Below are positions 1 through 64,000 of a stretch of DNA of 64,000 bases, piece by piece. The DNA is from Janthinobacterium lividum. GTDB taxonomy: Bacteria; Pseudomonadota; Gammaproteobacteria; Burkholderiales; Burkholderiaceae_D. Position 1 is the stretch's first letter. Each line of letters opens with the position of its first letter. The notes under the pieces are model-generated. The model did not search any database. It worked only from the letters and a program-made list of their open reading frames with translations, and was not told where the DNA came from. The position numbers and the translations under genes are program-made. The DNA lies in NCBI RefSeq assembly GCF_023509035.1, contig NZ_CP075583.1:3472001-3536000 (forward strand), given 5' to 3'.

Positions 1-22
1 CTTTTTTACGCTCAGGATTTCC

Positions 23-1384
23 ATGACCGATGTACGCACACAATCAGCCGAAGCCGCGAAGCTGAACGAGGATTGCGCCCTGGTTGCCGCGCTGCTGGGT
101 GGCACCAAGGCCATGCGGGCGGCTGGCAAGAAATATTTGCCGCAGTGGCCGGGCGAGGACAGCGAGAGCTACGATCTGCGTCTGGCCGTGGCCACGCTGT
201 TCCCAGCCTATGCCCGCACCATCGATGTGCTCTCGGCCAAGCCGTTCAGCAAGCCGGTGACACTGGGCGAGGACGTGCCAGAACGCCTGAAACCTTGGCT
301 GCAAAACGTCGACCTGGCCGGACGTGACCTCCACAGCTTCCTGTCGGAGATCACCCAGGAGGCGATGGGCTACGGCTTCTCGGGCATCCTGGTTGACTTC
401 CCAAAGGCGGGCAACTTGGTGACCAAGGCCGACGAGGAGGCCGCTGGCGTGCGCCCGTACTTCGTTCAGGTACACGTGCAAAACATCTTGGGATGGCTGC
501 CGAAGAATGCCACCAGCCTGGAAGGCTTGACCCAGCTGCGTTTGCTGGAAAGCGTGTCCGAGCCGGATGGCGACTTCGATACCAAGGAAATCGAGCAGGT
601 GCGCGTCATCGGGCGCGGCACCTGGCAGACCTGGCGCCAGCGCGAAACGGCTGGCAAAAAAGATTGGGTGCTGCATGAGGAGGGCGTCACCACACTGAAG
701 CGCATCGCGTTCGTGCCTGTCTACGGCAAGCGCCTGGGCTACATGCAGGCCACGCCGCCGCTGCTCGAGCTGGCGCATAGCAACGTCGAGCACTGGCAGA
801 GCAAGAGCGACCAGCAGAACATTCTGCACGTAGCGCGCGTGCCGATCTTGTTTGCCAAGATGCTGGGCGAGGGCGGTATTACCGTCGGCGCCGGCAGTGC
901 GGTCAAGTCAGAATCGCCCGAAGGCGACCTGAAATTTGTGGAGCACGGCGGCAAGGCCATCGAGGCCGGCCGTCTGTCCATCCTCGACCTGGAAGACCGC
1001 ATGCGCCAGGCTGGCGCGGAACTGCTGGTGATCAAGCCTGGGAACGTGACCGAATCGCAGACCTTGGCCGACAACGAGCAGGGCGCATGCGCGCTACAGA
1101 AGATCGCGGGCAATGTCGAGGATGCTGGCGACCAGGCGCTTCAGTTCATGGCTGAGTGGGTGGGCGAAGCCGAAGGCGGCCACATCACCATCTTCAAAGA
1201 CTTCGGCGCAGCGTCGCTAGCTGCCGCCAGTGCAGAGCTGCTGTTCAAAGGTGCATCGAGCGGCCTGCTGTCGGCCGAGAGCTACTTTAATGAACTCAAG
1301 CGTCGCGGCATCCTGTCGCCAGATCTAGATTGGGAATCGGAACGAGCGAAGATCAAAACAGCCAAAGATGGACGTGGGAGTTAA
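23..1384 (+). CDS. Phage portal protein (DUF4055 family)
   Basis: The 453-aa product resembles the DUF4055 family of phage portal-like proteins, which form the ring at the capsid vertex that DNA passes through during packaging. The whole protein fits the family: a Tyr/Arg-rich N-terminal part (about residues 30-70), a long central region containing SKSDQQNILHVARVP near residue 265, and a helical, Ala-rich C-terminus. No single catalytic motif is expected. An AGGA Shine-Dalgarno lies 5 nt before the ATG. It is the first complete gene of the window and heads a run of head and tail genes; the terminase subunits would be expected just upstream, outside the window. The family call is from memory of the sequence style; position and length agree with it. 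Confidence 0.8.
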   Translation: MTDVRTQSAEAAKLNEDCALVAALLGGTKAMRAAGKKYLPQWPGEDSESYDLRLAVATLFPAYARTIDVLSAKPFSKPVTLGEDVPERLKPWLQNVDLAGRDLHSFLSEITQEAMGYGFSGILVDFPKAGNLVTKADEEAAGVRPYFVQVHVQNILGWLPKNATSLEGLTQLRLLESVSEPDGDFDTKEIEQVRVIGRGTWQTWRQRETAGKKDWVLHEEGVTTLKRIAFVPVYGKRLGYMQATPPLLELAHSNVEHWQSKSDQQNILHVARVPILFAKMLGEGGITVGAGSAVKSESPEGDLKFVEHGGKAIEAGRLSILDLEDRMRQAGAELLVIKPGNVTESQTLADNEQGACALQKIAGNVEDAGDQALQFMAEWVGEAEGGHITIFKDFGAASLAAASAELLFKGASSGLLSAESYFNELKRRGILSPDLDWESERAKIKTAKDGRGS

Positions 1385-1469
1385 CGATAAAAGGCACTAA
1401 GTGTCAGTGTTGGTATTTCGATCCCAAGCACATGTCGCACTTCCTTCTAACGAGGGAACGCTAAAATTG

Positions 1470-1497
1470 TTGCCGTGTGGGAATAGTGGCATAATAG
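1470..1497 (+). promoter_or_regulatory. Putative sigma-70 promoter of the moron gene
   Basis: TTGCCG (1470-1475) and TAATAG (1492-1497) are separated by 16 bp and lie 28 bp upstream of the small membrane-protein gene at 1525. This would give the inserted gene its own transcription inside the phage late operon, as is typical of morons. Predicted by eye only. Confidence 0.45.
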
Positions 1498-1524
1498 CAG
1501 CGTCGAAATTTCTAAATTTATGAT

Positions 1525-1944
1525 ATGACTGTTGGAGCAGTGCCTGATGGCTTTATCTTGTCGTTGCAAATCATTGCCTCGGGAATGATGGGGGCGGATT
1601 ATTTTTTTGATCCTGATCAAAGAGAAAATATTAATATATGGATAAATAGAAAGGCCAGGAATTTTCAATTGCGAGCAGAGTCGAACTGGAAGTTGTCGTA
1701 TCAAGAGATTTTTGTTAATAATCGGACCAAGCTCGCAATAACTTTATTCCTATTTATTGCGTCCTTGGGAATGATGTTTTCGCAAGAGTATATTGTGAGA
1801 AAATTCGGGCTGTTGGGCATAGTCGTTCCGGCAACAGGGATTTTTTTATTCATATTCTCGGTTGCTGTATTCTCTAAAAACGTTTCGAATCATATATTTT
1901 CGGCGATGATTTCGTTATTTTTCTGGATAACGTCTTTTTTGTGA
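1525..1944 (+). CDS. Small AT-rich membrane protein, probable phage moron
   Basis: I do not recognise this 139-aa protein. The N-terminal ~70 residues are polar (RENINIWINRKARNFQ and a basic stretch). Two or three hydrophobic segments follow: about residues 73-90 (LAITLFLFIASLGMMF), 98-118 (LLGIVVPATGIFLFIFSVAV) and the last ~15 residues. It is clearly more AT-rich than the portal and capsid genes on either side, has its own promoter-like sequence upstream and a hairpin terminator downstream, and interrupts the portal-to-scaffold order. These are the marks of a moron, that is, a gene acquired by the phage and expressed from the prophage. A role at the host membrane, such as superinfection exclusion, is only inference. 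No good ribosome-binding site precedes the first ATG; ATG 1585 is an alternative start. Confidence 0.6.
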   Translation: MTVGAVPDGFILSLQIIASGMMGADYFFDPDQRENINIWINRKARNFQLRAESNWKLSYQEIFVNNRTKLAITLFLFIASLGMMFSQEYIVRKFGLLGIVVPATGIFLFIFSVAVFSKNVSNHIFSAMISLFFWITSFL

Positions 1945-2049
1945 GTTATTGTAAAAAAGGCGCTATCTTTGGAGTTGGATTCCTTTTTCTTTTGTTCTCA
2001 TTCCTTTGCCGCTATTTAAATCTTCCCTAATATGTATTGCTGAATTGAA

Positions 2050-2078
2050 GCCGCCTTTAAATATGGCGGTTTTTTTTT
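2050..2078 (+). terminator. Rho-independent terminator after the moron
   Basis: The inverted repeat GCCGCC / GGCGGT with a 9-nt loop is followed by eight T residues. It closes the moron transcription unit. Confidence 0.75.
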
Positions 2079-2095
2079 GGCGCAAGCGAAGGCGC

Positions 2096-2488
2096 ATGGA
2101 AACTGCATCGCAAGTTGCTGGCTGTGCGTGGGCCGCTTGGATCGGCTTCAACCTACAGATGGTTGCTTTCGCCGCGACGGCTTTGCCTGTGCACCAGGTA
2201 CACTTCGACGGATTCAGGGCGCGTCTGCCAGCTTCACTGCCCACGATGCTGGCGCCAGCCGAGATTGCTGCCGCCGTAGCTCACGAGCATGGACATGGCC
2301 GCCACCTGCATAACTGGACCAACCCGCTGCATCGATGCCTACTGCTGAATCCCGGGCTGCAGCGCCGGCGCCGACAGGAAATCGAAGCCGGCGTCTATGC
2401 CGCTGCGGGCGGGCACGGTGCTCTGGCCAGTGCGCTGCGCAAGCTGTCAAACCATCCTGACGATGTATCGCGGGCCGAGCGCCTATAA
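2096..2488 (+). CDS. M48-like zinc metallopeptidase of the head module
   Basis: The 130-aa product contains AAAVAHEHGHGRHLH, a perfect HExxH zinc motif (HEHGH), and about 35 residues later EIEAGVYAAAGGHG, which resembles the E-x-E-A-D third-ligand motif of M48-type gluzincins except that the usual Asp is Gly. Short phage proteins with this pairing are often annotated as M48/Ste24p-like peptidases. The chosen ATG at 2096 follows GAAGG by 3 nt; a longer reading from 2006 would run through the preceding terminator and is unlikely. Its place between portal and scaffold suggests a role in capsid maturation, but this is inference. The Asp-to-Gly change leaves activity uncertain. Confidence 0.55.
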   Translation: METASQVAGCAWAAWIGFNLQMVAFAATALPVHQVHFDGFRARLPASLPTMLAPAEIAAAVAHEHGHGRHLHNWTNPLHRCLLLNPGLQRRRRQEIEAGVYAAAGGHGALASALRKLSNHPDDVSRAERL

Positions 2489-2514
2489 CGCATGTAACAA
2501 AAACGATTTCACCG

Positions 2515-2536
2515 ACCGCCCTTGTGGCGGTTTTTT
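2515..2536 (+). terminator. Hairpin terminator before the scaffold gene
   Basis: ACCGCC / GGCGGT stem with a 5-nt loop followed by a T tract. It lies inside the late operon, between the metallopeptidase-like gene and the scaffold gene. Confidence 0.7.
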
Positions 2537-2610
2537 ATTGCCGCAAGCGGACGCGACGCGGTGCACGGCCGGAAGGCCATTGATAGGGCGGATGCCCGGA
2601 AAGAACGACC

Positions 2611-3420
2611 ATGCCATTTAAATACAACGCAGACGGAACCATTGCGATCGACGGCGAAAAGAAGCTGCCGATCTTCATTCATCCCAACGGGACCGAAGCG
2701 CCATTCGACGCGGATACCACGCTTGGCACGATCACCCGCCTGAACGGCGAGGCCAAGACGCACCGCGAGGGCAAGGAGGCCGCAGAGGCCAAGCTGAAGA
2801 GCTTTGAAGGCATCGAAGACGGCGTGGCTGCACTGGCTGCCCTGAATACGGTGAAGAGCCTCAGCTCCGGCGAACTGAAGACGGCTGCCCAGGTCAAGGA
2901 AATCCAAGATGCGGCAGCCAAGACCGCGCAAGAGCAGGTTGCCGCGCAGGCCAAGGCAAGCGCCACGCAACTGCAGGAATTGACTGCGCAGCTGGATAAA
3001 CGCACCAACGAATTGAACACCCACATGATCGGCGGCGGCTTCGCCAGCTCAAAGCTGCTGACCGACGACAAGCACCCAAGCCGCCTTGCGATCCCAACCG
3101 AGATGGCAAAAGCATATTTCGGCAGTCACTTTAAGGTCGAAGACGGCAAGATGGTGCCGTACGACGCCGCCGGCAACAAGATTTTCTCGCCGACCCGCCC
3201 GGGTGAGGTCGCTGATTTCGATGAAGGTTTGGCGCAGTTGGTACAAGCCTGCCCGTTTAAAGACCAAATCCTGAAGGGATCCGGCGCATCCGGCGGCGGC
3301 GCCCAAGGCGGAAATGGCGGCGGCGCAGGCGCCAAGCAAATTTCCCGCGCTCAATTTGAGGCGATGGGCGTCCAGGATCGCGCCGCAGCAATGAAAAGTG
3401 GCGTAACTGTCGCCGGTTAA
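2611..3420 (+). CDS. Phage scaffolding protein (DUF6651-like)
   Basis: A 269-aa protein directly upstream of the coat gene. The N-terminus is a compact beta-type region, MPFKYNADGTIAIDG onward; the centre (about residues 55-135) is a long charged, Ala/Gln/Lys-rich helix likely to form a coiled coil. The C-terminal part holds a globular segment (TDDKHPSRLAIPTEMAKAYFG) and then a Gly/Ser-rich linker (about 225-250). This layout and position fit the scaffolding proteins that template P22-type coat assembly and leave the capsid before DNA entry. The family name is from memory; the scaffold role is well supported by neighbour order. Confidence 0.75.
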   Translation: MPFKYNADGTIAIDGEKKLPIFIHPNGTEAPFDADTTLGTITRLNGEAKTHREGKEAAEAKLKSFEGIEDGVAALAALNTVKSLSSGELKTAAQVKEIQDAAAKTAQEQVAAQAKASATQLQELTAQLDKRTNELNTHMIGGGFASSKLLTDDKHPSRLAIPTEMAKAYFGSHFKVEDGKMVPYDAAGNKIFSPTRPGEVADFDEGLAQLVQACPFKDQILKGSGASGGGAQGGNGGGAGAKQISRAQFEAMGVQDRAAAMKSGVTVAG

Positions 3421-3536
3421 AAGTTCGCAATTCAGGGCGACGCCTTGACGTCCTGCACGTGCCTTTTCGATGGATGTCGGAAGGGTGCTTTGGGCTGGAT
3501 GGCCTCTCAGTTCTAAAACTCAAATCACCCCTCAAT

Positions 3537-3566
3537 GGCTCGCTTTCGCGGGCCTTCTTCATTTTT
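3537..3566 (+). terminator. Hairpin terminator before the coat gene
   Basis: GGCTCGC / GCGGGCC stem with a TTTC loop, followed by TTCTTCATTTTT. It lies within the 160-bp gap between scaffold and coat, 17 bp before the coat start codon. Confidence 0.6.
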
Positions 3567-3582
3567 GAAAGGCTTCACAACA

Positions 3583-4752
3583 ATGGGCACTCTTACCCTT
3601 AACGGCTTGCTGCCGACTATTTACAACGCGATGGAGGTAATCTCGCGCGAGCAGATCGGTATGATTCCAGCTGTATCGCGCGACTCCAATGCTGAGCGTG
3701 CGGCAATCAATGAAACCGTGCGGTCGCCATCCGTCGGCCCTATGGTCGCCGAAGATTTGACGCCAGGCGCTTATGCTCCCGATACGCCGAATCAGACCAT
3801 CAACTACGTTGACATGACGATCCAGAAGGCGCGCTCGGTGCCATTTGGCATCACGGGCGAAGAAAATCGCGGCTTGAACAACGCTGGCACGCTGGGCGAT
3901 ATCAACGCGCAGCGCATTACCCAGGCGCTGCGCACGCTGGGCAATGAAGTCGAGGCCGATCTGGCTGCGCTGCACATCTACGCCTCGCGCGCCTACGGTA
4001 CTGCCAACGTGACCCCGTTCGGCACGGCGGCCGATTTCACCGATTTCTCGAATCCGCTGCGCATCCTGGACGACAATGGCGCGCCACTGACCGACCGCCA
4101 AATGGTTCTGGGCTCGTCCGCGATCTCGAACATTCGCGGCAAGCAGTCCGGCCTGTTCAAGGCGAACGAAGCGAATAGCGATGAATTGCTGCGTCGCGGC
4201 ATCATCGGCCAGGTCGAAGGCTGGGACATCCACAACTCGGGCCAGATCCGCTCGCTGGTTCCTGCCGGCACTGCGGCTGCATCGACCACCAATGCTGCGG
4301 GCTATGCCGTCGGTGCCACGGTGATCAACCTGGCTGCTGCTGGTACCGGCGCCTACATCACGGGCGACATCGTGGCGTTCGCTGGCGATGCCGACAACAA
4401 GTACCTGCTGGCAGCTGGCGATGCTGACACCTCGAACGGCGGCACCATCGTGCTGGCCGAGCCGGGCCTGCGCAAGGCAATTGTCGGTGCCACCGCGATT
4501 ACTGTGATCGCGGCAACCACCCGCAACATGTTCTTCCACCGCTCGGCCATCCAGCTGGCTTGCCGCGCGCCGGCCATGCCGGATGAAGGCGACTCGGCCG
4601 ATGACGTGATGATGGTGACCGACCCGGTTTCCGGCATTACCTACGAGTTCTGCATCTACAAGCAGAAGCGCCAGGTCCGCTACGAGGTCAACCTGGCATG
4701 GGGTGTGAAAGCAGTGGCTCCACGCCACATGGGCATTCTGATCGGCGCGTAA
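3583..4752 (+). CDS. P22-type major coat protein (gene 5 family)
   Basis: The 389-aa product fits the P22 coat protein family. It begins MGTLTLNGLLPTIYNAMEVI and carries the family's conserved N-terminal run, SVGPMVAEDLTPG followed by IQKARSVPFGITGEEN. A central insertion rich in Ala/Gly/Thr (about residues 230-330) corresponds to the variable I-domain/beta region, and the protein ends in VNLAWGVKAVAPRHMGILIGA. The ATG at 3583 has the spacing expected from GAAAGG at 3567-3572; the longer in-frame reading from 3535 would begin inside the terminator hairpin. It is the HK97-fold shell subunit of this prophage. A P22-like capsid joined to a contractile tail is a mosaic combination. Confidence 0.88.
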   Translation: MGTLTLNGLLPTIYNAMEVISREQIGMIPAVSRDSNAERAAINETVRSPSVGPMVAEDLTPGAYAPDTPNQTINYVDMTIQKARSVPFGITGEENRGLNNAGTLGDINAQRITQALRTLGNEVEADLAALHIYASRAYGTANVTPFGTAADFTDFSNPLRILDDNGAPLTDRQMVLGSSAISNIRGKQSGLFKANEANSDELLRRGIIGQVEGWDIHNSGQIRSLVPAGTAAASTTNAAGYAVGATVINLAAAGTGAYITGDIVAFAGDADNKYLLAAGDADTSNGGTIVLAEPGLRKAIVGATAITVIAATTRNMFFHRSAIQLACRAPAMPDEGDSADDVMMVTDPVSGITYEFCIYKQKRQVRYEVNLAWGVKAVAPRHMGILIGA

Positions 4753-4777
4753 GCGTTGCTGGGCTAATCATCAACCT

Positions 4778-4808
4778 GGCCCGGCCAGCACTGCGGTGCT
4801 GCCGGGCC
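4778..4808 (+). terminator. Long GC hairpin after the coat gene
   Basis: GGCCCGGCCAGCAC pairs with GTGCTGCCGGGCC (one bulged C) around a short loop. No T tract follows, so it is more likely an mRNA-processing or stabilising stem after the highly expressed coat gene than a classical terminator. Confidence 0.5.
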
Positions 4809-4823
4809 TCACCTGACTTCACC

Positions 4824-5201
4824 ATGGATACCCTCAAAATCGTATCGACGGACCTGCGCACGCAGGGCCCTTTCGTCGTAATCAATAAATCCGACTTCAA
4901 CCCCGACGTGCACGAGCTGTACGGCGACCAGGACCTGGGCGCGCCCACCGAGCGCGCGCCGACCATGGCCGAACTGCTGGTCGCGCGCGATCAGCTCCTG
5001 GAGCGCGAGCGCTCACTGGACGCCGAGAAGGAGCGCATTGCCGCGCAGGAGCAGCGCCTGGCCGATCAAGCCCAGGCCAACGAAGTCGAAGCGCAGCGCC
5101 TGCGCGACGAAGCTGCAAGCCTGCAGGCTGCGAAAGATGCAGCTGCGGCCGCAACTCTTGCCACTTCGACCGAAAAGCCAGCAAAGGCTGCCAAGGCGTA
5201 A
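4824..5201 (+). CDS. Phage protein with long coiled-coil, unknown role
   Basis: A 125-aa protein that I cannot name. After ~45 ordinary residues (MDTLKIVSTDLRTQGPFVVI onward) it becomes a continuous charged helix, EAQRLRDEAASLQAAKDAAA and similar, from about residue 50 to 110, ending in a Lys/Ala tail. Proteins like this often sit between coat and head-tail adaptor genes of P22-coat phages and may be decoration or head-completion proteins. ATG 4824 follows the post-coat hairpin; a longer in-frame reading starting inside the coat gene at 4698 is rejected because it overlaps a well-conserved C-terminus. Confidence 0.6.
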   Translation: MDTLKIVSTDLRTQGPFVVINKSDFNPDVHELYGDQDLGAPTERAPTMAELLVARDQLLERERSLDAEKERIAAQEQRLADQAQANEVEAQRLRDEAASLQAAKDAAAAATLATSTEKPAKAAKA

Positions 5202-5251
5202 TCCCTGGCCAGCACCGCCCCGCACGCCGGGGCATTTACATCAGGACAAGA

Positions 5252-5335
5252 ATGCTCGTCATCGAAGCTGGCACCTGCATGTCGGACGCCGAATCATATG
5301 CTTGCGATGCCTGGGTGGACGCGCACCATACCTAA
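5252..5335 (+). pseudogene. 27-codon remnant of a head-tail connector gene
   Basis: A short reading frame, MLVIEAGTCMSDAESYACDA then WVDAHHT and a stop. It looks like the first ~27 residues of the neck/DnaT-like protein common in phages, which usually begins with an '(I)VEDGTG..ADSYVS..EADAYHA' pattern. The rest of that gene is absent: the next gene starts 12 nt downstream with its own AAGGGGAAG ribosome-binding site. Either this is a relic left by deletion, or it survives as a leader peptide. It is too short for standard gene finders. Confidence 0.45.
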
Positions 5336-5346
5336 AAAGGGGAAGT

Positions 5347-5751
5347 ATGTCTCTCACCACCGCGCAAATGGCTGACGTCAGGCGCTATATGGGCTATTCG
5401 CTCGTGGGCACGACCATGCAGATCGGGCCGAATCATGATGTGGTTTATGGTCGCTTCGGCATGACCTTGATGTCGCTGTACACGCGCCTTACGACGCTTA
5501 CGGCCGATGAGGAGGCTGTGCTGGTCAATACCTACCTCGCCAACCTTGGCCCGCTCGAAACGGCGATCTTCGGTGCCGGCGCGAATCTGGACACCGACCA
5601 GGCCGCGATCTGGACGCACAACAAGCGCGAGGTGGCTGATCGCACTTCACTATTCAACCAAGTGCGGCGCGCGCTGTGCGAATTCATTGGATTTCCGCCA
5701 GGCGGCAACCTCGGCACCGGCGGCAACTCCATCAAGCTGGTGAGAGCATGA
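5347..5751 (+). CDS. Phage head-tail adaptor region protein, unknown family
   Basis: A 134-aa protein starting MSLTTAQMADVRRYMGYSLV, preceded by AAAAGGGGAAG 1 nt upstream of the ATG region. It is mostly helical, with the conserved-looking segment LVNTYLANLGPLETAIFGAG and, near the C-terminus, RRALCEFIGFPPGGNLGTGG. Its place just after coat and a neck-gene remnant, before the tail genes, suggests a connector or head-closure protein. I cannot assign a named family. It overlaps the next gene by ATGA, so the two are probably translationally coupled. Confidence 0.6.
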   Translation: MSLTTAQMADVRRYMGYSLVGTTMQIGPNHDVVYGRFGMTLMSLYTRLTTLTADEEAVLVNTYLANLGPLETAIFGAGANLDTDQAAIWTHNKREVADRTSLFNQVRRALCEFIGFPPGGNLGTGGNSIKLVRA

Positions 5752-6119
5752 GCTCCTTCCCGGCAGTGAGGATCGACGGCTGTTTCGTCGCAGATAATAC
5801 TTATCGTGAAGGCGACAAGGTCTGGATCGTGACGAACCTGATCGCACGCGCCAAGGATCTGGACTCGTTCGACCTGCCGCTGGCGGCAATCTATTCGGGT
5901 TCGGAAGTGTGGCCGGCAGTAGGCTCGGCCTACGGTATTGCGCATCATGTGCGCCGAGCGCTCGATGTCGACACTAGCCACCCGATCATCATGTGCCAAC
6001 AAGGCTTCATCATGGATGGCTGGCATCGCGTGCTACGTGCCCTAATTGAGGGCAAGTTGACCATCAAAGCGGTGCGCTTCGCCGAGACGCCGCCGCATGA
6101 CTACATAAAGGCCTCCTAA
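5748..6119 (+). CDS. ParB/sulfiredoxin-like domain protein in the head-tail module
   Basis: A 123-aa protein whose C-terminal half contains IIMCQQGFIMDGWHRVLRAL followed by IEGKLTIKAVRF. This resembles the 'I.DG.HR..AL..G...I.AV.' core of ParB/Srx-type nucleotide-binding domains. The N-terminal half (about 1-60) is beta-rich and of unknown type. It overlaps its upstream neighbour by ATGA and its downstream neighbour by one base, so it is firmly part of the structural operon, an unusual location for a ParB-like fold. A modified, non-catalytic structural role or a small regulatory NTPase are both possible; neither is shown by the sequence. Confidence 0.5.
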   Translation: MSSFPAVRIDGCFVADNTYREGDKVWIVTNLIARAKDLDSFDLPLAAIYSGSEVWPAVGSAYGIAHHVRRALDVDTSHPIIMCQQGFIMDGWHRVLRALIEGKLTIKAVRFAETPPHDYIKAS

Positions 6120-6763
6120 TGGACGGCTCCACAATCCAAAACCGCCTGTATCGCGGCTACGCTAAGGCGGCGCAGAAAATCGGCATCGCGCACGACCAGT
6201 ATCGGCCCGCCGGCGCGCTAACGCCGCTGGCGGCCGGGAACAAGCTGGCGAGCCTGCCGGCCAGCTTCAACGCCGAGAGCTTCGCCTACGGGAAGCCGAA
6301 CAAGTACGGCAAGCCAACCTGGTATGCCATCGTTGACGGAGCGCAGACGCGGGTGGGCGACTACTTGGTCGGCCCGAGCGGCACGTTCTTCATCGCCGCC
6401 CAGCAGGCGCTGCTGCCGATCCTGGCGGTCGAGTGCAACCGAACGATCAATATCCTGCGCCCGCAGCAGCAAACGGGCGTAGGTGCGGTCGGCTACGGCG
6501 GCGACACAGACGACAACGAGACGCTGCTGATGCAAGCGTGGCCAGCCTCGGTTCTGCAGGGCGCCAAGGGCGAGAAGAATGAAACGAATCTGCCGGGCGA
6601 CGTCCGCTCGCCTTGGTGGGCCGTGCTGCTGCCTGCGCTCCCAGGTGTTCTGTTGCGCACGGCGGACATCATCACCGACGATCTTGGTCGCCGGCTGTTG
6701 GTCAGCTCGGCCGAGCTGACCGACATGGGCTGGCGCATCACCGCAATGCAGGCACTGACATGA
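6119..6763 (+). CDS. Conserved-position phage protein, neck/tail completion region
   Basis: A 214-aa protein beginning MDGSTIQNRLYRGYAKAAQK. I do not recognise a named domain. Two beta-rich parts can be seen: GDYLVGPSGTFFIAAQQALL around residue 85 and a second around LLRTADIITDDLGRRLLVSS near residue 180. The latter type of segment is common in phage minor head-tail proteins that follow the adaptor. Start and stop overlap both neighbours (stop TAA shares a base with its ATG; ATGA at the 3' end). It probably acts at the neck or tail terminator; this rests on position alone. Confidence 0.55.
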   Translation: MDGSTIQNRLYRGYAKAAQKIGIAHDQYRPAGALTPLAAGNKLASLPASFNAESFAYGKPNKYGKPTWYAIVDGAQTRVGDYLVGPSGTFFIAAQQALLPILAVECNRTINILRPQQQTGVGAVGYGGDTDDNETLLMQAWPASVLQGAKGEKNETNLPGDVRSPWWAVLLPALPGVLLRTADIITDDLGRRLLVSSAELTDMGWRITAMQALT

Positions 6764-7578
6764 GCGATATCGGCGACGTACAAAACAGCCTCGTGGCCAT
6801 GGTTGCAGCTGCGGTCTACCCGGGCGGTACCGGCGCCGCCTCTGTCTCCAGCAAGGATATCGTTGTCTACGCCGGCTGGCCGACCAGCTCGCGCCTCGAC
6901 GCAGATCTACTGGTGGAGAAGGCGCACGTCACTGTTTTTCAGACCCAAACCGAGGCGAACAAGACCCGTTACCCGAAGGACTGGAAGGAGGCGAACATCA
7001 ACACTGCAGGCCTGGCCATCGCGGTGACCGGCCAACAGATCACGATCAGCGGCGCACCGCTCGAGTTATTCCAGCCTGAGAACGTCTCGGTCCGGATCGG
7101 CCGGAAGTCCTACGTGCTTGCCGCGACACCGGAAGACACGCCGGAGACACTGGCTGGTGTTCTGGCGGCGCAGATTGCCGCCGATTGGCCAGCTGCGGTC
7201 GCCGCCGGCGGCGTCATCACGCTGCCAGCTGCCGCGAACATCACGGCGGCGCTGATCGGCGTGGCCGGCAATGTAGTGCGCGTGCTTCGCACCCTGGAAC
7301 GCGTGTTCCAGATTACGGTTTGGTCGGCGACGCCGGCACAGCGCGACGTCATCGGCAGGGCACTCGATACCGCGCTGGCGGGGATTGAGCGCTTCACGCT
7401 GGCCGATGGGTACGGCGCGCGGCTTATATATCGGAGCAGCCACGTAACTGACCAGCAGCAGAAGGCGAAGCTGTATCGGCGTGACTTTCAGTACAGCATC
7501 GAATATTCGACAACGCAGTCAATGACTGCAACCCAAATCACGCAGACCGCACTGAACAGTACGGGAAGCGCTACTTAG
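6760..7578 (+). CDS. Phage tail-associated protein upstream of the sheath
   Basis: A 272-aa protein starting MSDIGDVQNSLVAMVAAAVY. The N-terminal third resembles small tail-completion proteins (SSKDIVVYAGWPTSSRLDAD); the middle (about 85-180) has a beta-rich repeat-like region, QITISGAPLELFQPENVSVR. The C-terminal part includes RVFQITVWSATPAQRDVIGR and a YRRDFQYSIEYSTTQ strand. I cannot name the family. Its place between the neck genes and the tail sheath in a contractile-tail operon suggests a tail-terminator or completion role. The ATG overlaps the previous stop by ATGA. Confidence 0.55.
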   Translation: MSDIGDVQNSLVAMVAAAVYPGGTGAASVSSKDIVVYAGWPTSSRLDADLLVEKAHVTVFQTQTEANKTRYPKDWKEANINTAGLAIAVTGQQITISGAPLELFQPENVSVRIGRKSYVLAATPEDTPETLAGVLAAQIAADWPAAVAAGGVITLPAAANITAALIGVAGNVVRVLRTLERVFQITVWSATPAQRDVIGRALDTALAGIERFTLADGYGARLIYRSSHVTDQQQKAKLYRRDFQYSIEYSTTQSMTATQITQTALNSTGSAT

Positions 7579-7585
7579 GAACGCC

Positions 7586-7768
7586 ATGAATTTCAATTTA
7601 ACTGTTGTCGAAGCTTTCCTTTCCCACAGTAAAGGCGAGGTGATCAGCGACGCAGCGGAAGTCGCGAAGTATGTCGATTCTGATTGGCAAGGCCATTTCG
7701 TGAAGAGTGCGGCACCGGCGGCGTCCACTACTAAACAGGCGGCAAAGGGCGACGCTGCCGTGAAGTAA
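7586..7768 (+). CDS. Small phage protein of unknown function
   Basis: A 60-aa protein, MNFNLTVVEAFLSHSKGEVI followed by SDAAEVAKYV, with a Lys/Ala-rich disordered tail. It starts 7 nt after the previous gene with an AGGAACGCC ribosome-binding sequence and is followed by a terminator. The size and position just before the sheath gene are typical of small conserved phage genes. No function can be read from it. Confidence 0.5.
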   Translation: MNFNLTVVEAFLSHSKGEVISDAAEVAKYVDSDWQGHFVKSAAPAASTTKQAAKGDAAVK

Positions 7769-7788
7769 TCCAACATCAAGCCATTGTG

Positions 7789-7810
7789 GCCGCCGTCGGG
7801 CGGCTTTTTC
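7789..7810 (+). terminator. Hairpin terminator before the tail sheath gene
   Basis: GCCGCC / GGCGGC stem with a short loop followed by TTTTTCATTT. It lies 18 bp upstream of the sheath start codon, inside the late operon. Confidence 0.7.
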
Positions 7811-7827
7811 ATTTCTAGGAGCCGTTC

Positions 7828-9351
7828 ATGACTGTAGTTCAACAGGGCAGCATCAATACCACAGCACTTATCGTGCCCGATCTGTACGTCCAGATTGTTC
7901 CACCGAGCGTTGCGCTGCTCAACGGATTGCCGACCAATATCCTCGGCATCGTCGGCACGGCGACCTGGGGGCCGGTCAATGCGCCGGCGGTTATCGGCAG
8001 CATGGCCGACTATTCGCGCCAATTCGGTGCCATCATGCCGCGCAAGTACGATATGGGCACGGCCGTGGCCGCTGCAGTGCTGCAGGGAGCCAATAACTTC
8101 CGCTGTGTGCGCGTCACCGATGGCACCGATACTGCCGCCAGCGGCACGCTCACAGCCTCTTCAGCCGCAGATGCTACGGCTATTGCTGCCGCGATCAATG
8201 CCGGCCAGTCCGGCTTGCGCGGGCCGTCCCAGCTCGCGGTGGCCACTGCCGCCTTGGCAGTTGTCACCGTCACGTCCAAATATACTGGCACCCTCGGCAA
8301 TTCCATGGTGGTCTCGATCGGCGCCGGCAGCAAAGCGGCAACCAGTCGCGTCACGATCGCTCTGCCTGGCCAAGTCCCGGAAGTGTTTGACAACCTGGGC
8401 GTTGCCAGCGCGGCCGCCGCCACCGCTGCAGTTGCCGGCGGCACGGACGGCGCTACGACGATTACGGGAACTGTGCTGGTGGGCGTCGACACCGTGCCGC
8501 GCAAAGGCATGTACGCGCTCCGCAACACGGGTGTCTCTGTCGCCATGCTGAGCGACGTTGACGATTCTACTCAGTGGTCGACCCAAGTTGCATTCGGCTT
8601 GTCGGAAGGCGCGTATATGGTTCTGACGGGCCCGGCCGGCGATACCATCACCAATGCCGTGACGGCAAAGGCCTCGGCCGGCATCGACTCGTACGCGGCA
8701 AAACTGCTCTTCGGCGACTGGATTTACTTTAACGACACCGTCAACAGCCAGGTGCGCTTGATTTCGCCGCAGGCATTCAGCGCCGGCCGGCTGGCCAACC
8801 TGTCGCCCGAGCAGTCCAGTTTGAACAAGCCGATGTATGGCATCGTCGGCACGCAGAAATCGCAGCAAAACCTGGTGTATTCGAATGCTGAGCTGCAGCT
8901 GCTGGGGCAGGCAGGCATCGACGTCATTACGAATCCGATTCCTGCCGGAAACAGTTTCGGCGCGCGCTTCGGCCACAACACATCGAGTAATGCGGTCACC
9001 AACGGCGACAACTATACCCGCCTGACCAATTACATTGCGTACAGCCTTGATGCGGGCATGGGCCAATACATTGGCAAGCTGCAGTCGCCAAGCGTACGCC
9101 GCTCTGCATCCGCATCGATTTCGTCCTTGCTGGAAGGTATGAGCGGCCAGGGCATGATCGGCAGCGCAGACGGTAGCCAGCCCTACAGCGTGCAGATCAA
9201 TGATGCCAACAATTCGCAGGCGCGCGTCAGTTTGGGTTATATGCAAGCAGACGTAAAAGTTCGCTATTTGTCTGTCATTGAAAAGTTTATTGTGAATCTT
9301 GAAGGCGGGCAATCTGTGAGTATCAACAGGCAGTCTGTCGCCCTGGCATGA
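7828..9351 (+). CDS. Contractile tail sheath protein
   Basis: The 507-aa product is a tail sheath subunit, which wraps the tube and contracts to drive it through the cell envelope. Features of the family are the N-terminal IVPDLYVQIVPPS beta strand (residues 13-25), NILGIVGTATWGPVNAP (about 37-53), and a C-terminal domain with YIAYSLDAGMGQYIGKLQSP and then LGYMQADVKVRYLSVIEKF, ending in the strand that interlocks sheath subunits. The region at about 110-200 is an Ala/Thr/Gly-rich variable surface domain. It shows the phage is a myovirus-type prophage. An AGGAGCCG ribosome-binding site is present. The HNH gene overlaps its last codons without changing them. Confidence 0.9.
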   Translation: MTVVQQGSINTTALIVPDLYVQIVPPSVALLNGLPTNILGIVGTATWGPVNAPAVIGSMADYSRQFGAIMPRKYDMGTAVAAAVLQGANNFRCVRVTDGTDTAASGTLTASSAADATAIAAAINAGQSGLRGPSQLAVATAALAVVTVTSKYTGTLGNSMVVSIGAGSKAATSRVTIALPGQVPEVFDNLGVASAAAATAAVAGGTDGATTITGTVLVGVDTVPRKGMYALRNTGVSVAMLSDVDDSTQWSTQVAFGLSEGAYMVLTGPAGDTITNAVTAKASAGIDSYAAKLLFGDWIYFNDTVNSQVRLISPQAFSAGRLANLSPEQSSLNKPMYGIVGTQKSQQNLVYSNAELQLLGQAGIDVITNPIPAGNSFGARFGHNTSSNAVTNGDNYTRLTNYIAYSLDAGMGQYIGKLQSPSVRRSASASISSLLEGMSGQGMIGSADGSQPYSVQINDANNSQARVSLGYMQADVKVRYLSVIEKFIVNLEGGQSVSINRQSVALA

Positions 9352-9815
9352 TCGAAATCGCGCTCTCAAATGGCGGGCTGGCCAAGGTCGATGATAAGGA
9401 CTTTTTGAAAATCTCTCATCTGACCTGGTTCAAATCGAACAAAGGTTACGCGATCGCTAGCACTCACGTCGACGGGGCGATCGTCAACCTCTACATGCAT
9501 CGCGTCATCCTAGGGCTGGAAAATGACCTGATCGGCGACCATCGTAACGGCGATCGACTCGATAACACAAGGGCCAATCTTCGATCTTGCACGTACTCTC
9601 AGAACAATATGAATGCGCGCAAGCGGGGTGGCTGCACGTCAATCCAAAAGGGCGTGTACTGGTGCAAGCAAAAGTCGAAATGGCACGCGCGGATCAAATT
9701 GGATGGTAAGGCTCGCCATCTCGGATTCTTCTCTGATGAGGTGGACGCTGGCAAGGCCTACAACGCCGCCGCCGCCGCACTCTTCGGCCCCTTCGCAAAA
9801 CTTAACAACTTTTAG
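9348..9815 (+). CDS. HNH homing endonuclease with AP2 DNA-binding domain
   Basis: A 155-aa free-standing homing endonuclease. The HNH part spans about residues 45-80, with H51 (LYMHRVILG) and IGDHRNGDRLDNTRANLRSC giving the D-H and N residues of the fold. Then comes an AP2 DNA-binding domain at about 97-150 (IQKGVYWCKQKSKWHARIKL, then HLGFFSDEVDAGKAY). Such genes are selfish elements that cut an allele lacking them and spread by repair. It sits between sheath and tube genes and starts at an ATGA overlap with the sheath stop, so the invasion did not break either gene. Confidence 0.88.
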   Translation: MIEIALSNGGLAKVDDKDFLKISHLTWFKSNKGYAIASTHVDGAIVNLYMHRVILGLENDLIGDHRNGDRLDNTRANLRSCTYSQNNMNARKRGGCTSIQKGVYWCKQKSKWHARIKLDGKARHLGFFSDEVDAGKAYNAAAAALFGPFAKLNNF

Positions 9816-9824
9816 GAGATTCAC

Positions 9825-10256
9825 ATGCCGCTTAATGGCTACTCAGTCGGGCGCGATTTGTCGCTCGATATCATCGGGCCCAATGGGCCGATCAATCTCA
9901 ATCAGATCGTCGGCTTCACAGCTAAACCCGACGTCACAGACAAGAAAATCAAGGGCCTCGATGGCATTACCCGTCATCTGCGCTTTCCTGACGGCTGGTC
10001 GGGCTCGTTCGACCTGGAGCGCCAGAACAACGTCGTTGACGACTATTTTTCGACTCTGGAAGCGAACTATTACGCAGGCCTGAACGAAAACCCGGCCACG
10101 ATTACGGAGACTATCCAGGAAGTGGACGGCTCGGTTTCGCAGTATCGATTCCTGCAAGTACTGCTGACGCTGGAAGACGCCGGTAGCTTCAAGGGCGACG
10201 ATACCGTGCATCAGAAAGTGCGTTTCGTCGCTGCCCGCCGCGTAAAAGTCTCGTAA
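9825..10256 (+). CDS. Phage tail tube protein
   Basis: A 143-aa protein directly after the sheath (apart from the homing gene), in the place of the tail tube. It starts MPLNGYSVGRDLSLDIIGPN and is beta-rich, with VGFTAKPDVTDKKIKGLDGI, a central RFPDGWSGSFDLERQNNVVD, and a C-terminal TVHQKVRFVAARRVKVS strand. This pattern of alternating strands with one helix (VDDYFSTLEANYY) is normal for the gp19/FII-type tube fold. A TAGGAGATTCAC ribosome-binding site precedes the ATG. The exact Pfam family is not certain. Confidence 0.7.
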   Translation: MPLNGYSVGRDLSLDIIGPNGPINLNQIVGFTAKPDVTDKKIKGLDGITRHLRFPDGWSGSFDLERQNNVVDDYFSTLEANYYAGLNENPATITETIQEVDGSVSQYRFLQVLLTLEDAGSFKGDDTVHQKVRFVAARRVKVS

Positions 10257-10299
10257 TTCAACCGCTGCCGGGGAGGTCCGGCGGAAAACAAGGAATGCC

Positions 10300-10680
10300 A
10301 TGAATACCGAACAAGTAAAAGTGACCCTGCGCGAAGCGCCTGCAGCGCAAGTACTCGCCAAGGCGAATGAAGAGACGGTCGTCACCGATGCGCGAGGCCG
10401 CGTTATCAAGTTGAAGAAGCCAGGCGTGCTCGCGCAGTACCGCCTGATCGAGGCATTGGGCGACTCGGCTGCCAACCAGACCTATATGGGCATGGTCTTG
10501 CCGCTGATCTACGTCACCGCGATTGACGATCTGGCAGTGAACCCACCAAAGCTGAAAATGCACGTCGAGGCGCTTATTCAGCAGCTGGACGAGGACGGCA
10601 TCGAGGCCGTCATGAAGCACGTCCAGGAAACCTACGGCAAGACGGATCCGGACGCTGACAAGGCGGAATTAAAAAAGTAG
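10300..10680 (+). CDS. Tail assembly chaperone, short form (G)
   Basis: The 126-aa frame-0 product, MNTEQVKVTLREAPAAQVLA onward, occupies the slot between tube and tape measure where tail assembly chaperones lie. The chaperone binds the tape measure protein during tail assembly and is not part of the virion. The C-terminus is charged (KTDPDADKAELKK) and ends at a TAG directly after a slippery AAAAAAG heptamer. A second product is made by frameshifting (next entry), as for lambda G and GT and in most long-tailed phages. Confidence 0.8.
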   Translation: MNTEQVKVTLREAPAAQVLAKANEETVVTDARGRVIKLKKPGVLAQYRLIEALGDSAANQTYMGMVLPLIYVTAIDDLAVNPPKLKMHVEALIQQLDEDGIEAVMKHVQETYGKTDPDADKAELKK

Positions 10681-10850
10681 TCCGGGCCGGCCCGATTCGC
10701 GAATGCCTGTTTCTGGTAAAGAACCATGTGCCATTTGATACTGCGTTCGGGCTGGATGACATTACGCGAACGGGCTGGTGCATCATTTTTTCTGAAATGG
10801 ACGGTGCGAAATTCAATTTTCACACCATGGCCTACGAGGAGCAGACATGA
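10300..10850 (+). CDS. Tail assembly chaperone, -1 frameshift fusion (GT)
   Basis: Slipping back one base at 10671-10677 (A AAA AAG, in frame 0 read tta aaa aag) avoids the TAG at 10678 and gives a 57-residue extension, VVRAGPIRECLFLVKNHVPF onward to KFNFHTMAYEEQT, ending with TGA at 10848-10850. The fusion is 183 aa. The extension has clear protein character and fills what would otherwise be a 166-bp non-coding gap. Its stop overlaps the next gene's ATG (ATGA), which supports translation of that frame. A 12-bp palindrome (10683-10694) 5 nt beyond the slip site could be the stimulatory structure. Confidence 0.85.
10671..10677 (+). promoter_or_regulatory. Slippery heptamer for -1 programmed frameshifting
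   Basis: AAAAAAG fits the X XXY YYZ rule in the correct phase relative to the chaperone frame, and is followed at once by the frame-0 stop and by a GC palindrome (CGGGCCGGCCCG at 10683-10694). Confidence 0.85.
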
Positions 10851-11323
10851 AGGAATTCTCAAGCATTGGTGCGATGGTTGCTCATCTCGCTACGCTGGCG
10901 GCAGCCCAGAATCTCGCTCTTCACCACGGTTTAAAGAAGTGCGCTGTGGCCATCGAAGTAACGGCGGAGAGCGAATTTGGCCACTATCAGGGGGAGGTGG
11001 CACCGTTCGCTGGCTGGCCGGAATTGGCTGAGAGCACCAAAGAGGACCGGGTAGCGAAGGGCTTTACCGAGAACGATCCGCTGCTGCGCACGGGCAAGCT
11101 GCAAAAGTCGGTGAGCCATCAAATCTCAGGCTTAACGGCAGTTATTGGCTCCGACAGCGAGGTTATGGTCTACCAGGAGCTGGGCACGGACAAGATTCCA
11201 CCGCGTGCCGTGCTTGGCCCTGCAGCGATACGCAATAAGAAATTGGTACGGAAAATTCTTGGCCATGCGACAGCGGAGGGGCTGCTGTACGGGGCAGGCG
11301 CTACGTTGGCAAGATTGTCGTGA
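10847..11323 (+). CDS. Phage minor tail / HK97 gp10-like protein
   Basis: A 158-aa protein, MKEFSSIGAMVAHLATLAAA onward. The segment GFTENDPLLRTGKLQKSVSH followed by a short beta region and MVYQELGTDKIPPRAVLGPA resembles the 'LR.G.L..SI........V.....YA..HEFG....PPRPFL' signature of phage virion-morphogenesis / gp10-type tail proteins. It follows the chaperone pair with an ATGA overlap to the frameshift product. Probable role is tail completion, but a gp10-like gene this late (after the chaperones) is not the most common order. Confidence 0.65.
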   Translation: MKEFSSIGAMVAHLATLAAAQNLALHHGLKKCAVAIEVTAESEFGHYQGEVAPFAGWPELAESTKEDRVAKGFTENDPLLRTGKLQKSVSHQISGLTAVIGSDSEVMVYQELGTDKIPPRAVLGPAAIRNKKLVRKILGHATAEGLLYGAGATLARLS

Positions 11324-11555
11324 TAGCGATGTAGAGGGCAAACAAAGCCCCGACTAGTCCGATCAGTCCAATTAGAAAAAGCGCCATAGATAAAAGTACC
11401 AGGTCTAACCGCTGGCCAATTGTCATTTTATGCTCAAAGCTTGCCCCTCTTTTTGACGCTCTGCGCGTGACGGCGTCAGCTGGCCTGATGTTGGGGTACT
11501 GAACCCAAGACACCCGGTCAGCGAGCCATTCTTGGATTCGGTGAGAGCGATTCAT
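11301..11555 (-). CDS. Small antisense-oriented membrane protein inside the tail operon
   Basis: An 84-aa minus-strand gene in the 250-bp gap between two plus-strand tail genes. The N-terminal 45 residues are basic and polar; residues about 50-80 (LVLLSMALFLIGLIGLVGAL, then FALYIAITTI) form one long or two short membrane helices. A GAGGA ribosome-binding site lies 5 nt before the ATG. Because it opposes the late operon, it would be expressed from the prophage rather than during lytic growth. That is the pattern of lysogenic-conversion or superinfection-exclusion genes, but the function is inference and no family is recognised. Confidence 0.5.
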   Translation of the reverse strand: MNRSHRIQEWLADRVSWVQYPNIRPADAVTRRASKRGASFEHKMTIGQRLDLVLLSMALFLIGLIGLVGALFALYIAITTILPT

Positions 11556-11574
11556 GTTTCCTCAAGGATTTTAA

Positions 11575-13457
11575 ATGTTCGAAGCCTATACAATCGGCAT
11601 AAAAATGTCGCTGCTGAATGGCGTCAGCTCCGGATTAATGCTGATGAGCCGTGATTTCGCTAAAACCGAAGCACAAGCGACGCTTCTCGAGCGCCGTCTC
11701 AATAGTATCAAAAAAGACGCCCTTAAAGGCGGCCTAATGCTTGGAGTAGGAGTGGGCATGCTGGCACTTCTCAAGGCTCCCATGGATGCTGCCCGTCAGT
11801 ATGAATTGGCGTTCACGAAGTTCAAAACACTCAATTTAGGCGAGTCAGTTAATAAGCAGGCCGATCAGTTTGCACGTGGCGCCAATTTAATCGGCGTCAG
11901 CAGCAAGGATTTGATGACAACATTATCCGAATCCGTGGGGCTGTTTGGTGGGTTTGATGTGGCGAAGAAGTTGGCACCGCATCTGGCTAATTTGAACAAA
12001 GCGAACAGCGCAATTTTCGGTGGGAAATTGGATCACATTGACGAGGGAAGCACGCGCGCGTTAATGAAGTTCATCGATCGCAGGGGCGGGACTCATGATG
12101 AGGGAACCTTTTTGCGAAATCTTGACCTTGCTCAAAGGATGGTTACCGGATCTGGCGGTTTTGTTAAATTTCGAGACCTCGACCAGTTTTCGCAACAAGG
12201 CGGAACAGCCTTCCGAGGCTTGTCTGATCAAGGGATTCTGAACATGTCGTTGCTCTTACAGGAGCAAGGCGGTGCTCGTGCAGGTACGTCGCTCATGTCG
12301 TTGTACCAAAACCTAATAGCTGGCCGGACTCCCAAGAAGACAATGGGGCTTCTGCAGGAAATGGGACTGGCCAAGCTGAGTACAGAAACGCACGGCTCAG
12401 TTGGCGGGAAACCATTGAAGGCTATGGTAATGAAGGATATCAAGGGGGGCGAGTTGCTTCAGGCGAATCCACCTGAGTGGATTCGGACCGTATTCCTCCC
12501 GGCACTGCAGGCAAATGGAGTTACATCTGAAGCGCAAATTCTTAAGCGCACGAATGACCTAATTTCAAATCGGACAGCATCAAACCAGGCATCCATTATG
12601 GGTACGCAGATCCTTCAAATGATCCGCGACGCGAACTTGGCAAAAAATGCAATGGGGGCCAACCAAACCATCCAAGCATACAAAAACGATCCGAATAGCA
12701 AGTTTGCTGATCTCCAAGCGAAATACAACGGCCTGATGGTCGAACTGGGGTTGGTCGTGCTACCCATGGCCATCAAGGCGCTACAAGTGCTAACGCCGCA
12801 ACTTCGAGGCTTCGGAGAGTGGATACGAGAAAACCCGAGAACCGTGAAGCTTCTTGCCTCGGCCTTCGTGGGACTCGCTGCAAGTCTTGCTATCCGCGGC
12901 ACAATTTTGCTTCTTAGCGCAGGCTTTCGCACTCTTGGTCTGGCATTGACTCTTGGCACAGGATTATCATTGCCTGCTAGCATAAGCGCGCTTGGAGTCG
13001 CGGCAGCAGGCCTGGCAGCCCCAATCGCCATTGCAGTTCTTGCCATCGGAACTATTGCCGGCGCGCTGTATGCATTTCGCCCTATTACAAAGGCCGAAAT
13101 CGAGGCAGCGAAGTTCGAAGGGGGCGCGAAGTTAAGCGCTTCCGCTGCAGCACGCATCGCCAAAGGAGAGCTTGCAGTGCCGTCTCTTCCAGTGGCTCCT
13201 CGCATTCCCACTGTGCGATATGGCGCCCCTATGGTTGCCATATCGCAAGGCCCTACGGTTACTTCCCCCTTGTTGAAAACGCGATTGCAAGCACGACTCA
13301 GCGTACCGGCATGGTCGAAACGAATATTCATATTGATGGCGTGAGAATAGGCAAAGCGGTCACCGCCTACCAGACCAAGGTTTCGGCCGGGCCGCAGACC
13401 GGAATTGGGCGCTTTGATTCCTCAATGGCAGCACCACAACCAGGGATATCACGATGA
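11575..13457 (+). pseudogene. Tail tape measure protein, single-base frameshift near the 3' end
   Basis: The tape measure sets tail length and is ejected with DNA. The N-terminal ~590 codons read as a typical tape measure: helical start (MLMSRDFAKTEAQATLLERR), early hydrophobic stretch (GGLMLGVGVGMLALL, near residue 55), then a large hydrophobic block at about 420-510. The frame then ends early at 13344. One missing base in the C5 run at 13265-13269 would restore the -1 frame, which continues SPLVENAIASTTQRTGMVET, NIHIDGVRIGKAV and GRFDSSMAAPQPG, a normal tape-measure tail, and stops at 13455-13457 in an ATGA overlap with the next gene. Repaired length is about 627 aa. Sequencing error or a real mutation are both possible. 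Confidence 0.85.
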
Positions 13458-14413
13458 AGCCTGACACTTACATGCAGCTCGGCGACATGCAGCTGTCGCG
13501 CTTCGAGGTGCCGGAATCGATCGGCTTTGGTGGCGAGCAGGCACTCGCTGTGCATGAGCTGACCGGTGGCAGGCGTGTTGTTGATGCGATGGGGCGCCAG
13601 GACCGCCCTCTGGAATGGTCGGGCCTGTTCATCGGCGAGAACGCCAGCGAGCGCGCTCGCTACCTGAACGCGCTGCGGATCGCCGGCAAGCAGGTCAACG
13701 TGTCTTGGGCTGAGTTCGCTTACAAGGTGGTCATTCGGTCTGCATTGCTCGACTACCGGCGTGCTTACGAGATCCCGTACACGATTTCGTGCACCGTCAT
13801 CGAAGACCTGACAATCCCGGTGTCGGAGCTGACGGCATTGTCCATCGACACCGCCATTAGCGACGACATGGACGCAGCGAATGCGCTGGGCGACCAGATC
13901 GGCGATGGCCCGCTGTCGACGATGCTGGGCACGCTCAATTCCACCATCAAATCCGTGTCGTCCTTTGCCGGTGCGGCGCAGAGCACGATCACCAGCGTAC
14001 TGGGCCCCGTCCTGGCCGTACAGTCGCGCGTCTCGGCGCTGATCGCCGCGACAGGCAACACGATCTCGAATATTTCGACGGTCGGCGGCGTGCTGCCGAA
14101 TAACCCGATCGCGACGCAGGCCGCCAAGCTTTCCCGCCAAGTGGCGGGCTTTACGCAACTGCCGCTGCTGCTCAACCTGCAGTCGACGGTGGGGCGCATG
14201 GGCGCGAACCTGGGCGCGGTGTCCGGCGCTGGGACCAGCATCACTACCGCCGGCGGCAACCTGTTCGCCATGGCATCCAAGGCCTACGGCGATGCCTCGA
14301 AATGGGTAGGTATCGCCCGGGCCAATAAAATCAGCGACCCGGCGCTGACCGGCGTGCAAACAATCATCGTCCCGCGCGTGCCGGGGGATACGGGGGGTAT
14401 CAATGCCGGTTAA
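13454..14413 (+). CDS. Baseplate/hub protein, Mu gp43-like (DNA-circularisation N type)
   Basis: A 319-aa protein starting MKPDTYMQLGDMQLSRFEVP, followed by FGGEQALAVHELTGGRRVVD. This N-terminal domain (about 1-110) is like the small tail proteins of the P2 gpU / Mu gp43 type that cap the tape measure end of the tail. The remainder is Ser/Thr/Ala-rich helix. It is coupled to the tape measure (ATGA) and to the hub gene (overlap of 11 bp). In Mu-like modules this gene precedes the gp44 hub, as here. The family assignment is by order and style. Confidence 0.65.
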   Translation: MKPDTYMQLGDMQLSRFEVPESIGFGGEQALAVHELTGGRRVVDAMGRQDRPLEWSGLFIGENASERARYLNALRIAGKQVNVSWAEFAYKVVIRSALLDYRRAYEIPYTISCTVIEDLTIPVSELTALSIDTAISDDMDAANALGDQIGDGPLSTMLGTLNSTIKSVSSFAGAAQSTITSVLGPVLAVQSRVSALIAATGNTISNISTVGGVLPNNPIATQAAKLSRQVAGFTQLPLLLNLQSTVGRMGANLGAVSGAGTSITTAGGNLFAMASKAYGDASKWVGIARANKISDPALTGVQTIIVPRVPGDTGGINAG

Positions 14414-15518
14414 TCCAGATGCGGTATCCGCTGCGCGCCAGCCGCGCGGCATTGTCAATGTGGGCGGCGTACGCGTCGACGGCTGGGTGCGGTTCGAGGC
14501 CGACAACAACACGTTCAGCGAGGCCGACACATTCCGCGTGGTGTTCGCGCTGTCGGCGCTGCCGACCGCCTACGGCGATTCATTTTGGGCATCGCAGTCC
14601 GAAGTGTTTGTCGAGGTGTTCGCCGGCTTCCCGGCCGACGCCGAGCACTATAGCGCTCAGGAGTTGCGGAGTTGGGTCTACGGGCGCGTCGATGACGTCG
14701 AGTTTGACCCGGTCGCGCGCACAGTGGTTGTCTCAGGGCGCGACCTGACTGCCATCCTGATCGACGCACGGACCATGGAGTCGTTCCAGAACCTGACCGC
14801 GTCCCAGGTGGCCACAAAGCTGGCGTTGCGCCATGGCTTTACACCAGTGGTCACGGCGACAAGGGACATGGTCGGCAGCTACTACGAGACGGACACGATC
14901 AAGGTCAACACGCAGCGCAGCGAGTGGGATATTTTGACGACGCTGGCGGCAGCCGAGGGCTTTACTTGCTTCGTGCGGGGCAAGGAACTGCACTTCGAAC
15001 CGATTGCGCCGGCGCCAGTTGACAGCTACGCGCTGAAATGGGAGGCGCCGAACGAACAAACGGGCGCCTACAGCTTCAACGGCAAGGCCATCAGCTTCCG
15101 CCGCGCGCTGAGCATCGCCCGCGGCGTGGTAGTAGAGGTGACCTACACCGTACCGAACAAAAAAGGCACGTTCCGTGTGCGCTATCCGAGCAAGGCCGCC
15201 GATATCAAAGTGGGGCAGAGCGCCGCTTCGGCGCAACTCTACCGCATCACCATGCTCGGTACCAGCCCACAGGGCGCGCTGAATCGGGCGCAGCGTGAGC
15301 ACGCCGCAATCACGAAGCACGAGGTCAAAATGGTGGCAAGCCTGCCGGCCGACGACATCCTGACGACGACGAACATCATCACAGTGACCGGCACCGGTAC
15401 TGCGTTTGATCAAACCTATTATCCGGAGAGCATCATGCGCGAAATGGATGTCAGTACCGGCTATTCGATGACTGTGCACGCGAAAAACCATTCGCCGGAA
15501 ACGGTCGTGGCGATATGA
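14403..15518 (+). CDS. Baseplate hub protein, Mu gp44 / P2 gpD-like
   Basis: A 371-aa protein of the T4 gp27-like hub family. The N-terminal beta region contains VRFEADNNTFSEADTFRVVF and a later FVEVFAGFP strand; the middle contains VVVSGRDLTAILIDARTMES, a segment conserved in late-control-D type hubs. The C-terminal part has YAVKW-like and QAEA-type strands, including RVRYPSKAADIKVGQSAA. It forms the trimeric ring that joins tail tube to the central spike. It overlaps the spike gene by 4 bp. In place and size it matches Mu gp44. Confidence 0.82.
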   Translation: MPVNPDAVSAARQPRGIVNVGGVRVDGWVRFEADNNTFSEADTFRVVFALSALPTAYGDSFWASQSEVFVEVFAGFPADAEHYSAQELRSWVYGRVDDVEFDPVARTVVVSGRDLTAILIDARTMESFQNLTASQVATKLALRHGFTPVVTATRDMVGSYYETDTIKVNTQRSEWDILTTLAAAEGFTCFVRGKELHFEPIAPAPVDSYALKWEAPNEQTGAYSFNGKAISFRRALSIARGVVVEVTYTVPNKKGTFRVRYPSKAADIKVGQSAASAQLYRITMLGTSPQGALNRAQREHAAITKHEVKMVASLPADDILTTTNIITVTGTGTAFDQTYYPESIMREMDVSTGYSMTVHAKNHSPETVVAI

Positions 15519-16186
15519 GGGGCATGCTCAACGCGATGCGCCAGCAGGCACAGGCTGCTCTCGGCGACGTGGCGCTGCCGAGCACGGGCATCGTGCGCAG
15601 CTACGACCCGGTGAAATACGCAGTGCGCCTGGAGTTGCAGCCGCAGGGCAACATGACTGGCTGGATCCCGTTATTGACGCCCTGGGTGGGCAACGGCTGG
15701 GGCATGTTCTGCCCGCCGACCATCGGCGACCTGGTCGAGGTCACGTTTTTGAATGGCGACATCAATTCCGGCGTGGCCGGCCTTCGCGCCTTCAACGACC
15801 AGGACTTGCCGTTGCCGGTGCCGTCCGGCGAGTTCTGGCTGGTGCATGCCGCTGGCGCGTTACTCAAGTTGAACAACGACGGCAAGGTGCTGATCAATTC
15901 CCAGATCGAAATCGACGCCACAGCGCCAACCGTGCAAATCACCGCGGCGGGCGCCGTCAACATCGTCGCCGCCACGGCTTCCGTCACGGCGACAACGTCG
16001 GCATCGGTGACGGCACCGAGCATCACGCTGGGCGCGGCGGCGCAGACGCTGAAAAGCTTCATCACCGACGCGTTCATTTCGCTGTTCAACGGGCACACGC
16101 ACAACGATCCGCACGGCGGCGTCTCGGGCGCGCCGAATCAGCCGATGACGGCCGCCCACGCGACCACCACAGTAAAGGGCGGCTAA
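15515..16186 (+). CDS. Baseplate central spike, gpV/gp45-like
   Basis: A 223-aa spike protein. Residues about 20-100 form the OB-fold (TGIVRSYDPVKYAVRLELQP, then PPTIGDLVEVTFLNGD). Next comes the beta-helix made of short repeats (ITAAGAVNIVAATASVTATT and so on, about 140-180), and the tip carries GHTHNDPHGG, a His-x-His pattern like the metal-binding apex of P2 gpV and Mu gp45. The spike pierces the outer membrane on contraction. GTG or ATG start choice: the ATG at 15515 overlaps the hub stop (ATGA). Confidence 0.85.
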   Translation: MRGMLNAMRQQAQAALGDVALPSTGIVRSYDPVKYAVRLELQPQGNMTGWIPLLTPWVGNGWGMFCPPTIGDLVEVTFLNGDINSGVAGLRAFNDQDLPLPVPSGEFWLVHAAGALLKLNNDGKVLINSQIEIDATAPTVQITAAGAVNIVAATASVTATTSASVTAPSITLGAAAQTLKSFITDAFISLFNGHTHNDPHGGVSGAPNQPMTAAHATTTVKGG

Positions 16187-16587
16187 TGTCGGATCTATTC
16201 CACTATTTCGGCGGCGACCTGTCTCGGTCGTCCACTGGCGATCTGCTCAAGGTGGACGGCACAGGGGAGGGCGTGCAGCGCGTGCTGCGCCGGCTGCTGA
16301 CGAACCCGGCTCTGATCGATGCTGACGGCAACACGCTGATCCAGGGCGACTACATCTTCCATCCCGAATACGGCGCCGGCCTGCCGCGCATGATCGGCGA
16401 CACCGTGGACATCCCAAAAATCAAGGGGCGCATCCAGGGGCAGATGTTTCTCGAGGCGTGCGTCGCGCGCAGCCCGGCGCCGATCATCATGGTGACCGAG
16501 ATCCTGGGCGGCGTGTCGGTCGATATCCGCTACAACGATGCGCAGACCGGGACGCCGGCGGCGCTCGCGTTCGATGTAACCAAATAG
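16186..16587 (+). CDS. Baseplate protein, Mu gp46-like (gp25/gpW class)
   Basis: A 133-aa protein, MSDLFHYFGGDLSRSSTGDL onward. The segment GVQRVLRRLLTNPALIDADG followed by GDYIFHPEYGAGLPRMIGD is diagnostic in type for the gp46 family found after the spike in Mu-like baseplates. It is a wedge component that links the hub to the gpJ-type protein. One-base overlap with the spike stop and 7-nt spacing to the next gene keep it in the operon. Confidence 0.78.
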   Translation: MSDLFHYFGGDLSRSSTGDLLKVDGTGEGVQRVLRRLLTNPALIDADGNTLIQGDYIFHPEYGAGLPRMIGDTVDIPKIKGRIQGQMFLEACVARSPAPIIMVTEILGGVSVDIRYNDAQTGTPAALAFDVTK

Positions 16588-16594
16588 GGCGACC

Positions 16595-17719
16595 ATGAGT
16601 ATTTCAACAAAAGATTTTGTAACGCTGGTCCGCGACGCCGTCACGGCGATCCAGGGTTCCGCGAGCGGTTTGGTCAACCTGACCGTCGGTTCGATCTTGC
16701 GCGCCGTGGTCGAGGCCAACGCCACGGTCATCCTGTGGCTTCAGGGGCTGATCCTGCAGTTGCTGGCCGCCACGCGCGCAGCGACGTCCAACGATGCCGA
16801 TCTGGATAGCTGGATGGCCGACTTTGGAGTCGTGCGCCTGGGCGCCGTTCCGGCTTCGGGCCTGGTCTCGTTCTCTCGCTTCACTCCGACCGCCCAGGCT
16901 GTCGTCCCGGTTGGCGCCACCGTTTTGACGCTCGACGGCGCGCAGGCGTATGTTGCGCTGCTCGACGCGACGAACGCTGCGTACAGCGCACTGCTGGGCG
17001 GCTACGTGCTTGCGCCGGGCGTGGCGAGCATCAATATCACCGTGACCGCATCAACGCCTGGTTCGGCAGCGAACGCAGTGGCCGGGCAGATTGCGTTGAT
17101 CAATCAGCCGATCCCCGGCGTCGACGCTGTCACGAACGCAGCTGGCTTCACAAATGGCGTCGACGCAGAGAAAAACGCAGCACTGCGAGCCCGTTTCATC
17201 ACCTACATCGCCTCGCTGTCGAAGGCGACCAAGCTGGCGATCGGGAACGCGATCACGTCGCTGGCGCAGGGCGTGACGTTCTCGCTGACCGAGAATTTCA
17301 CCTACGGCGGTGTGGCGCAGAACGGCTATTTTTTCGCTGTCATCGATGATGGTACGGGCTATCCGCCGTCGCAACTTTTGCTGTCGGCGGCGAATGCGAT
17401 CGACGCAGTGCGGCCGTTCACGTCGACGTTTGGCGTTTTTTCCCCCATAGTGGTCACTGCCAATATCGCGATGACAATTACCACGGCCGCCGGCTACGAC
17501 CACACGGTGACAGCCGCGAATGTGGCGGCCGCGCTTCGCGCCTACGTCAATTCGCTGACTCTGGGGCAGAAATTGGCATTCTCGCGCATGACGCAGATCG
17601 CCTACGATGCCTCGCCAGGCGTCACCAACGTGACCGCAGTCATGCTCAACGGAGGTACAGCCGACCTCGCAGCCACCGCTCTGCAGGTCATCAAGACCGG
17701 AACCGTGAGCGTGGCGTGA
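16595..17719 (+). CDS. Baseplate J-like protein, Mu gp47-like
   Basis: A 374-aa baseplate-J family protein. It begins MSISTKDFVTLVRDAVTAIQ and contains VNLTVGSILRAVVEANATVI, DADLDSWMADFGVVRLGAVP and, centrally, NAVAGQIALINQPIPGVDAV followed by ENAALRARF-type sequence. These segments are typical of the gpJ/gp47 wedge. The C-terminus has the usual GVTNVTAVMLNGGTADLAAT strand. It polymerises round the hub and controls sheath contraction. Length is normal for Mu gp47. Confidence 0.87.
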   Translation: MSISTKDFVTLVRDAVTAIQGSASGLVNLTVGSILRAVVEANATVILWLQGLILQLLAATRAATSNDADLDSWMADFGVVRLGAVPASGLVSFSRFTPTAQAVVPVGATVLTLDGAQAYVALLDATNAAYSALLGGYVLAPGVASINITVTASTPGSAANAVAGQIALINQPIPGVDAVTNAAGFTNGVDAEKNAALRARFITYIASLSKATKLAIGNAITSLAQGVTFSLTENFTYGGVAQNGYFFAVIDDGTGYPPSQLLLSAANAIDAVRPFTSTFGVFSPIVVTANIAMTITTAAGYDHTVTAANVAAALRAYVNSLTLGQKLAFSRMTQIAYDASPGVTNVTAVMLNGGTADLAATALQVIKTGTVSVA

Positions 17720-18378
17720 TGACAGGTGATCAAGCAGATATTGTTGCACGTATCAAAAGCGTGCTGCCTCCTTGGTTCGGCTCGGTGCGCGACCTGGTCG
17801 ACGCGCTGATCCAAGGCCTCGCCAATGCATCCGCCTTCGCATATGCGCTCTACCAGTACGCGGTGCTACAGACCCGTATCAAGACGGCATCAGAGGGCTG
17901 GCTCGACATGATCGCCGCAGACTTTTTCGGCACCACGCTGATGCGCTCGGCGAACCAGTCGGACGCCAGTTTCCGAGCGCGGATCATCATCAACCTGTTC
18001 CGCGAACGCGCCACGCGCAATGCGATCACCCGCGTGCTGACCGACCTGACTGGGCGGGCGCCAATCATCATTGAGCCGCAGCGGCCGGCGGACACCGGCG
18101 CTTACGGGGCGCCGAACAGTGGCTACGGCATGGCCGGCGCCTACGGATCGATGTTGCTGCCGTTTCAGGCGTTTGTGCAAGCTTACCGCCCAGCCTCGTC
18201 CGGCATCCCGTACATCGCTGGTTACAGCTCGCCGCCAGGCGGTTACAGCGCACCGTCTCGCGCAGCCTACGCATCGCTGTCGAAAAGCACGGGCGCAGTG
18301 ACGGACGCCGACCTGTACGCGGCCGTGGATAGTGTGAAGCCGCTCGGAACCATCGTCTGGATGAGCATCCACTCCTGA
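17719..18378 (+). CDS. Tail protein, Mu gp48 / P2 gpI-like
   Basis: A 219-aa protein directly after gpJ, in the position of Mu gp48 / P2 gpI, which connects the baseplate wedge to the tail fibres. The N-terminal helical part includes DMIAADFFGTTLMRSANQSD and FRARIIINLFRERATRNAIT, a pattern shared with gp48-type proteins. The C-terminal part is Gly/Tyr/Pro-rich (GYSSPPGGYSAPSRAAYAS). ATG 17719 shares its first base with the previous stop (TGATG); GTG 17716 is a less likely alternative. A terminator follows. Confidence 0.7.
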   Translation: MTGDQADIVARIKSVLPPWFGSVRDLVDALIQGLANASAFAYALYQYAVLQTRIKTASEGWLDMIAADFFGTTLMRSANQSDASFRARIIINLFRERATRNAITRVLTDLTGRAPIIIEPQRPADTGAYGAPNSGYGMAGAYGSMLLPFQAFVQAYRPASSGIPYIAGYSSPPGGYSAPSRAAYASLSKSTGAVTDADLYAAVDSVKPLGTIVWMSIHS

Positions 18379-18401
18379 TAAATATGCAGTTCACCCACAA
18401 G

Positions 18402-18424
18402 GGCCGCTCTCGGCGGTTTTTTTT
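18402..18424 (+). terminator. Terminator between baseplate and tail fibre genes
   Basis: CCGC / GCGG stem with a short loop followed by eight T residues, just before the fibre gene's ribosome-binding site (GGAG). Confidence 0.7.
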
Positions 18425-18434
18425 GGAGTAAATT

Positions 18435-19775
18435 TTGAAACGACAAATTATTTATCCGGGCCAGATCCCCCTGGAGACAGACCTGCTCGGCACGAACAAG
18501 AACACGATGATTGCACTGGCAAAGCTGACGGCGGCAATTATCGGCACCGCGACGATGGTCAACGGCCTCACCTGCGCGCCAAACGCCCCTGCGGCACTCA
18601 GCGTCGTAGTATCCCCAGGCGAAATCTACAGCCTACAGAACATCGACGGTACGGCTTATAGTTCGATTGCCGCCGACACCACCCATTCGATCATGAAGCA
18701 GGGGATCTCGATGGACGCCGTGACGCTGACGTGTCCAGCGCCCTCTACGGCTGGCCAAAGCATTAATTATCTGATTCAGGCCGCATTTTCCGAAGTGGAC
18801 AGCGGGGCGGTGGTTCTGCCGTACTACAACGCCAGCAATCCGTCGACCGCCTACAGTGGCCCTGCTGGCGCTGGCACGACGAACAATACGGTGCGCGATG
18901 GAGTTGTGGCGCTGTCGGCTAAGGCTGGCATTGCAGCTGCGACGGGCTCGCAATTGACGCCGGCTGCAGACGCCGGCTATGTCGGCTTGTGGGTTGTCAC
19001 AGTAGCAAATGGCCAGACGACAATTACGGCTGGGAACATCGTGCAGGCGGTAGGTGCGCCATTCTCTGGCACTGCAGCGATGCTGAATGTGTTGAATGCC
19101 TTTACCGTCTCCCCGACTGTGCCAACTCCCGCTCAGTTCGATGCCAGCACGAAAGTGGCCACAATGGCTGCTGTACAGCGTGCGCAGGGCAATCTGCGTG
19201 GAGTGCGTATTATTTTCGCGGGTACCACGTTGACGGTGGATGATGTCGGAATGCTACTCGAAGTTGGCGGCAGCTCTGCGCTAACGCTGGGTTTGCCCTC
19301 GCCAGTTGGCATCCCAGGCTCTACGATTAATTTGCAACTTGGCACATCGGCCAAAGTAACGCTTTCCACTCCGGCTGGTTTGATTTTTATCAACGGCACC
19401 TATGCCGCTGCATTCCCAATACAGGGGGCGGGCACATCGCTCGCGCTGGTTTCTGATGGCAGTAACTGGACGCAGTATGGCAACACCGGAAGCTCATCCC
19501 TGGCGCCCAATGGCTATCAAACTTCGGCGGGCGGGGTCTTGGAACAATGGGGAGTAGTCACGTTGGGTGCGCCGGGTACCAGCACAGTATGGACATTTCC
19601 AACACCTTTTCCCTCGGTTGCGCCATATGGGGTATGGGCCTGCAATTCCTCTTCAGGAGGAACGCCTTATTACACCAGCTCAAATGCCGTCCCTGGCCTT
19701 AGCACGGCATCTTTTACCAGTAACGCACCAGCTGGAACGATTGTCTATGTACGCGTAATCGGAAAATCATCTTAA
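18435..19775 (+). CDS. Tail fibre protein with gp53-like C-terminal domain
   Basis: A 446-aa fibre. The N-terminal segment MKRQIIYPGQIPLETDLLGT (residues 1-20) is the conserved baseplate-attachment start of this fibre type. The centre is long and beta-rich with many Thr/Ala/Gly. The last ~85 residues (ASTSAGGV-like: NGYQTSAGGVLEQWGVVTLG, then FPTPFPSVAPYGVWACNSSS) are a gp53-like receptor-binding knob. It starts at TTG, chosen because GGAG lies 6 nt upstream and the conserved N-terminus begins here. It likely decides host range together with the chaperone gene that follows. Confidence 0.82.
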   Translation: MKRQIIYPGQIPLETDLLGTNKNTMIALAKLTAAIIGTATMVNGLTCAPNAPAALSVVVSPGEIYSLQNIDGTAYSSIAADTTHSIMKQGISMDAVTLTCPAPSTAGQSINYLIQAAFSEVDSGAVVLPYYNASNPSTAYSGPAGAGTTNNTVRDGVVALSAKAGIAAATGSQLTPAADAGYVGLWVVTVANGQTTITAGNIVQAVGAPFSGTAAMLNVLNAFTVSPTVPTPAQFDASTKVATMAAVQRAQGNLRGVRIIFAGTTLTVDDVGMLLEVGGSSALTLGLPSPVGIPGSTINLQLGTSAKVTLSTPAGLIFINGTYAAAFPIQGAGTSLALVSDGSNWTQYGNTGSSSLAPNGYQTSAGGVLEQWGVVTLGAPGTSTVWTFPTPFPSVAPYGVWACNSSSGGTPYYTSSNAVPGLSTASFTSNAPAGTIVYVRVIGKSS

Positions 19776-19784
19776 GGAACCGTC

Positions 19785-20126
19785 ATGCTCTATTCAAAAG
19801 CTACCCATCTTTTTTATGCCTTGGCGTTGCGGGCATCGTTTGAGGCAGCAGGCACGTTACCTGATGACGTGGTTCAGGTCGAAGAAGATGATTTCATCGC
19901 TGCAACGGCATGCCGGGCGGCCGGCGGGACGTTCTCGTTTTCCGACGGTGTGCTGACCTGCGTTGACGTTCCGGTAAATTGCAATGCGCAAATTCTTGCG
20001 GAAATAGCTGATCTGGAAAGTGGCGCCACGCCGCGCCGCATCCGTGAGGCGGCGCTGGGGACTGACGATGGTTGGTTGCTTGCACTTGATGAACAGATTT
20101 CCGAACTGCGAAAGAAACTGACCTGA
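19785..20126 (+). CDS. Tail fibre assembly-like protein
   Basis: A 113-aa protein, 9 nt after the fibre gene with an AAGGAACC ribosome-binding site. The C-terminal half, NAQILAEIADLESGATPRRI followed by REAALG and DEQISELRKKL, is like that of small fibre-assembly or fibre-associated proteins of betaproteobacterial prophages. The N-terminal half (about 1-60) has a short beta domain with two Cys. The role as fibre chaperone is by position; the sequence alone is not decisive. Confidence 0.6.
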   Translation: MLYSKATHLFYALALRASFEAAGTLPDDVVQVEEDDFIAATACRAAGGTFSFSDGVLTCVDVPVNCNAQILAEIADLESGATPRRIREAALGTDDGWLLALDEQISELRKKLT

Positions 20127-20135
20127 CTACAAATT

Positions 20136-20158
20136 GCCGCCTTTGGGCGGCTTTTTCA
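20136..20158 (+). terminator. Terminator between tail fibre and lysis genes
   Basis: GCCGCC / GGCGGC stem followed by TTTTTCATTT, nearly the same as the hairpin before the sheath gene. Confidence 0.75.
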
Positions 20159-20182
20159 TTTCCACCACCTGAAAGGTATTAC

Positions 20183-20611
20183 ATGGCCATCGAAACGACC
20201 GCCGCTGGCGGCGCACTGATTAAAATTTTTGGCATCCCGGTCCTCGCCGGCGCTGCCGCAACCTCACTGGGATTTATGTTTATGTGGCCAAAAACTGCCA
20301 AGGAAGCGGGCGTGCGCTTCTTCGTTACCATTCTCTTTTCCGCCCTGATGGGCCCGGCCCTGGTTGTGGTCGTGCGCAACTGGATGCCAGGCCTGTTCGA
20401 CAGCGCGCGCGCCGTGGCCGTGCTGTACGGCAGCGACCCGGCGCTGGGCTTCCTGTTCATCGCCGCGCCGCTGATGGTGGCCGCCGGCTTGCCTGCCTGG
20501 TGGGTGCTGGGCGCCACGGTGCGCTGGCTCGATAAGCGCCGTGACAAGGACATCGGCGAGCTAGCGCGTGATGCTGCCGCCGTCGTCAAGGATGTGCGGG
20601 GTGGCCTGTGA
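20183..20611 (+). CDS. Phage holin-like membrane protein
   Basis: A 142-aa protein with three predicted membrane helices: about residues 15-35 (IFGIPVLAGAAATSLGFMFM), 45-64 (FFVTILFSALMGPALVVVV) and 86-112 (ALGFLFIAAPLMVAAGLPAW). The tail is charged (LDKRRDKDIGELARDAAAVV). It is first in a holin-endolysin-Rz order and overlaps the endolysin start (GTGA). Holins form the membrane lesions that time lysis. The family is not one I can name; topology and context support the role. Confidence 0.75.
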   Translation: MAIETTAAGGALIKIFGIPVLAGAAATSLGFMFMWPKTAKEAGVRFFVTILFSALMGPALVVVVRNWMPGLFDSARAVAVLYGSDPALGFLFIAAPLMVAAGLPAWWVLGATVRWLDKRRDKDIGELARDAAAVVKDVRGGL

Positions 20612-21132
20612 GCGCCGCCACGCTGGCCCAGCTGGTGGTCATCATGCCGCTGGCGCGCGCGCGTGCGGCCGCCTTCCTGGCGCCGCTGAACGCGGCCATG
20701 CTGGAATTCGGGATCACGACCCCGGCGCGCCAGGCGTCGTTCCTGTCCCAGGTTGGGCACGAGTCTGGCCAGCTGCTCTATGTGCGTGAGCTGGCCAGCG
20801 GTCAGGCCTACGAGGGGCGCGCCGATCTGGGCAACGTGCAGCCAGGCGACGGTGTGCGCTTCCGTGGGCGCGGCCTGTTGCAGGTGACCGGCCGCGCCAA
20901 CTACGCCGCCTGCGGCAAGGCATTGGGGCTGGATCTGCTGGCCCAGCCGGCGCTGCTCGAGCAGACCGTCAACGCCTGCCGCTCGGCCGGCTGGTTCTGG
21001 CAGACGAAGGGGCTGAACGCCCTGGCCGATGCGGGCGACCAGGAACGGGTGACGCGGCGTATCAACGGTGGCGTGAACGGCTTGGCCGAGCGTCTGGCCT
21101 TATACCGGGAAGCACGCAAGGTGCTGGCGTGA
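20608..21132 (+). CDS. Endolysin, glycoside hydrolase family 19
   Basis: A 174-aa GH19 (chitinase-like) endolysin that cuts the glycan strands of peptidoglycan. It has FLSQVGHESGQLLYVRELAS with the catalytic Glu pair (E52 in GHES and E61), FRGRGLLQVTGRANYAACG (about 85-103), and WFWQTKGLNALADAGD followed by VTRRINGGVNGL. There is no signal peptide, so release depends on the holin. Start is GTG at 20608, coupled to the holin stop; end is coupled to Rz by GTGA. Confidence 0.92.
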   Translation: MSAATLAQLVVIMPLARARAAAFLAPLNAAMLEFGITTPARQASFLSQVGHESGQLLYVRELASGQAYEGRADLGNVQPGDGVRFRGRGLLQVTGRANYAACGKALGLDLLAQPALLEQTVNACRSAGWFWQTKGLNALADAGDQERVTRRINGGVNGLAERLALYREARKVLA

Positions 21133-21650
21133 TCGCGCTGGCCAAGTTCGTGGGCAAGGTGCCGGGGTGGTTGTACGGGGCTTTGCTGGTGTGCGTGCTG
21201 GTCGGCGCCGGCATGGTGTATCAGCGCGCGCAGGGAGTCGCCCAGGGCCGAGCGGCCGTGCAGACGCTGTGGGATGCCGACAAGAAGACCCTGGTGGCAG
21301 CGGAAACGAAGGCGGTGGCGCGGCGCGCTGCCGAGAACTTGGCGGAAGCCCGACAACAGGCCGCCAAGGCGGCCGCCATAAAGAAAGTCTACGATGACGA
21401 AATCAACGATATCCGCGCTCGCCTTGCTGTTGCTGAGCGCATGCGCAAGCCCGCCTTCTGTGCAAGTGCTGGACCTGCCGCCCCGGCCGGTGCCGGTGGC
21501 GCCGAAGGAAGCGCTGCAGCCGATCCCGCCGGCGGGCTACTTCCTGACGCGGTGGCGCGAGATATTCAAGCCTTGATACTGCAGACGGAGGAAGTGGCCG
21601 CTACGGGGCGTGCATGCCAGGCGTTTGTGAGGCGGCGTGTAGAGCAGTAG
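21129..21650 (+). CDS. Rz: i-spanin (Rz-like)
   Basis: A 173-aa inner-membrane spanin. One N-terminal membrane helix (about residues 12-30, WLYGALLVCVLVGAGMVYQR) is followed by a long periplasmic helix rich in Ala, Lys, Glu and Arg (about 40-110, coiled coil) and a variable C-terminus. Spanins fuse the two membranes in the last step of lysis. GTG start coupled to the endolysin stop. A second, out-of-frame lipoprotein gene is nested inside it (next entry), the classical Rz/Rz1 layout. Confidence 0.85.
   Translation: MIALAKFVGKVPGWLYGALLVCVLVGAGMVYQRAQGVAQGRAAVQTLWDADKKTLVAAETKAVARRAAENLAEARQQAAKAAAIKKVYDDEINDIRARLAVAERMRKPAFCASAGPAAPAGAGGAEGSAAADPAGGLLPDAVARDIQALILQTEEVAATGRACQAFVRRRVEQ
21394..21576 (+). 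CDS. Rz1: o-spanin lipoprotein (Rz1-like), nested in Rz
   Basis: A 60-aa lipoprotein read in another frame wholly inside Rz. MTKSTISALALLLLSACASP gives a signal peptide with lipobox LSAC (C17 lipidated); the mature part is Pro-rich (VLDLPPRPVPVAPKEALQPI), as in all Rz1 proteins. It pairs with the Rz periplasmic domain. Part of this gene has a diverged copy at 23,815-23,861, see the findings. Confidence 0.88.
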   Translation: MTKSTISALALLLLSACASPPSVQVLDLPPRPVPVAPKEALQPIPPAGYFLTRWREIFKP

Positions 21651-21711
21651 AGCCGAGCGCTGATTGTCGCTGCATCAACAGCGGCAATCAGCCGGTGCCT
21701 ACTGAGTCGGC

Positions 21712-21867
21712 TTGGCTGGCCTTGCGGCAGGAATTCGACTTTACCGCTACGCCGAAGTTTTCGGTGACGGTACCGCGCTGTACTTCGTGCGACGACCGGT
21801 CGAGATAGAGGTGCTCAACGATGACAATGGCGAGCTTAGCAACCTGTGCTCGTTTGTTAGGTGTTAG
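21712..21867 (+). pseudogene. Possible remnant reading frame after the lysis cassette
   Basis: An open frame without an ATG, running from TTG 21712 to TAG 21865-21867. It encodes GIRLYRYAEVFGDGTALYFV followed by RRPVEIEVLNDDNGELSNLC, which has normal protein composition, unlike the other frames here. I do not recognise it. It may be the 3' part of a decayed gene at the end of the late operon. A competing 64-codon frame (21,614-21,808) overlaps Rz and looks spurious. Confidence 0.3.
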
Positions 21868-22165
21868 CTGGTGAGGGGCGGTGGAACATATGGAGTTGTT
21901 CATTTACAGCTGAGATAGAAGGCAAAGGACTTTGTCCTAAGTGTCTAGTTGGTACCTGCGGTGTAGCAGCGAGAAACTTTTATATTTTGCAATGGTTCTG
22001 CGCGGAAGGAGACATGGACTGGAACCATATGATTATTTGTCAAATTTCTCCTCCCACCCTCTGCCTTACGCATAGCAAGGCAGGAAAAGTCATCATGACG
22101 CAGTTCAATAATGGGAAATTAGCGCCCCGAGGAAATGACTAAGATGACTCCGGTGAGAGAGTAAG
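21868..22165. other. Intergenic, no convincing gene
   Basis: About 300 bp of lower-GC sequence between the lysis region and the convergent hic operon. The GTG-started frame at 21,861-22,142 lacks protein character. I see no clear terminator or repeat. Confidence 0.4.
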
Positions 22166-22408
22166 TCAAGTGCCGATTTTTGCGGCATCGACAGATATCA
22201 AATTTGCAGCATCAACACGTTGAAGGCCAACTTTTCCTACTCCAACTATCGCTGATGGCATAGATGTTTCGGGTGTTGGACCGGCAGTCACGGCTGAAAA
22301 ACCAAATTCTAATGCGAGTACCCAATTCCCTTCTTTAATGCCCTGATCTTTCAGCATTAATTTAAGTATCTCTGAACCGGTGTACATTATTTGAGTTGCT
22401 TCGGCCAT
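22166..22408 (-). CDS. Conserved-looking small protein of the hic operon
   Basis: An 80-aa protein, MAEATQIMYTGSEILKLMLK onward. The pattern TGSEILKLMLKDQGIKEGNW, VLALEFGFSAVTAGP and IVGVGKVGLQRVDAANLISV looks conserved and ordered. It lies 9 nt downstream of hicB on the same strand and is preceded by GAGAGA. I recall similar small proteins beside hicAB loci, but cannot name a family. It may be an accessory to the toxin-antitoxin unit or an independent passenger. Confidence 0.55.
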   Translation of the reverse strand: MAEATQIMYTGSEILKLMLKDQGIKEGNWVLALEFGFSAVTAGPTPETSMPSAIVGVGKVGLQRVDAANLISVDAAKIGT

Positions 22409-22417
22409 TTTTATCTC

Positions 22418-22929
22418 TCAATTACAAGTTGCGTTAGTTAGCGATGGATTTAGACGGGCAGTTACGACATATTGTTGACTTCCAAACTGTCCACTTAAGA
22501 TTGCAGTCTGTGCAGTGACGAGATGATGAACTATCACCGGATGGTTTGGCTTAGAGGATTCGTTGCCAACTTTTTCAGCTACTGTTGCCAAAATCCACTG
22601 GTTCAAACTGACCGTCTCCTTACGTGCTATCTCGGAAACCTTCCTGTGTAGAGACCTTGTTAGTCTTAATGTTACCCTGCCGCTAAATTCATCTTGATCG
22701 ACTTCATTCCGCTGTAAAGGGGGGCGATACATTTTCCATGTTTTTCCGCAGCACTCTTGAGACTCGAAATAATATCTATTAAAGAATCATATGCAATTGC
22801 ATGCGACTCTTCAAAGACCTCAATATCCGGAAATTCTATAACGCCGCCAACATAAAACCAGTTTCCTTCAATCAGTTGCCTGCGAATAAGAATGCCATAA
22901 TCATGCGGATTGAACTCATTCATTTTCAT
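22418..22929 (-). pseudogene. hicB: HicB-type antitoxin, split by a single-base frameshift
   Basis: Two overlapping minus-strand frames form one HicB. The N-terminal partial RNase-H-like domain (22,929-22,735) reads YGILIRRQLIEGNWFYVGGV, EFPDIEVFEESHAIAYDSL and continues to KSAAEKHGK. The C-terminal ribbon-helix-helix domain (22,732-22,418) reads DEFSGRVTLRLTRSLHRKVS, EIARKETVSLNQWILATVAE. They join if one base is restored in the G6 run (22,719-22,724 on the plus strand) or the nearby A4 run. HicB binds and inhibits HicA and represses the operon. As sequenced, the DNA-binding half would need separate translation from its own ATG at 22,732, which is possible but lacks support. Confidence 0.7.
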
Positions 22930-23220
22930 TGCTCCTGTTGACCCGTTTGCTCAATTTCTTCATCCCTATGCTTAATGAGAACTTTAATGATTTTTGATAT
23001 GTAAATTGGCAGAACCTTCGGATCTCTGCCATGGCCACAATCGAAGTTACCACCATAGTATTCGATGCTTACTTTGGTGTAAAACGTAATGGTTTCCATT
23101 GGAACATTTATCAACTTCATAACCAAGATCCCTCAAAAAGTTAATTAAAACACTACATTCTGTGGTTACTTTGCGCGATCGTAACTGTTCTATTGCAAAA
23201 TTATACGTCGTTTTACCCAC
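22926..23220 (-). pseudogene. hicA: HicA-type toxin, split by a single-base frameshift
   Basis: The N-terminal part, VGKTTYNFAIEQLRSRKVTT then INFLRDLGYEVDKCSNGNHY, and the C-terminal part, GGNFDCGHGRDPKVLPIYIS followed by KIIKVLIKHRDEEIEQTG, are in two frames that join at about 23,075 if one base is removed (A3 run in 'ccaaag'). Together they give a ~97-aa HicA-like mRNA interferase of the longer type, with the catalytic His expected in GNHYVLH. The 3' end overlaps hicB by ATGA. With both halves out of frame the toxin would be inactive unless the indel is an assembly error. GTG 23,220 is taken as start. Confidence 0.6.
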
Positions 23221-23252
23221 GTGACACCACATATAGTGTCACATTTTGTGTC
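23221..23252. promoter_or_regulatory. Inverted-repeat operator of the hic operon
   Basis: A perfect palindrome, GTGACAC-N8-GTGTCAC (23,221-23,242), lies exactly at the hicA start, with a third GTGTCA half-site at 23,247-23,253. HicB-type antitoxins bind such inverted repeats with their ribbon-helix-helix domain to autorepress. Symmetry is seen directly; the regulator is inferred. Confidence 0.6.
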
Positions 23253-23562
23253 AGGCCTTGTTGATATTGCATAATAAATTCTCCGGGTAGTTGTCGACTC
23301 CAGCATTCGACGTCATTTTTAGCGTTATGATGGTCAAGTCTTTTCCCAAATATTGCTTTAAATGAAGATTTTTTGCAACCCGGAAGTTCATTTTCTTGCA
23401 ACTATTTGTTGGGGATGGCACTATCGTGAGTGTAGTAAAAAAGGGGAGGGTTTCTAGGAGGGGACAGAATTTTGTTAAATTTCGATCCACGGGGCGACAT
23501 GTCAACGCAAAGAGTGCTCACCTTTTCCTTCTCAATCTTTTAGGCATGAATAAAATATAAGA
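23253..23562. other. Intergenic region upstream of hicA and of the SRAP fragment
   Basis: About 310 bp. It should hold the promoter for the leftward hic operon and for the rightward SRAP gene. Minus-strand frames here (62 and 84 codons) lack ribosome-binding sites and protein character and are not called. Confidence 0.4.
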
Positions 23563-23823
23563 ATGTGCGCCGGCTACACCCCAAGCTGCAAGGAGGAGAT
23601 CGAAGAAAGTTTTCGAACGGGGTACCCACTGCTCGACCTCCCGCCTGAGGCATGGCCCGGCTATATGGCGCCTGTCCTGCGCAGTTCGCACGAGGCGCCC
23701 GGTGATCTGGAAATCGCCCCTGCGATGTTCGGCATGGTGCCCCACTGGGCCGGCCATAAGCTGGCTCGCCAGACTTACAATGCCCGCACCGAGGCGGTGG
23801 CCAGCAAGGCGGCGTCTGTGTAA
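23563..23823 (+). pseudogene. Truncated SRAP (HMCES/YedK-type) protein fused to an Rz1 relic
   Basis: The 86-aa product starts MCAGYTPSCKEEIEESFRTG, with the catalytic Cys2 of SRAP proteins, which crosslink to abasic sites in single-stranded DNA. It keeps the FGMVPHWAGHKLARQTYNAR TEA block (N73, E77) but stops after SKAASV, where a full SRAP protein continues for over 100 more residues including the active-site His. The reading frame then continues past the TAA, VLNLTPRPVPVSPPSF, which is an Rz1 sequence. So the SRAP 3' part was replaced by the middle of a spanin gene. SRAP genes are common prophage passengers. Confidence 0.7.
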
Positions 23824-23873
23824 GTGCTAAACCTGACACCCCGGCCGGTTCCAGTATCGCCTCCATCTTTTGA
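23812..23873 (+). pseudogene. Rz1 relic downstream of the SRAP fragment
   Basis: Positions 23,815-23,861 align without gaps to 21,457-21,503 of the intact Rz1 gene, with 38 of 47 bases identical by my count. The codons are in the Rz1 frame, and Gln (CAA) has become TAA. It is a remnant of a second, diverged lysis cassette. Confidence 0.65.
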
Positions 23874-23899
23874 TATCGGGATACTGAGATCGGTTGATA

Positions 23900-25498
23900 T
23901 CATTTAGTTGGTTGGCCATGCTTATGAACGGCACTGCCCAGCTTGAATAGAGCCATGGCTTGCTCCAGTTGCAAGGTCTGATCTTGCAGTGAAGCTGAGG
24001 TAGCCGTCGACTCCTCCACCAGCGCCGCATTATGCTGCGTCACTTCATCCATCTGTGTGACGGCCATATTCACTTGACCGATGCCGTGACTTTGCTCGCG
24101 CGAGGCAGAAGCAATCTCTTCCATAATGCCGTGCACCCCCTGTACGGCGCCCAGCATCTCGGCACTGCTGGCGCCAGCCTGCTCGGCCAGCCTCGCGCCT
24201 GCTTGCACCTGTGCCAGTGACGCCGTGATCAATTGCTTGATTTCCGTGGCTGCCGCCGCGCTGCGCTGGGCCAAGCTACGCACTTCGCCCGCCACGACGG
24301 CAAAGCCGCGCCCCTGGTCGCCCGCCCGCGCTGCCTCCACGGCCGCGTTCAGGGCCAGGATGTTCGTCTGGAAGGCGATGCCCTCGATGATGCTCGTAAT
24401 GTCACCGATCTTCTTCGACGAGGCGTTAATGTCCGCCATCATGTTCACCATCTGGCCGACGATTTCGCCGCTGCGCCCGGCCAGACCATGCGCCTTGCCC
24501 ACCATCTCGCTGGCCTGCACGGCATTGTCGCTGTTTTGCTGTACCGTCGCCGCCAGTTGCTCCATGCTCGACGCCGTTTTCTGAAGGGCCGACGCCTGAG
24601 CCTCCGTGCGGCCCGACAGATCCATATTGCCGGCGGCGATTTCCTGACTGGCCGTGCTGATGCGCAGGAAATTACCGCGTACGTCGCCGACGATGGAGTG
24701 CAAATTTACGCGCAACTGGCGCAGCGAGCGCAGCAACTGCCCCATCTCGTCGCGCCCCGTGGTGTCGAGCTTGCCCGTCAGGTCGCCGCCCGCCATCACG
24801 TCGCATGCCTGGCGCGCCTGCTGCAGCGGCTGCAGTATGGCGCGGTGCATGCTATGCCAGAAATACAGGGTGGTGCAGACGGCTGCCACGGACAGGCCCG
24901 TCAGCCAGCCGCCCGCGCTGGCAGGCAGCCAACCGGCATTCCACGCCAGCTGCATCAGCAGAACCAGGGTCAGCAAGCCTAGGTTCCAGCCGATGCGCTT
25001 GCCCAACGCCAGGTCGCGCAAGCTCGCCAGCTTGGCCAGCCAGCCCGTGCGTACGGCCGCGCCCTGGCTGATGACGACGCCATCGTCCTGCCCCGCCTTG
25101 ATACGTGCGTAAAGGGCGGATGCCTGCGCCACTTGCTGGCGCGTGGGCTTGGTGCGCACGGACATGTAGCCGATGGCGACGCCATCCTTGACCACCGGCG
25201 TTACGTTCGCCAGCACCCAGTAATAATCGCCATTCTTGCAGCGATTTTTCACCATGCCGCTCCACGAGCGCCCGGAGCGGATGGTGGTCCAGAAATCGGC
25301 AAATGCTTCGACTGGCATGTCCGGATGGCGCAGGATGTTTTGTGGCGCGCCGATCAATTCTTCCGCACTGTAACCGCTGACCGCGATGAAATAAGGGTTC
25401 GCATACGTGATATTGCCTTGCAAGTCGGTAGTCGAGACAATAGTCTCGGTATCGCTCAGATTGATCTCGGTATTGCTGACGGGGAGATTGAGTCGCAT
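23900..25498 (-). CDS. PAS-domain methyl-accepting chemotaxis protein (Aer-like)
   Basis: A 532-aa chemoreceptor. Residues about 15-120 are a PAS domain (VSTTDLQGNITYANPYFIAV, then SWSGMVKNRCKNGDYYWVLA). Two hydrophobic segments follow at about 170-215 (GWNLGLLTLVLLMQLAWNAG), then HAMP (about 215-270) and the signalling domain with the hairpin tip [20 protein letters not shown] at about 375. It lacks a periplasmic sensor domain, as in Aer, so it probably senses an internal signal such as redox state. The C-terminus (HKHGQPTK) has no CheR-binding pentapeptide. It sits alone inside the accessory zone. Confidence 0.9.
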   Translation of the reverse strand: MRLNLPVSNTEINLSDTETIVSTTDLQGNITYANPYFIAVSGYSAEELIGAPQNILRHPDMPVEAFADFWTTIRSGRSWSGMVKNRCKNGDYYWVLANVTPVVKDGVAIGYMSVRTKPTRQQVAQASALYARIKAGQDDGVVISQGAAVRTGWLAKLASLRDLALGKRIGWNLGLLTLVLLMQLAWNAGWLPASAGGWLTGLSVAAVCTTLYFWHSMHRAILQPLQQARQACDVMAGGDLTGKLDTTGRDEMGQLLRSLRQLRVNLHSIVGDVRGNFLRISTASQEIAAGNMDLSGRTEAQASALQKTASSMEQLAATVQQNSDNAVQASEMVGKAHGLAGRSGEIVGQMVNMMADINASSKKIGDITSIIEGIAFQTNILALNAAVEAARAGDQGRGFAVVAGEVRSLAQRSAAAATEIKQLITASLAQVQAGARLAEQAGASSAEMLGAVQGVHGIMEEIASASREQSHGIGQVNMAVTQMDEVTQHNAALVEESTATSASLQDQTLQLEQAMALFKLGSAVHKHGQPTK

Positions 25499-25864
25499 AT
25501 GTGAAGTCTTTTCTGTAGCTCTTTAAGTAGGGAAATGAATGAAATGATTGAGGTTGTGCTTCATCTTTTATGGATGCTTAGTAGCAACGTAAGATATCTT
25601 CATAGTAATTGTTTCACCGCTTAGAAAGCAATTTTTTGTAAAAACAAACTCTTACAATTCAGGCGGAGTGTGACGTTTTTAGGGGATCAATTCTCATTCG
25701 TACTGTTTATCGCTATTCTTTGTAGAATTTGCGATTTCCCGCCAGAGCTGGAACCACACTCATCGGCGGAGCGGGGCGGGCTTTTTTAGTTACAAATTTC
25801 GTCTTCTGGTTTTCAAGGCCCATGAATATACTGTTTTTATGTACAGTTATTTGGCGTTGTTGCT
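25499..25864. other. Intergenic region upstream of the chemoreceptor
   Basis: About 365 bp with AT-rich sequence near the receptor start, expected to hold its promoter on the minus strand and the promoter of the rightward cassette. A GC-rich stretch followed by six T residues (about 25,768-25,790) could be part of a terminator but the pairing is weak. Confidence 0.4.
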
Positions 25865-26227
25865 ATGAGAATAAGAGTGGTTCTGATGCGGAAGGCTGGC
25901 GTGGCCGTCGAGCGGCGCATGCTGTCTGATCGATATACCATCAAGTATTCCGGTTGTTTGGTCATCATGGACGTGACCGATCAAGGACTGCGGCGCCCGG
26001 TGAAGGTGGCGCGACTGACTCAGCCAGGTAGGCCTGGTCCATACATGGAGCTGCTCGATCCACATATCGTTTGGGCGAACGATGGCAAGTTCACACTCGC
26101 CGGGTTCGAGCGAATAACCAACAGCGAGGGTCAGACAGTAGAGCTCGCGCAGTCGTGGCTATGTGCGCTGGCTTTGGCGCTGCCGGAGCCGCAAGACGAG
26201 TCAAGGAATGTCCGTCCGATGCGGTAG
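25865..26227 (+). CDS. Hypothetical protein, first gene of a three-gene cassette
   Basis: A 120-aa protein, MRIRVVLMRKAGVAVERRML onward. The central part, YTIKYSGCLVIMDVTDQGLR, looks beta-rich, and FERITNSEGQTVELAQSWLC near residue 85-105 looks ordered. I do not recognise a family. It is followed after 33 nt by a second and then by an overlapping third small gene on the same strand, so it is likely part of a small operon. The nearby phage remnants suggest it travelled with accessory DNA. Confidence 0.5.
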   Translation: MRIRVVLMRKAGVAVERRMLSDRYTIKYSGCLVIMDVTDQGLRRPVKVARLTQPGRPGPYMELLDPHIVWANDGKFTLAGFERITNSEGQTVELAQSWLCALALALPEPQDESRNVRPMR

Positions 26228-26260
26228 GCGCCGCCATATTCGATACCCAGGTGAAACGTC

Positions 26261-26503
26261 ATGACCAAGATTCGAAAACCCCTCAGCATTGAGCAGCTTA
26301 AAGAAATACAGGAGCGCAGCGACTCGGCCGACGTGCTAGCGCTGCTGTGGGAGGTGCGACGCCCGAGAGAGATCGCAGCGACGGCTGATGAGATGGATCG
26401 GAGCCTCGGCCCGCGTGTTGGCATGCCTGGGTTGATCCGTGCGTCGCTGCGCATGCAGCTTGACGGCCAGCCTTGCACTGTTGGAATGCCGCTGCCTACA
26501 TGA
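26261..26503 (+). CDS. Hypothetical protein, second gene of the cassette
   Basis: An 80-aa protein, MTKIRKPLSIEQLKEIQERS onward. It is mostly helical and charged, with DSADVLALLWEVRRPREIAA (about 21-40) followed by TADEMDRSLGP. Not recognised. It overlaps the third gene by ATGA, which suggests translational coupling and supports both being real. Confidence 0.5.
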   Translation: MTKIRKPLSIEQLKEIQERSDSADVLALLWEVRRPREIAATADEMDRSLGPRVGMPGLIRASLRMQLDGQPCTVGMPLPT

Positions 26504-26628
26504 ACCGAAGGACGTTCAGCGTACACTGCGTGATGGTGGCGATGTGCCATAGGTTAATCGCTAACCCAGAGACCGGCCGGCGCCTGATTAAAGAGTTCAT
26601 GCTCCTGATCAGTAAAAAGAACGGTTAG
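26500..26628 (+). CDS. 42-aa protein, third gene of the cassette
   Basis: A short gene below usual length limits: MNRRTFSVHCVMVAMCHRLI then ANPETGRRLIKEFMLLISKK. The start overlaps the previous stop (ATGA at 26,500-26,503). The C-terminal half is an amphipathic helix of normal composition. No family is recognised. The coupling and the composition are the evidence; an accident of sequence is still possible. Confidence 0.4.
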   Translation: MNRRTFSVHCVMVAMCHRLIANPETGRRLIKEFMLLISKKNG

Positions 26629-26873
26629 TCGACCATTGCCGCTGGGATCCAGATAACGGCGCTGCTGCTGAACTGGCGCCTGGCCTAATGAAGAAACGAT
26701 GGGCTTGACCCTTGAGACGATGAGATCAATAATGGATTCTTACGGTAGGGCAAAGACCTACTGGTGTGGCCCACGATCATGGAGTTGCATACAGTGACTT
26801 GCAATTCGAGCAGGTGCTAATTTCCCGCTACACGACCGCGGGCTGTCTCTTCATCAAATGGAAGGACATTGAT

Positions 26874-27746
26874 ATGCCAGCAATTCCTAACGAACTGCTT
26901 GATTGTGTGCTCTATCTTTATCCCGATAGCTCAAGTGCTATAGCAGGCGTCAGATACGGTGGCGCGGCATTTATTGTTGGAGTGCAGTCGAAAACCAACC
27001 AAACTGTTAAACATTTGTACGCGATCACCAATCACCATGTCGCGGTCAAGTCAGGATACTCTGTGATTCGATTCAACAAGAAAGACGGAGGGGCGGGCAC
27101 ACTTGATCTGGATCCATCAGATTGGGAATTCTCAGCTGAAAAAGGAGATGTATGCATTGCATCGCTGTCCGGCATTGGAGACAATCATAGGTTTAACTTT
27201 GTCCCAAATGATTTATTTCTGACTGAGGCCGAGCAAAATAGCCGCTTCATCGGTGTGGGCGACGATGTGTTTATGGTAGGCCGATTTATCGACCACGATG
27301 GAGGACAGACGAACTCCCCGGCCGTCCGATTTGGCAATATCAGCATCGCGCCGAGCTATCTCCCGGACATTAACAATAGTGGTAAGCCTGTGCACTACTA
27401 CTGTCTGGACATGCATTCCCGCACGGGTTTTTCGGGTTCGCCGGTGTTTGCTTACCGGACTCCGGGCGCGGATCTGAACGATGCGTTTTCTCAGAATCTG
27501 CGGATGCGTCCACCCGTACTGAGGCTGCTCGGGATTCACTGTGGCCAATTTCCCGAGGACATGTGGTTAAAGGGCGATAACCCCGATGATGAAACATCTC
27601 GGCCAATAGTGGGCTACAGCGGCATGACCTTCGCGCTTCCGGCCTGGAAGATTCAAGAACTCCTTGAGTTGGATAAGTTCGTGACGCAAAGAGCGAAAGA
27701 AGATGCTCTGTTGAAGACGGTCAACTTTGCACAACAGCGGTACTGA
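26874..27746 (+). CDS. Trypsin-like serine protease
   Basis: A 290-aa protein of the trypsin-like fold without signal peptide. The catalytic His is in LYAITNHHVAVKSGYSV (about residue 52), Asp is likely in AEKGDVCIASLSG (about 90), and Ser in MHSRTGFSGSPVFAYRT (about 190), the GxSGSP oxyanion motif being typical. ATG 26,874 is chosen because AAGGA lies 9 nt upstream; the longer frame from 26,766 has no ribosome-binding site. GC is lower than in the core genome. Cytosolic proteases of this kind are found as effectors in some defence systems, but no sensor or nuclease gene is adjacent, so the role here is open. Confidence 0.7.
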   Translation: MPAIPNELLDCVLYLYPDSSSAIAGVRYGGAAFIVGVQSKTNQTVKHLYAITNHHVAVKSGYSVIRFNKKDGGAGTLDLDPSDWEFSAEKGDVCIASLSGIGDNHRFNFVPNDLFLTEAEQNSRFIGVGDDVFMVGRFIDHDGGQTNSPAVRFGNISIAPSYLPDINNSGKPVHYYCLDMHSRTGFSGSPVFAYRTPGADLNDAFSQNLRMRPPVLRLLGIHCGQFPEDMWLKGDNPDDETSRPIVGYSGMTFALPAWKIQELLELDKFVTQRAKEDALLKTVNFAQQRY

Positions 27747-28217
27747 ACCATGCCCCGAACCGCTTCTTAGTTCAATTGCAGATCAATACGCGTCCTGCGT
27801 GATGCAAATTTCCTTACGTAAGGCGCAATGGTTCGCGCCTTTAAATATTGTACACAATCAGCTACTCTTATCGCGCCTCGCTTCAATTGTTATTGCAGCG
27901 GACCCCTGTCGATGGGCACGGCGCAATGAATCGTTTTGTCGCCAGTCTTAAAGATGCCATACCGGATGGTATGGACCGTGGTGGGATAGTGGTCTCGGCA
28001 GAAGCCGTTGAGCGGCGGTAGGTCGCCAAGGCGACAAATCAGGCGCAAATTTGCGCTAGTTTTGACTTTGTACCCCTGCCAAAAGTAATGCCAACGGGTG
28101 CCAAAATCGGCGCCGTGCTACAGTGGTCGGAGATTTTTTGCGGAACAAAGCCAGTTTTGCGGAACTGGCTGTAACGAGAAAAATAGTTAGTACTATTTCT
28201 GGAAGTGTTCTGTGCGC
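27747..28217. other. Repeat-rich non-coding stretch next to tRNA-Leu; candidate attachment region
   Basis: No convincing gene in 470 bp. Several perfect inverted repeats occur close together: CCATACC-GGAT-GGTATGG (27,957-27,974), GTCGCC-AA-GGCGAC (28,022-28,035) and GCGCAAATTTGCGC (28,043-28,056). TGCCAA is repeated directly at 28,077, 28,089 and 28,099. It borders the 3' end of the tRNA-Leu gene, where tyrosine integrases commonly recombine, so these may be integrase or excisionase arm sites. A 31-codon frame at 27,926 is too short to call. Confidence 0.4.
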
Positions 28218-28304
28218 TGGTGCCCGGAGCCGGAATCGAACCGGCACGCCCTTACAGGCGGGAGATTTTAAGTCTCCAGTGTCTACCAGTTTCACCATCC
28301 GGGC
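28218..28304 (-). tRNA. tRNA-Leu (anticodon UAA)
   Basis: An 87-nt leucine tRNA on the minus strand. The acceptor stem GCCCGGA pairs with TCCGGGC, the CCA end is encoded, the T arm is GGTTCGATTCC, and the anticodon stem-loop is GGAGA-CTTAAAA-TCTCC with anticodon TAA. A long variable arm is present, as in class II tRNAs. Its 3' end faces the accessory region. Confidence 0.95.
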
Positions 28305-28406
28305 AGCGCGGCGAGATTCTAGCACAGGTGATGCGCATCACGCCATCTTGTGCCTGAGCCATGCTGCCCGGTTCGCACCGGACAGCATGGCTTTATCTAC
28401 CCGCCA

Positions 28407-30701
28407 TCAAAACGTCGCCTTGAACTGCACCCCATACGTGCGTGGTTCGTTGATGATGCCCGTCAGGTTGTCAAAATCGATGGCGCCCAGCGACTGGATC
28501 TGGTTGGTGATGTTGCGCCCGTACGCGGAAAGCTCATAGCGGTCCCATTTGTAGCCGACGCGCAAGCCGCCTTCGAGCAGTTCCTTGGCCTTGTATTCCT
28601 TCGCTTCATACAGGAAGAAGTTGTAGCTGGTGCGGTAGGCCCAGTCCGTGTAGGCGTAGAACTCGCCATTGGCGACGGGAATGCTGTACTTCAAGGTGAA
28701 GTTGGTTTGCCATTCCGGCGCGCGCGGCAGCGGGTTGCCATCGATGTAGGCCGTGCCCTTGAACGGGCCCAGCGGGTCGGTAACGGTGCAGCCGCTGGCC
28801 GGGTTGTTTTGCGCGTTGCCGCAGCTTTGCACGAACAACTTCTTGTCCTGGATTTCCGTGTGGTTATAGCTACCGCCCAGGGTCATGCTGAGTGAATCGC
28901 TGAGATTCGCCTGGAAATCGAGTTCGACGCCACGGCCCGTGGCCTTGTCGGCGTTGATCAGCTGATTCATGTTGACGGCGCCGCTGCCGGCCGTCAGTTG
29001 CTTGTCTTTGACACGGTACTGGAACACGGCCAGACTCAGGCGCGCGCGCTTGTCGAACAGATCCTGCTTGATGCCGGCCTCGACGGACAGCGCTTTTTCG
29101 GCGCCGGCAAACGAGGGGCGGTCGGCCAGGCCGTTCAGGCGGCCCTGCATCGACGGTGCGCGGTAGCCGGTGGCGATGCGCGCATAGGCGTTCGTTTCCG
29201 GCGTGAGCACGTAGGTGCCGCTCAAGTCCCAGCTGATGTTGTGCGAGGTGTCGTTCAGGTTGAAAGGGCCGGCCGTGGTCGCTTCCACGCGCTTGGCCGA
29301 AAAATCCTTCTTGTCGCTCGTGTAGCGCAGGCCGGCGCGCAGTTTCAGCGCGTCGGACACCGTGTAGTTCAGCGAGCCGAAGGCCGCGTACGACTTCGAG
29401 CTTTGGTTTTGCGTGGCGTAGGCGCTGTTTTGCGGGTTGCCGGGCGCCAGGCTGTCAAAGCTGATGCTGTCGATCTGAATGTCTTCCTTGAAATAGAACA
29501 GGCCGGCGATCCATTGCAGAGGTCCCTTGGCGCTCGATTCGGCGCGGAATTCCTGCGAAATCTGCTTGTGGTTGGGGATCACGTCGGCCGTTTCCACGAC
29601 GAAGGGGATGAAGCCGGGACCCATCGGCGGGGCGTACACGGCGCCATAGCCGCCGTCGACGTCGGCGCGGCTGAAGAAATCGAGTTTTTCGTAGCCGGTG
29701 ATCGAGTGCAGGGTGACGCCGGGAAAGTCCCATTTCAGGCGCATGCTGCCGCCCTTGGTTTTCAGATGCTGGCGGTTGATGCCATCGGTAGGGTAGGAGC
29801 CATAATCGAAATTGTCGACCAGGCCATTCGTGCCCTGTTTCAGGATGTTGGCGCGGAACAGCGTGGCCGTGCCGTCGAGGTTGCGCGCGTGCACGTTGAA
29901 CAGCGCGCTGAAGTCGCGCGAGGGCTTGACCAGCACCTGCAGGCGGGCGGCGCTGTCTTCATAGCCTTCGAAGTCGCGCGTGCCGGTGGGACGCGGGTTG
30001 TGCACCCGGTCGTCGCGGCGCTGCGTCTGGCCGGAAAAGCGCAGGGCCACCGTGTCGCTGACGGGCACGTTGTAAGCGCCTTCCAGGTTCTTCATGCCAT
30101 CCTTGCCGAAGCCGCCGCTCAGGTAGCCTTCCGTCTTGAAAACGGGCTTGGCGGAATCGAACTTGATCACGCCGGCCGGCGAATTGCGCCCGAACAAGGT
30201 GCCTTGTGGGCCGCGCAGCACCTCGACCTGGTCCACGTCAAACACGGGAAAACCTTTCAACATGGCGTTTTCCTGCACCACGTCATCCATCACCAGGCCC
30301 ACGGGCTGCGAGGCGTTCAGGTCGAAGTCGGTATTGCCCAGGCCGCGAATGTAAAAGCGGGGGAAGGTGCGGCCGTAATCCGATTCGACGGAAACGCTGG
30401 GCGAGCGGCTGTTGAGGAAGCGGATATCGGCGCCGCCGGCCGTCAGGGTGTCGAGCTTGTCGCCCTTCAGGGTGGCGATGGACATGGGCACGTCCTTGAT
30501 GTTTTCTGCGCGCCGCTGCGCCGTCACGATCACCGTTTCCAGCTGGCCAGGACCAGCCTGCGCCACCGGAGCGGCAGGCGCGTCGACGACTGGCGCCGGG
30601 ACGCTGTCCTGGACCTGCGCCATCGCCTGCAGGGGAAAGGCGGCGGTGATTGCCAGGGCAATCAGGGTATGGTGTACTGTGCTGGCATGCGGTGTCATCA
30701 T
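28407..30701 (-). CDS. TonB-dependent outer-membrane receptor
   Basis: A 764-aa receptor. It has a signal peptide (about 1-28, IALAITAAFPLQAMA|QVQ), TonB box near residue 55-62 (ETVIVTAQRR), plug domain (PRFYIRGLGNTDFDLNASQP, then VEVLRGPQGTLFGRNSPAGV) and a 22-strand barrel ending in YGVQFKATF. It imports a large or scarce nutrient using proton-motive force passed by TonB. The substrate cannot be read from the sequence; the plug type (IRGLGNTDFD) resembles receptors for iron complexes or complex natural compounds in Proteobacteria. AGGAG lies 7 nt before the ATG. It is a single gene. Confidence 0.92.
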   Translation of the reverse strand: MMTPHASTVHHTLIALAITAAFPLQAMAQVQDSVPAPVVDAPAAPVAQAGPGQLETVIVTAQRRAENIKDVPMSIATLKGDKLDTLTAGGADIRFLNSRSPSVSVESDYGRTFPRFYIRGLGNTDFDLNASQPVGLVMDDVVQENAMLKGFPVFDVDQVEVLRGPQGTLFGRNSPAGVIKFDSAKPVFKTEGYLSGGFGKDGMKNLEGAYNVPVSDTVALRFSGQTQRRDDRVHNPRPTGTRDFEGYEDSAARLQVLVKPSRDFSALFNVHARNLDGTATLFRANILKQGTNGLVDNFDYGSYPTDGINRQHLKTKGGSMRLKWDFPGVTLHSITGYEKLDFFSRADVDGGYGAVYAPPMGPGFIPFVVETADVIPNHKQISQEFRAESSAKGPLQWIAGLFYFKEDIQIDSISFDSLAPGNPQNSAYATQNQSSKSYAAFGSLNYTVSDALKLRAGLRYTSDKKDFSAKRVEATTAGPFNLNDTSHNISWDLSGTYVLTPETNAYARIATGYRAPSMQGRLNGLADRPSFAGAEKALSVEAGIKQDLFDKRARLSLAVFQYRVKDKQLTAGSGAVNMNQLINADKATGRGVELDFQANLSDSLSMTLGGSYNHTEIQDKKLFVQSCGNAQNNPASGCTVTDPLGPFKGTAYIDGNPLPRAPEWQTNFTLKYSIPVANGEFYAYTDWAYRTSYNFFLYEAKEYKAKELLEGGLRVGYKWDRYELSAYGRNITNQIQSLGAIDFDNLTGIINEPRTYGVQFKATF

Positions 30702-31134
30702 GTAACGGCTCCTGTCGGTCTAGGTTGTTGGGGCATGCAAGCTGGCGCTGGCCAGCTGAACGAAAAATCATGCTAGCACGGAAAGTTTTGGTATTCATGC
30801 CATTTTCCAGCGAGAACTATTCATATCCGTTTCGACTGAATACGCGAATAAAATCGTATTTGTCGTCAATATCTGGCGGGTGCATAGTGGAGTGCCGGCA
30901 GGCTTGTGCGAGCGCAAAAGTGGCCGGGTATGGCGATGGAGTTTCCTGCGGGAGCGCAAAAAAGTGGGATGGCTTTTGCTATGTTGCCTGTTTGCGGGCA
31001 CTGGAAATACAACAGGTGCCGCGGATTTTTTCGGAGGGGGCGTGTTGTTGCAACGCGACAGGGGACGGCGCCGCCTGCGGCGATGCCCCTGGGCGTGTGA
31101 AGCGGGGCATGCGTGGCCGCATGCCTCTATCTGC
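30702..31134. other. Intergenic, promoter region of the TonB receptor
   Basis: About 430 bp. The part nearest the receptor is AT-richer and should hold its promoter; I see no clear Fur box. The plus-strand frames here are overlaps of no protein character. Confidence 0.4.
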
Positions 31135-31292
31135 TTAAAACGCTTCCCAGTCGCCGCCCGTCACGCTTTCCGCTTGCACCGCACGGTGTTTTGCCGGCAC
31201 CGCCTGTCGCTTGACGGTGCTGCTGGCCGGTGTCGGTACCAGGCGTGCGCTATCTTGCGTCTTGTCCCGCGTGTGGTCCGTTGCCAAGGTCT
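31135..31292 (-). pseudogene. C-terminal relic of a methyl-accepting chemotaxis protein
   Basis: A minus-strand frame ending at TAA 31,135-31,137 encodes TLATDHTRDKTQDSARLVPT, followed by a Lys/Ala/Pro/Val-rich linker and ESVTGGDWEAF. This is the usual end of a chemoreceptor: a disordered tail and a CheR/CheB tethering pentapeptide (xWxxF). The conserved signalling domain that should precede it is absent, replaced by the small gene at 31,293. So about 50 codons of a deleted receptor gene remain. Confidence 0.5.
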
Positions 31293-31505
31293 TTAGATGG
31301 GAAACGCGCCCGCGCCCGATACATTCAGGCAGGCCACCTTGTCGCTGGAAAAATACTTGATTTGTCCCAGGCCGATGGCGTAGCAGCCGTCACTGAGCGG
31401 GGAAATGGGGCCGGTGAGTTTTTCACCGCTGATGAGGGTCACCACCCAGGGCGTGGTGGCCGGTTTGCCCGCGTGGGCCAAGGCGTGTTGTACCAGGTCT
31501 GACAT
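31293..31505 (-). CDS. Small hypothetical protein
   Basis: A 70-aa protein, MSDLVQHALAHAGKPATTPW onward, with VVTLISGEKLTGPISPLSDG, an SH3/Sm-like beta pattern, and IKYFSSDKVACLNVSGAG near the end. The ATG at 31,505 is preceded by GGAGACAGC; the upstream Met at 31,550 has no ribosome-binding site. I do not recognise it. The beta pattern with a terminal hydrophobic strand suggests a compact single-domain protein. Confidence 0.6.
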   Translation of the reverse strand: MSDLVQHALAHAGKPATTPWVVTLISGEKLTGPISPLSDGCYAIGLGQIKYFSSDKVACLNVSGAGAFPI

Positions 31506-31589
31506 GCTGTCTCCGTTGGAAATCAAAACCCGATGATAGCAGTGTCGCATGGCCGCTGGTTTGCCGACACGACGGGCCGGGCCGGCGCC

Positions 31590-32102
31590 TTACGCGTCGG
31601 CCAGCAAGTTCTTCGGCAGGGCCACCGACACCAGTTTCCAGTGCCACAGGCCGTCGCGTGTCAGAGTCAGTTCGCCGATATGGCTTTTGCTGTGGGCGCG
31701 CTGCACCACGACGCTGTTCCAGGAGGTGTAGCGCAGTTTGTAGTCGGGCTTGGTGTTGCGCTTGCGGCCGCTGATGTCGCTGACCTTGGCGATCGGTTTT
31801 TCATAGCGGTCATTGAGCTTCATCAAGGCGACGATGCCTTCGGGCATCAGCATGGTATCGAGCAAGGGATCGATGACGTCTGGACTGATGTCGTCGGCCA
31901 CTTCCGGCGCCGAGAACAGGGTGTGCAGTTGCTGCCCGAGGCTGCCGCGCAGCTGGGCCAGGTCGATCTGCGCAGCCAAGGCCTGGGTATCCTCATCCAT
32001 GGTCGCCGCGCGAATCTTGTTCATGGTGAGATACGGGCTGCCATAGAAGACGCCGGCCAGCGCGACCAGTGCCACTACAGCGAGAAGCATCATTCTTTTC
32101 AT
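31590..32102 (-). CDS. DUF2939-type membrane-anchored protein
   Basis: A 170-aa protein with an N-terminal membrane anchor (MKRMMLLAVVALVALAGVFY) followed by SPYLTMNKIRAATMDEDTQA, the 'SPY....I..A....D...L...VD...LR.SL' start of DUF2939 proteins. The C-terminal part, WNSVVVQRAHSKSHIGELTL then GLWHWKLVSVALP, is the beta domain. Role unknown; probably periplasmic, anchored to the inner membrane. A paralogue lies just upstream, a tandem pair. Confidence 0.7.
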   Translation of the reverse strand: MKRMMLLAVVALVALAGVFYGSPYLTMNKIRAATMDEDTQALAAQIDLAQLRGSLGQQLHTLFSAPEVADDISPDVIDPLLDTMLMPEGIVALMKLNDRYEKPIAKVSDISGRKRNTKPDYKLRYTSWNSVVVQRAHSKSHIGELTLTRDGLWHWKLVSVALPKNLLADA

Positions 32103-32218
32103 CGTGCGATCTCTCGGATGCCTGGCGACCCGGTGCGCCTGAAGTGTTGGCATTCTACATAATATTTCCCAAAATCAATATGGCGGTTTAGGTAAGTGTT
32201 GTTTTAGATCAAGTTTTG

Positions 32219-32665
32219 TCAGAGTAATTCTGGCGGCAAGGTAATGTCCGTCAGTTTCCAGTCCCAGATGCCTTGGCGGCGCAGCAAAAACTGGCTGGCG
32301 GCGGTGCCGGCGCCGCTGCGCCGCAGCACCACTTCGTTCCACGAGCGGTACGCCATGCCGAAGTCGTGGCGCTTGCCGTCCGCCCCCTGTTTGCCGTGCA
32401 GGATCAGCACAGTGATGCCGGGCGGCGAGACAATGGTGTCGAGCATTTCCTTGAAATCGTCTTCGCTGGCCGTTTCGCCGGCCGCCCGCAACTGGCGCGC
32501 TACGCTGGCGCGCACGGCGGGCAGGTCGGCCTGCTGCGCCAGGTTTTCCAGGCGCACGGATTTCGCCGCGATGCTGATGCGGTACATGGCGATGTAGGGG
32601 CTGACCCAGGTGAAGCCGATGGCGGCAACGGTAAAAATGATCGCGGTGGCGTACTTTCTTTTCAT
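32219..32665 (-). CDS. DUF2939-type membrane-anchored protein, tandem paralogue
   Basis: A 148-aa protein with the same plan as its neighbour: an N-terminal helix (MKRKYATAIIFTVAAIGFTW), then SPYIAMYRISIAAKSVRLEN and a C-terminal YRSWNEVVLRRSGAGTAASQ, WDWKLTDITLP. The shared SPY motif, 'SWN.VV.RR' and 'W.WKL..I.LP' ends show common descent. The gap of 116 nt between the two genes shows they may be transcribed separately. Function is unknown. Confidence 0.7.
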   Translation of the reverse strand: MKRKYATAIIFTVAAIGFTWVSPYIAMYRISIAAKSVRLENLAQQADLPAVRASVARQLRAAGETASEDDFKEMLDTIVSPPGITVLILHGKQGADGKRHDFGMAYRSWNEVVLRRSGAGTAASQFLLRRQGIWDWKLTDITLPPELL

Positions 32666-32701
32666 GCTCTATCTGCCTGAATCGTAGCTTGCCCGTGAGA
32701 G

Positions 32702-33394
32702 TCAATAGCCGCCAACAATCTGGTATTCCAGGCCCTGATTTCCTGCGCTGCGTACCTGAATCCTGATTTTCCGGAAGGTGACTTCCGTAGGAAAACTGGT
32801 GATCTCAAACGATAAGTCTTGCGAAAACGACGGCCGTGCCAGGTCGCCCGCATACTCCCGGTAGGCAATGCGCAAGGTTTGATTGCTGTAGCCCTGGTAT
32901 AGCAATTGCGAATTGATGGACCTGTCGATAGGTGCCGTTTCCACTCCCGGGCCGAATTTGATGCCGGGGCTGACATCTTCGTGCCACCACACGAGATCGC
33001 TTGCGACCATGACCTGGTCCAGCAGGCCATCATTGTTGCGGTCGGCAAAACAAGCGTTTTTGGTCATGCCGGGCAGCAGCATATTAAAGACTTGCCGCTC
33101 CGTGCAGTACGCCGGCTTGCCCTCGACATCGGCGCGGTACAGGAAGTCGCCCTGGATCACGGCGACACGTCCGCCGCCAATCGACACGGCGCGCCCATCG
33201 TAAATCTGATAGCCCGTTTTGCTTGTGTACTGAAATGTGGACAACAGTGCTTCACCAGCAGTGACCTTTGAAACGACGTTCAGTTGCGGATCATGGCCGA
33301 TGCGCTCCATCGTGCGGGTCGTCTCGCGGACCTCCATGGTGGCGCACCCGTTGAGTATTAGGGCAGCGATGGCGATGTGGCATAACTTTTTCAT
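32702..33394 (-). CDS. Lipoprotein of unknown function
   Basis: A 230-aa lipoprotein: MKKLCHIAIAALILNGCATM gives a lipobox (LNGC, C17). The mature part has a calcium-like loop, CFADRNNDGLLDQVMVASDL (about 115-135), and beta strands ending RIQVRSAGNQGLEYQIVGG. The DxNxDGxxD pattern resembles FG-GAP or EF-hand-like calcium loops. I cannot name a family. It follows on the same strand as the DUF2939 genes with 37-nt spacing to the next, so the three may form an envelope gene group. Confidence 0.65.
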   Translation of the reverse strand: MKKLCHIAIAALILNGCATMEVRETTRTMERIGHDPQLNVVSKVTAGEALLSTFQYTSKTGYQIYDGRAVSIGGGRVAVIQGDFLYRADVEGKPAYCTERQVFNMLLPGMTKNACFADRNNDGLLDQVMVASDLVWWHEDVSPGIKFGPGVETAPIDRSINSQLLYQGYSNQTLRIAYREYAGDLARPSFSQDLSFEITSFPTEVTFRKIRIQVRSAGNQGLEYQIVGGY

Positions 33395-33621
33395 TGATTT
33401 CCTTGTTTGTCTTCGGAGTGCTCATGCGCAAGCAGGCGCGAGTAAAAGGGAATGGTAGCTAAATATTGCCAAATGATAAGTTCAGTTGTCTGTGAAAGAA
33501 AGGAAAAATGCGTTTTTTCCGCCGTGACGAGCGATGGCGGACCTCGATCAGCTTTATGGATGGCGGATGGTGTAGCATTCGTGCCGGCGCGGACCATCGC
33601 GCCGCAATATTGAGGACAACC

Positions 33622-34458
33622 ATGAATATCACTATCAATCAGGTGCTGCAGTCGTATATCGATCCGCTCACCGCCAGCGAATACGCGGCGCTCGAACGCA
33701 GTCTGCTGGCCGAAGGCTGCCGCGACGCGCTGGTGTTGTGGAACGACGTGCTGATCGACGGGCATAACCGCTACGCCATCTGCCGCCAGCACGGCATCGA
33801 ATTCAAGACCATCCAGAACACCAGCTTTACCTCGCTCGACGACGTCATGCTATGGATGATCGACAATCACCTGGCGCGCCGCAGCGTGTCGGATTTCCAA
33901 CGCGGCGTGCTGGCCCTGCGCAAGAAGGAAATCGTCGCCGCGCGCAGCCCGACGCCCGTCAGCGCCCAGGATGCGCCGGAAGGCGAAAATGCGCCGAAAC
34001 CGCCCATGAGTACGCGCGAAGAGGTGGCCAAGGCGGCGCGCTTGAGCAGCAACCAGATCAGCCAGATCGAAAAGATCCAGAAGGCAGCCTCGCCGGAACT
34101 GGTGGAAGCCGTCCGCTCGGGCACGATCTCCATCAACGCGGCGGCCACCGTGGCGTCGCTGCCGCCGGAAGAGCAGGTGGCGGCCGTCGCCGGTGGCAAG
34201 AAATTATTACGCCAGGCGGCCAAGGAAATCCGCGAACAGCGCGCCGCCACGCGCACGCCGCGCGAGCCGAAGATCCATGTATCTCAGGACACGCCGGAGA
34301 CGGGCAACGAACCGTGGGCGGAAAACGCGGCCCAGGCGCCCAGCGAGGCGGAGCGCCTGCGCGGCGAGATCGCCAGCCTGAAACAGAAGGTGGCGCAGCT
34401 GCAGGCGGAAAATGTGGAACTCAACCAGCGCATAGCCTCTTTAATCGACGCGTCCTGA
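33622..34458 (+). CDS. Orphan ParB-like DNA-binding protein
   Basis: A 278-aa ParB-family protein without a ParA gene nearby. The N-terminal ParB/CTPase-like part has LTASEYAALERSLLAEGCRD and VLIDGHNRYAICRQHGIEFK; the helix-turn-helix region is STREEVAKAARLSSNQISQI with EKIQKAASPELVEAVRSGTI after it. The C-terminal ~40 residues are a coiled coil (LKQKVAQLQAENVELNQRIA). It resembles proteins used as regulators rather than chromosome-partition factors. ATG 33,622 has GAGGA 5 nt upstream; ATG 33,508 in the same frame also has AAGGA and would add 38 residues of no conserved character. Confidence 0.75.
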   Translation: MNITINQVLQSYIDPLTASEYAALERSLLAEGCRDALVLWNDVLIDGHNRYAICRQHGIEFKTIQNTSFTSLDDVMLWMIDNHLARRSVSDFQRGVLALRKKEIVAARSPTPVSAQDAPEGENAPKPPMSTREEVAKAARLSSNQISQIEKIQKAASPELVEAVRSGTISINAAATVASLPPEEQVAAVAGGKKLLRQAAKEIREQRAATRTPREPKIHVSQDTPETGNEPWAENAAQAPSEAERLRGEIASLKQKVAQLQAENVELNQRIASLIDAS

Positions 34459-34471
34459 TTTGGAGTCGACC

Positions 34472-36679
34472 ATGCTACATCGCAGTGCTTTGTTCGCCGC
34501 CATCGCCTGCGGCACCGTCGCCGCTCCCACGGTGCTGGCCGAGCCCGCTGTTTCTGTCACGGACATGGGCCGCTGGCAGGCGCAGGCTGCCAATGTCAGC
34601 ATCGCGCGCGACACGTGGGGCGTGCCGCACGTGACGGGCAAGAGCGATGCGGATGCCGTCTTTGGCCTGATGTATGCGCAAGCGGAGGATGATTTCCCCC
34701 GCGTGGAACTCAATTACATCAACGCCATGGGGCGCCTGGCGGAAGTGGAGGGCGAACGGGAGCTGTACCGCGACCTGCGCATGAAGCTCTTCATCGACCC
34801 GGCCGATTTGCAGGCGCAATACCGCGCCAGCCCGGCGTGGCTGCGCAGGTTGATGGACTCTTTTGCCGACGGCCTGAATTTTTACCTGGCCACGCATCCG
34901 CACGTCAAGCCGCGCCTGATCGCGCATTTCGAGCCGTGGATGGCCTTGAGTTTCAGCGAGGGCAGCATCGGCGGCGATATCGAGTCCGTCAACCTGGCGC
35001 AGCTCGAAGCGTTTTACGGCCAGCAAGCCAGGCCTGCCACCGTGGCGCTGGCCAGCCTGGAGACGGGCTTGGACCCCGAGCCGAGCGGCTCGAACGGCTT
35101 CGCCATCGCGCCCGCGATCACGAAAAATGGCCACGCGCTGCTGATGATCAATCCCCATACCTCGTTCTACTTCCGTCCCGAAGTGCAAGTGACCAGCGGT
35201 GAAGGCCTGAACGCGTACGGCGCCGTCACCTGGGGCCAGTTCTTCGTCTACCAGGGCTTCAATGAGCGCCTCGGCTGGATGCATACCTCGGGCGGCGGCG
35301 ATGTCATCGACGAATACCTGGAAAGCATCGTCGACCGCGATGGCGCATGGTTCTACCGCTATGACGGCGGCCTGCGCCCCTTGGAAGCCGTGCCCATCAC
35401 CTTGCCATATAAACTGGCCGATGGCGGCATGGCATCGAAAACCATCAGTGTCTACTACAGCCATCACGGCCCCATCGTGCGCGCGCAGGATGGTAAATGG
35501 GTGGCCGTGCGCCTGATGAACGAACCGTTGAAGGCCTTGATGCAGTCGTACACGCGCACCAAGGCGCGCGATTACGCGGCTTTCTACAAGAGCATGGAAC
35601 TGCGCACGAATTCGTCGAACAATACCGTGTATGCGGATGCGGACGGCAATATCGCCTATTTTCACGGCAATTTCATCCCCGTGCGCGACCCGCGCTTCAA
35701 CTGGAAGCAGCCTGTTGACGGCAGCGACCCGGCCACGGAATGGAAAGGGCTGCACACGGTGGCGCAGACCATCACCCTGTTCAATCCGAAAAATGGCTGG
35801 ATCCAGAATACGAATAATTGGCCGTATTCGGCGGCCGGTGCCAATAGCCCGCGCCAGCAGGACTATCCCGCCTACATGTCCGTGTACGGCGAAAACGCGC
35901 GCGGCCTGCACGCCGTCAAAGTCTTCCAGAATAAAAAAGGTTTTACCCTGGACAGCCTGATCGCCGCTTCCTACGATAGTGAGCTGACGGCGTTCGAAGC
36001 GTTGCTGCCGCCACTGTTCGCGGCCTGGGATGCGCTGCCGGCGGGCGATGCGCAAAAGCTGGCGCTGGCCGACAAGGTGGCCTTGCTGCGGTCCTGGGAC
36101 TGGCGCTATTCGCTGACGTCGACGGCCACCTCGCTGGCCGTGTTCTGGGGCCAGGAACTGGCCGAGCTGAGTGGAAAACAGGCGCGTGAGCAGGGCGTGC
36201 CCGTGGTCGATTTTCTGGCGACGGACAAGGTCACGGCGACGCAGCGGCTGGCGGCCCTGGCTAGTGCGGCCGATAAACTGCAGCGTGATTTCGGTCACTG
36301 GCAAACGCCGTGGGGCGAAATCAACCGCTTCCAGCGCCTGACAGGCGACGTGGTGCAGCCGTTTGACGATGCGCAGCCCAGCTTGCCCGTACCTTACGCC
36401 TCGGGCAACTGGGGCGCGCTGGCCGCATATGGGCAGAGCAGCAAAAGCAGCACGAAGCGCATTTACGGCGAGCGCGGTAACAGCTTTGTGGCGGCCGTGG
36501 AATTCGGCCCCCGCATCAAGGCGAAAAGCATCCTCGCGGGTGGCCAGAGCGGCGACCCGAAGTCGCCGCATTTCCAGGACCAGGCGGCCATGTACGCGCG
36601 TGGCGAGTTCAAGGACGTGCTGTTTTATCCGGAGCAGGTGGAACAGCACCTGCAGCGCAGGTACCGCCCCGGAGAATAG
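34472..36679 (+). CDS. Penicillin acylase family N-terminal nucleophile hydrolase
   Basis: A 735-aa periplasmic hydrolase. The signal peptide (MLHRSALFAAIACGTVAAPT) ends at VLA|EPA. The alpha subunit is followed by PEPSGSNGFAIAP, where autocatalytic cleavage before Ser207 frees the N-terminal serine nucleophile of the beta subunit. Later are GHALLMINPHTSF and VTWGQFFVYQGFNERLGWMH typical of the family. Members hydrolyse amide bonds of beta-lactams, acyl-homoserine lactones or related compounds; substrate cannot be fixed here. It starts 13 nt after the ParB-like gene with a GGAG site, so co-transcription is likely. Confidence 0.88.
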   Translation: MLHRSALFAAIACGTVAAPTVLAEPAVSVTDMGRWQAQAANVSIARDTWGVPHVTGKSDADAVFGLMYAQAEDDFPRVELNYINAMGRLAEVEGERELYRDLRMKLFIDPADLQAQYRASPAWLRRLMDSFADGLNFYLATHPHVKPRLIAHFEPWMALSFSEGSIGGDIESVNLAQLEAFYGQQARPATVALASLETGLDPEPSGSNGFAIAPAITKNGHALLMINPHTSFYFRPEVQVTSGEGLNAYGAVTWGQFFVYQGFNERLGWMHTSGGGDVIDEYLESIVDRDGAWFYRYDGGLRPLEAVPITLPYKLADGGMASKTISVYYSHHGPIVRAQDGKWVAVRLMNEPLKALMQSYTRTKARDYAAFYKSMELRTNSSNNTVYADADGNIAYFHGNFIPVRDPRFNWKQPVDGSDPATEWKGLHTVAQTITLFNPKNGWIQNTNNWPYSAAGANSPRQQDYPAYMSVYGENARGLHAVKVFQNKKGFTLDSLIAASYDSELTAFEALLPPLFAAWDALPAGDAQKLALADKVALLRSWDWRYSLTSTATSLAVFWGQELAELSGKQAREQGVPVVDFLATDKVTATQRLAALASAADKLQRDFGHWQTPWGEINRFQRLTGDVVQPFDDAQPSLPVPYASGNWGALAAYGQSSKSSTKRIYGERGNSFVAAVEFGPRIKAKSILAGGQSGDPKSPHFQDQAAMYARGEFKDVLFYPEQVEQHLQRRYRPGE

Positions 36680-36691
36680 CCGCCGGGTGGA

Positions 36692-37868
<1,177 letters not shown>

Positions 37869-37872
<4 letters not shown>

Positions 37873-39260
37873 GATAGTGTCCTGCGTAAGTGGTTGAGAA
37901 GGTCGAAGCGGGTGATCAGGCCATAAAAGGCGCTATCGTCGGCGACGACGGCCGTCAAGCCCCGGTCCAGGGTGGCGCGCAGGGCGGGCAAGCCGCTCGA
38001 TGGCGCCAAGATTTCGAGCTGCGTCGTCATGGTGGCGCCCACCAGCGATGCGAAATGCGCGGCGTCGCCCGACACGTGCAACAGCAAGTCCGATTCGTCG
38101 AGGATGCCGACCAGCTGGCCGCCGTCGATCACGGGCAGCTGCGCCAGGTCGCTCGAGCGCATGCGGTTGAAGGCGGTGAGCAAGGTGTCGCCGGGCGCCA
38201 CGCTGACCACGTCGCCCTCGTCGTAGCGGCGCCCGATCAGGTCTCGCAAGTCGCCCGACACGGCCCGCTGCAACAAGCCCTGGTCGCGCATCCAGCCGTC
38301 GTTATAGACCTTTGACAGGTAGCGTGTGCCCGTGTCGCAGACAAAAGTGACGACGCGCTTTGGCGTGGTCTGTTCGCGGCAGTATTTGAGGGCGGCTGCC
38401 AGCAGCGTACCGGTGGACGAGCCGCCGAGGATGCCTTCGGCGCGCAGGAGGGCGCGCGCGCTGTCGAAGCTTTCCTGGTCGCTGATGGTATAGGCCTGCG
38501 TGACGCTGTCCATGTCGGCAATCGAGGGAATGAAGTCTTCGCCGATACCTTCCACGGCCCACGAGCCGCTCGTGTCCGACACCTTGCCCGTGTCGATGTA
38601 TTCGGTGAGGATGGAGCCTTGCGGGTCGGCCAGCACGAATTCGAGCTTGGGCTGCACCTTGCGGAAGTAGCGCGTCAGGCCCGTCAGGGTGCCGGACGAG
38701 CCGACGCCGACGACGATGGCGTCCACGTCATGGCCGCTTTGCTCCCAGATTTCGGGAGCCGTCGTCGTTTCGTGGGCCAGCGGATTGGCCGGATTGTTGA
38801 ACTGGTCGGCGAAGAAGGCGCCCGGCAGGTCGCGCGCCAGGCGCGCCGCGTAATCCTGGTAGTACTCGGGATGGCCCTTGCCCACGTCCGAGCGCGTGGT
38901 GTGCACTTCCGCGCCCAGGGCTTTCAGGTGCAGCACTTTTTCCGTCGACATCTTGTCGGGCACGACGAGAATCACGCGGTAGCCCTTGATGCGGCCGACC
39001 AGGGCCAGGCCGATGCCGGTATTGCCGGCTGTCGCCTCGACGATGGTGCCGCCCGGCTGCAAGCGGCCGTCGGCTTCGGCCGCTTCGATGATGGACAGGC
39101 CGATGCGGTCCTTGATGGAACCGCCGGGATTTTGCGATTCCAGTTTCAGGAACAGCTGGCACAGGCCCGTGTCGAGCCTGGTGACTTCGACCAGCGGGGT
39201 ATTGCCGATCAGCTTGTATAGCGCTGGCGGCTGGGATGGGGATGGCATTCGATCATTCAT
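37869..39260 (-). CDS. cbs: Cystathionine beta-synthase with CBS domains
   Basis: A 463-aa enzyme joining homocysteine and serine. The PLP lysine lies in ESQNPGGSIKDRIGLSIIEA (about residue 50); the phosphate loop is EATAGNTGIGLAL. The catalytic domain is followed by two regulatory CBS motifs (about 340-460: VVSVAPGDTLLTAFNRMRSS, then PVIDGGQLVGILDESDLLLH). ATG 39,260 has an AGGAGCC site; the longer frame has none. It forms a two-gene operon with the gamma enzyme downstream, a complete reverse transsulfuration pair from homocysteine to cysteine. Confidence 0.9.
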
Positions 39261-39371
39261 GGTGGCTCCTGTCAGAGAAACAGCCGCTCCGGATTGTGTC
39301 CCGAGCCGCCTTCCGTGCCGCGCAGTGTAGGCGGGTGGACGGGTGCGGCGAACGAATGTTTGCATGCTTGC

Positions 39372-39390
39372 ATATGCGTCCTGCGCATAT
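39372..39390. promoter_or_regulatory. Inverted repeat between divergent cbs and tdk
   Basis: ATATGCG-TCCTG-CGCATAT is a perfect 7-bp inverted repeat in the 294-bp divergent region. It lies 112 bp upstream of the cbs start and could be an operator for that operon. A TATAAT at 39,489-39,494 is a plausible -10 box for the thymidine kinase gene. Confidence 0.35.
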
Positions 39391-39554
39391 AGCCTGCAGC
39401 GCGCGTGATTCGAGTATGCGCCGTTTTTCGCCCGCTTGCCGCGCCAAAGGCACGCGTATTAAGCTGCCGCAAGCCCATCATTGCGATTTATAATCACGCC
39501 TCGAAAAGATACTAAACAGTATCCTGAAAAACCAGACAAACAGGGCAGGCGGCA

Positions 39555-40103
39555 GTGGCAAAACTTTATTTCCGGTATTCCGCGATGAACGCGGGCAAGT
39601 CGACGGCCTTGTTGCAGGTCGCGCACAACTATGAAGAGCAGGGCCAGCAGGTGCGCCTGTACACGGCCGCCATCGACAGCCGCTATGGCGTGGGCAGAGT
39701 CACGTCGCGCCTGGGGCCGCAGCGTCAGGTCGATATCTTCCATGCCGACACGAATTTCCTCAACGATATTCCCCAGGTGGCCTGCCTGCTGGTCGACGAA
39801 GCGCAATTTCTCAGCACGGCCCAGGTGCAGCAACTGCACCAGCTGGCGCAAGTGAAGGGTGTGCCCGTCATCTGCTACGGCTTGCGCACGGATTTCAAGG
39901 GCGAACCCTTCCCCGGCTCGGCCTATCTGCTGGCGCTGGCCGACGATATCGAGGAATTGAAGAATATCTGTACTTGTGGCAAGAAGGCCACGATGAACAT
40001 CCGCGTGGACGAGCAGGGCCACCGCATCAAGGAAGGCGAGCAGATCAGTATTGGCGGCAACGAGAGTTACCGCCAGGCGTGCGGGCGCTGTTTCTACTCG
40101 TAA
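39555..40103 (+). CDS. tdk: Thymidine kinase (type II, TK1-like)
   Basis: A 182-aa kinase that phosphorylates thymidine for salvage. The P-loop is FRYSAMNAGKSTALLQ (residues 6-21); the Walker-B/DEAQF motif is CLLVDEAQFLS; the lasso and zinc part has CTCGKKA and CGRCFY near the C-terminus (four Cys). GTG start at 39,555 fits the conserved N-terminus MAKLYFRYSAMNAGKS and follows a GGCAGGCGG site. The length is typical. Confidence 0.93.
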   Translation: MAKLYFRYSAMNAGKSTALLQVAHNYEEQGQQVRLYTAAIDSRYGVGRVTSRLGPQRQVDIFHADTNFLNDIPQVACLLVDEAQFLSTAQVQQLHQLAQVKGVPVICYGLRTDFKGEPFPGSAYLLALADDIEELKNICTCGKKATMNIRVDEQGHRIKEGEQISIGGNESYRQACGRCFYS

Positions 40104-40105
40104 AT

Positions 40106-40378
40106 TTACTCGGCGACGGGCATTCCGACATCGGCATCGTCCGAGAGCGCCAAATCGCCCCGTTCGAAGGCGGCGAGGATGTCATTCGCGCGCGCCACGT
40201 CGTGTTCACGCACCAACACGCGGGCGCCGCCGATGGCGGCCGCCAGCAGCATGTCGGCCTGCATGTGCTGGTCGTCCGTCAGCAGCACGTCGATGCCGGC
40301 CGCTGCCAGGCAGCCGCGGATGACGTGCGCATCCGTGGGTATCATCAGCCGGGCAATCAAAACATAGTCGTCGTGCAT
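40106..40378 (-). CDS. DUF2007-type small protein
   Basis: A 90-aa protein, [20 protein letters not shown] onward, with [20 protein letters not shown] and a C-terminal [20 protein letters not shown], the DUF2007 pattern (putative signal-transducing protein). Convergent with tdk (2 bp apart). ATG 40,378 is preceded by CAGGAGGCACC. The frameshifted chemoreceptor upstream runs into this gene as sequenced, which is one sign that the receptor frame is wrong. Confidence 0.65.
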
Positions 40379-40429
40379 GGTGCCTCCTGGCAAGGTGGAT
40401 TCGTCCCCATCTTAGCATCAGGCTTGAAG

Positions 40430-42401
40430 TTACAGCTTGAACACGCCCACCACCTGGTTCAGTTCCTGTGCCTGCTCCTGCAAGGGCGTCGGCGGCCGCA
40501 GCCGCTTCTTCCACCAGGGCCGCGTTCTGCTGGGTCACCTGGTCCATCTGGGCGATGGCCTGGTTGACTTGTTCGATGCCGCTGCGCTGCTCTTCGCTCG
40601 CCTGCGCGATTTCGGCCATGATGGTGCTCACTTGCTGCACGCTGGCCACCACCGTGTCCATGGTGGCGCTGGCCTGGCTCACTTGCGCATGGCCCAGGTC
40701 CACCGTGCTGGCGGACGCCTGGATCAGGTCCTTGATGTCTTTCGCTGCTGCCGTCGAGCGCTGCGCCAGGGTGCGCACCTCGGTGGCGACGACGGCAAAG
40801 CCGCGTCCCTGTTCGCCGGCCCTGGCCGCTTCTACTGCCGCGTTCAAAGCCAGGATATTCGTCTGGAAGGCGATGCCGTCGATGACACCGATGATGTCGG
40901 CGATCTTGCCCGAGGAACTGCGGATGGCGTCCATGGTGCTGGCCACCTGCGCCACGGCCGCGCCGCCTTCGGCTGCCAGGCTGGACGAGTCGTGCGCCAG
41001 CCGGCTTGCCTGCTGCGCGTGATCGACGTTCTGGCGCACGGTGGAACTGAGTTCTTCCATCGAAGCAGCCGTTTCTTCCAGCGAACTGGCTTGCTGTTCC
41101 GTGCGGCTCGACAGATCCAGATTGCCGTTGGCGATTTCACCGGACGCCGTGGTGATCTGCCCGGCGCTGCCGCGCACATTGCTGACCACTTGCGACAGGT
41201 TGTCGCTGATGCGGTTCATGGCGAGCAGCAGGCGGCCGATTTCGTCCAGGCTGCTGGTATCGAGGTGCACCGTCAGGTCGCCGGCGGCAATCTGCGCGGC
41301 GGCCGTTTCGGCGGCGGCCAGCGGGCGCGACACGAGGGTGCGCACCAGCCAGTACAGCAGCAGGGCGAAGACGAGCAGGGCGATGAAGCCGGAAATGGCC
41401 AGCTGGTTGCGCATCTGGCGTGCTTCAAGAGTGATTTCGTCCGTGAACGTGCCGCCCGCGATGATCCAGTGCCAATCCTTGAATTGACGGTAATACAGCT
41501 GCTTTTCGCGCGCGAGGGCAGCCGTTTCGCCCGGCGCCGTCCAGGTATAGCGCATGGCGCCGTTTTTTTGCGCCAGCATTTCCTGGATGAACATCCGGCC
41601 ATCGCTGGCCTTGAACTCGAGCGCGCTCTTGCCTTCGCTGTTCGGATGCAGCACCAGGTGGCCGTAATTGGCGCCGGGGGCCGTGTCGACGATATAGATG
41701 TAGCCCGTCTGGCCGATCTTGACCTGGCGAATCTTCTCTTTCAACATGGCCAGATTCTTGCTGATGTCCAGACCGATGAACAGCACGCCTACCACCTTGC
41801 CGGCCGCATCGCGCACGGGGTCGTACTGGGTGATGTATTGTTTGCCAAACAGTGTTGCCATGCCAACGAAGCGCTGGCCGGCGCGCAGCGGCGCATAGCT
41901 GGGGTGATTGTGGTCGAGCTGGGTGCCGATGGCGCGTTCGCCATCCTGCTTTTTCAGCGAGGTGCTGATGCGCACGAATTCATCGCCGTTGGCGGCAAAA
42001 ATGGTGGCGATCACACCCGTCTGGGCCGTGTAGCGGTCGACCAGGGCCGTGTCGAGGTTGAGTACCTTGCCGCCGTTGGCGAGGGCAGGTGTGGCTTTGC
42101 CGGCCACGGCCACCATGGCGCCCGTGTCGACCGTGAACGGGCCGGGAAATTCGGCCGCGAACAGGCGCGCAAAGCTGGCCGCCTCGTTGACCATGGCGGT
42201 ATGAAACACTTCCGTGGTCGTCATGACGCTATTGAGTTCGCTGGTGACGGCCGCTTCGGCGCGCTGTTCCAGGGCAGACGAGGTGCGGATACTGATCAAG
42301 GTCGTCAGGCTGGCGAGAATCAGGCTGACCAGGGCAAACGTGAAGACGGTAATTTTGCCGCCGACACTCCAGTGGCGGGGGGAGAAGGAAATTGTAGGCA
42401 T
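40430..42401 (-). pseudogene. Methyl-accepting chemotaxis protein with Cache domain, frameshift at the last codons
   Basis: A chemoreceptor of about 657 aa when repaired. It has an N-terminal membrane helix ([20 protein letters not shown]), a periplasmic Cache domain (about 60-330, with [20 protein letters not shown] and [20 protein letters not shown]), a second helix ([20 protein letters not shown]), HAMP and the signalling tip [20 protein letters not shown]. As sequenced, the frame leaves the conserved end at [10 protein letters not shown] and runs on for about 80 odd residues. Removing one base near 40,484-40,488 gives [20 protein letters not shown] and a stop at 40,430-40,432, the normal end. 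Start at MPTISFS (42,401). Confidence 0.88.
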
Positions 42402-42437
42402 AGTGTGAGTCTGGCAAAGGGTAATCAGCTCGGCCAT

Positions 42438-42921
42438 TCCTGGTCATGACATGACACGCGGGGAGGGGATCTGGTGGGGAATGCGCTTGAAACGGAGGCG
42501 CGCCGGCTTGGGGCCGCGCACAGGCAAGCTGAATTTCAGGGCGCGATGATAGCATGTCGCTTGCGTTTTGTTACTAAGTGTTTCCCGCAAGAATCATTTT
42601 TTTCGCGTAAAAACATCATCTGCATCAAGGATTGCCGCAACGTCCCATTGACTTTTTGAATTTCAGTTGGGCATGTTGGTATCCATCGCTGACAGACGAT
42701 GCGATTTTTGTCACGAATGTTTCACTTTGTAATGAATGAGACGCCGCCTTTAATTCGCGTTTAAGCTTCCAGGAAGAAACTGATATTCCATGGGAGACTG
42801 CCATGCCGTATCCTGTAGAATAATATGCAGACCAGTCGTGTATTCCCCTTACTGTCTTGCTGGCTGGCGCATGCTTATCTGCGCCGCCTGGAATTGATTC
42901 AACTAATTTTCGGAGAAGCCG
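42438..42921. other. Intergenic, upstream of prc
   Basis: About 480 bp of lower-GC sequence between the chemoreceptor and prc, which are divergent. It should hold both promoters; possible -10 boxes (TAGAAT, TAATAT) lie at about 42,817-42,830. No gene or strong repeat is seen. Confidence 0.4.
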
Positions 42922-45189
42922 ATGAAGAAGCAAATGATGCTGGTCACCCTGGTGCTTGCCCTGTCAGCCCACGCTGGCGCAGCCCAGACGGACAAGAGCG
43001 CCGCTCCTCCGCTACCCATGAAGCCGCTGGCCCAGCAAACGCAGGCCGCCTTGTGGGCCTCGCGCGTATTGACGCGCGTCCATTACAAAGCCATGCCGCT
43101 CGACGACGCCATGTCGGAAAAAATCTTCGACCGTTACTTCAAGTCCCTAGACGCGGAAAAACTGTTTTTCGTGCAGGCCGACGTCGACCGTTTCGCACCG
43201 CTGCGCACCAAGCTCGATGACGCCATCATCAATGAAGACCTGACGGCGCCGTTTGCCATCTACAACCTGTACCAGCAACGTTTCGACGAGCGCATGGCGT
43301 ATGCGCGTGAATTGCTGAAAACCAAATTCGACTTTACGGCCGACGAGAGCTACCAGCTCGACCGCGAAAAGGCTGCCTGGCCGAAGAACGACGAGGAAGT
43401 GCGCGACCTGTGGCGCAAGCGCGTCAAGAATGACTGGCTGCGCCTGAAACTGGCGGGCAAGGAAGACAAGGCCATCCGCGAGACCCTCGACAAGCGCTAT
43501 GAAAGCTACACGACCCGTGCGCGCAAGCTCAACAGCGAAGACGTGTTCCAGATCTTCATGAACTCGTACGCCATGTCGATCGAGCCGCATACTAATTACC
43601 TGGGCCCGCGCGCCTCGGATAATTTCGACATCGCCATGCGGCTGTCGCTCGAAGGCATCGGCGCCGTGCTGCAGACGCGCGATGAATACACGGTGGTGCG
43701 CGAGGTCGTGCCGGGCAGCCCGGCCGGCTTGTCGGGCAAGCTGAAAGTGGGCGACCGCATCGTCGGCGTGGGGCAGGGCGAAAGCGGCCCCATCACCGAA
43801 GTGCTGGGCATGCGCATCGACGACGTGGTGCAGCTGATCCGCGGCGCCAAGGATTCCGTGGTGCGCCTCGACATCCTGCCGGCCGACGCCGGCCCGGATG
43901 CCAAGCACGTGGTCTTGCCGCTGGTGCGCAAGAAAATCAGCATGGAAGAGCAGGCGGCGAAGAAATCGATCATCGAAGTGCGCGACAACGGTGTCAAGCG
44001 CCGCATCGGCGTCATTTCCTTGCCGACGTTCTACCAGGATTTCGAAGCGCGCCGCCGTGGCGACAAAGACTTTAAAAGCGCCACGCGCGATGTCAGCCGC
44101 TTGCTGGCCGAGTTGAAGAAGGATAAGGTCGACAACGTCCTGATCGACTTGCGCAACAACGGCGGCGGTTCGCTGAACGAAGCCGTTGAACTGACGGGCC
44201 TGTTCATCGACAAGGGGCCTGTCGTGATGCAGCGCAATGCCGAAGGCAAGGTCGACGTGGAAAGCGATACCAGTGCCGGCCTGGCCTGGGATGGCCCGAT
44301 GGGCGTGCTGATCAACCGCGGCTCCGCTTCCGCCTCTGAAATTTTCGCCGCCGCCGTGCAGGACTACGGCCGTGGCGTCATCATCGGCGAAGGCAGCTTT
44401 GGCAAGGGCACGGTGCAGACCCTGTTCAACCTCGACCGTTTCGGCGGCAGCGAGAAAGCCCGTTTCGGCGAGCTGAAAATGACCATCGCCCAGTTCTTCC
44501 GCATCAATGGCGGCACCACGCAGTTGCGCGGCGTCACGCCTGACATCAAGCTGCCAGCCATGTCGGACGCGGAAAACTTCGGCGAATCGAGTTATGACAA
44601 TGCCCTGCCATGGGTGGCCATCAAGCCGGCGTCCTACATGCCGACGGGCGACCTGAAGGAGATCGTGCCGCTGCTGGACAAGAAACATGATGTGCGCGTG
44701 GCCAAGGACAAGGATTTCCAGTATTTGCTCGATGACATCGCCCTGGTCGTCAAGCAGCGCAAGGAAAACCAGATTTCGCTCAATGAAACCGTGCGCCGCA
44801 AGGAGCGCGATTCCCAGGAAGCGCGCGCCAAGGCCCGTGAAAAACGCCTGATCGCGCAGATTTCGAATCCTGCCGACGACCTGGTGGTGATTCCGGATCC
44901 GAAAGACGTGCTGAAGGGTGCGAAAGCGGCCAACAAGACGGCCAAGCAGATCGCCGCCGTGAAGGGCGCCCTGCGCACCGACGACGGCTTGCAGGGTGAC
45001 GAGCGCGCCCTGAGTGCCGAACTGGACGCCGAAACGGCCGCCAAGAGCGCCAAGGACGTGCTGCTGAACGAAGCGGCGCGCATCCTGGCCGACGAAGTGG
45101 CGCTGATCAAGGCCGATACCCGCATGGCGGCCAAGGTTTTGCCGTATGGCGCGGACACCAAGGCGACGCCGGTGACGGCAGCGAAGTAA
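42922..45189 (+). CDS. prc: Carboxy-terminal processing protease (Tsp/Prc)
   Basis: A 755-aa periplasmic protease of family S41 that degrades proteins marked at the C-terminus and matures envelope proteins. The signal peptide (MKKQMMLVTLVLALSAHAGA) is followed by an N-terminal helical domain, a PDZ domain (about 240-320, SLEGIGAVLQTRDEYTVVRE then AGLSGKLKVGDRIVGVGQGE), and the catalytic core with the Ser-Lys dyad: S470 in NRGSASASEIFAAA and K495 in GEGSFGKGTVQ. A C-terminal DUF3340-like region is also present, with a Lys/Ala-rich extension that makes it longer than E. coli Prc. AGGAG-like site GGAGAAGCC precedes the ATG. Confidence 0.93.
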   Translation: MKKQMMLVTLVLALSAHAGAAQTDKSAAPPLPMKPLAQQTQAALWASRVLTRVHYKAMPLDDAMSEKIFDRYFKSLDAEKLFFVQADVDRFAPLRTKLDDAIINEDLTAPFAIYNLYQQRFDERMAYARELLKTKFDFTADESYQLDREKAAWPKNDEEVRDLWRKRVKNDWLRLKLAGKEDKAIRETLDKRYESYTTRARKLNSEDVFQIFMNSYAMSIEPHTNYLGPRASDNFDIAMRLSLEGIGAVLQTRDEYTVVREVVPGSPAGLSGKLKVGDRIVGVGQGESGPITEVLGMRIDDVVQLIRGAKDSVVRLDILPADAGPDAKHVVLPLVRKKISMEEQAAKKSIIEVRDNGVKRRIGVISLPTFYQDFEARRRGDKDFKSATRDVSRLLAELKKDKVDNVLIDLRNNGGGSLNEAVELTGLFIDKGPVVMQRNAEGKVDVESDTSAGLAWDGPMGVLINRGSASASEIFAAAVQDYGRGVIIGEGSFGKGTVQTLFNLDRFGGSEKARFGELKMTIAQFFRINGGTTQLRGVTPDIKLPAMSDAENFGESSYDNALPWVAIKPASYMPTGDLKEIVPLLDKKHDVRVAKDKDFQYLLDDIALVVKQRKENQISLNETVRRKERDSQEARAKAREKRLIAQISNPADDLVVIPDPKDVLKGAKAANKTAKQIAAVKGALRTDDGLQGDERALSAELDAETAAKSAKDVLLNEAARILADEVALIKADTRMAAKVLPYGADTKATPVTAAK

Positions 45190-45206
45190 GGCTTTTCGCG
45201 CAGTAG

Positions 45207-45239
45207 AAAGCCGGTTCCTTGCGGAGCCGGCTTTTTTTT
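45207..45239 (+). terminator. Terminator of prc
   Basis: A 12-bp stem, AAAGCCGGTTCC / GGAGCCGGCTTT (one G-U pair), with loop TTGC and a tract of T residues. It lies 61 bp before the small-RNA element, so that element is transcribed separately. Confidence 0.9.
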
Positions 45240-45299
45240 CACCTTCATCAGTTATCTGTTTGGCGTATTTCTATCATTCCAACAATCAATTGGATAGAT

Positions 45300-45387
45300 A
45301 TGCCGCGATGCAGCATAATGCATTTGTCTCCTCTATTCTCCTCCAAGAAAATAGATTCAGCCCGCTCCTTGTAGCGGGCTTTTTTTT
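45300..45387 (+). ncRNA. Anti-Shine-Dalgarno small RNA element, copy 1
   Basis: First of three copies of an ~88-bp element. Order: a short hairpin (ATGC..GC / GC..GCAT, 45,300-45,316), then TGTCTCC, then a second hairpin, TCTATT / AATAGA (45,332-45,337 and 45,350-45,355), whose loop is CTCCTCCAAGAA, that is, an anti-Shine-Dalgarno CTCCTCC (45,338-45,344). A strong terminator follows, AGCCCGCT / AGCGGGCT plus eight T residues. A promoter-like region (TATTTCTATCAT and GATATG) lies upstream. The prc terminator lies just before it, so it is an independent unit. Its end is 4 bp from the end of the convergent LysR gene. Confidence 0.6.
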
Positions 45388-45390
45388 GCC

Positions 45391-46317
45391 TCAGATTTTG
45401 TGCGTGGGCAGTTGCACGTCGGGCTGGGCAGCCAGCAGGGCAGTGATCCAGCCGGTAAACGCCTGCAGCTTGGGCGTGGCCAGCCGGCCTTGTGGCGTCA
45501 GCAGCGACATGGGCATCGGCGTCGGCGGGTGATCCGCCAGCACGGCCACCAGGGCGCCGCTGTCGAGGTGCTGGCGCACCTGGTACATGGCGGCCTGCGC
45601 CAGGCCCAGCCCTTGCAGCGCGCAATCGACGCTGGCGTCCGCATCGTTGACGGCGATGGGGCCGGCCATTTGCACGCGCACGACCTCCTTTCCTTGCAGG
45701 AAATCCCAATCGAAGGCGCGTCCCGTGCGGCCCGAGTAATGCATGATGCCCCGGTGCGCAGCCAGGTCGGCAAGGGTGTGCGGCGCGCCATGCTGCGCCA
45801 GGTAGGCGGGCGAGGCGCACGTGGCGAAGCGCATCAGGCCGACCTGCTTGCCGATGAAGGCGGAATCTTGCAAGGTGCCCACGCGCAAGGCGCAATCGAT
45901 GCCTTCCTGCGTCAAGTCGACCAGGCGGTCCGTCAGGCTCAGCTGCAGTTGCACGTCCGGATAGGCGGCGTGGAATTGCGCGATATGGGGCATGACGAGG
46001 CGCCGGCCTACCGTATTGGGCAGGTTGATGCGCAGCAAGCCGCGCGGTTTTTTCGCGTCCGGACCACGGAAGGCCAGTTCCGCCGTATCGACGGCCTTCA
46101 GGATATCGAGACAGTGGCGAAAGTACTCGGCCCCTTCCGGCGTCAGGGACAAACGGCGCGTGGTTCGCTGCAGCAATTGCGTGCCCAGGTAGGCTTCCAG
46201 CTTTTGCAGGGTGGCCGTCAGCGCGGCGCGCGGCAAATTCAATGTTTCGGCCGCCTTGGAAAAACTGTTGGCTTCAACGATGCGCACGAAGGTCTGCATG
46301 GCCTTGATCTTGTCCAT
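45391..46317 (-). CDS. LysR-family transcriptional regulator
   Basis: A 308-aa regulator. The N-terminal winged helix-turn-helix reads MDKIKAMQTFVRIVEANSFS then KAAETLNLPRAALTATLQKL (about 1-62); the rest is the substrate-binding effector domain, with RGLLRINLPNTVGRRLVMPH and DGALRVG-type sequence (CALRVGTLQDSAFIGKQVGL). It belongs to the group close to AaeR/DmlR-type regulators. Divergent to the MFS gene with a 106-bp spacer, so it probably controls that transporter in response to its substrate. Confidence 0.9.
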   Translation of the reverse strand: MDKIKAMQTFVRIVEANSFSKAAETLNLPRAALTATLQKLEAYLGTQLLQRTTRRLSLTPEGAEYFRHCLDILKAVDTAELAFRGPDAKKPRGLLRINLPNTVGRRLVMPHIAQFHAAYPDVQLQLSLTDRLVDLTQEGIDCALRVGTLQDSAFIGKQVGLMRFATCASPAYLAQHGAPHTLADLAAHRGIMHYSGRTGRAFDWDFLQGKEVVRVQMAGPIAVNDADASVDCALQGLGLAQAAMYQVRQHLDSGALVAVLADHPPTPMPMSLLTPQGRLATPKLQAFTGWITALLAAQPDVQLPTHKI

Positions 46318-46423
46318 CGTGATTGTTCATCTTATGTGAAAAGTGTAGGGGGATTATGCCCTAATTATCTTTGTCACAGTTTTGCCTAGAATGGTCGCAT
46401 CCCTACCGAACCGAGGAAACAAT

Positions 46424-47638
46424 ATGAACAAGGCCTCATCTTCTGCTCCCCACGACATTTCGCCCGCCATGGTGCTGCTGCTGGCCATCGCTTCCGGCCT
46501 GATCGTGGCCAATCTGTATTACGCGCAAACCCTCGTCGGGCCCATCAGCGCCTCGACGGGCCTGTCGGCCAAGGCTGCCGGGCTGATCGTCACCCTGACA
46601 CAAGTCGGCTATACCCTTGGCCTGCTGTTTGTCGTGCCCCTGGGCGACTTGCTGGAAAACCGCCGCCTGATCGTCACTGCCTTGCTGGTGACGGCCACGG
46701 CCCTGGTCGTGGCGGCCCTCTCCACGGGCGCCGTGGTGTTCCTGGCCGCCGCGCTGGCCATCGGCCTCGGGTCCGTGGCGGCGCAAGTGATCGTGCCGTT
46801 TGCCGCCCACCTGTCGCAGGAAGCGACGCGGGGACAGACGGTGGGCAAGGTGGTCAGCGGCTTGTTGCTGGGCATCATGCTGGCCCGCCCCGTGGCGTCG
46901 CTGGTGGCGGCCCACGCCAGCTGGCACGTGGTGTTTGGCGGCGCCGCCGTGCTGATGGTACTGCTGGCGCTGGTGCTGCGCCGCGCCTTGCCCGTGCGTC
47001 AGCCCGTGTCGAGCATGCGCTATCCGGCCCTGATGGCATCCTTGTGGCATTTGCTGCTGGGCACGCCCGTGCTGCGCCGCCGCGCCGCCTATCACGCTGG
47101 CCTGTTTGGCGCCTTCAGCCTGTTCTGGACCGTCACGCCGCTGGTGCTGTCCAGCCCCGCGTTCGGCCTGTCGCAAACGGGCATCGCCATCTTTGCCCTG
47201 GTGGGCATGGCGGGCGCCGTTGCCTCGCCCATCGCCGGCCGCCTGGCCGATGCAGGCCACACTTTGCCGGCCACGGCCGCCGCGCTGGCGCTGGGTATCG
47301 TCGCGTTTGCCTTGCCGATGTTTGCGCCGGAATCGAAACACGTGGCGCTGGGGTTGCTGGTGGTCGCCTCCATCGTGCTCGACATGGGCGTGGCGGCGAA
47401 CCTGGTGCTGGGCCAGCGCGCCATCTTCAGCCTGGGCGCGGAAGTGCGGGGTCGCCTGAACGGTCTGTATTTCGCCCTGTTCTTTGCCGGCGGCGCGGCC
47501 GGTTCGGCCATCGGCGCCTGGGTGTATGCCAGCTACGGCTGGCAAGCGACCTTGCTGACCGGCATGGCGTTTCCGGGCCTGGCCTTGCTGGTGTGGCTGG
47601 GAGAATTTTTGCCGCAGGCCACGCGCCGCACGGCTTGA
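46424..47638 (+). CDS. MFS transporter, probable drug or metabolite exporter
   Basis: A 404-aa transporter of the major facilitator type with 12 hydrophobic segments. The conserved loop between helices 2 and 3 reads TLGLLFVVPLGDLLENRRLI, and the second half starts with AAYHAGLFGAFSLFWTVTPL. This set resembles the YfnF/YgaY-type exporters next to a divergent LysR gene in many Proteobacteria. ATG 46,424 has GAGGAAAC upstream; the longer frame from 46,382 has none. Its substrate is unknown. Confidence 0.87.
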   Translation: MNKASSSAPHDISPAMVLLLAIASGLIVANLYYAQTLVGPISASTGLSAKAAGLIVTLTQVGYTLGLLFVVPLGDLLENRRLIVTALLVTATALVVAALSTGAVVFLAAALAIGLGSVAAQVIVPFAAHLSQEATRGQTVGKVVSGLLLGIMLARPVASLVAAHASWHVVFGGAAVLMVLLALVLRRALPVRQPVSSMRYPALMASLWHLLLGTPVLRRRAAYHAGLFGAFSLFWTVTPLVLSSPAFGLSQTGIAIFALVGMAGAVASPIAGRLADAGHTLPATAAALALGIVAFALPMFAPESKHVALGLLVVASIVLDMGVAANLVLGQRAIFSLGAEVRGRLNGLYFALFFAGGAAGSAIGAWVYASYGWQATLLTGMAFPGLALLVWLGEFLPQATRRTA

Positions 47639-47703
47639 AACCCTGATGGCGTCTCATTATCACTGACAGGAATTTCTATCATCATGAATATAAAGTGGCG
47701 TGA

Positions 47704-47791
47704 TATGCCGCGATGCCGCATCATGCACTTGTCTCCTCTATCTCCTCCAAGGAAATAGATTCAGCCCGCTCCCGCAGCGGGCTTTTTTTTT
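47704..47791 (+). ncRNA. Anti-Shine-Dalgarno small RNA element, copy 2
   Basis: Second copy, aligned over its whole length with the first: ATGCCGC-GATGCCGCAT hairpin, TGTCTCC, stem TCTAT / ATAGA (47,737-47,741 and 47,755-47,759) with loop CTCCTCCAAGGAA, and terminator AGCCCGCT / AGCGGGCT plus nine T residues. Upstream, TTTCTATCAT-N-ATGAATATAAAGTGG is shared with copy 3. It lies 65 bp after the MFS gene and ends 6 bp from a convergent gene. Confidence 0.6.
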
Positions 47792-47797
47792 GCCTGT

Positions 47798-48842
47798 TTA
47801 CTTGTGAGGCATGCGATCGGCATCGCAAAAGCCATAGCCTTGGGAGTTACCGCACCAGCCAGTTTCCTTGCGGGGTTCCGATAGCGGGTTGCAATGAACA
47901 GTGCGAAAATTTGTTGGGAAATATGATTTTAATATGTCGCTTGAGATGTTTCGAGTGGGAAATTTACTATGCTCTGGCGGCGTTGGGAACGTGGCCGCAA
48001 TGGCGCGATCCGATACATTTTCAATGAAGAGTACAGTTTCCTCTTCCCGGGCCTGGCACATGTGATTTTGGGTAAAGTCATATCTTTCAGCCGCTTTTAT
48101 CATGAAAAGTTGTCCTTTGTTTGATATGCCCTGGATCACGGCCAGCGCTGCTGAATAACTTCCTGTGAAGCCGGAAATGGAAATTATAAAGAAGAAGAAT
48201 ACCCGTTTTGCTTCTTTTTTGAAATCAAAAATAAATAAGAGGGAAAGAAAAATAAATTCAAATATGATTGCCAGTGCGGCAAAGGCAAAGGAGCTGAATG
48301 AGAAGGCAACTATCAGAGTGGCGAGTCCAAAAGACAAGGGCATGTAGGACGGAGGAAATGGAAAGTTGGCCGCAAAGAAGTCGACTGCGCTGAGGCGCGA
48401 AAAAAATAATACATGCGGAAACGACCAGCGAAAGCAGCACTTTTGCCAGCAGGCTTTTAAAAATAGAATTCAGGGATAGTAATACCCACGCGATCGCAAC
48501 TACGCCGCTCGCAAAAATGCCCGTCAGTGCCATCTGTATGAAAATGTAATTGACATAATCATCTGTTTCCTGAATGCGCAGATGCGATGCGAGAAAGGCG
48601 AAGCTTGTAGCTGTTGCAGTGAAAAAAATGGAAAGTAAGATGATGGTTTTTGGATTGGCGTATCTTGCGGCGATATTTTTGCCAAATTTTTCAATACCTG
48701 GATGTATTTTTTCTACGATTCTTCTTATGCAGGCCTTGTTTTCATGCAGCGCCATACAGATGAAAATAATTGCAAATGGCGGAGTGGTGAATAATGTCAT
48801 TAGCGAAAGAATTGTGATTGATATTATTTTGACTATTTTCAT
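47798..48842 (-). pseudogene. Multi-spanning membrane protein of unknown function, single-base frameshift
   Basis: Two overlapping minus-strand frames form one protein of about 347 aa. The N-terminal part has membrane helices (MKIVKIISITILSLMTLFTT, then TIILLSIFFTATATSFAFLA, and GVVAIAWVLLSLNSIFKSLL). After SACIIF the frame slips: removing one T from the T7 run (48,400-48,406, A on the plus strand) gives SRLSAVDFFAANFPFPPSYM and then PLSFGLATLIVAFSFSSFAF, FIISISGFTGSYSAALAVI. The C-terminal ~100 residues are polar. It is AT-rich relative to neighbours, which suggests acquired DNA. I cannot name a family. ATG 48,842 has AGGA 9 nt upstream. Confidence 0.6.
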
Positions 48843-49150
48843 TATTGTTATTTCCTGCATTTCAGCGGCGCCAGTGTTGGATGTTGGATGAGAAATTGCG
48901 ATGGAATATAGCACGCATTATTCCGCATGAGCTGGCTAGGCCAGTGCTTGAGTGGGGAATTTTATTTATCCGTACATTTTCTGGCGAGGGCGGGAGGGCG
49001 AGGAATAGTTCGCTGTGATTGTGGCGGAGAATGTGCGAACAGGGATGGGGGATAAATAATTCCACCCATCCACTATTTTTAGCTGCGACAGCAGCGCATG
49101 GGATTCAGCGTGCGTTCGTCGCCGGCGTACTATCGCTGGCGCTGCTATGC

Positions 49151-49834
49151 TTAAATTACCACCAGATCCAGCGCCCGCATGAAGTTCGCCGCCTGCGCAT
49201 GCGTGATGACGGCGCCCTTCAGCAGCGCCGCTTCGCTTAATTTGAAACCGTCGATATCGGCGCCGCGCAAGTCCGCGCCCTGGAACTTCGTTAGTTTGAT
49301 CGTGGCATTGCGCAGGCTGCCGCCTTCGAAGACGGCGTCGCGGAAGTCGCAGCCGGCCAGGTAGGCGTCGGAAAAATCGAGCTGTTTTAAGGTCGCCTTG
49401 CGGAAGGAAAAGCCGCGCAGGTCGGCGCCCACCAGCAGGCTGTCTTCGAAAGTGAGGCCAAGGTGGGCCACTTCCTCGAACGAGGCGCCCGTCAGCTTGC
49501 AGCCACGGTAGGTGGCCGAGGCCAGCTTGGCGCGCCGCCATTTCGTGTTGTTCAGGTCGCAGCCTTCAAACGTGGCATCGACGGCGTCGACGGATTCGAA
49601 ATCGGCGCTGCCCGCGCGGCAGCGGCGCCAGGTGCCGCGCGCCAGCTTACTGGCGAACAAGATGGTTTCGGCAAAGGTGCAGCGCTCGAAGGTGCAGCCT
49701 TGCAAATCGAGGCGCGACAAGTCTTCGCCGTCGAAGGCGCAATCGATGAAGTGGCGCACCTGCAGGGCCAGCTGCTGCTCGATGCCGGCGCGGTCCAGGG
49801 TCATGCCAGTTACTGCGGTGTCGTGTGTTGCCAT
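49151..49834 (-). CDS. Pentapeptide-repeat protein
   Basis: A 227-aa protein built largely of A(D/N)LXX-type five-residue repeats: DLSRLDLQGCTFERCTFAET, then DATFEGCDLNNTKWRRAKLA and so on (about 40-215), forming a right-handed quadrilateral beta helix. It has the DNA-mimic fold of Qnr/MfpA proteins, but repeat content alone does not show gyrase protection. The ATG at 49,834 has AGGA 9 nt upstream; an earlier Met at 49,843 is also possible. Single gene with its own promoter region. Confidence 0.85.
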   Translation of the reverse strand: MATHDTAVTGMTLDRAGIEQQLALQVRHFIDCAFDGEDLSRLDLQGCTFERCTFAETILFASKLARGTWRRCRAGSADFESVDAVDATFEGCDLNNTKWRRAKLASATYRGCKLTGASFEEVAHLGLTFEDSLLVGADLRGFSFRKATLKQLDFSDAYLAGCDFRDAVFEGGSLRNATIKLTKFQGADLRGADIDGFKLSEAALLKGAVITHAQAANFMRALDLVVI

Positions 49835-50141
49835 CCGTCTCATTCCTAAAGTGAAGCAGGGGAGGGATGGCGCGGCGGGAAAATGCACGAACCAGAACAC
49901 CTCCCCGGCTGGTGTAACAGCCAAGGGTCAGCGCCGTGGGTCCGCGTGGGCGGGAGCATGCCGGACGGTGCCGGGCACTTACCGGGTTACCAACCGGTGC
50001 GCTCATTTTCGATCAGCCTGCATTGTAACGGCTCTACAGCACCCTTGCCAGTGCTGGATAAAGCGGGTTAGTATCGTTGCAGGCGCACCCATTGCGCCAA
50101 CGTCGCTCGGACGGATCCGGGCGCTTACGTATAGAGATACC

Positions 50142-51358
50142 ATGACCGACAGCCAAGCTCCGCGCAGCTTTTCGCGCATCAATCGCCTTCCCCCTACGTC
50201 TTCAATATCACTGCCGAGCTCAAGATGGCTGCGCGCCGCCGTGGCGAGGACATCATCGACATGTCGATGGGTAATCCCGATGGCGCCACGCCGGCCCACA
50301 TCGTGGACAAGCTGGTCGAGACGGTGAAACGCCCCGACACGCACGGCTATTCCGCCTCCAAGGGCATTCCCCGGCTGCGCCGCGCGATTGCACACTGGTA
50401 CAAGAAACGCTACGAGGTCGACATCGACCCGGACAGCGAAGCCATCGTCACCATCGGTTCGAAAGAGGGACTGGCCCATTTGATGCTGGCAACACTCGAC
50501 CGTGGCGACACGGTGCTGGTGCCGAATCCCAGCTACCCCATCCATATCTGGGGCGCCGTGATCGCGGGCGCCGACATCCGCTCCGTGCGCATGGGCCCGG
50601 GCGTGGATTTCTTTGCGGAACTGGAACGGGCCATCCGCGAAAGCTACCCGAAACCGAAGATGATGGTGCTGGGCTTTCCATCCAACCCCACCGCGCAGTG
50701 CGTGGAACTGGAATTTTTCGAGCGCGTCGTGGCGCTGGCGAAGCAGCACAATATTTTGGTGGTGCATGACCTGGCGTATGCCGACATCACCTTCGATGGC
50801 TGGAAGGCGCCGTCCATCATGCAGGTGCCGGGCGCGCGCGACGTGGCCGTCGAATTCTTCACCATGTCGAAAAGTTACAACATGGCGGGCTGGCGCATCG
50901 GTTTCATGGTCGGCAATGCGGAACTGGTGGCGGCCCTGGCGCGCATCAAGAGCTACCACGACTATGGCAGTTTTACGCCCGTGCAAGTGGCGGCCATTGC
51001 AGCGCTGGAAGGCGACCAAAGCTGCGTGACGGAAATCTGCGCCCAGTACCAGCGCCGCCGCGACGTGCTGGTCAAAGGCTTGCATGAAGCGGGCTGGATG
51101 GTGGAAAAACCAAAGGCATCGATGTATATCTGGGCGCATATCCCGGAAGCGTATCGCCACCTGGGCTCGCTGGAATTTGCCAAGCTGCTGCTGCAAAAGG
51201 CCAAGGTGAGCGTCTCGCCCGGCATCGGCTTCGGCGAATACGGCGATGAGTACGTGCGCTTCGCCCTGATCGAAAACGAGGCCAGGGTGCGGCAAGCATT
51301 ACGCGGCATCAAGAATATGTTGCGTTCCGGCGAAGGGAAAACGGAAGCGGCAGTGTAA
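50142..51358 (+). pseudogene. alaC: AlaC-type aminotransferase, single-base frameshift near the 5' end
   Basis: A fold-type I PLP aminotransferase of about 405 aa. The conserved start reads [18 protein letters not shown], then needs one more C in the C5 run at 50,190-50,194 to continue as [10 protein letters not shown] and [20 protein letters not shown]. The rest (50,225 onward) is intact: PLP lysine in [19 protein letters not shown], aspartate in [14 protein letters not shown], and [16 protein letters not shown]. Family members make alanine from pyruvate with glutamate (AlaC). As sequenced, translation could only begin at internal ATG 50,225, which would lose the first 28 residues of the N-terminal arm. 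Confidence 0.87.
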
Positions 51359-51438
51359 AAGTTGCCGCATGGAATGACATGTTGCCCGCAATATCACTGC
51401 TGCGTATTTCTGACATCACGAATATAAAGTGGATTTAT

Positions 51439-51526
51439 ATGCTGCAACGCGGCATCATGCATCTGTCTCCTCTATCTTCCTCCAAGGAAATAGATTCAGC
51501 CCGCTCTCGCAGCGGGCTTTTTTTTT
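51439..51526 (+). ncRNA. Anti-Shine-Dalgarno small RNA element, copy 3
   Basis: Third copy. ATGCTGC-AAC-GCGGCAT hairpin, TGTCTCC, stem TCTAT / ATAGA with loop CTTCCTCCAAGGAA (CCTCC at 51,479-51,483), and terminator AGCCCGCT / AGCGGGCT plus nine T residues. The upstream sequence CTGACATCACGAATATAAAGTGG with TTATATGC is shared with copy 2. It lies about 80 bp after the aminotransferase gene and ends 27 bp from the convergent glpK. Confidence 0.6.
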
Positions 51527-51552
51527 GCCTGTATTTTTGCCTGACTATTTGG

Positions 51553-53043
51553 CTATCCCCCGCCATTTCCCGTGAACCGCCGTACCGCGACCTCCCACTG
51601 CTGCATCCGGCCAGCCGCCTCGTCGCGTCCGATGCTGGGCAAAAACGTCCTGTCGGCGCGCCAGTGCGACGCCAGTTCCTCCACGCCACGGTACTGGCCG
51701 ATGGCCAGGCCCGCCAGGTAGGCTGCGCCCAGGGCTGTCGTTTCGATCACTTGCGGGCGCACCACGGAGATGCCCAGCAAGTCGGCCTGGAACTGCAGCA
51801 GCAGGTTGTTGGCGCAGGCACCGCCGTCGACGCGCAATTCCGTGATGGGCGCTTGTGCGTCGCGCGTCATGGCGCCCAGCAGGGCGGCGCTCTGGAAGGC
51901 GATCGCTTCGAGCGCCGCGCGGGCGATGTGGCCTACCGTGCTGCCGCGGCTCAGACCCAGGATGGCACCCTTGGCGGACGGCACCCAGTACGGTGCGCCA
52001 AGACCCGTAAACGAGGGCACGAAGACCACGCCGCCCGAGTCGGGCACGGAGGCGGCCAGGCCTTCCGCTTCTCCCGCGTGGCCGATGGCGCCCAGGCCGT
52101 CGCGCAGCCATTGCACTACGGCGCCGCCGATGAAGACGCTGCCTTCGAGCGCATACGCGGGCTGCGTGTCCACCTGACAGGCGGCCGTGCTGATCAGTCC
52201 ATGCTGCGATTGCGCGCACTGTTCGCCCGTATTCAGCAGCAAGAAGCAGCCCGTGCCGTAGGTATTCTTGGCCATGCCCGGTGTAAAACAGGTCTGGCCG
52301 AACAGCGCCGCCTGCTGGTCGCCGGCGATGCCGCCGATGATGACGGGGCTGCCCAGTACTTCCGCATCCGTTTCGCCATACACGTGGCTCGAGGGATGGA
52401 CGGACGGCAGCAGGCTGGCGGGAATGCCCAGCCAGTCCAGCAGCTGGGCATCCCAGCAGCCTTCATGCAGGTTCCACAGCATGGTGCGCGAAGCGTTGGT
52501 GACGTCGCTCACGTGCAGGCGGCCGCCCGTCATCTTCCAGGTCAGCCACGTATCGATGGTGCCGAAGGCCAGTTCGCCGCGCATGGCCCGCGCGCGCACG
52601 CCGGGCACGGCGTCGAGTATCCAGCGCAGCTTGGTGCCGGAAAAATACGGGTCGAGCACCAGGCCCGTCTTCGCGTGGATGGCGCCGGCCAGGCCGCGCA
52701 CGCGCAAGTCCTCGCACAGCGCTTCCGTGCGGCGGTCTTGCCAGACGATGGCGTTGTACACGGGTTCGCCCGTGGCGCGGTCCCATACCACGGTCGTTTC
52801 GCGCTGGTTGGTGATGCCCAGTGCACCGAGGGCATCGGCCTGCAAGCCCGCCTTGGCCAGCACTTCGCGGCAGGTATCGATCTGGCTACGCCAGATCTCC
52901 ATGGGATCGTGCTCGATCCAGCCCGGCTGCGGGAAGAGTTGGCGAAACTCGCGTTGCGCCACGGCAACGATGGCGCCTGATTCATCGAAGACCATGCTGC
53001 GCGAACTGGACGTGCCCTGGTCGAGGGCCAGCAAATACGTCAT
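51553..53043 (-). CDS. glpK: Glycerol kinase
   Basis: A 496-aa FGGY-family kinase making glycerol 3-phosphate. The N-terminus has [20 protein letters not shown] (DxGT phosphate-binding motif); glycerol contacts lie in [20 protein letters not shown] and [14 protein letters not shown]; the ATP part has [13 protein letters not shown] and [20 protein letters not shown]. It is the usual length for GlpK and lacks nothing visible. ATG 53,043 overlaps the glpD stop (ATGA), so glpD-glpK form one operon, glpD first. Confidence 0.94.
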
Positions 53044-54598
53044 GCCGCCACCTCTTGCACCAAATGGGTAGCCAGCCATTGCTGCAGGCGCGCCTCGTCA
53101 GCGGGCGCGCAGCGCAGGCCCAGCTTGCTGCGCCGCCACAGAATGTCGTCGCTGCTCCTGGCCCATTCCACCTCGGTCAGATAGCACGCTTCGGCTTCGT
53201 ACAGGCCGGGCGCCAGCTGCGCGCCCAGGTCGGCCATCGAGGTAGCGCCCGTCAGCAGGCGCGCGGCGCGGCTGCCATAGGCGCGCGCATAGCGGCGCGC
53301 CAGCGCTGGCGGCAGCCAGGCGTGGTCGCGCTGGAAGCGCGCGAGGAAGCCGTCGAAATCATGCCTGTCCACGAGTTGATTCGCCTGTTGCAAGTCGCCG
53401 CCAGGCAGCGGCGCGTGGGCCGTCCAGGCCGGGGCGCCATTCTCCAGCAGGGGCGCCAGCAGGCCCAGTGCTTCCTCGGCCAGCTTGCGGTAGGTGGTGA
53501 TCTTGCCGCCCCAGATATTGAGCAGCGGCGCGCCCGTCGCCGCGTCGCCGCGCGCCACTTCCAGCAGGTAGTCGCGCGTGACGGCCGACGCGTTCTGCGC
53601 GCTGTCGTCAAGCAGGGGGCGCACGCCGGAATATGTCCACACGACGTCGGCGGGGCCGATCTCGCGCTTGAAATAGCGGTTCGCCGCCTGGCACAGGTAA
53701 TCGATCTCCGCCTGGCTGATTTTGACCTTGCTCACTTCGCCCTTGTATTCCTCGTCGGTGGTGCCGATCAGGGTAAAGTCATTCTGGTAGGGGATGGCGA
53801 AGATGATGCGCTGGTCCGGGTTCTGGAAGATGTAGGCGTGCGGATGGTCGAACAGGCGCGGCACGATGATGTGACTGCCCTTGATCAGGCGCAGTCCTTG
53901 TGTCTTGCCGCCGCCGGCCGCGCCGGCAAACTGCGCCGTCCAGGGGCCCGCCGCATTGACGATGGCGCGCGCGCGCAAGGTCTTGCGCTGGCCATCCTCG
54001 GCTTGCAGGGTGGCGTGCCAGGCGTCGCCATCGCGGCGCGCATCGACGCAGGCCGTGCGCGTGAGGATGTGCGCGCCATGTTCCTGCGCATCGAGCGCGT
54101 TGAGCACCACCAGGCGCGCATCGTCGACCCAGCCGTCGGAGTACACGAAGCCCTTGCGGTAGCCGGCCTTCAGCGGCTCGCCTGCCGCATGGCGGTCCAG
54201 CGCGATGCCTTGCGAGGCGGGCAGGAAGGCCCGCTTGGCCAGGTGGTCGTACAGGAACAGGCCCGCGCGTATCATCCACGCGGGGCGCTGGGCGGCGTCG
54301 TGCGGCATGACGAAGCGCATCGGCCACATGATGTGGGGCGCGGCGCGCAGCAGCACTTCGCGTTCCTGCAGCGCCTTGCGCACCAGCTTGAATTCATAGT
54401 ATTCGAGGTAGCGCAGGCCGCCGTGTATCAGCTTGGTGGATGCGGACGAGGTGTGCTGCGCCAGGTCGTGCTGTTCGCACAGCACCACGCGCAGGCCGCG
54501 GCCGGCCGCGTCGCGCGCGATACCGGCGCCATTGATGCCGCCGCCGACGACCAGCAGGTCGCAGTCGGGGGCAGGGAGGAAAAGCGGAAAGCGGACAT
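53040..54598 (-). pseudogene. glpD: Glycerol-3-phosphate dehydrogenase, frameshift near the 5' end
   Basis: A 519-aa FAD enzyme of the inner membrane that oxidises glycerol 3-phosphate for the respiratory chain. The main frame is intact from VVLCEQHDLAQHTSSASTKL through AIVNAAGPWTAQFAGAAGGG to the end. Its N-terminal FAD loop lies in another frame. Reading MSAFRFSSLPP from ATG 54,598 and adding one base to the G5 run at 54,567-54,571 gives DCDLLVVGGGINGAGIARDA, the expected GxGxxG dinucleotide-binding motif. Without repair the enzyme would lack FAD binding. Together with GlpK it makes the glycerol-to-DHAP route. Confidence 0.9.
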
Positions 54599-54647
54599 GG
54601 AGGGTTCGTCTTGTAGTAGAAGGTAAAAAAGCTAAAAAAGCGCCGCG

Positions 54648-55409
54648 TCAGGCAGCCAGGGCCAGCACGGGCGGCAGCACCAGGGCCAGGCCGGCGATCA
54701 GCAGCAGGACGAAGACGGCGCGGCGCACCTGTTCGATGGGCAGGCGCGAAGGGTGGCGGCGCGCCAGCCACGTCAAGCCCATCACCAGGGGCAAGGCTTC
54801 CAGGGTCAGCCACAGGGCAGTCATGCTGAACTGGCCGTGGGCCAGCACGAGGGCCAGGCGCAGTACGGCATTCGCGGCGAACAGCACGATCAGCGAGTGG
54901 CGGATCATGTCGGCCGGCCATGGCTGGCGGTACAGCTGATACACCATGGGCGGGCCGGCGCTGGCGAACAGGCCGCCCATCACGCCGGACACGCCGCTGA
55001 AGAACAGGAACGAGGGCAGGCCGGATTGCTGCGCACGCGCGCTGGCGCGCAGCACCAGCATGAACGCGCAAATGACAATGGCGCAGCCGAGCAGGAAGCG
55101 CAGCAGTGTCACTTGCTGCGTGCTGAACCAGCCCAGCAACGCCACACCCACGCCCACACCCAACTGGCTGACGGCCAGTGCAGGGCCGAACACGGGCCAG
55201 GCCAGCTGCGGACGCGTGCGGCCAAACGTGATGGCTGCATTGACCAGCACCAGCACGCTGACCACGTTGGCCACGTCGCCCAGGCTGGCCAGGTGCAGCA
55301 CGGCCGTCAGGCCCAGCAGAATCAGGCCGAAGGCAAAGCCCGTCAAGTTCTGCGCGTAACTGGCCAGTGCCACGCAGGCCAGGAACAGCAGATGCGACAC
55401 CACGCTCAT
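54648..55409 (-). CDS. TSUP (TauE/SafE) family exporter
   Basis: A 253-aa integral membrane protein with about eight hydrophobic segments, MSVVSHLLFLACVALASYAQ first. The family's two half repeats include NLTGFAFGLILLGLTAVLHL and SGVSGVMGGLFASAGPPMVY, the latter with the conserved G-G-x(2)G..GPP signature. TSUP proteins export sulfite, sulfonates or similar anions. ATG 55,409 lies 8 nt before the stop of the upstream gene's end (gap 7 nt) in the same operon as the sulfoquinovosidase, so export of a sulfonate end product such as sulfolactate is the likely role. Confidence 0.82.
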   Translation of the reverse strand: MSVVSHLLFLACVALASYAQNLTGFAFGLILLGLTAVLHLASLGDVANVVSVLVLVNAAITFGRTRPQLAWPVFGPALAVSQLGVGVGVALLGWFSTQQVTLLRFLLGCAIVICAFMLVLRASARAQQSGLPSFLFFSGVSGVMGGLFASAGPPMVYQLYRQPWPADMIRHSLIVLFAANAVLRLALVLAHGQFSMTALWLTLEALPLVMGLTWLARRHPSRLPIEQVRRAVFVLLLIAGLALVLPPVLALAA

Positions 55410-55416
55410 GCCAGGC

Positions 55417-57438
55417 TCATTTCGCCAGCGACAGGAAAAAGTCCTGCTGCGCGCAGCCGCGCCGCACGAACACGGGCGGCTGGCCCAAAGGCGCATCGAC
55501 TTCCACGCGCTGGCCGCCCTCGAAGGCGGCGCCGCTCCACAGGTGGATCCAGGCGTCGCCCTGCGGCAGGTAGGCGCTCCAGCGCGCAGCGCCCGCCGCA
55601 TGCACGGGCGCCACCAGCAGGTCGGGGCCGAACAGATACTGATCCTGGATAGCGTAGGTGGCGCGGTCGTGCTCATAGTGCAGGAACAGGGGGCGCTGCA
55701 GCGGCAAGCCGCGCGCCACGGCATCCTCGGCCAGGGCGCGGATGGTGGGCGCCAGCGCCACGTGCAGTTGCGTCATGCGGGCGAAGTGGCGGAACACGTC
55801 TTCATCCTGGTAGAACTGGAAGTTTTCGTCCGGGCGGTTGCCTTCGTGCGTGCGCATCATCGACGTAAATACGGCGATCTCGGTCCAGCGCTGGAACAGC
55901 TCCGCCGTGCGCAGGTTGCCGAACAAGCTCGTGTAGCCACCGATGTCGCTGTGGTGGTAGGCGTTGCCCAGCAAGCCGGACGACAGGGCGCCGCAGATCA
56001 CCGTTTGTAAACCATCGTGGCGGCTGAAGTCGACGGACTGGTCGCCCGCCCACAGCAGCGGGCAGTGCGCCTGCACGCCCGTGTAGCCAGCGCGCATGAA
56101 GAAGGTGGCGTCGCCCGTCTTGCCGGCCCGTTCGATGGCGAGCGCATTGACTTCGGCCCACAGGGTCGGCCAGGCATTGTGCATCAGGCGCGCATCGACG
56201 CCATTGTGCAGGCGCAGGTCGATCGGCAGGTATTCGCCAAAGTCCGCCATCCAGCCGGAAAGGCCGAAGTCGAGCATTTCCTGGCGCAGTATGCGTTCCT
56301 CGAACCACAGCGCGGCGGCCGGGTTGGTGAAGTCGACGACGCCGCAATCGAATTCACCGAAGTCCACCAGGTAGGCGCCGCCATCCATGGCCGTGGCCAA
56401 AAAGCCTTGCTGCAGCGCTTCCTGGTACAGGCTGCCGTCGTTGCACAGGTAGGGATTGACGTAGCCGAGGAAGCGGATGTCCTGTTTTGCCAGGTCGGCG
56501 ATCCAGTTTTTCAGGTCAGGATAGCGCTGCGGCTGCCAGCGCCAGTCCCAGAACAAGCGCTTGCCGAACGAGGTCTGGCGCAGCCCCACCCAGTCTTCGC
56601 ACCACAGGGCGCTGACGGGCAAGCCATGTTCCTGCGCCTGCGCCAGGATGGTACGCGCGTGGTCCTCGCCCCCTTTCAGGCCCAGCATGACGCCATTTTG
56701 CAGCCAGGCGGGGAGCAGCGGCTGGCGTCCGAAGCGCTGCGACACTATGCCGACCAGGTCGACGAAGGAGTCGGCCAGCATGAATTCCAGGCGCTCGGGC
56801 ATGGCCCAGAATTGCAGTTCGTGGAAATCCGGCTGGCGGAAATCGAAGTCTGCATACGCCGTCGTTTCCGCATGCAGGCAGTAGCGCTGCGAAGAGATGA
56901 AGCTCGGTTGCGGATAATTCGTGTGATAGTAGTCGCCGCCCGACTTGGACGTCACGTCCGCCTGCCACGTCAAATGGGTCGACTTGTCGCGGCCCACGCC
57001 CGGCTCCGACGTCCACAAGGGGAAGTGGCGGCCGCGCAGGTCGAAGTACGACATTTGTTCGCCGCAGCCCCAGACATGCTCGTCTTTCTCTGCGGGCAGG
57101 CGCAGCCACAGGCGGTTCCAGCCCGGCGCCGCGTATTGCACCACCACGTGCACGCCATGCGGCGTCGCTTGTACGGACAAGACCAGTTGCGCAGCGTCAC
57201 CTGCATGGCGCGAAAAACTCAGGCTGGCGCTGTCGCCTTCCTGCGTGACGGCCAGCACGCGCAGGGCGTTGCGCTCTTCGACGTAATCCTCGATCTCGAA
57301 GTTGCCGCGGTACATTTCCATGCTTTCGCGGCCCTGGCCGACGAACACGCATGGCGCATCGGCAGCGTGGCGCAGCAGCAAGCGGCCGGCGCAGCGCAGG
57401 GCAAGGCTGTCATTTTCCTGGTGTAGTGTGTACTGCAT
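55417..57438 (-). CDS. Sulfoquinovosidase, GH31 (YihQ-like)
   Basis: A 673-aa GH31 enzyme that releases sulfoquinovose from its glycosides, such as sulfoquinovosyl glycerol. The nucleophile is D399 in SGWMADFGEYLP, and the acid/base is D466 in PLLWAGDQSVDF. The 67-residue gap equals that of D405 and D472 in E. coli YihQ. R294 and W297 in SFGKRLFWDW match the YihQ Arg-x-x-Trp pair that binds the sulfonate. The ATG at 57,438 has AGGAG 9 nt upstream. Its neighbours (exporter, porin, dehydrogenases, lactonase, epimerase, ABC transporter) agree. It could in principle be another alpha-glucosidase, but the sulfonate-binding motif is against that. Confidence 0.85.
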   Translation of the reverse strand: MQYTLHQENDSLALRCAGRLLLRHAADAPCVFVGQGRESMEMYRGNFEIEDYVEERNALRVLAVTQEGDSASLSFSRHAGDAAQLVLSVQATPHGVHVVVQYAAPGWNRLWLRLPAEKDEHVWGCGEQMSYFDLRGRHFPLWTSEPGVGRDKSTHLTWQADVTSKSGGDYYHTNYPQPSFISSQRYCLHAETTAYADFDFRQPDFHELQFWAMPERLEFMLADSFVDLVGIVSQRFGRQPLLPAWLQNGVMLGLKGGEDHARTILAQAQEHGLPVSALWCEDWVGLRQTSFGKRLFWDWRWQPQRYPDLKNWIADLAKQDIRFLGYVNPYLCNDGSLYQEALQQGFLATAMDGGAYLVDFGEFDCGVVDFTNPAAALWFEERILRQEMLDFGLSGWMADFGEYLPIDLRLHNGVDARLMHNAWPTLWAEVNALAIERAGKTGDATFFMRAGYTGVQAHCPLLWAGDQSVDFSRHDGLQTVICGALSSGLLGNAYHHSDIGGYTSLFGNLRTAELFQRWTEIAVFTSMMRTHEGNRPDENFQFYQDEDVFRHFARMTQLHVALAPTIRALAEDAVARGLPLQRPLFLHYEHDRATYAIQDQYLFGPDLLVAPVHAAGAARWSAYLPQGDAWIHLWSGAAFEGGQRVEVDAPLGQPPVFVRRGCAQQDFFLSLAK

Positions 57439-57520
57439 GACGATCAACTCCTGTGAAAACCGGCCGCCCGCATGGTGGTGCGTGGGGCGGACCGGCGGTG
57501 CATCAACAAATAAGCACTAA

Positions 57521-58912
57521 TTAAAAGACGAGGAACATGCCGGCGGTCAGCTCGACGGGGCTGTAGCCGAAGTAGTTATTGTCCCCCCGGAACTGCAATA
57601 CGCCCAGCTTGGCATGGCTGTTGTTGGCGATGCGCGTGGCGTAGGCGTAGAACGACAGGGTAGGCTGGAAGTTGTACAGGTAGCCCAGCGAGTAGGCCGT
57701 CGATATCGGCTTGCCCACGCCGTCGCCCGTGTTCGCGCCGAAAGCACCCCTGGCGTTGGCGCCGTCATAGCTGATGTGCGCCAGGCTGCCCTCGATGCGG
57801 TGCTTGCCGAGGTCGTAGGCGCCCGACACGCCAAAGGCGTCGGCCGCATAGCCGCCCGCATTCGACACGCGGTAGGAGGTATAGGAGCCGCCCAGGGTGA
57901 AGTCGTTCCACTTGTAGCGCGCGCCGACAATGTCCGTGACCTGGTTGCGCTTGATGAAATTGGGCGTGCCGGCCGTGCTGATGTCGTTGCTCTGCTGGTA
58001 ATCCATGTGCGCATAGCCGAGGAACAGATCGCCTTTCTTGTACAGCACGTTGGCGGCCCAGCTGCGGCCATCGTTTTCCAGGTCGGTGGCGGAAGACGCC
58101 TGCTGGCCGGCCGAATACGACACTTCCGCCGAGACGTTGTTCCAGGTGGGGCTGCGGTAGCGCAGGGCATTGCCGTAGAACAGGGCCGTGCCCGAGTTGT
58201 TGCCCGCCAAACTAGTCGTCTTGCTGGCGTTGCCCGTCACGGGATCCTTCAGGTAGCGGCCCAGGGATTCAGGGCGCGTGAGCGAGAAAAGGGCGCTGAA
58301 GTCGTTGGCGCCATAGTTGTGCGCCGAGGCAAGGTCGGCCCCCAGCGAGACCCAGAACGGCGCCATGTACATGGTGCCGCCTTCGATCGAACCCCAGGTG
58401 GTCGAGGCAAAACCGACGGTGGAACCGCGGTTGAACAGCACGGACGAGGTGGTGTTGTTTTGCGTGCCGCCGCCCGCATTGCCGTTGAACAGGTTCAAGC
58501 CAGTCTCGACGCCGAAGATAGCCTTGTATTCATCGCTGAAGACCCAGGCGCCCGTGAGGCCCAGGCGGCTGGCCATCTCGCCCTGGTTCAGGCGGTGGTT
58601 GCTCAGCTGGCGCCCGCTGGCATCCTTGCCGCGCGAGATCGTATAGCCGATGTCGCCACGGCCGTAAAGTTTCCAGTTGAAGCCGGTGACGGGTTTCACG
58701 GCCGCCGCCGCCGGTGCGGCAGCCATCGCTGCTGCTGGCGCTGGCTGGGCCGCTTTCGCTTCCATCTGCGCTACCCGGTCCTGCAGCTGGGCCAGCATGG
58801 CTTTCATATCGCTCAGTTCGTCGGCCTGCACGTTAGCGCTAACAAATGGCGCCGCGAGAAGCACGCCGGTGATGGCCGCGGCCAATGTGGTTTTGCGTAA
58901 AGTCGTTTGCAT
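57521..58912 (-). CDS. Outer-membrane porin of the sulfoquinovose cluster
   Basis: A 463-aa porin. The signal peptide is about 1-30 (VLLAAPFVSANVQA|DEL), followed by a short coiled-coil segment (LSDMKAMLAQLQDRVAQMEA) and an Ala/Pro linker, then a barrel starting FNWKLYGRGDIGYTISRGKD and ending with the terminal Phe of outer-membrane proteins (AGMFLVF). The N-terminal coiled coil links it to the periplasmic peptidoglycan layer. Located between the sulfoquinovosidase and the dehydrogenase, it likely admits sulfoquinovose or its glycoside; P. putida SQ1-type clusters also carry a porin. A general porin role cannot be excluded. Confidence 0.85.
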   Translation of the reverse strand: MQTTLRKTTLAAAITGVLLAAPFVSANVQADELSDMKAMLAQLQDRVAQMEAKAAQPAPAAAMAAAPAAAAVKPVTGFNWKLYGRGDIGYTISRGKDASGRQLSNHRLNQGEMASRLGLTGAWVFSDEYKAIFGVETGLNLFNGNAGGGTQNNTTSSVLFNRGSTVGFASTTWGSIEGGTMYMAPFWVSLGADLASAHNYGANDFSALFSLTRPESLGRYLKDPVTGNASKTTSLAGNNSGTALFYGNALRYRSPTWNNVSAEVSYSAGQQASSATDLENDGRSWAANVLYKKGDLFLGYAHMDYQQSNDISTAGTPNFIKRNQVTDIVGARYKWNDFTLGGSYTSYRVSNAGGYAADAFGVSGAYDLGKHRIEGSLAHISYDGANARGAFGANTGDGVGKPISTAYSLGYLYNFQPTLSFYAYATRIANNSHAKLGVLQFRGDNNYFGYSPVELTAGMFLVF

Positions 58913-58977
58913 GATCCTGTCTCCTGTGTTTTTTATGAGTATGGTTGCTGATCCCTGCCTTGCCTACCTTGAAATAA

Positions 58978-60432
58978 TCAAATTCCTCCCATGCACAAAT
59001 ATTTGATATCGAGGAAGTCGTCCATGCCGTAATGCGAGCCTTCGCGGCCCATGCCTGAATGCTTGACGCCGCCAAATGGCGCCATTTCATTGGCGATCAT
59101 GCCCGTATTGATGCCGACCATGCCCACTTCCAGTTCTTCCGCCACGCGCCAGACTCTGCCCAGGTCGCGGCTGTAGAAATAGCCGGCCAAGCCGAATTGC
59201 GTGGCGTTGGCCATGGCGACGACTTCCGCTTCCGTGCCGAAGCGGAACAAGGGCGCCAGCGGGGCGAAGGTTTCCTCGGTGGCCACCAGCATGTCGCTGT
59301 TCGCTTCCAGCACCACGCTGGGCTCGAAGAAGCTGCCGCCCAGCGCATGGCGCTTGCCGCCGATGGCCAGCTTGCCGCCCTTGGCCAGCGCGTCGGCGAT
59401 ATGCTGCTCGATCTTGCGCACGGCGTTTTCATCGATCAGCGGGCCTTGCGTGACGCCTGCTTCCGTACCGGCGCCCAGTTTCAGTTCGGCCACCTTGGCC
59501 ACCAGGCGGGTGGCAAAGTCGTCGTAGATGCTGTCCTGCACATAGATGCGGTTGGCGCAGACGCAGGTCTGGCCGCTGTTGCGGTATTTCGACACCAGCA
59601 CGCCTTCAACGGCCGCGTCGATGTCGGCATCCTCGAAGACGATGAAGGGCGCGTTGCCACCCAGTTCCAGCGACAGCTTCTTGATGGTGCCGGCCGCTTC
59701 GCGCGACAGCCAGGCACCCACTTCCGTCGAACCCGTAAACGTGATCTTGCGCACCAGGTCGTTGTGACACAGTTCCGTGCCGATCGCCTGCGCCGCGCCC
59801 GTCACCACATTGAACACGCCGGGCGGCACACCGGCGCGCAGCGCCAGTTCGGCCAGCGCCAGGGCCGACAGCGGCGTTTGTGACGCCGGTTTCAATACCA
59901 TGGCGCAGCCGGCCGCCAGGGCAGGGCCGGCCTTGCGCGTGATCATGCCGTTCGGGAAATTCCATGGCGTGATGGCCGCGCACACGCCGATAGGCTGCTT
60001 GATGACGACGATGCGCTTGTCGTTCGACGGCGGCGCGATGACGTCGCCATACGCGCGCTTGCCTTCTTCGGCAAACCATTCCAGGTAGGCCGCGTTCGAG
60101 ACGATCTCGCCCTTCGCTTCGGCCAGCGACTTGCCCTGCTCGGTGGTGAGTATCAGCGCCAGGTCGTCGGCGTGCTGCAGGATCAGCGCATGCCAGGCGC
60201 GCAGCACCGTGGCGCGCGCCTTGACGGTCTGCTTGCGCCACAGCCGGAAGGCCACATGCGAGGCGGCGATGGCGCGCCGCGTCTCGGCCGCCCCCATGCG
60301 CGGCACCGTGGCGATCACTTCGCCCGTGGCGGGATTGGTGACGGCGATGGTGGCGCCGTCATCGGCGTCGCACCAGGCGCCGTCGATCAGGCATTGCTGT
60401 TTCAACAGGCTTGCGTCTTGCAGGTTCAACAT
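58978..60432 (-). CDS. Aldehyde dehydrogenase, probable sulfolactaldehyde dehydrogenase
   Basis: A 484-aa NAD(P)-dependent aldehyde dehydrogenase of the GabD (succinate-semialdehyde) type. The catalytic Cys is in NSGQTCVCANRIYVQD (about 290) and the general-base Glu is in LELGGNAPFIVFED (about 256); the glycine loop is FTGSTEVGAW. In sulfo-ED clusters a GabD-like enzyme oxidises 3-sulfolactaldehyde to sulfolactate. AAGGAG lies 9 nt upstream of the ATG. Without the cluster one would simply call this succinate-semialdehyde dehydrogenase, so the substrate is an inference from context. Confidence 0.85.
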   Translation of the reverse strand: MLNLQDASLLKQQCLIDGAWCDADDGATIAVTNPATGEVIATVPRMGAAETRRAIAASHVAFRLWRKQTVKARATVLRAWHALILQHADDLALILTTEQGKSLAEAKGEIVSNAAYLEWFAEEGKRAYGDVIAPPSNDKRIVVIKQPIGVCAAITPWNFPNGMITRKAGPALAAGCAMVLKPASQTPLSALALAELALRAGVPPGVFNVVTGAAQAIGTELCHNDLVRKITFTGSTEVGAWLSREAAGTIKKLSLELGGNAPFIVFEDADIDAAVEGVLVSKYRNSGQTCVCANRIYVQDSIYDDFATRLVAKVAELKLGAGTEAGVTQGPLIDENAVRKIEQHIADALAKGGKLAIGGKRHALGGSFFEPSVVLEANSDMLVATEETFAPLAPLFRFGTEAEVVAMANATQFGLAGYFYSRDLGRVWRVAEELEVGMVGINTGMIANEMAPFGGVKHSGMGREGSHYGMDDFLDIKYLCMGGI

Positions 60433-60462
60433 GAGGGTTCTCCTTGAATGGGGGGATGCGGC

Positions 60463-61251
60463 TTATCCGGCGACTGAGACCTGGGCCAGCCCCGCGTCGA
60501 CGATGATGTTCTGGCCCGTGATGCCGTCCGAATCGTCGGCCGCCAGGAACAGGGCCGTGCGCGCCACGTGGCCCGCATCGAGCCGGTATTTCAGGCATTG
60601 CAGTTCGATGAAACGCCGGTCTTCCTCCGGGTCGCGCCATAGCGCGGCCTGGCGGTCCGTGGCGATGGCGCCCGGCGCGATGGCGTTGACGCGGATATTC
60701 TGTTCGCCCAGCTCGCGCGCCAGGGTGCGCGACATGCCTGCGATGCCGGCCTTGGACGTGGTGTAGCCGACCAGGTTGGGGCGCCCGCGCATCCACGAAA
60801 TCGAGCCCAGGTTGACGATGGAACCGCCGCCGGCCGCCGCCATGCCGGGCGCCACCTGCTGGATGGCGAACACATGGTGTTTCAGGTTCAGGGCCAGGCA
60901 GTTGTCCCAGTATTCGGGCGTCAGTTCGGCCAGGCTGTGGCGGTCGTCGCGGCCCGCGTTATTGAGCAGCACGCGGATGGCGCCGAGGCGTGTTTCGACG
61001 TCGGCCAGGCTGGCCTGGTAGGCGGCGATGTCGCGGATGTCGCTGTACACAAAATAGGGCGCGTGGCGGCACAGGGGCGTCAAGCGCGCGGCCAGGGCGG
61101 CGCTGGCGTCGCGGTCGATGTCGCAAAAAGCCACTTGCGCGCCTTGCAGGGCAAAGTGTTCGACCAGCGCAGCGCCGATGCCGGAGCCGCCGCCGGACAC
61201 GAAGACCACGCGGTCCTGCAGGCTGGGGTAAAGAGTGATGTTGGCGTTCAT
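60463..61251 (-). CDS. Short-chain dehydrogenase, probable sulfoquinovose 1-dehydrogenase
   Basis: A 262-aa SDR oxidoreductase. The NAD-binding loop is VVFVSGGGSGIGAALVEHFA (GGGSGIG), NNAG follows at about 101, and the catalytic Ser, Tyr and Lys lie in IVNLGSISWMRGRPNLVGYT and the adjacent YTTSK. It lies between the lactonase and the aldehyde dehydrogenase, spaced 27 and 30 nt. In the sulfo-ED route an SDR-type enzyme oxidises sulfoquinovose to its lactone; in other sugar-acid pathways the same fold oxidises sugars such as fucose. Substrate is inferred from neighbours. Confidence 0.82.
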   Translation of the reverse strand: MNANITLYPSLQDRVVFVSGGGSGIGAALVEHFALQGAQVAFCDIDRDASAALAARLTPLCRHAPYFVYSDIRDIAAYQASLADVETRLGAIRVLLNNAGRDDRHSLAELTPEYWDNCLALNLKHHVFAIQQVAPGMAAAGGGSIVNLGSISWMRGRPNLVGYTTSKAGIAGMSRTLARELGEQNIRVNAIAPGAIATDRQAALWRDPEEDRRFIELQCLKYRLDAGHVARTALFLAADDSDGITGQNIIVDAGLAQVSVAG

Positions 61252-61278
61252 GCTGTCCTCAGGGTGTAGATCCGGGTA

Positions 61279-62187
61279 TCAATCCCGGTAAAGGGGTTCG
61301 GGGCGGCCGGCCACGTCCAGGCGCACGGCAAAGAGCCCGCCGGCCTGCGGCTGGCGCGCCAGTTCGTCGTCATGCGCGCCTTCGCGCGCACTGGTGATGT
61401 ACAGGGTGCGCAGGTCGGCGCCGCCAAAGGCGATCATGGTGGGGCGAGTGACGGGCACGCGCACGATGCCGATGATCTCGCCCTGCGGCGAGAAGCGCAG
61501 CACCCTGCCGCCTTCATATTGCGCGCTCCAGTAGCAGCCTTCGGCGTCCAGTGCCGCGCCATCGGGGCGGCCGCCATACACGGCTTCTTCGCCCTTGGCG
61601 GGCAGGCGGGCAAACACCTTGCGCTCGCCGACCTGGCCGCTGGCCGCGTCAAACGCGAAACGGTAGATCACGTGGTTCGGCGTGTCGGACTGGAACAGCG
61701 AGGCGCCGTCCGCCGCGAAGGCAAGGCCGTTGCTGACTTTGACGCCAAGAGCTTGTTGCGGCCCCCAGCCCAGGCGCGTGGCGCCTCGTTCCAGGCAAAA
61801 CATGGCTGCCAGTTCCGTCGTGCGCGGCTCGTACATGGCGCCGGCCCAGAAACGCCCGGCGCTGTCGCAGCGGCCATCGTTGAAGCGCATGTCGCGGCTG
61901 TCGTAGGGCGCATCGGCCAGCTTGTCGAGCAAGCCTTCCTGCGGATAAAAGCGGTAGAAACCGTCGCGCAAGGCCGCCACCAGGCCGCTCTTTTCAGCCA
62001 GGGCGATGCAGCCCGGCTCGCACGGCACCCACCAGACGCGGTCGAGGCCCGTCGCCGGATCGTAGCGGTGCAGGCGGCGTCCGGCGATGTCGATCCAATA
62101 CAGGCACTGTTCGGCCACGCTCCACAGCGGGCATTCGCCCAGCTGTGCGCGCGCATCGAGTAGCATTTCGGCTTGCCATTCACGCAT
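61279..62187 (-). CDS. SMP-30/gluconolactonase family protein, probable sulfogluconolactonase
   Basis: A 302-aa six-bladed beta-propeller lactonase. The metal ligands of the family are seen as E17 in ARAQLGECPLWSV, the Asn in the NDGRCDSAGRFWAGAM stretch (about 102), and later Asn and Asp in KVSNGLAFAADGASLFQSDT, all expected for SMP-30. It opens the sugar-acid lactone made by the preceding oxidation. ATG 62,187 overlaps the epimerase stop by 8 bp (ATGCGTGA). In sulfo-ED the lactonase is an SMP-30 protein, which agrees. Confidence 0.85.
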   Translation of the reverse strand: MREWQAEMLLDARAQLGECPLWSVAEQCLYWIDIAGRRLHRYDPATGLDRVWWVPCEPGCIALAEKSGLVAALRDGFYRFYPQEGLLDKLADAPYDSRDMRFNDGRCDSAGRFWAGAMYEPRTTELAAMFCLERGATRLGWGPQQALGVKVSNGLAFAADGASLFQSDTPNHVIYRFAFDAASGQVGERKVFARLPAKGEEAVYGGRPDGAALDAEGCYWSAQYEGGRVLRFSPQGEIIGIVRVPVTRPTMIAFGGADLRTLYITSAREGAHDDELARQPQAGGLFAVRLDVAGRPEPLYRD

Positions 62188-63085
62188 GCTGCCACCCCTC
62201 AGTTTCTTGAATGGCCAGGCGCATGGCGATGTGCAAGGTCTCGCCGGGCGCCAGCAGGCGCATGCCCGTGTTTTGCGCACCGTGCGCGGCCAGCGCAAAC
62301 GCATTGTTGGCGTGCGTGACGGGTTCGAGGGCAATGAAGCCGCGTTCATCGTTGGGTGCGAAGCACACGAGGTGGCGGCAGTTGTCGCTGGCCGACAGCT
62401 GCACGCTGTAGTCGCCGTAATACAGGCTGGCACGGCCAGTCCAGCCGCTGTAGCAATGGTCGCTGTGCCAGCCAGCCACCGGCTGCGGCGTGGCAAATGG
62501 CGACACTTGCGCCACGGGCGCGAGGCCAGCCGGCAAGTGGTCGGCGCCCATGCTCCACACGCCGTCCCATTGCGTCTGCAGGCGCAGGCCCGGCGCCAGC
62601 GGAAAGTAGGGGTGAAAACCCAGGCCTGCGGGCATGGTGCGCGTGTCGTCATTACGCACCGATAAAGTCAGGCGCAAGCCGGCAGCGTCGAGCAGCACGG
62701 TTTGCCGCGCTTCGCAGGCGAACGGCCAGTCGGCGTCGCCGCCATGCACCAGCAGCAGTTCGGCGCTGTCGTCCGCACGCGCCGCAACGTGCCAGGCGCG
62801 CTGCCAGCCAACGCCATGGATGCTGTGCGGCTCGGGCGGGAAATTGGCGCGCAACGCATACGTCTGTTCCTGCGCCTGCAGCACGGCGTTGCCGATGCGG
62901 TTTGAATATGGCGCCAGCGGGTAGCACGCCATCTGCCGCACGCTCGCAGCGGCCGGTTTAGCCGGCGCGGCGCGCAGAATGTCGCGCCCGCGCCAGCGGA
63001 AAGCCGCCAGCGCGCCACCCGTGGCCGGGTGGACGTCGGCGCGGCAGTCGCCGTGCGCAAGGGTGAAGGGGGACTGGTGGTCCAT
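62180..63085 (-). CDS. Aldose 1-epimerase (possible sulfoquinovose mutarotase)
   Basis: A 301-aa galactose-mutarotase-like protein that interconverts sugar anomers. It has PLAPYSNRIGNAVLQAQEQT, the NRI motif with PEPHSIHGVGWQRAWHVAA (catalytic His in HG), and further MPAGLGFHPYFPLAPGL with the second His and the conserved Pro-Phe. The catalytic Glu is near EPVTHANN. E. coli sulfoglycolysis also has a mutarotase (YihR). ATG 63,085 is chosen because the conserved domain begins right there and a longer frame would run through the permease gene. Confidence 0.83.
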   Translation of the reverse strand: MDHQSPFTLAHGDCRADVHPATGGALAAFRWRGRDILRAAPAKPAAASVRQMACYPLAPYSNRIGNAVLQAQEQTYALRANFPPEPHSIHGVGWQRAWHVAARADDSAELLLVHGGDADWPFACEARQTVLLDAAGLRLTLSVRNDDTRTMPAGLGFHPYFPLAPGLRLQTQWDGVWSMGADHLPAGLAPVAQVSPFATPQPVAGWHSDHCYSGWTGRASLYYGDYSVQLSASDNCRHLVCFAPNDERGFIALEPVTHANNAFALAAHGAQNTGMRLLAPGETLHIAMRLAIQETEGWQHA

Positions 63086-63087
63086 AT

Positions 63088-63918
63088 TCAGCCCTTCAAG
63101 CCGCCCGAGGTCAGGCCGCTGACGACCTTTTCCTGGAAAATCACGATCAGCACGACGATGGGCACGATGGCCACCACCAGTGCCGCCGAAATGATCGGCC
63201 ACGGGAAGGCAAATTCGCCTTGGTACAGCTGGATGCCGACGGGCAGGGTGCGGTAGGCCACGGCCGAATTCATCGACAGCGCCAGCAGGAACTCGTCCCA
63301 GGAATTCACAAACGCCAGGATGGCGGCCGTGGCCACGCCAGGGGCGGCCAGCGGCAGCACGATGCGCCACAGGGCGCTCAGCCGGGTACAGCCGTCGAGC
63401 ATGGCCGCATTTTCGATGTCGCGCGGGATATCCTGGAAAAAGCTGACCATCATCAGGGTGCAGATGGGCAGGTTGAGCACCGTGTAGGGCAGCACGAGCG
63501 CCCAGTAGGAGTTCAGCAAGCCCAGGCTGCGCATGATCTCGAACAGCGGGACCATCAGGGTCACCAGCGGGAACATCGACACGCCGATGATGGCCGTCAG
63601 GATCAGGCCACGGAAACGCAGGCGCAAACGGGCGATCGCATATGCGGCCAGCGCGCTGATGAACAGGCTGAGCAGGGTCGACAGGCCGGCCACGATCAGG
63701 CTATTGGTGAGAAACGTCAGCAGCGGCTGGTCCTGGAAGGCTGAAATGAAATTGCCGATGGTCGGTTCGTGCGGCCAGTAGGTGATCGGCTTTTGCGTCA
63801 GTTCGCTTTCGGTCTTCAGCGAGGTAAACAGGATCCACAGGGCGGGGAAGACGCCATTGAGGATGACGATCGCGGCGGCGAACCAGCGCAGGCGCTTCGA
63901 TGAAAACAGGCCGCTCAT
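63088..63918 (-). CDS. Carbohydrate ABC transporter permease (MalG/UgpE type)
   Basis: A 276-aa permease with six membrane helices. The conserved cytoplasmic EAA loop reads IENAAMLDGCTRLSALWRIV, LPLAAPGVATAAILAF, which contacts the ATPase. It is the second permease of a CUT1-type sugar importer. The partner permease lies just upstream with an ATGA overlap. In Rhizobium-type sulfo-ED clusters an ABC importer brings in sulfoquinovose or its glyceryl glycoside; the binding protein and ATPase would lie beyond the window. Confidence 0.88.
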   Translation of the reverse strand: MSGLFSSKRLRWFAAAIVILNGVFPALWILFTSLKTESELTQKPITYWPHEPTIGNFISAFQDQPLLTFLTNSLIVAGLSTLLSLFISALAAYAIARLRLRFRGLILTAIIGVSMFPLVTLMVPLFEIMRSLGLLNSYWALVLPYTVLNLPICTLMMVSFFQDIPRDIENAAMLDGCTRLSALWRIVLPLAAPGVATAAILAFVNSWDEFLLALSMNSAVAYRTLPVGIQLYQGEFAFPWPIISAALVVAIVPIVVLIVIFQEKVVSGLTSGGLKG

Positions 63919-64000
63919 TCTTTGTCTCCTCTTACATATTTCAGATACACAAACGTGGTGGCCATTGACAGCAGGAACATGAAGACCGCCAGGGTCGAGC
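63915..64000 (-). CDS. Sugar ABC transporter permease, C-terminal fragment (MalF type)
   Basis: The last 27 codons of a permease gene cut off by the window edge: STLAVFMFLLSMATTFVYLK followed by YVRGDKE. The stop overlaps the next gene's start (ATGA). The final helix plus a charged tail is typical of the first permease of CUT1 importers. Confidence 0.75.
   Translation of the reverse strand, partial: STLAVFMFLLSMATTFVYLKYVRGDKE

Follow-up and report, generated by a model that had tools for sequence, protein, structure and literature searches.

A promoter palindrome suggests PhaR control of the RF02278 small RNAs of Janthinobacterium lividum and its relatives

We have analyzed a stretch of 64,000 nucleotides of Janthinobacterium lividum (contig NZ_CP075583.1, positions 3,472,001 to 3,536,000; hereafter the window), in which three small RNAs carry a PhaR-type palindrome on their promoters. 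The RNA family, RF02278 ("Betaproteobacteria toxic small RNA"), was already known. What is new is that its promoter palindrome fits the operator of PhaR, the PHB-sensing repressor, and this suggests a regulator for the family. At the level of the whole family, PhaR control is well supported by sequence comparison. A literature search that left out Kimelman 2012 and Sass 2019 found no published link between RF02278 and PhaR.

Three of nine paralogous small RNAs

All three window elements matched RF02278 by cmscan above the gathering cut-off of 50 bits (scores in Table 1), with E-values from 1.9e-11 to 2.1e-10, and judging from these covariance-model scores their membership is practically certain. 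A previous sequence-only reading of this DNA had pointed, in general terms, to a betaproteobacterial family of toxic small RNAs with an anti-Shine-Dalgarno motif, and RF02278 is that published family. The other identities considered, Trp leader, anti-hemB and mmgR, were discarded, all their Rfam scores being under the cut-off. The same reading spoke of a family of three copies, which was too few: at E up to 0.001 there are nine matches in the genome, of which seven exceed the cut-off, and five of the nine fall within 29 kb. On sequence grounds, the window elements are three of these nine paralogous RNAs, with a predicted length of about 61-63 nt and each with its own putative promoter and terminator.

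The elements do lie where they had been placed. Each has an internal hairpin and a CU-rich tract, and its terminator is followed by a T-run. The length is another matter. The RF02278 match begins at TGTCTCC, 25-26 nt inside the left ends that had been proposed. A single promoter-like match was found around copy 1 (shuffled sequences average 0.4); it ends at 45319 and, therefore, the RNA is expected to start near 45325. An RNA of 88 nt with a 5' ATGCnGC/GCnGCAT hairpin inside the transcript, as originally proposed, is very improbable. The inverted repeat does exist and the predicted fold forms the hairpin as described in one of the three 88-nt versions (the one starting at 51439), but the position of the promoter match speaks against it, relatives have been reported as mapped at 57-67 nt, and the repeat fits a DNA operator. 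The repeat is thus better read as promoter DNA overlapping the -10 box.

In the predicted folds the 5' UCUCC tract is single-stranded in all three copies. The second tract, CCTCC, had been described as presented by a hairpin loop; it is present, but as CCUCC it is only partly unpaired, and mostly open in copy 1 only. RNAalifold returned no structure for 85 aligned sequences, so the stem pairs were counted directly in 171 of 172 sequences. The first stem covaries, in agreement with the anti-Shine-Dalgarno stem that had been proposed for checking. The architecture of RF02278 is found here: two hairpins, the second being the terminator and the first having a covarying stem.

Table 1. Positions within the window of the predicted features of the three RF02278 copies
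Feature	Position	Strand	Basis
Copy 1, RF02278 sRNA, ~63 nt	45325..45387	+	cmscan 64.1 bits
Copy 2, RF02278 sRNA, ~61 nt	47730..47790	+	cmscan 59.9 bits
Copy 3, RF02278 sRNA, ~62 nt	51464..51525	+	cmscan 61.6 bits
Copy 1, PhaR-operator-type palindrome on -10 box	45298..45318	.	exact, 21-position S. meliloti PhaR consensus
Copy 2, PhaR-operator-type palindrome	47703..47723	.	one mismatch to S. meliloti PhaR consensus
Copy 3, PhaR-operator-type palindrome	51437..51457	.	exact, S. meliloti PhaR consensus
Copy 1, promoter-like TGGATA-17-CATAAT	45291..45319	+	9/12 matches; shuffle mean 0.4
Copy 1, upstream module with conserved GTTAT, ATTTC and AATTGG, -74 to -34	45251..45291	+	56 same-genus copies
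Copy 2, conserved upstream module	47656..47696	+	by register
Copy 3, conserved upstream module	51390..51430	+	by register
5' UCUCC tract, predicted single-stranded	45327..45331 (copy 1), 47732-47736, 51466-51470	+	unpaired probability 0.99-1.0
Hairpin CCUCC tract	45340..45344 (copy 1), 47744-47748, 51479-51483	+	largely paired in latter two
Copy 1, terminator stem and T-run	45359..45387	+	Rfam match; promoter scan

A PhaR-type operator on the -10 box

The PhaR (PhbF) consensus reported for Herbaspirillum is TG[N]TGC[N]3GCAA, and the palindrome reported for Sinorhizobium meliloti has the core YGCRNYGCR. PhbF of Herbaspirillum seropedicae SmR1 is reported as purified, and for phaP1 promoter fusions to lacZ have been assayed in E. 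coli both with PhbF and in its absence. Against the full 21-position S. meliloti consensus, the palindromes of copies 1, 2 and 3 had 0, 1 and 0 mismatches, while shuffled sequences give an exact match at a rate of 0.035% and a match with one mismatch at 1.1%. By its sequence, the 5' palindrome of each window copy is a putative PhaR-type operator lying on the -10 box, a fit that was missed when the repeat was taken for an RNA hairpin. The genome contains one PF07879 match, the phaR gene at G000:C1:3600065. Over this genome the full consensus was no commoner than a backward control (56 vs 51 places).

A matrix trained on phasin sites scored the window operators only weakly (4.7, 4.8 and -1.5, with shuffle p of 0.12, 0.07 and 0.43), so that by this matrix they are not as strong as the phasin-gene operators. 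The same matrix gave 17.6 for the own-genome copy at G000:C1:2189822, in which a canonical operator sits on the -35 box, as it also does in the matches from all eight same-genus genomes drawn. These values, together with the strong conservation of the upstream module (-74 to -34), would suit an arrangement in which the window copies, in themselves ordinary RF02278 RNAs, depend on an activator acting on that module; their -10 palindrome would be the site of another regulator or a PhaR site now decayed, and only the ancestral-type copy at 2189822 would respond to PhaR. We regard this as possible, though rather doubtful: in 52 of the 57 distinct copies within the genus the palindrome has been kept in place, differing from the PhaR consensus at one position at most, and a copy from a sister genus (L094) carries a canonical site there. 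PhaR control of the three window copies is plausible from these sequences, and we lean slightly towards it. In the multi-copy promoters of the family to which J. lividum belongs, the core was absent in 23 of 33 entries (L039-L068 plus L094, three of them nested duplicates).

Association of the operator with PhaR across the order

We have compared the upstream regions of 119 RF02278 copies from outside the J. lividum family, among the matches listed; own-family promoters were left out. The core was present upstream of 72 of 81 copies from genomes with PhaR vs 1 of 38 from genomes without it, and the exact motif upstream of 46 of 81 vs 2 of 38. Counted by genome, the core appeared in 63 of 67 vs 1 of 29, PhaR absence meaning here that PF07879 was not found, in a set where some genomes are incomplete and related genomes are not independent. 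G296, the sole PhaR-lacking genome in which the core was seen, has a completeness of 85%, and PhaR is present in G255 of the same family. Controls covered the first 108 copies: five scrambled palindromes were found in 1-5 of 77 copies with PhaR and 0-2 of 31 without, and background windows gave the core in 67 of 404 and the exact motif in 4 of 404.

In principle, common descent and base composition alone could produce the contrast, and the motif could be that of another regulator or simply part of the promoter. Genomes lacking PhaR are in fact confined to few families, their upstream regions are more AT-rich (GC 0.402 vs 0.472), and TTGC overlaps the -35 box. We nevertheless consider this improbable. 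Within the four families having both PhaR states the difference persisted (core in 16 of 19 vs 1 of 8, first 108 copies), shuffled upstreams of the PhaR-containing and PhaR-lacking groups behaved alike (3.0% and 2.4%), the motif was upstream of all 30 phasin loci examined, from 30 own-family genomes, and both consensus sequences derive from reported PhaR targets. PhaR is not an obligate partner of the RNA, since RF02278 occurs in 50 of the order's 97 PhaR-lacking genomes and no RF02278 match came from 65 of 203 genomes with PhaR. Inside the J. lividum family the RNA was found in 129 of 129 genomes with PhaR and in 5 of 16 without.

The RNA S17 of Bordetella pertussis, for which its authors report homology to RF02278, has published boxes TTGCAT (-35) and TACTAT (-10) with 17 bp spacing. 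These boxes, with the operator extension, precede RF02278 RNAs in Achromobacter and Bordetella. A pattern joining the operator to an S17-type -10 box recovered 40 stretches over the species genomes, of which 36 precede an RF02278 RNA. Since the pattern had been modelled on two loci of S17 type together with the published boxes, it was certain to recover the S17-like group, and what it tests is the rarity of other finds.

Proposed function and related systems

PhaR would keep the small RNA gene off. Under carbon excess PHB granules would form and PhaR would move onto the polymer, a behavior reported from other bacteria; the RNA would then be made. The UCUCC and CCUCC tracts could then pair with Shine-Dalgarno sequences and slow translation, probably mainly that of genes for carbon and amino-acid uptake and catabolism, and the RNA would hold back carbon intake for as long as storage proceeds. 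We favor with moderate confidence this account of a PhaR-switched RNA as a whole. The same degree of confidence goes to its extension, namely that the Betaproteobacteria "toxic" RNAs, including S17 and the double-hairpin RNAs of Burkholderia, may form the riboregulatory arm of a PhaR switch, the operator being gone where PhaR is absent, and to the part concerning this genus, where the RNA would have multiplied into a cluster with the operator on the -10 box. Phasin mRNAs were tried as preferred targets and not retained: in the predictions, 29 phasin starts vs 107 control starts showed no preferential pairing (p 0.45).

The RF02278 members described before are ncS03, ncS05, ncS27 and ncS62 of Burkholderia cenocepacia and Hsnc059, 063, 086 and 107 of Herbaspirillum seropedicae. 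The window copies resemble them over the whole model in sequence and structure, in the two hairpins, in the CU-rich anti-Shine-Dalgarno tracts and in having multiple copies per genome; they differ in their clustering (five copies in 29 kb) and in the PhaR-type palindrome on the -10 box. Three B. cenocepacia members tested by their authors were reported to rise 4.3- to 8-fold in glucose medium, overexpression of ncS27 to attenuate growth, and members of the family to be toxic when cloned in E. coli. The Burkholderia authors state that what governs the accumulation of their RNAs is unknown to them, and for S17 a repressor has been postulated by the Bordetella authors, in a passage that does not name it. 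A link to PhaR provides an answer that can be tested in much of an order, and it would fit the reported rise in glucose medium as well as the attenuated growth.

S17 is reported to be a 190-nt precursor cut to 67 nt, whereas for the window copies a direct start at TGTCTCC is predicted. The NmsR RNAs of Neisseria meningitidis, likened to the double-hairpin RNAs in PMC5688073 and cited here from that description, also have CU-rich anti-Shine-Dalgarno tracts and are a tandem pair acting on TCA-cycle genes. MmgR of S. meliloti (alpha-r8, RF00519) is reported as a short Hfq-dependent RNA with an anti-Shine-Dalgarno loop, with a PhaR (AniA) site at its promoter and repressed by PhaR. Activation by NtrC and a lowering of phasin synthesis are further traits of MmgR. 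The RNAs studied here would be its betaproteobacterial counterpart. There is no family match between them, RF00519 scoring 21 bits in one window copy only (cut-off 41). If the proposal is true, carbon storage controls translation as well as transcription: PHB formation would free PhaR, the small RNA would rise and carbon intake would be shut down, a job shared with MmgR outside any common sequence family.

Genomic placement

The window copies had also been noted for lying at convergent gene ends. The minus-strand ORFs end at 45391, 47798 and 51553, leaving the short gaps that had been claimed. As a general trait of RF02278 the placement was rejected, with 1 of 27 copies in the order and 7 of 38 in the family vs 68 of 215 adjacent gene pairs convergent in the same loci. 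Two of the four copies of B. cenocepacia are reported between convergent genes. The genus gave 15 of 27, and in the J. lividum genome itself 3 of 8 copies were convergent by script and a fourth, at 47730, from ORF positions.

Identity and limits of the RNAs

The Rfam search proposed by the sequence-only reading placed all three elements of the window (copies 1, 2 and 3, from left to right) in RF02278 (Betaproteobacteria toxic sRNA), with full-length matches above the curated cut-off. The family was already known, and these three members add to it; since its model starts at TGTCTCC, the RNA genes have the limits listed in the table. The genome count suggested along with it gave nine RF02278 matches in the Janthinobacterium lividum genome (E up to 0.001), seven of them above the cut-off; five matches fall inside 29 kb on one strand and the ninth (33.4 bits) is doubtful. 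We found the family in 40/40 genomes of the genus searched, own included (3 to 12 matches each), in 134 of 145 of its family (maximum 21) and in 188 of 300 of the order. G132 and other genomes of the family carry up to 21 matches each; for Burkholderia, 3-5 RNAs per genome have been reported (PMC5688073).

Coordinates of the RF02278 RNA genes and their upstream modules in the window
Feature	Position	Basis
Copy 1 RNA gene	45325-45387	RF02278 model match
Copy 2 RNA gene	47730-47790	RF02278 model match
Copy 3 RNA gene	51464-51525	RF02278 model match
Upstream module, window copies	45251-45291, 47656-47696, 51390-51430	Shared with multi-copy RF02278 promoters of the genus

Among 171 distinct RF02278 sequences, one pair of the first-hairpin stem is T-A in 53, C-G in 117 and T-G in 1, which is the stem covariation that had been named as a check. 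Another pair of this hairpin is standard in 160/171, and T-A, C-G, T-G and A-T all occur. The CCUCC tract described earlier as an anti-Shine-Dalgarno hairpin loop is present, but it is the weaker of two such tracts, because in the predicted folds it is mostly open in copy 1 only, while the 5' UCUCC is unpaired in all three window copies (probability 0.99-1.0).

The ATGCnGC/GCnGCAT inverted repeat, taken before as a 5' hairpin of an RNA of about 88 nt, is better assigned to the promoter. In the copy at 2189822, outside the window, TTGCAC-17 bp-TATAGT ends five bases 5' of TGTCTCC; the window copies have CATAAT or CATCAT at the position matching TATAGT, and around copy 1 a single promoter-like match was obtained, with 45319 as its last base. 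With promoter-like boxes just 5' of TGTCTCC, we infer that the repeat is part of the promoter. The Burkholderia cenocepacia relatives, whose starts were mapped by dRNA-seq, measure 57-67 nt; the exception is ncS27 (92 nt), for which processing to an equally short form is possible. Three of the four relatives have an upstream motif in common (PMC5688073).

A PhaR-type operator in RF02278 promoters

The repressor PhaR, called PhbF in Herbaspirillum, attaches to PHB granules; PhbF, with the consensus TG[N]TGC[N]3GCAA and a DNase footprint, represses phaP1 and its own gene (PMC3206438). The S. meliloti palindrome is WNWDDNYGCRNYGCRNHHWNW, a core YGCRNYGCR flanked by six positions on each side; the sRNA gene mmgR, a target that PhaR binds and represses, carries it in its promoter (PMC12542648). 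As a control, TTGCNNNGCANMA or its reverse form was found upstream in 30/30 phasin loci, each genome being represented by its top-scoring locus among those listed.

We took the 160 bases upstream of 119 RF02278 copies outside the family, among the matches listed, and separated genomes with a PF07879 match (PhaR+) from those without (PhaR-). The Herbaspirillum-type motif appeared in 46/81 PhaR+ copies against 2/38 PhaR- copies and the S. meliloti core in 72/81 against 1/38; counted by genome, the core was present in 63/67 and 1/29. Controls used the first 108 of these listed copies: the core was found in 67/404 windows taken from other parts of 29 loci and in 2.4-3.0% of shuffled upstreams, and five scrambled palindromes matched 1-5 of 77 PhaR+ and 0-2 of 31 PhaR- copies. 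The commonest operator position puts TTGC on the -35 box. Shared ancestry inflates the order-wide counts. In the same 108 copies the core marks 17/17 PhaR+ and 1/10 PhaR- combinations of family and PhaR state. Within the four families holding both states it marks 16/19 copies against 1/8, and this within-family contrast answers part of the objection. Co-occurrence itself is weak across the order (RF02278 in 138/203 PhaR+ and 50/97 PhaR- genomes, p 0.007).

The mapped S17 promoter of Bordetella pertussis has a -35 TTGCAT, 17 bp and a -10 TACTAT; the RNA has long (190 nt) and short (67 nt) forms, and its authors postulated repression in one growth mode (PMC11722255). A scan with TTGCATNGCACAA-N10-TACTAT across 84,980 species, each represented by a single genome, gave 40 stretches, 36 of them with an RF02278-type RNA 86-190 bases downstream; the other four belong to records that carry the names Clostridium, Azoarcus, Thaumarchaeota and Prevotella. 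Judged by sequence, the S17 -35 box thus forms the left half-site of a PhaR-type operator. A spacing of 129 bases in Bordetella hinzii predicts a long form of ~190 nt.

PhaR and RF02278 within the family

In the family of J. lividum, RF02278 is present in 129/129 PhaR+ genomes and missing from 11 of 16 PhaR- genomes, the 11 spanning three genera (Fisher 4e-13, kinship ignored); of the five PhaR- genomes that have it, four have a completeness of 68-87%. Both absences could share genome reduction as their cause, but the sRNA also persists in genomes of 2.2-2.6 Mb that retain PhaR: G081, G067 and, with a weak match, G051. The operator followed by TGTCTCC at 20-50 or 51-81 bases occurs in 55 and 51 of the 145 genomes, against 4 and 4 for a backward pattern (counted by hand from tables); not all of these matches are sRNA promoters and some are plainly chance. 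The short spacing is found in 8/8 genomes of the genus in the draw. The core is absent from many multi-copy RF02278 promoters of the family.

Operator fit of the window copies

The full S. meliloti consensus fits copies 1 and 3 exactly and copy 2 with one mismatch. Of the 57 distinct copies in the genus, 31 fit it exactly at the same place and 21 differ at one position (paralogues and orthologues together, hence no independent events), against 0.035% and 1.1% of shuffled promoters. The consensus alone has no specificity, since the genome holds 56 exact places against 51 for the backward control, and a phasin-trained matrix scored the window copies poorly; for both reasons, control of the three copies by PhaR is rated only as plausible. 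One of the 56 places lies 175-195 bases 5' of the PhaR domain start and another ~130 bases from a phasin domain. An exact match at 4184, inside one of the ORFs that by eye resemble phage structural genes (2611-5751), is probably chance.

Further upstream, a module of GTTAT (-74), ATTTC and AATTGG is common to the RF02278 copies of the genus except locus L008, and 19 copies from other genera of the family have a similar one with a -10 TATACT. This conserved module is a candidate second input to the promoters.

Proposed mechanism and neighboring genes

PhaR represses and PHB sequesters it (PMC12542648). In the proposed mechanism, PHB formation would free the sRNA promoter, and the sRNA would block translation of uptake and catabolic genes. 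In published work, glucose medium raised three tested RF02278 members 4.3- to 8-fold, and growth was attenuated when ncS27 was overexpressed (PMC5688073). A target comparison gave no support for a special effect on phasin mRNAs. In the papers searched that name RF02278, no mention of PhaR was found, and searches for PhaR with sRNAs listed nothing on RF02278; Sass 2019 (ncS27) and Kimelman 2012, outside this scope, may hold relevant promoter work. The regulatory link appears to be new.

Beyond copy 3 (51553-54488) there is a gene pair for a glycerol-kinase-type carbohydrate kinase and a glycerol-phosphate-oxidase-type FAD enzyme. The targets predicted for the Burkholderia RNAs include glycerol kinase (PMC5688073), which may be a coincidence. 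Beside copy 2, two overlapping minus-strand ORFs (47798-48914) have an unusual base composition and no Pfam match. The aminotransferase ORF at 50225-51358 seems to start farther upstream in another frame (50142-50225), possibly through a frameshift or a sequencing error.
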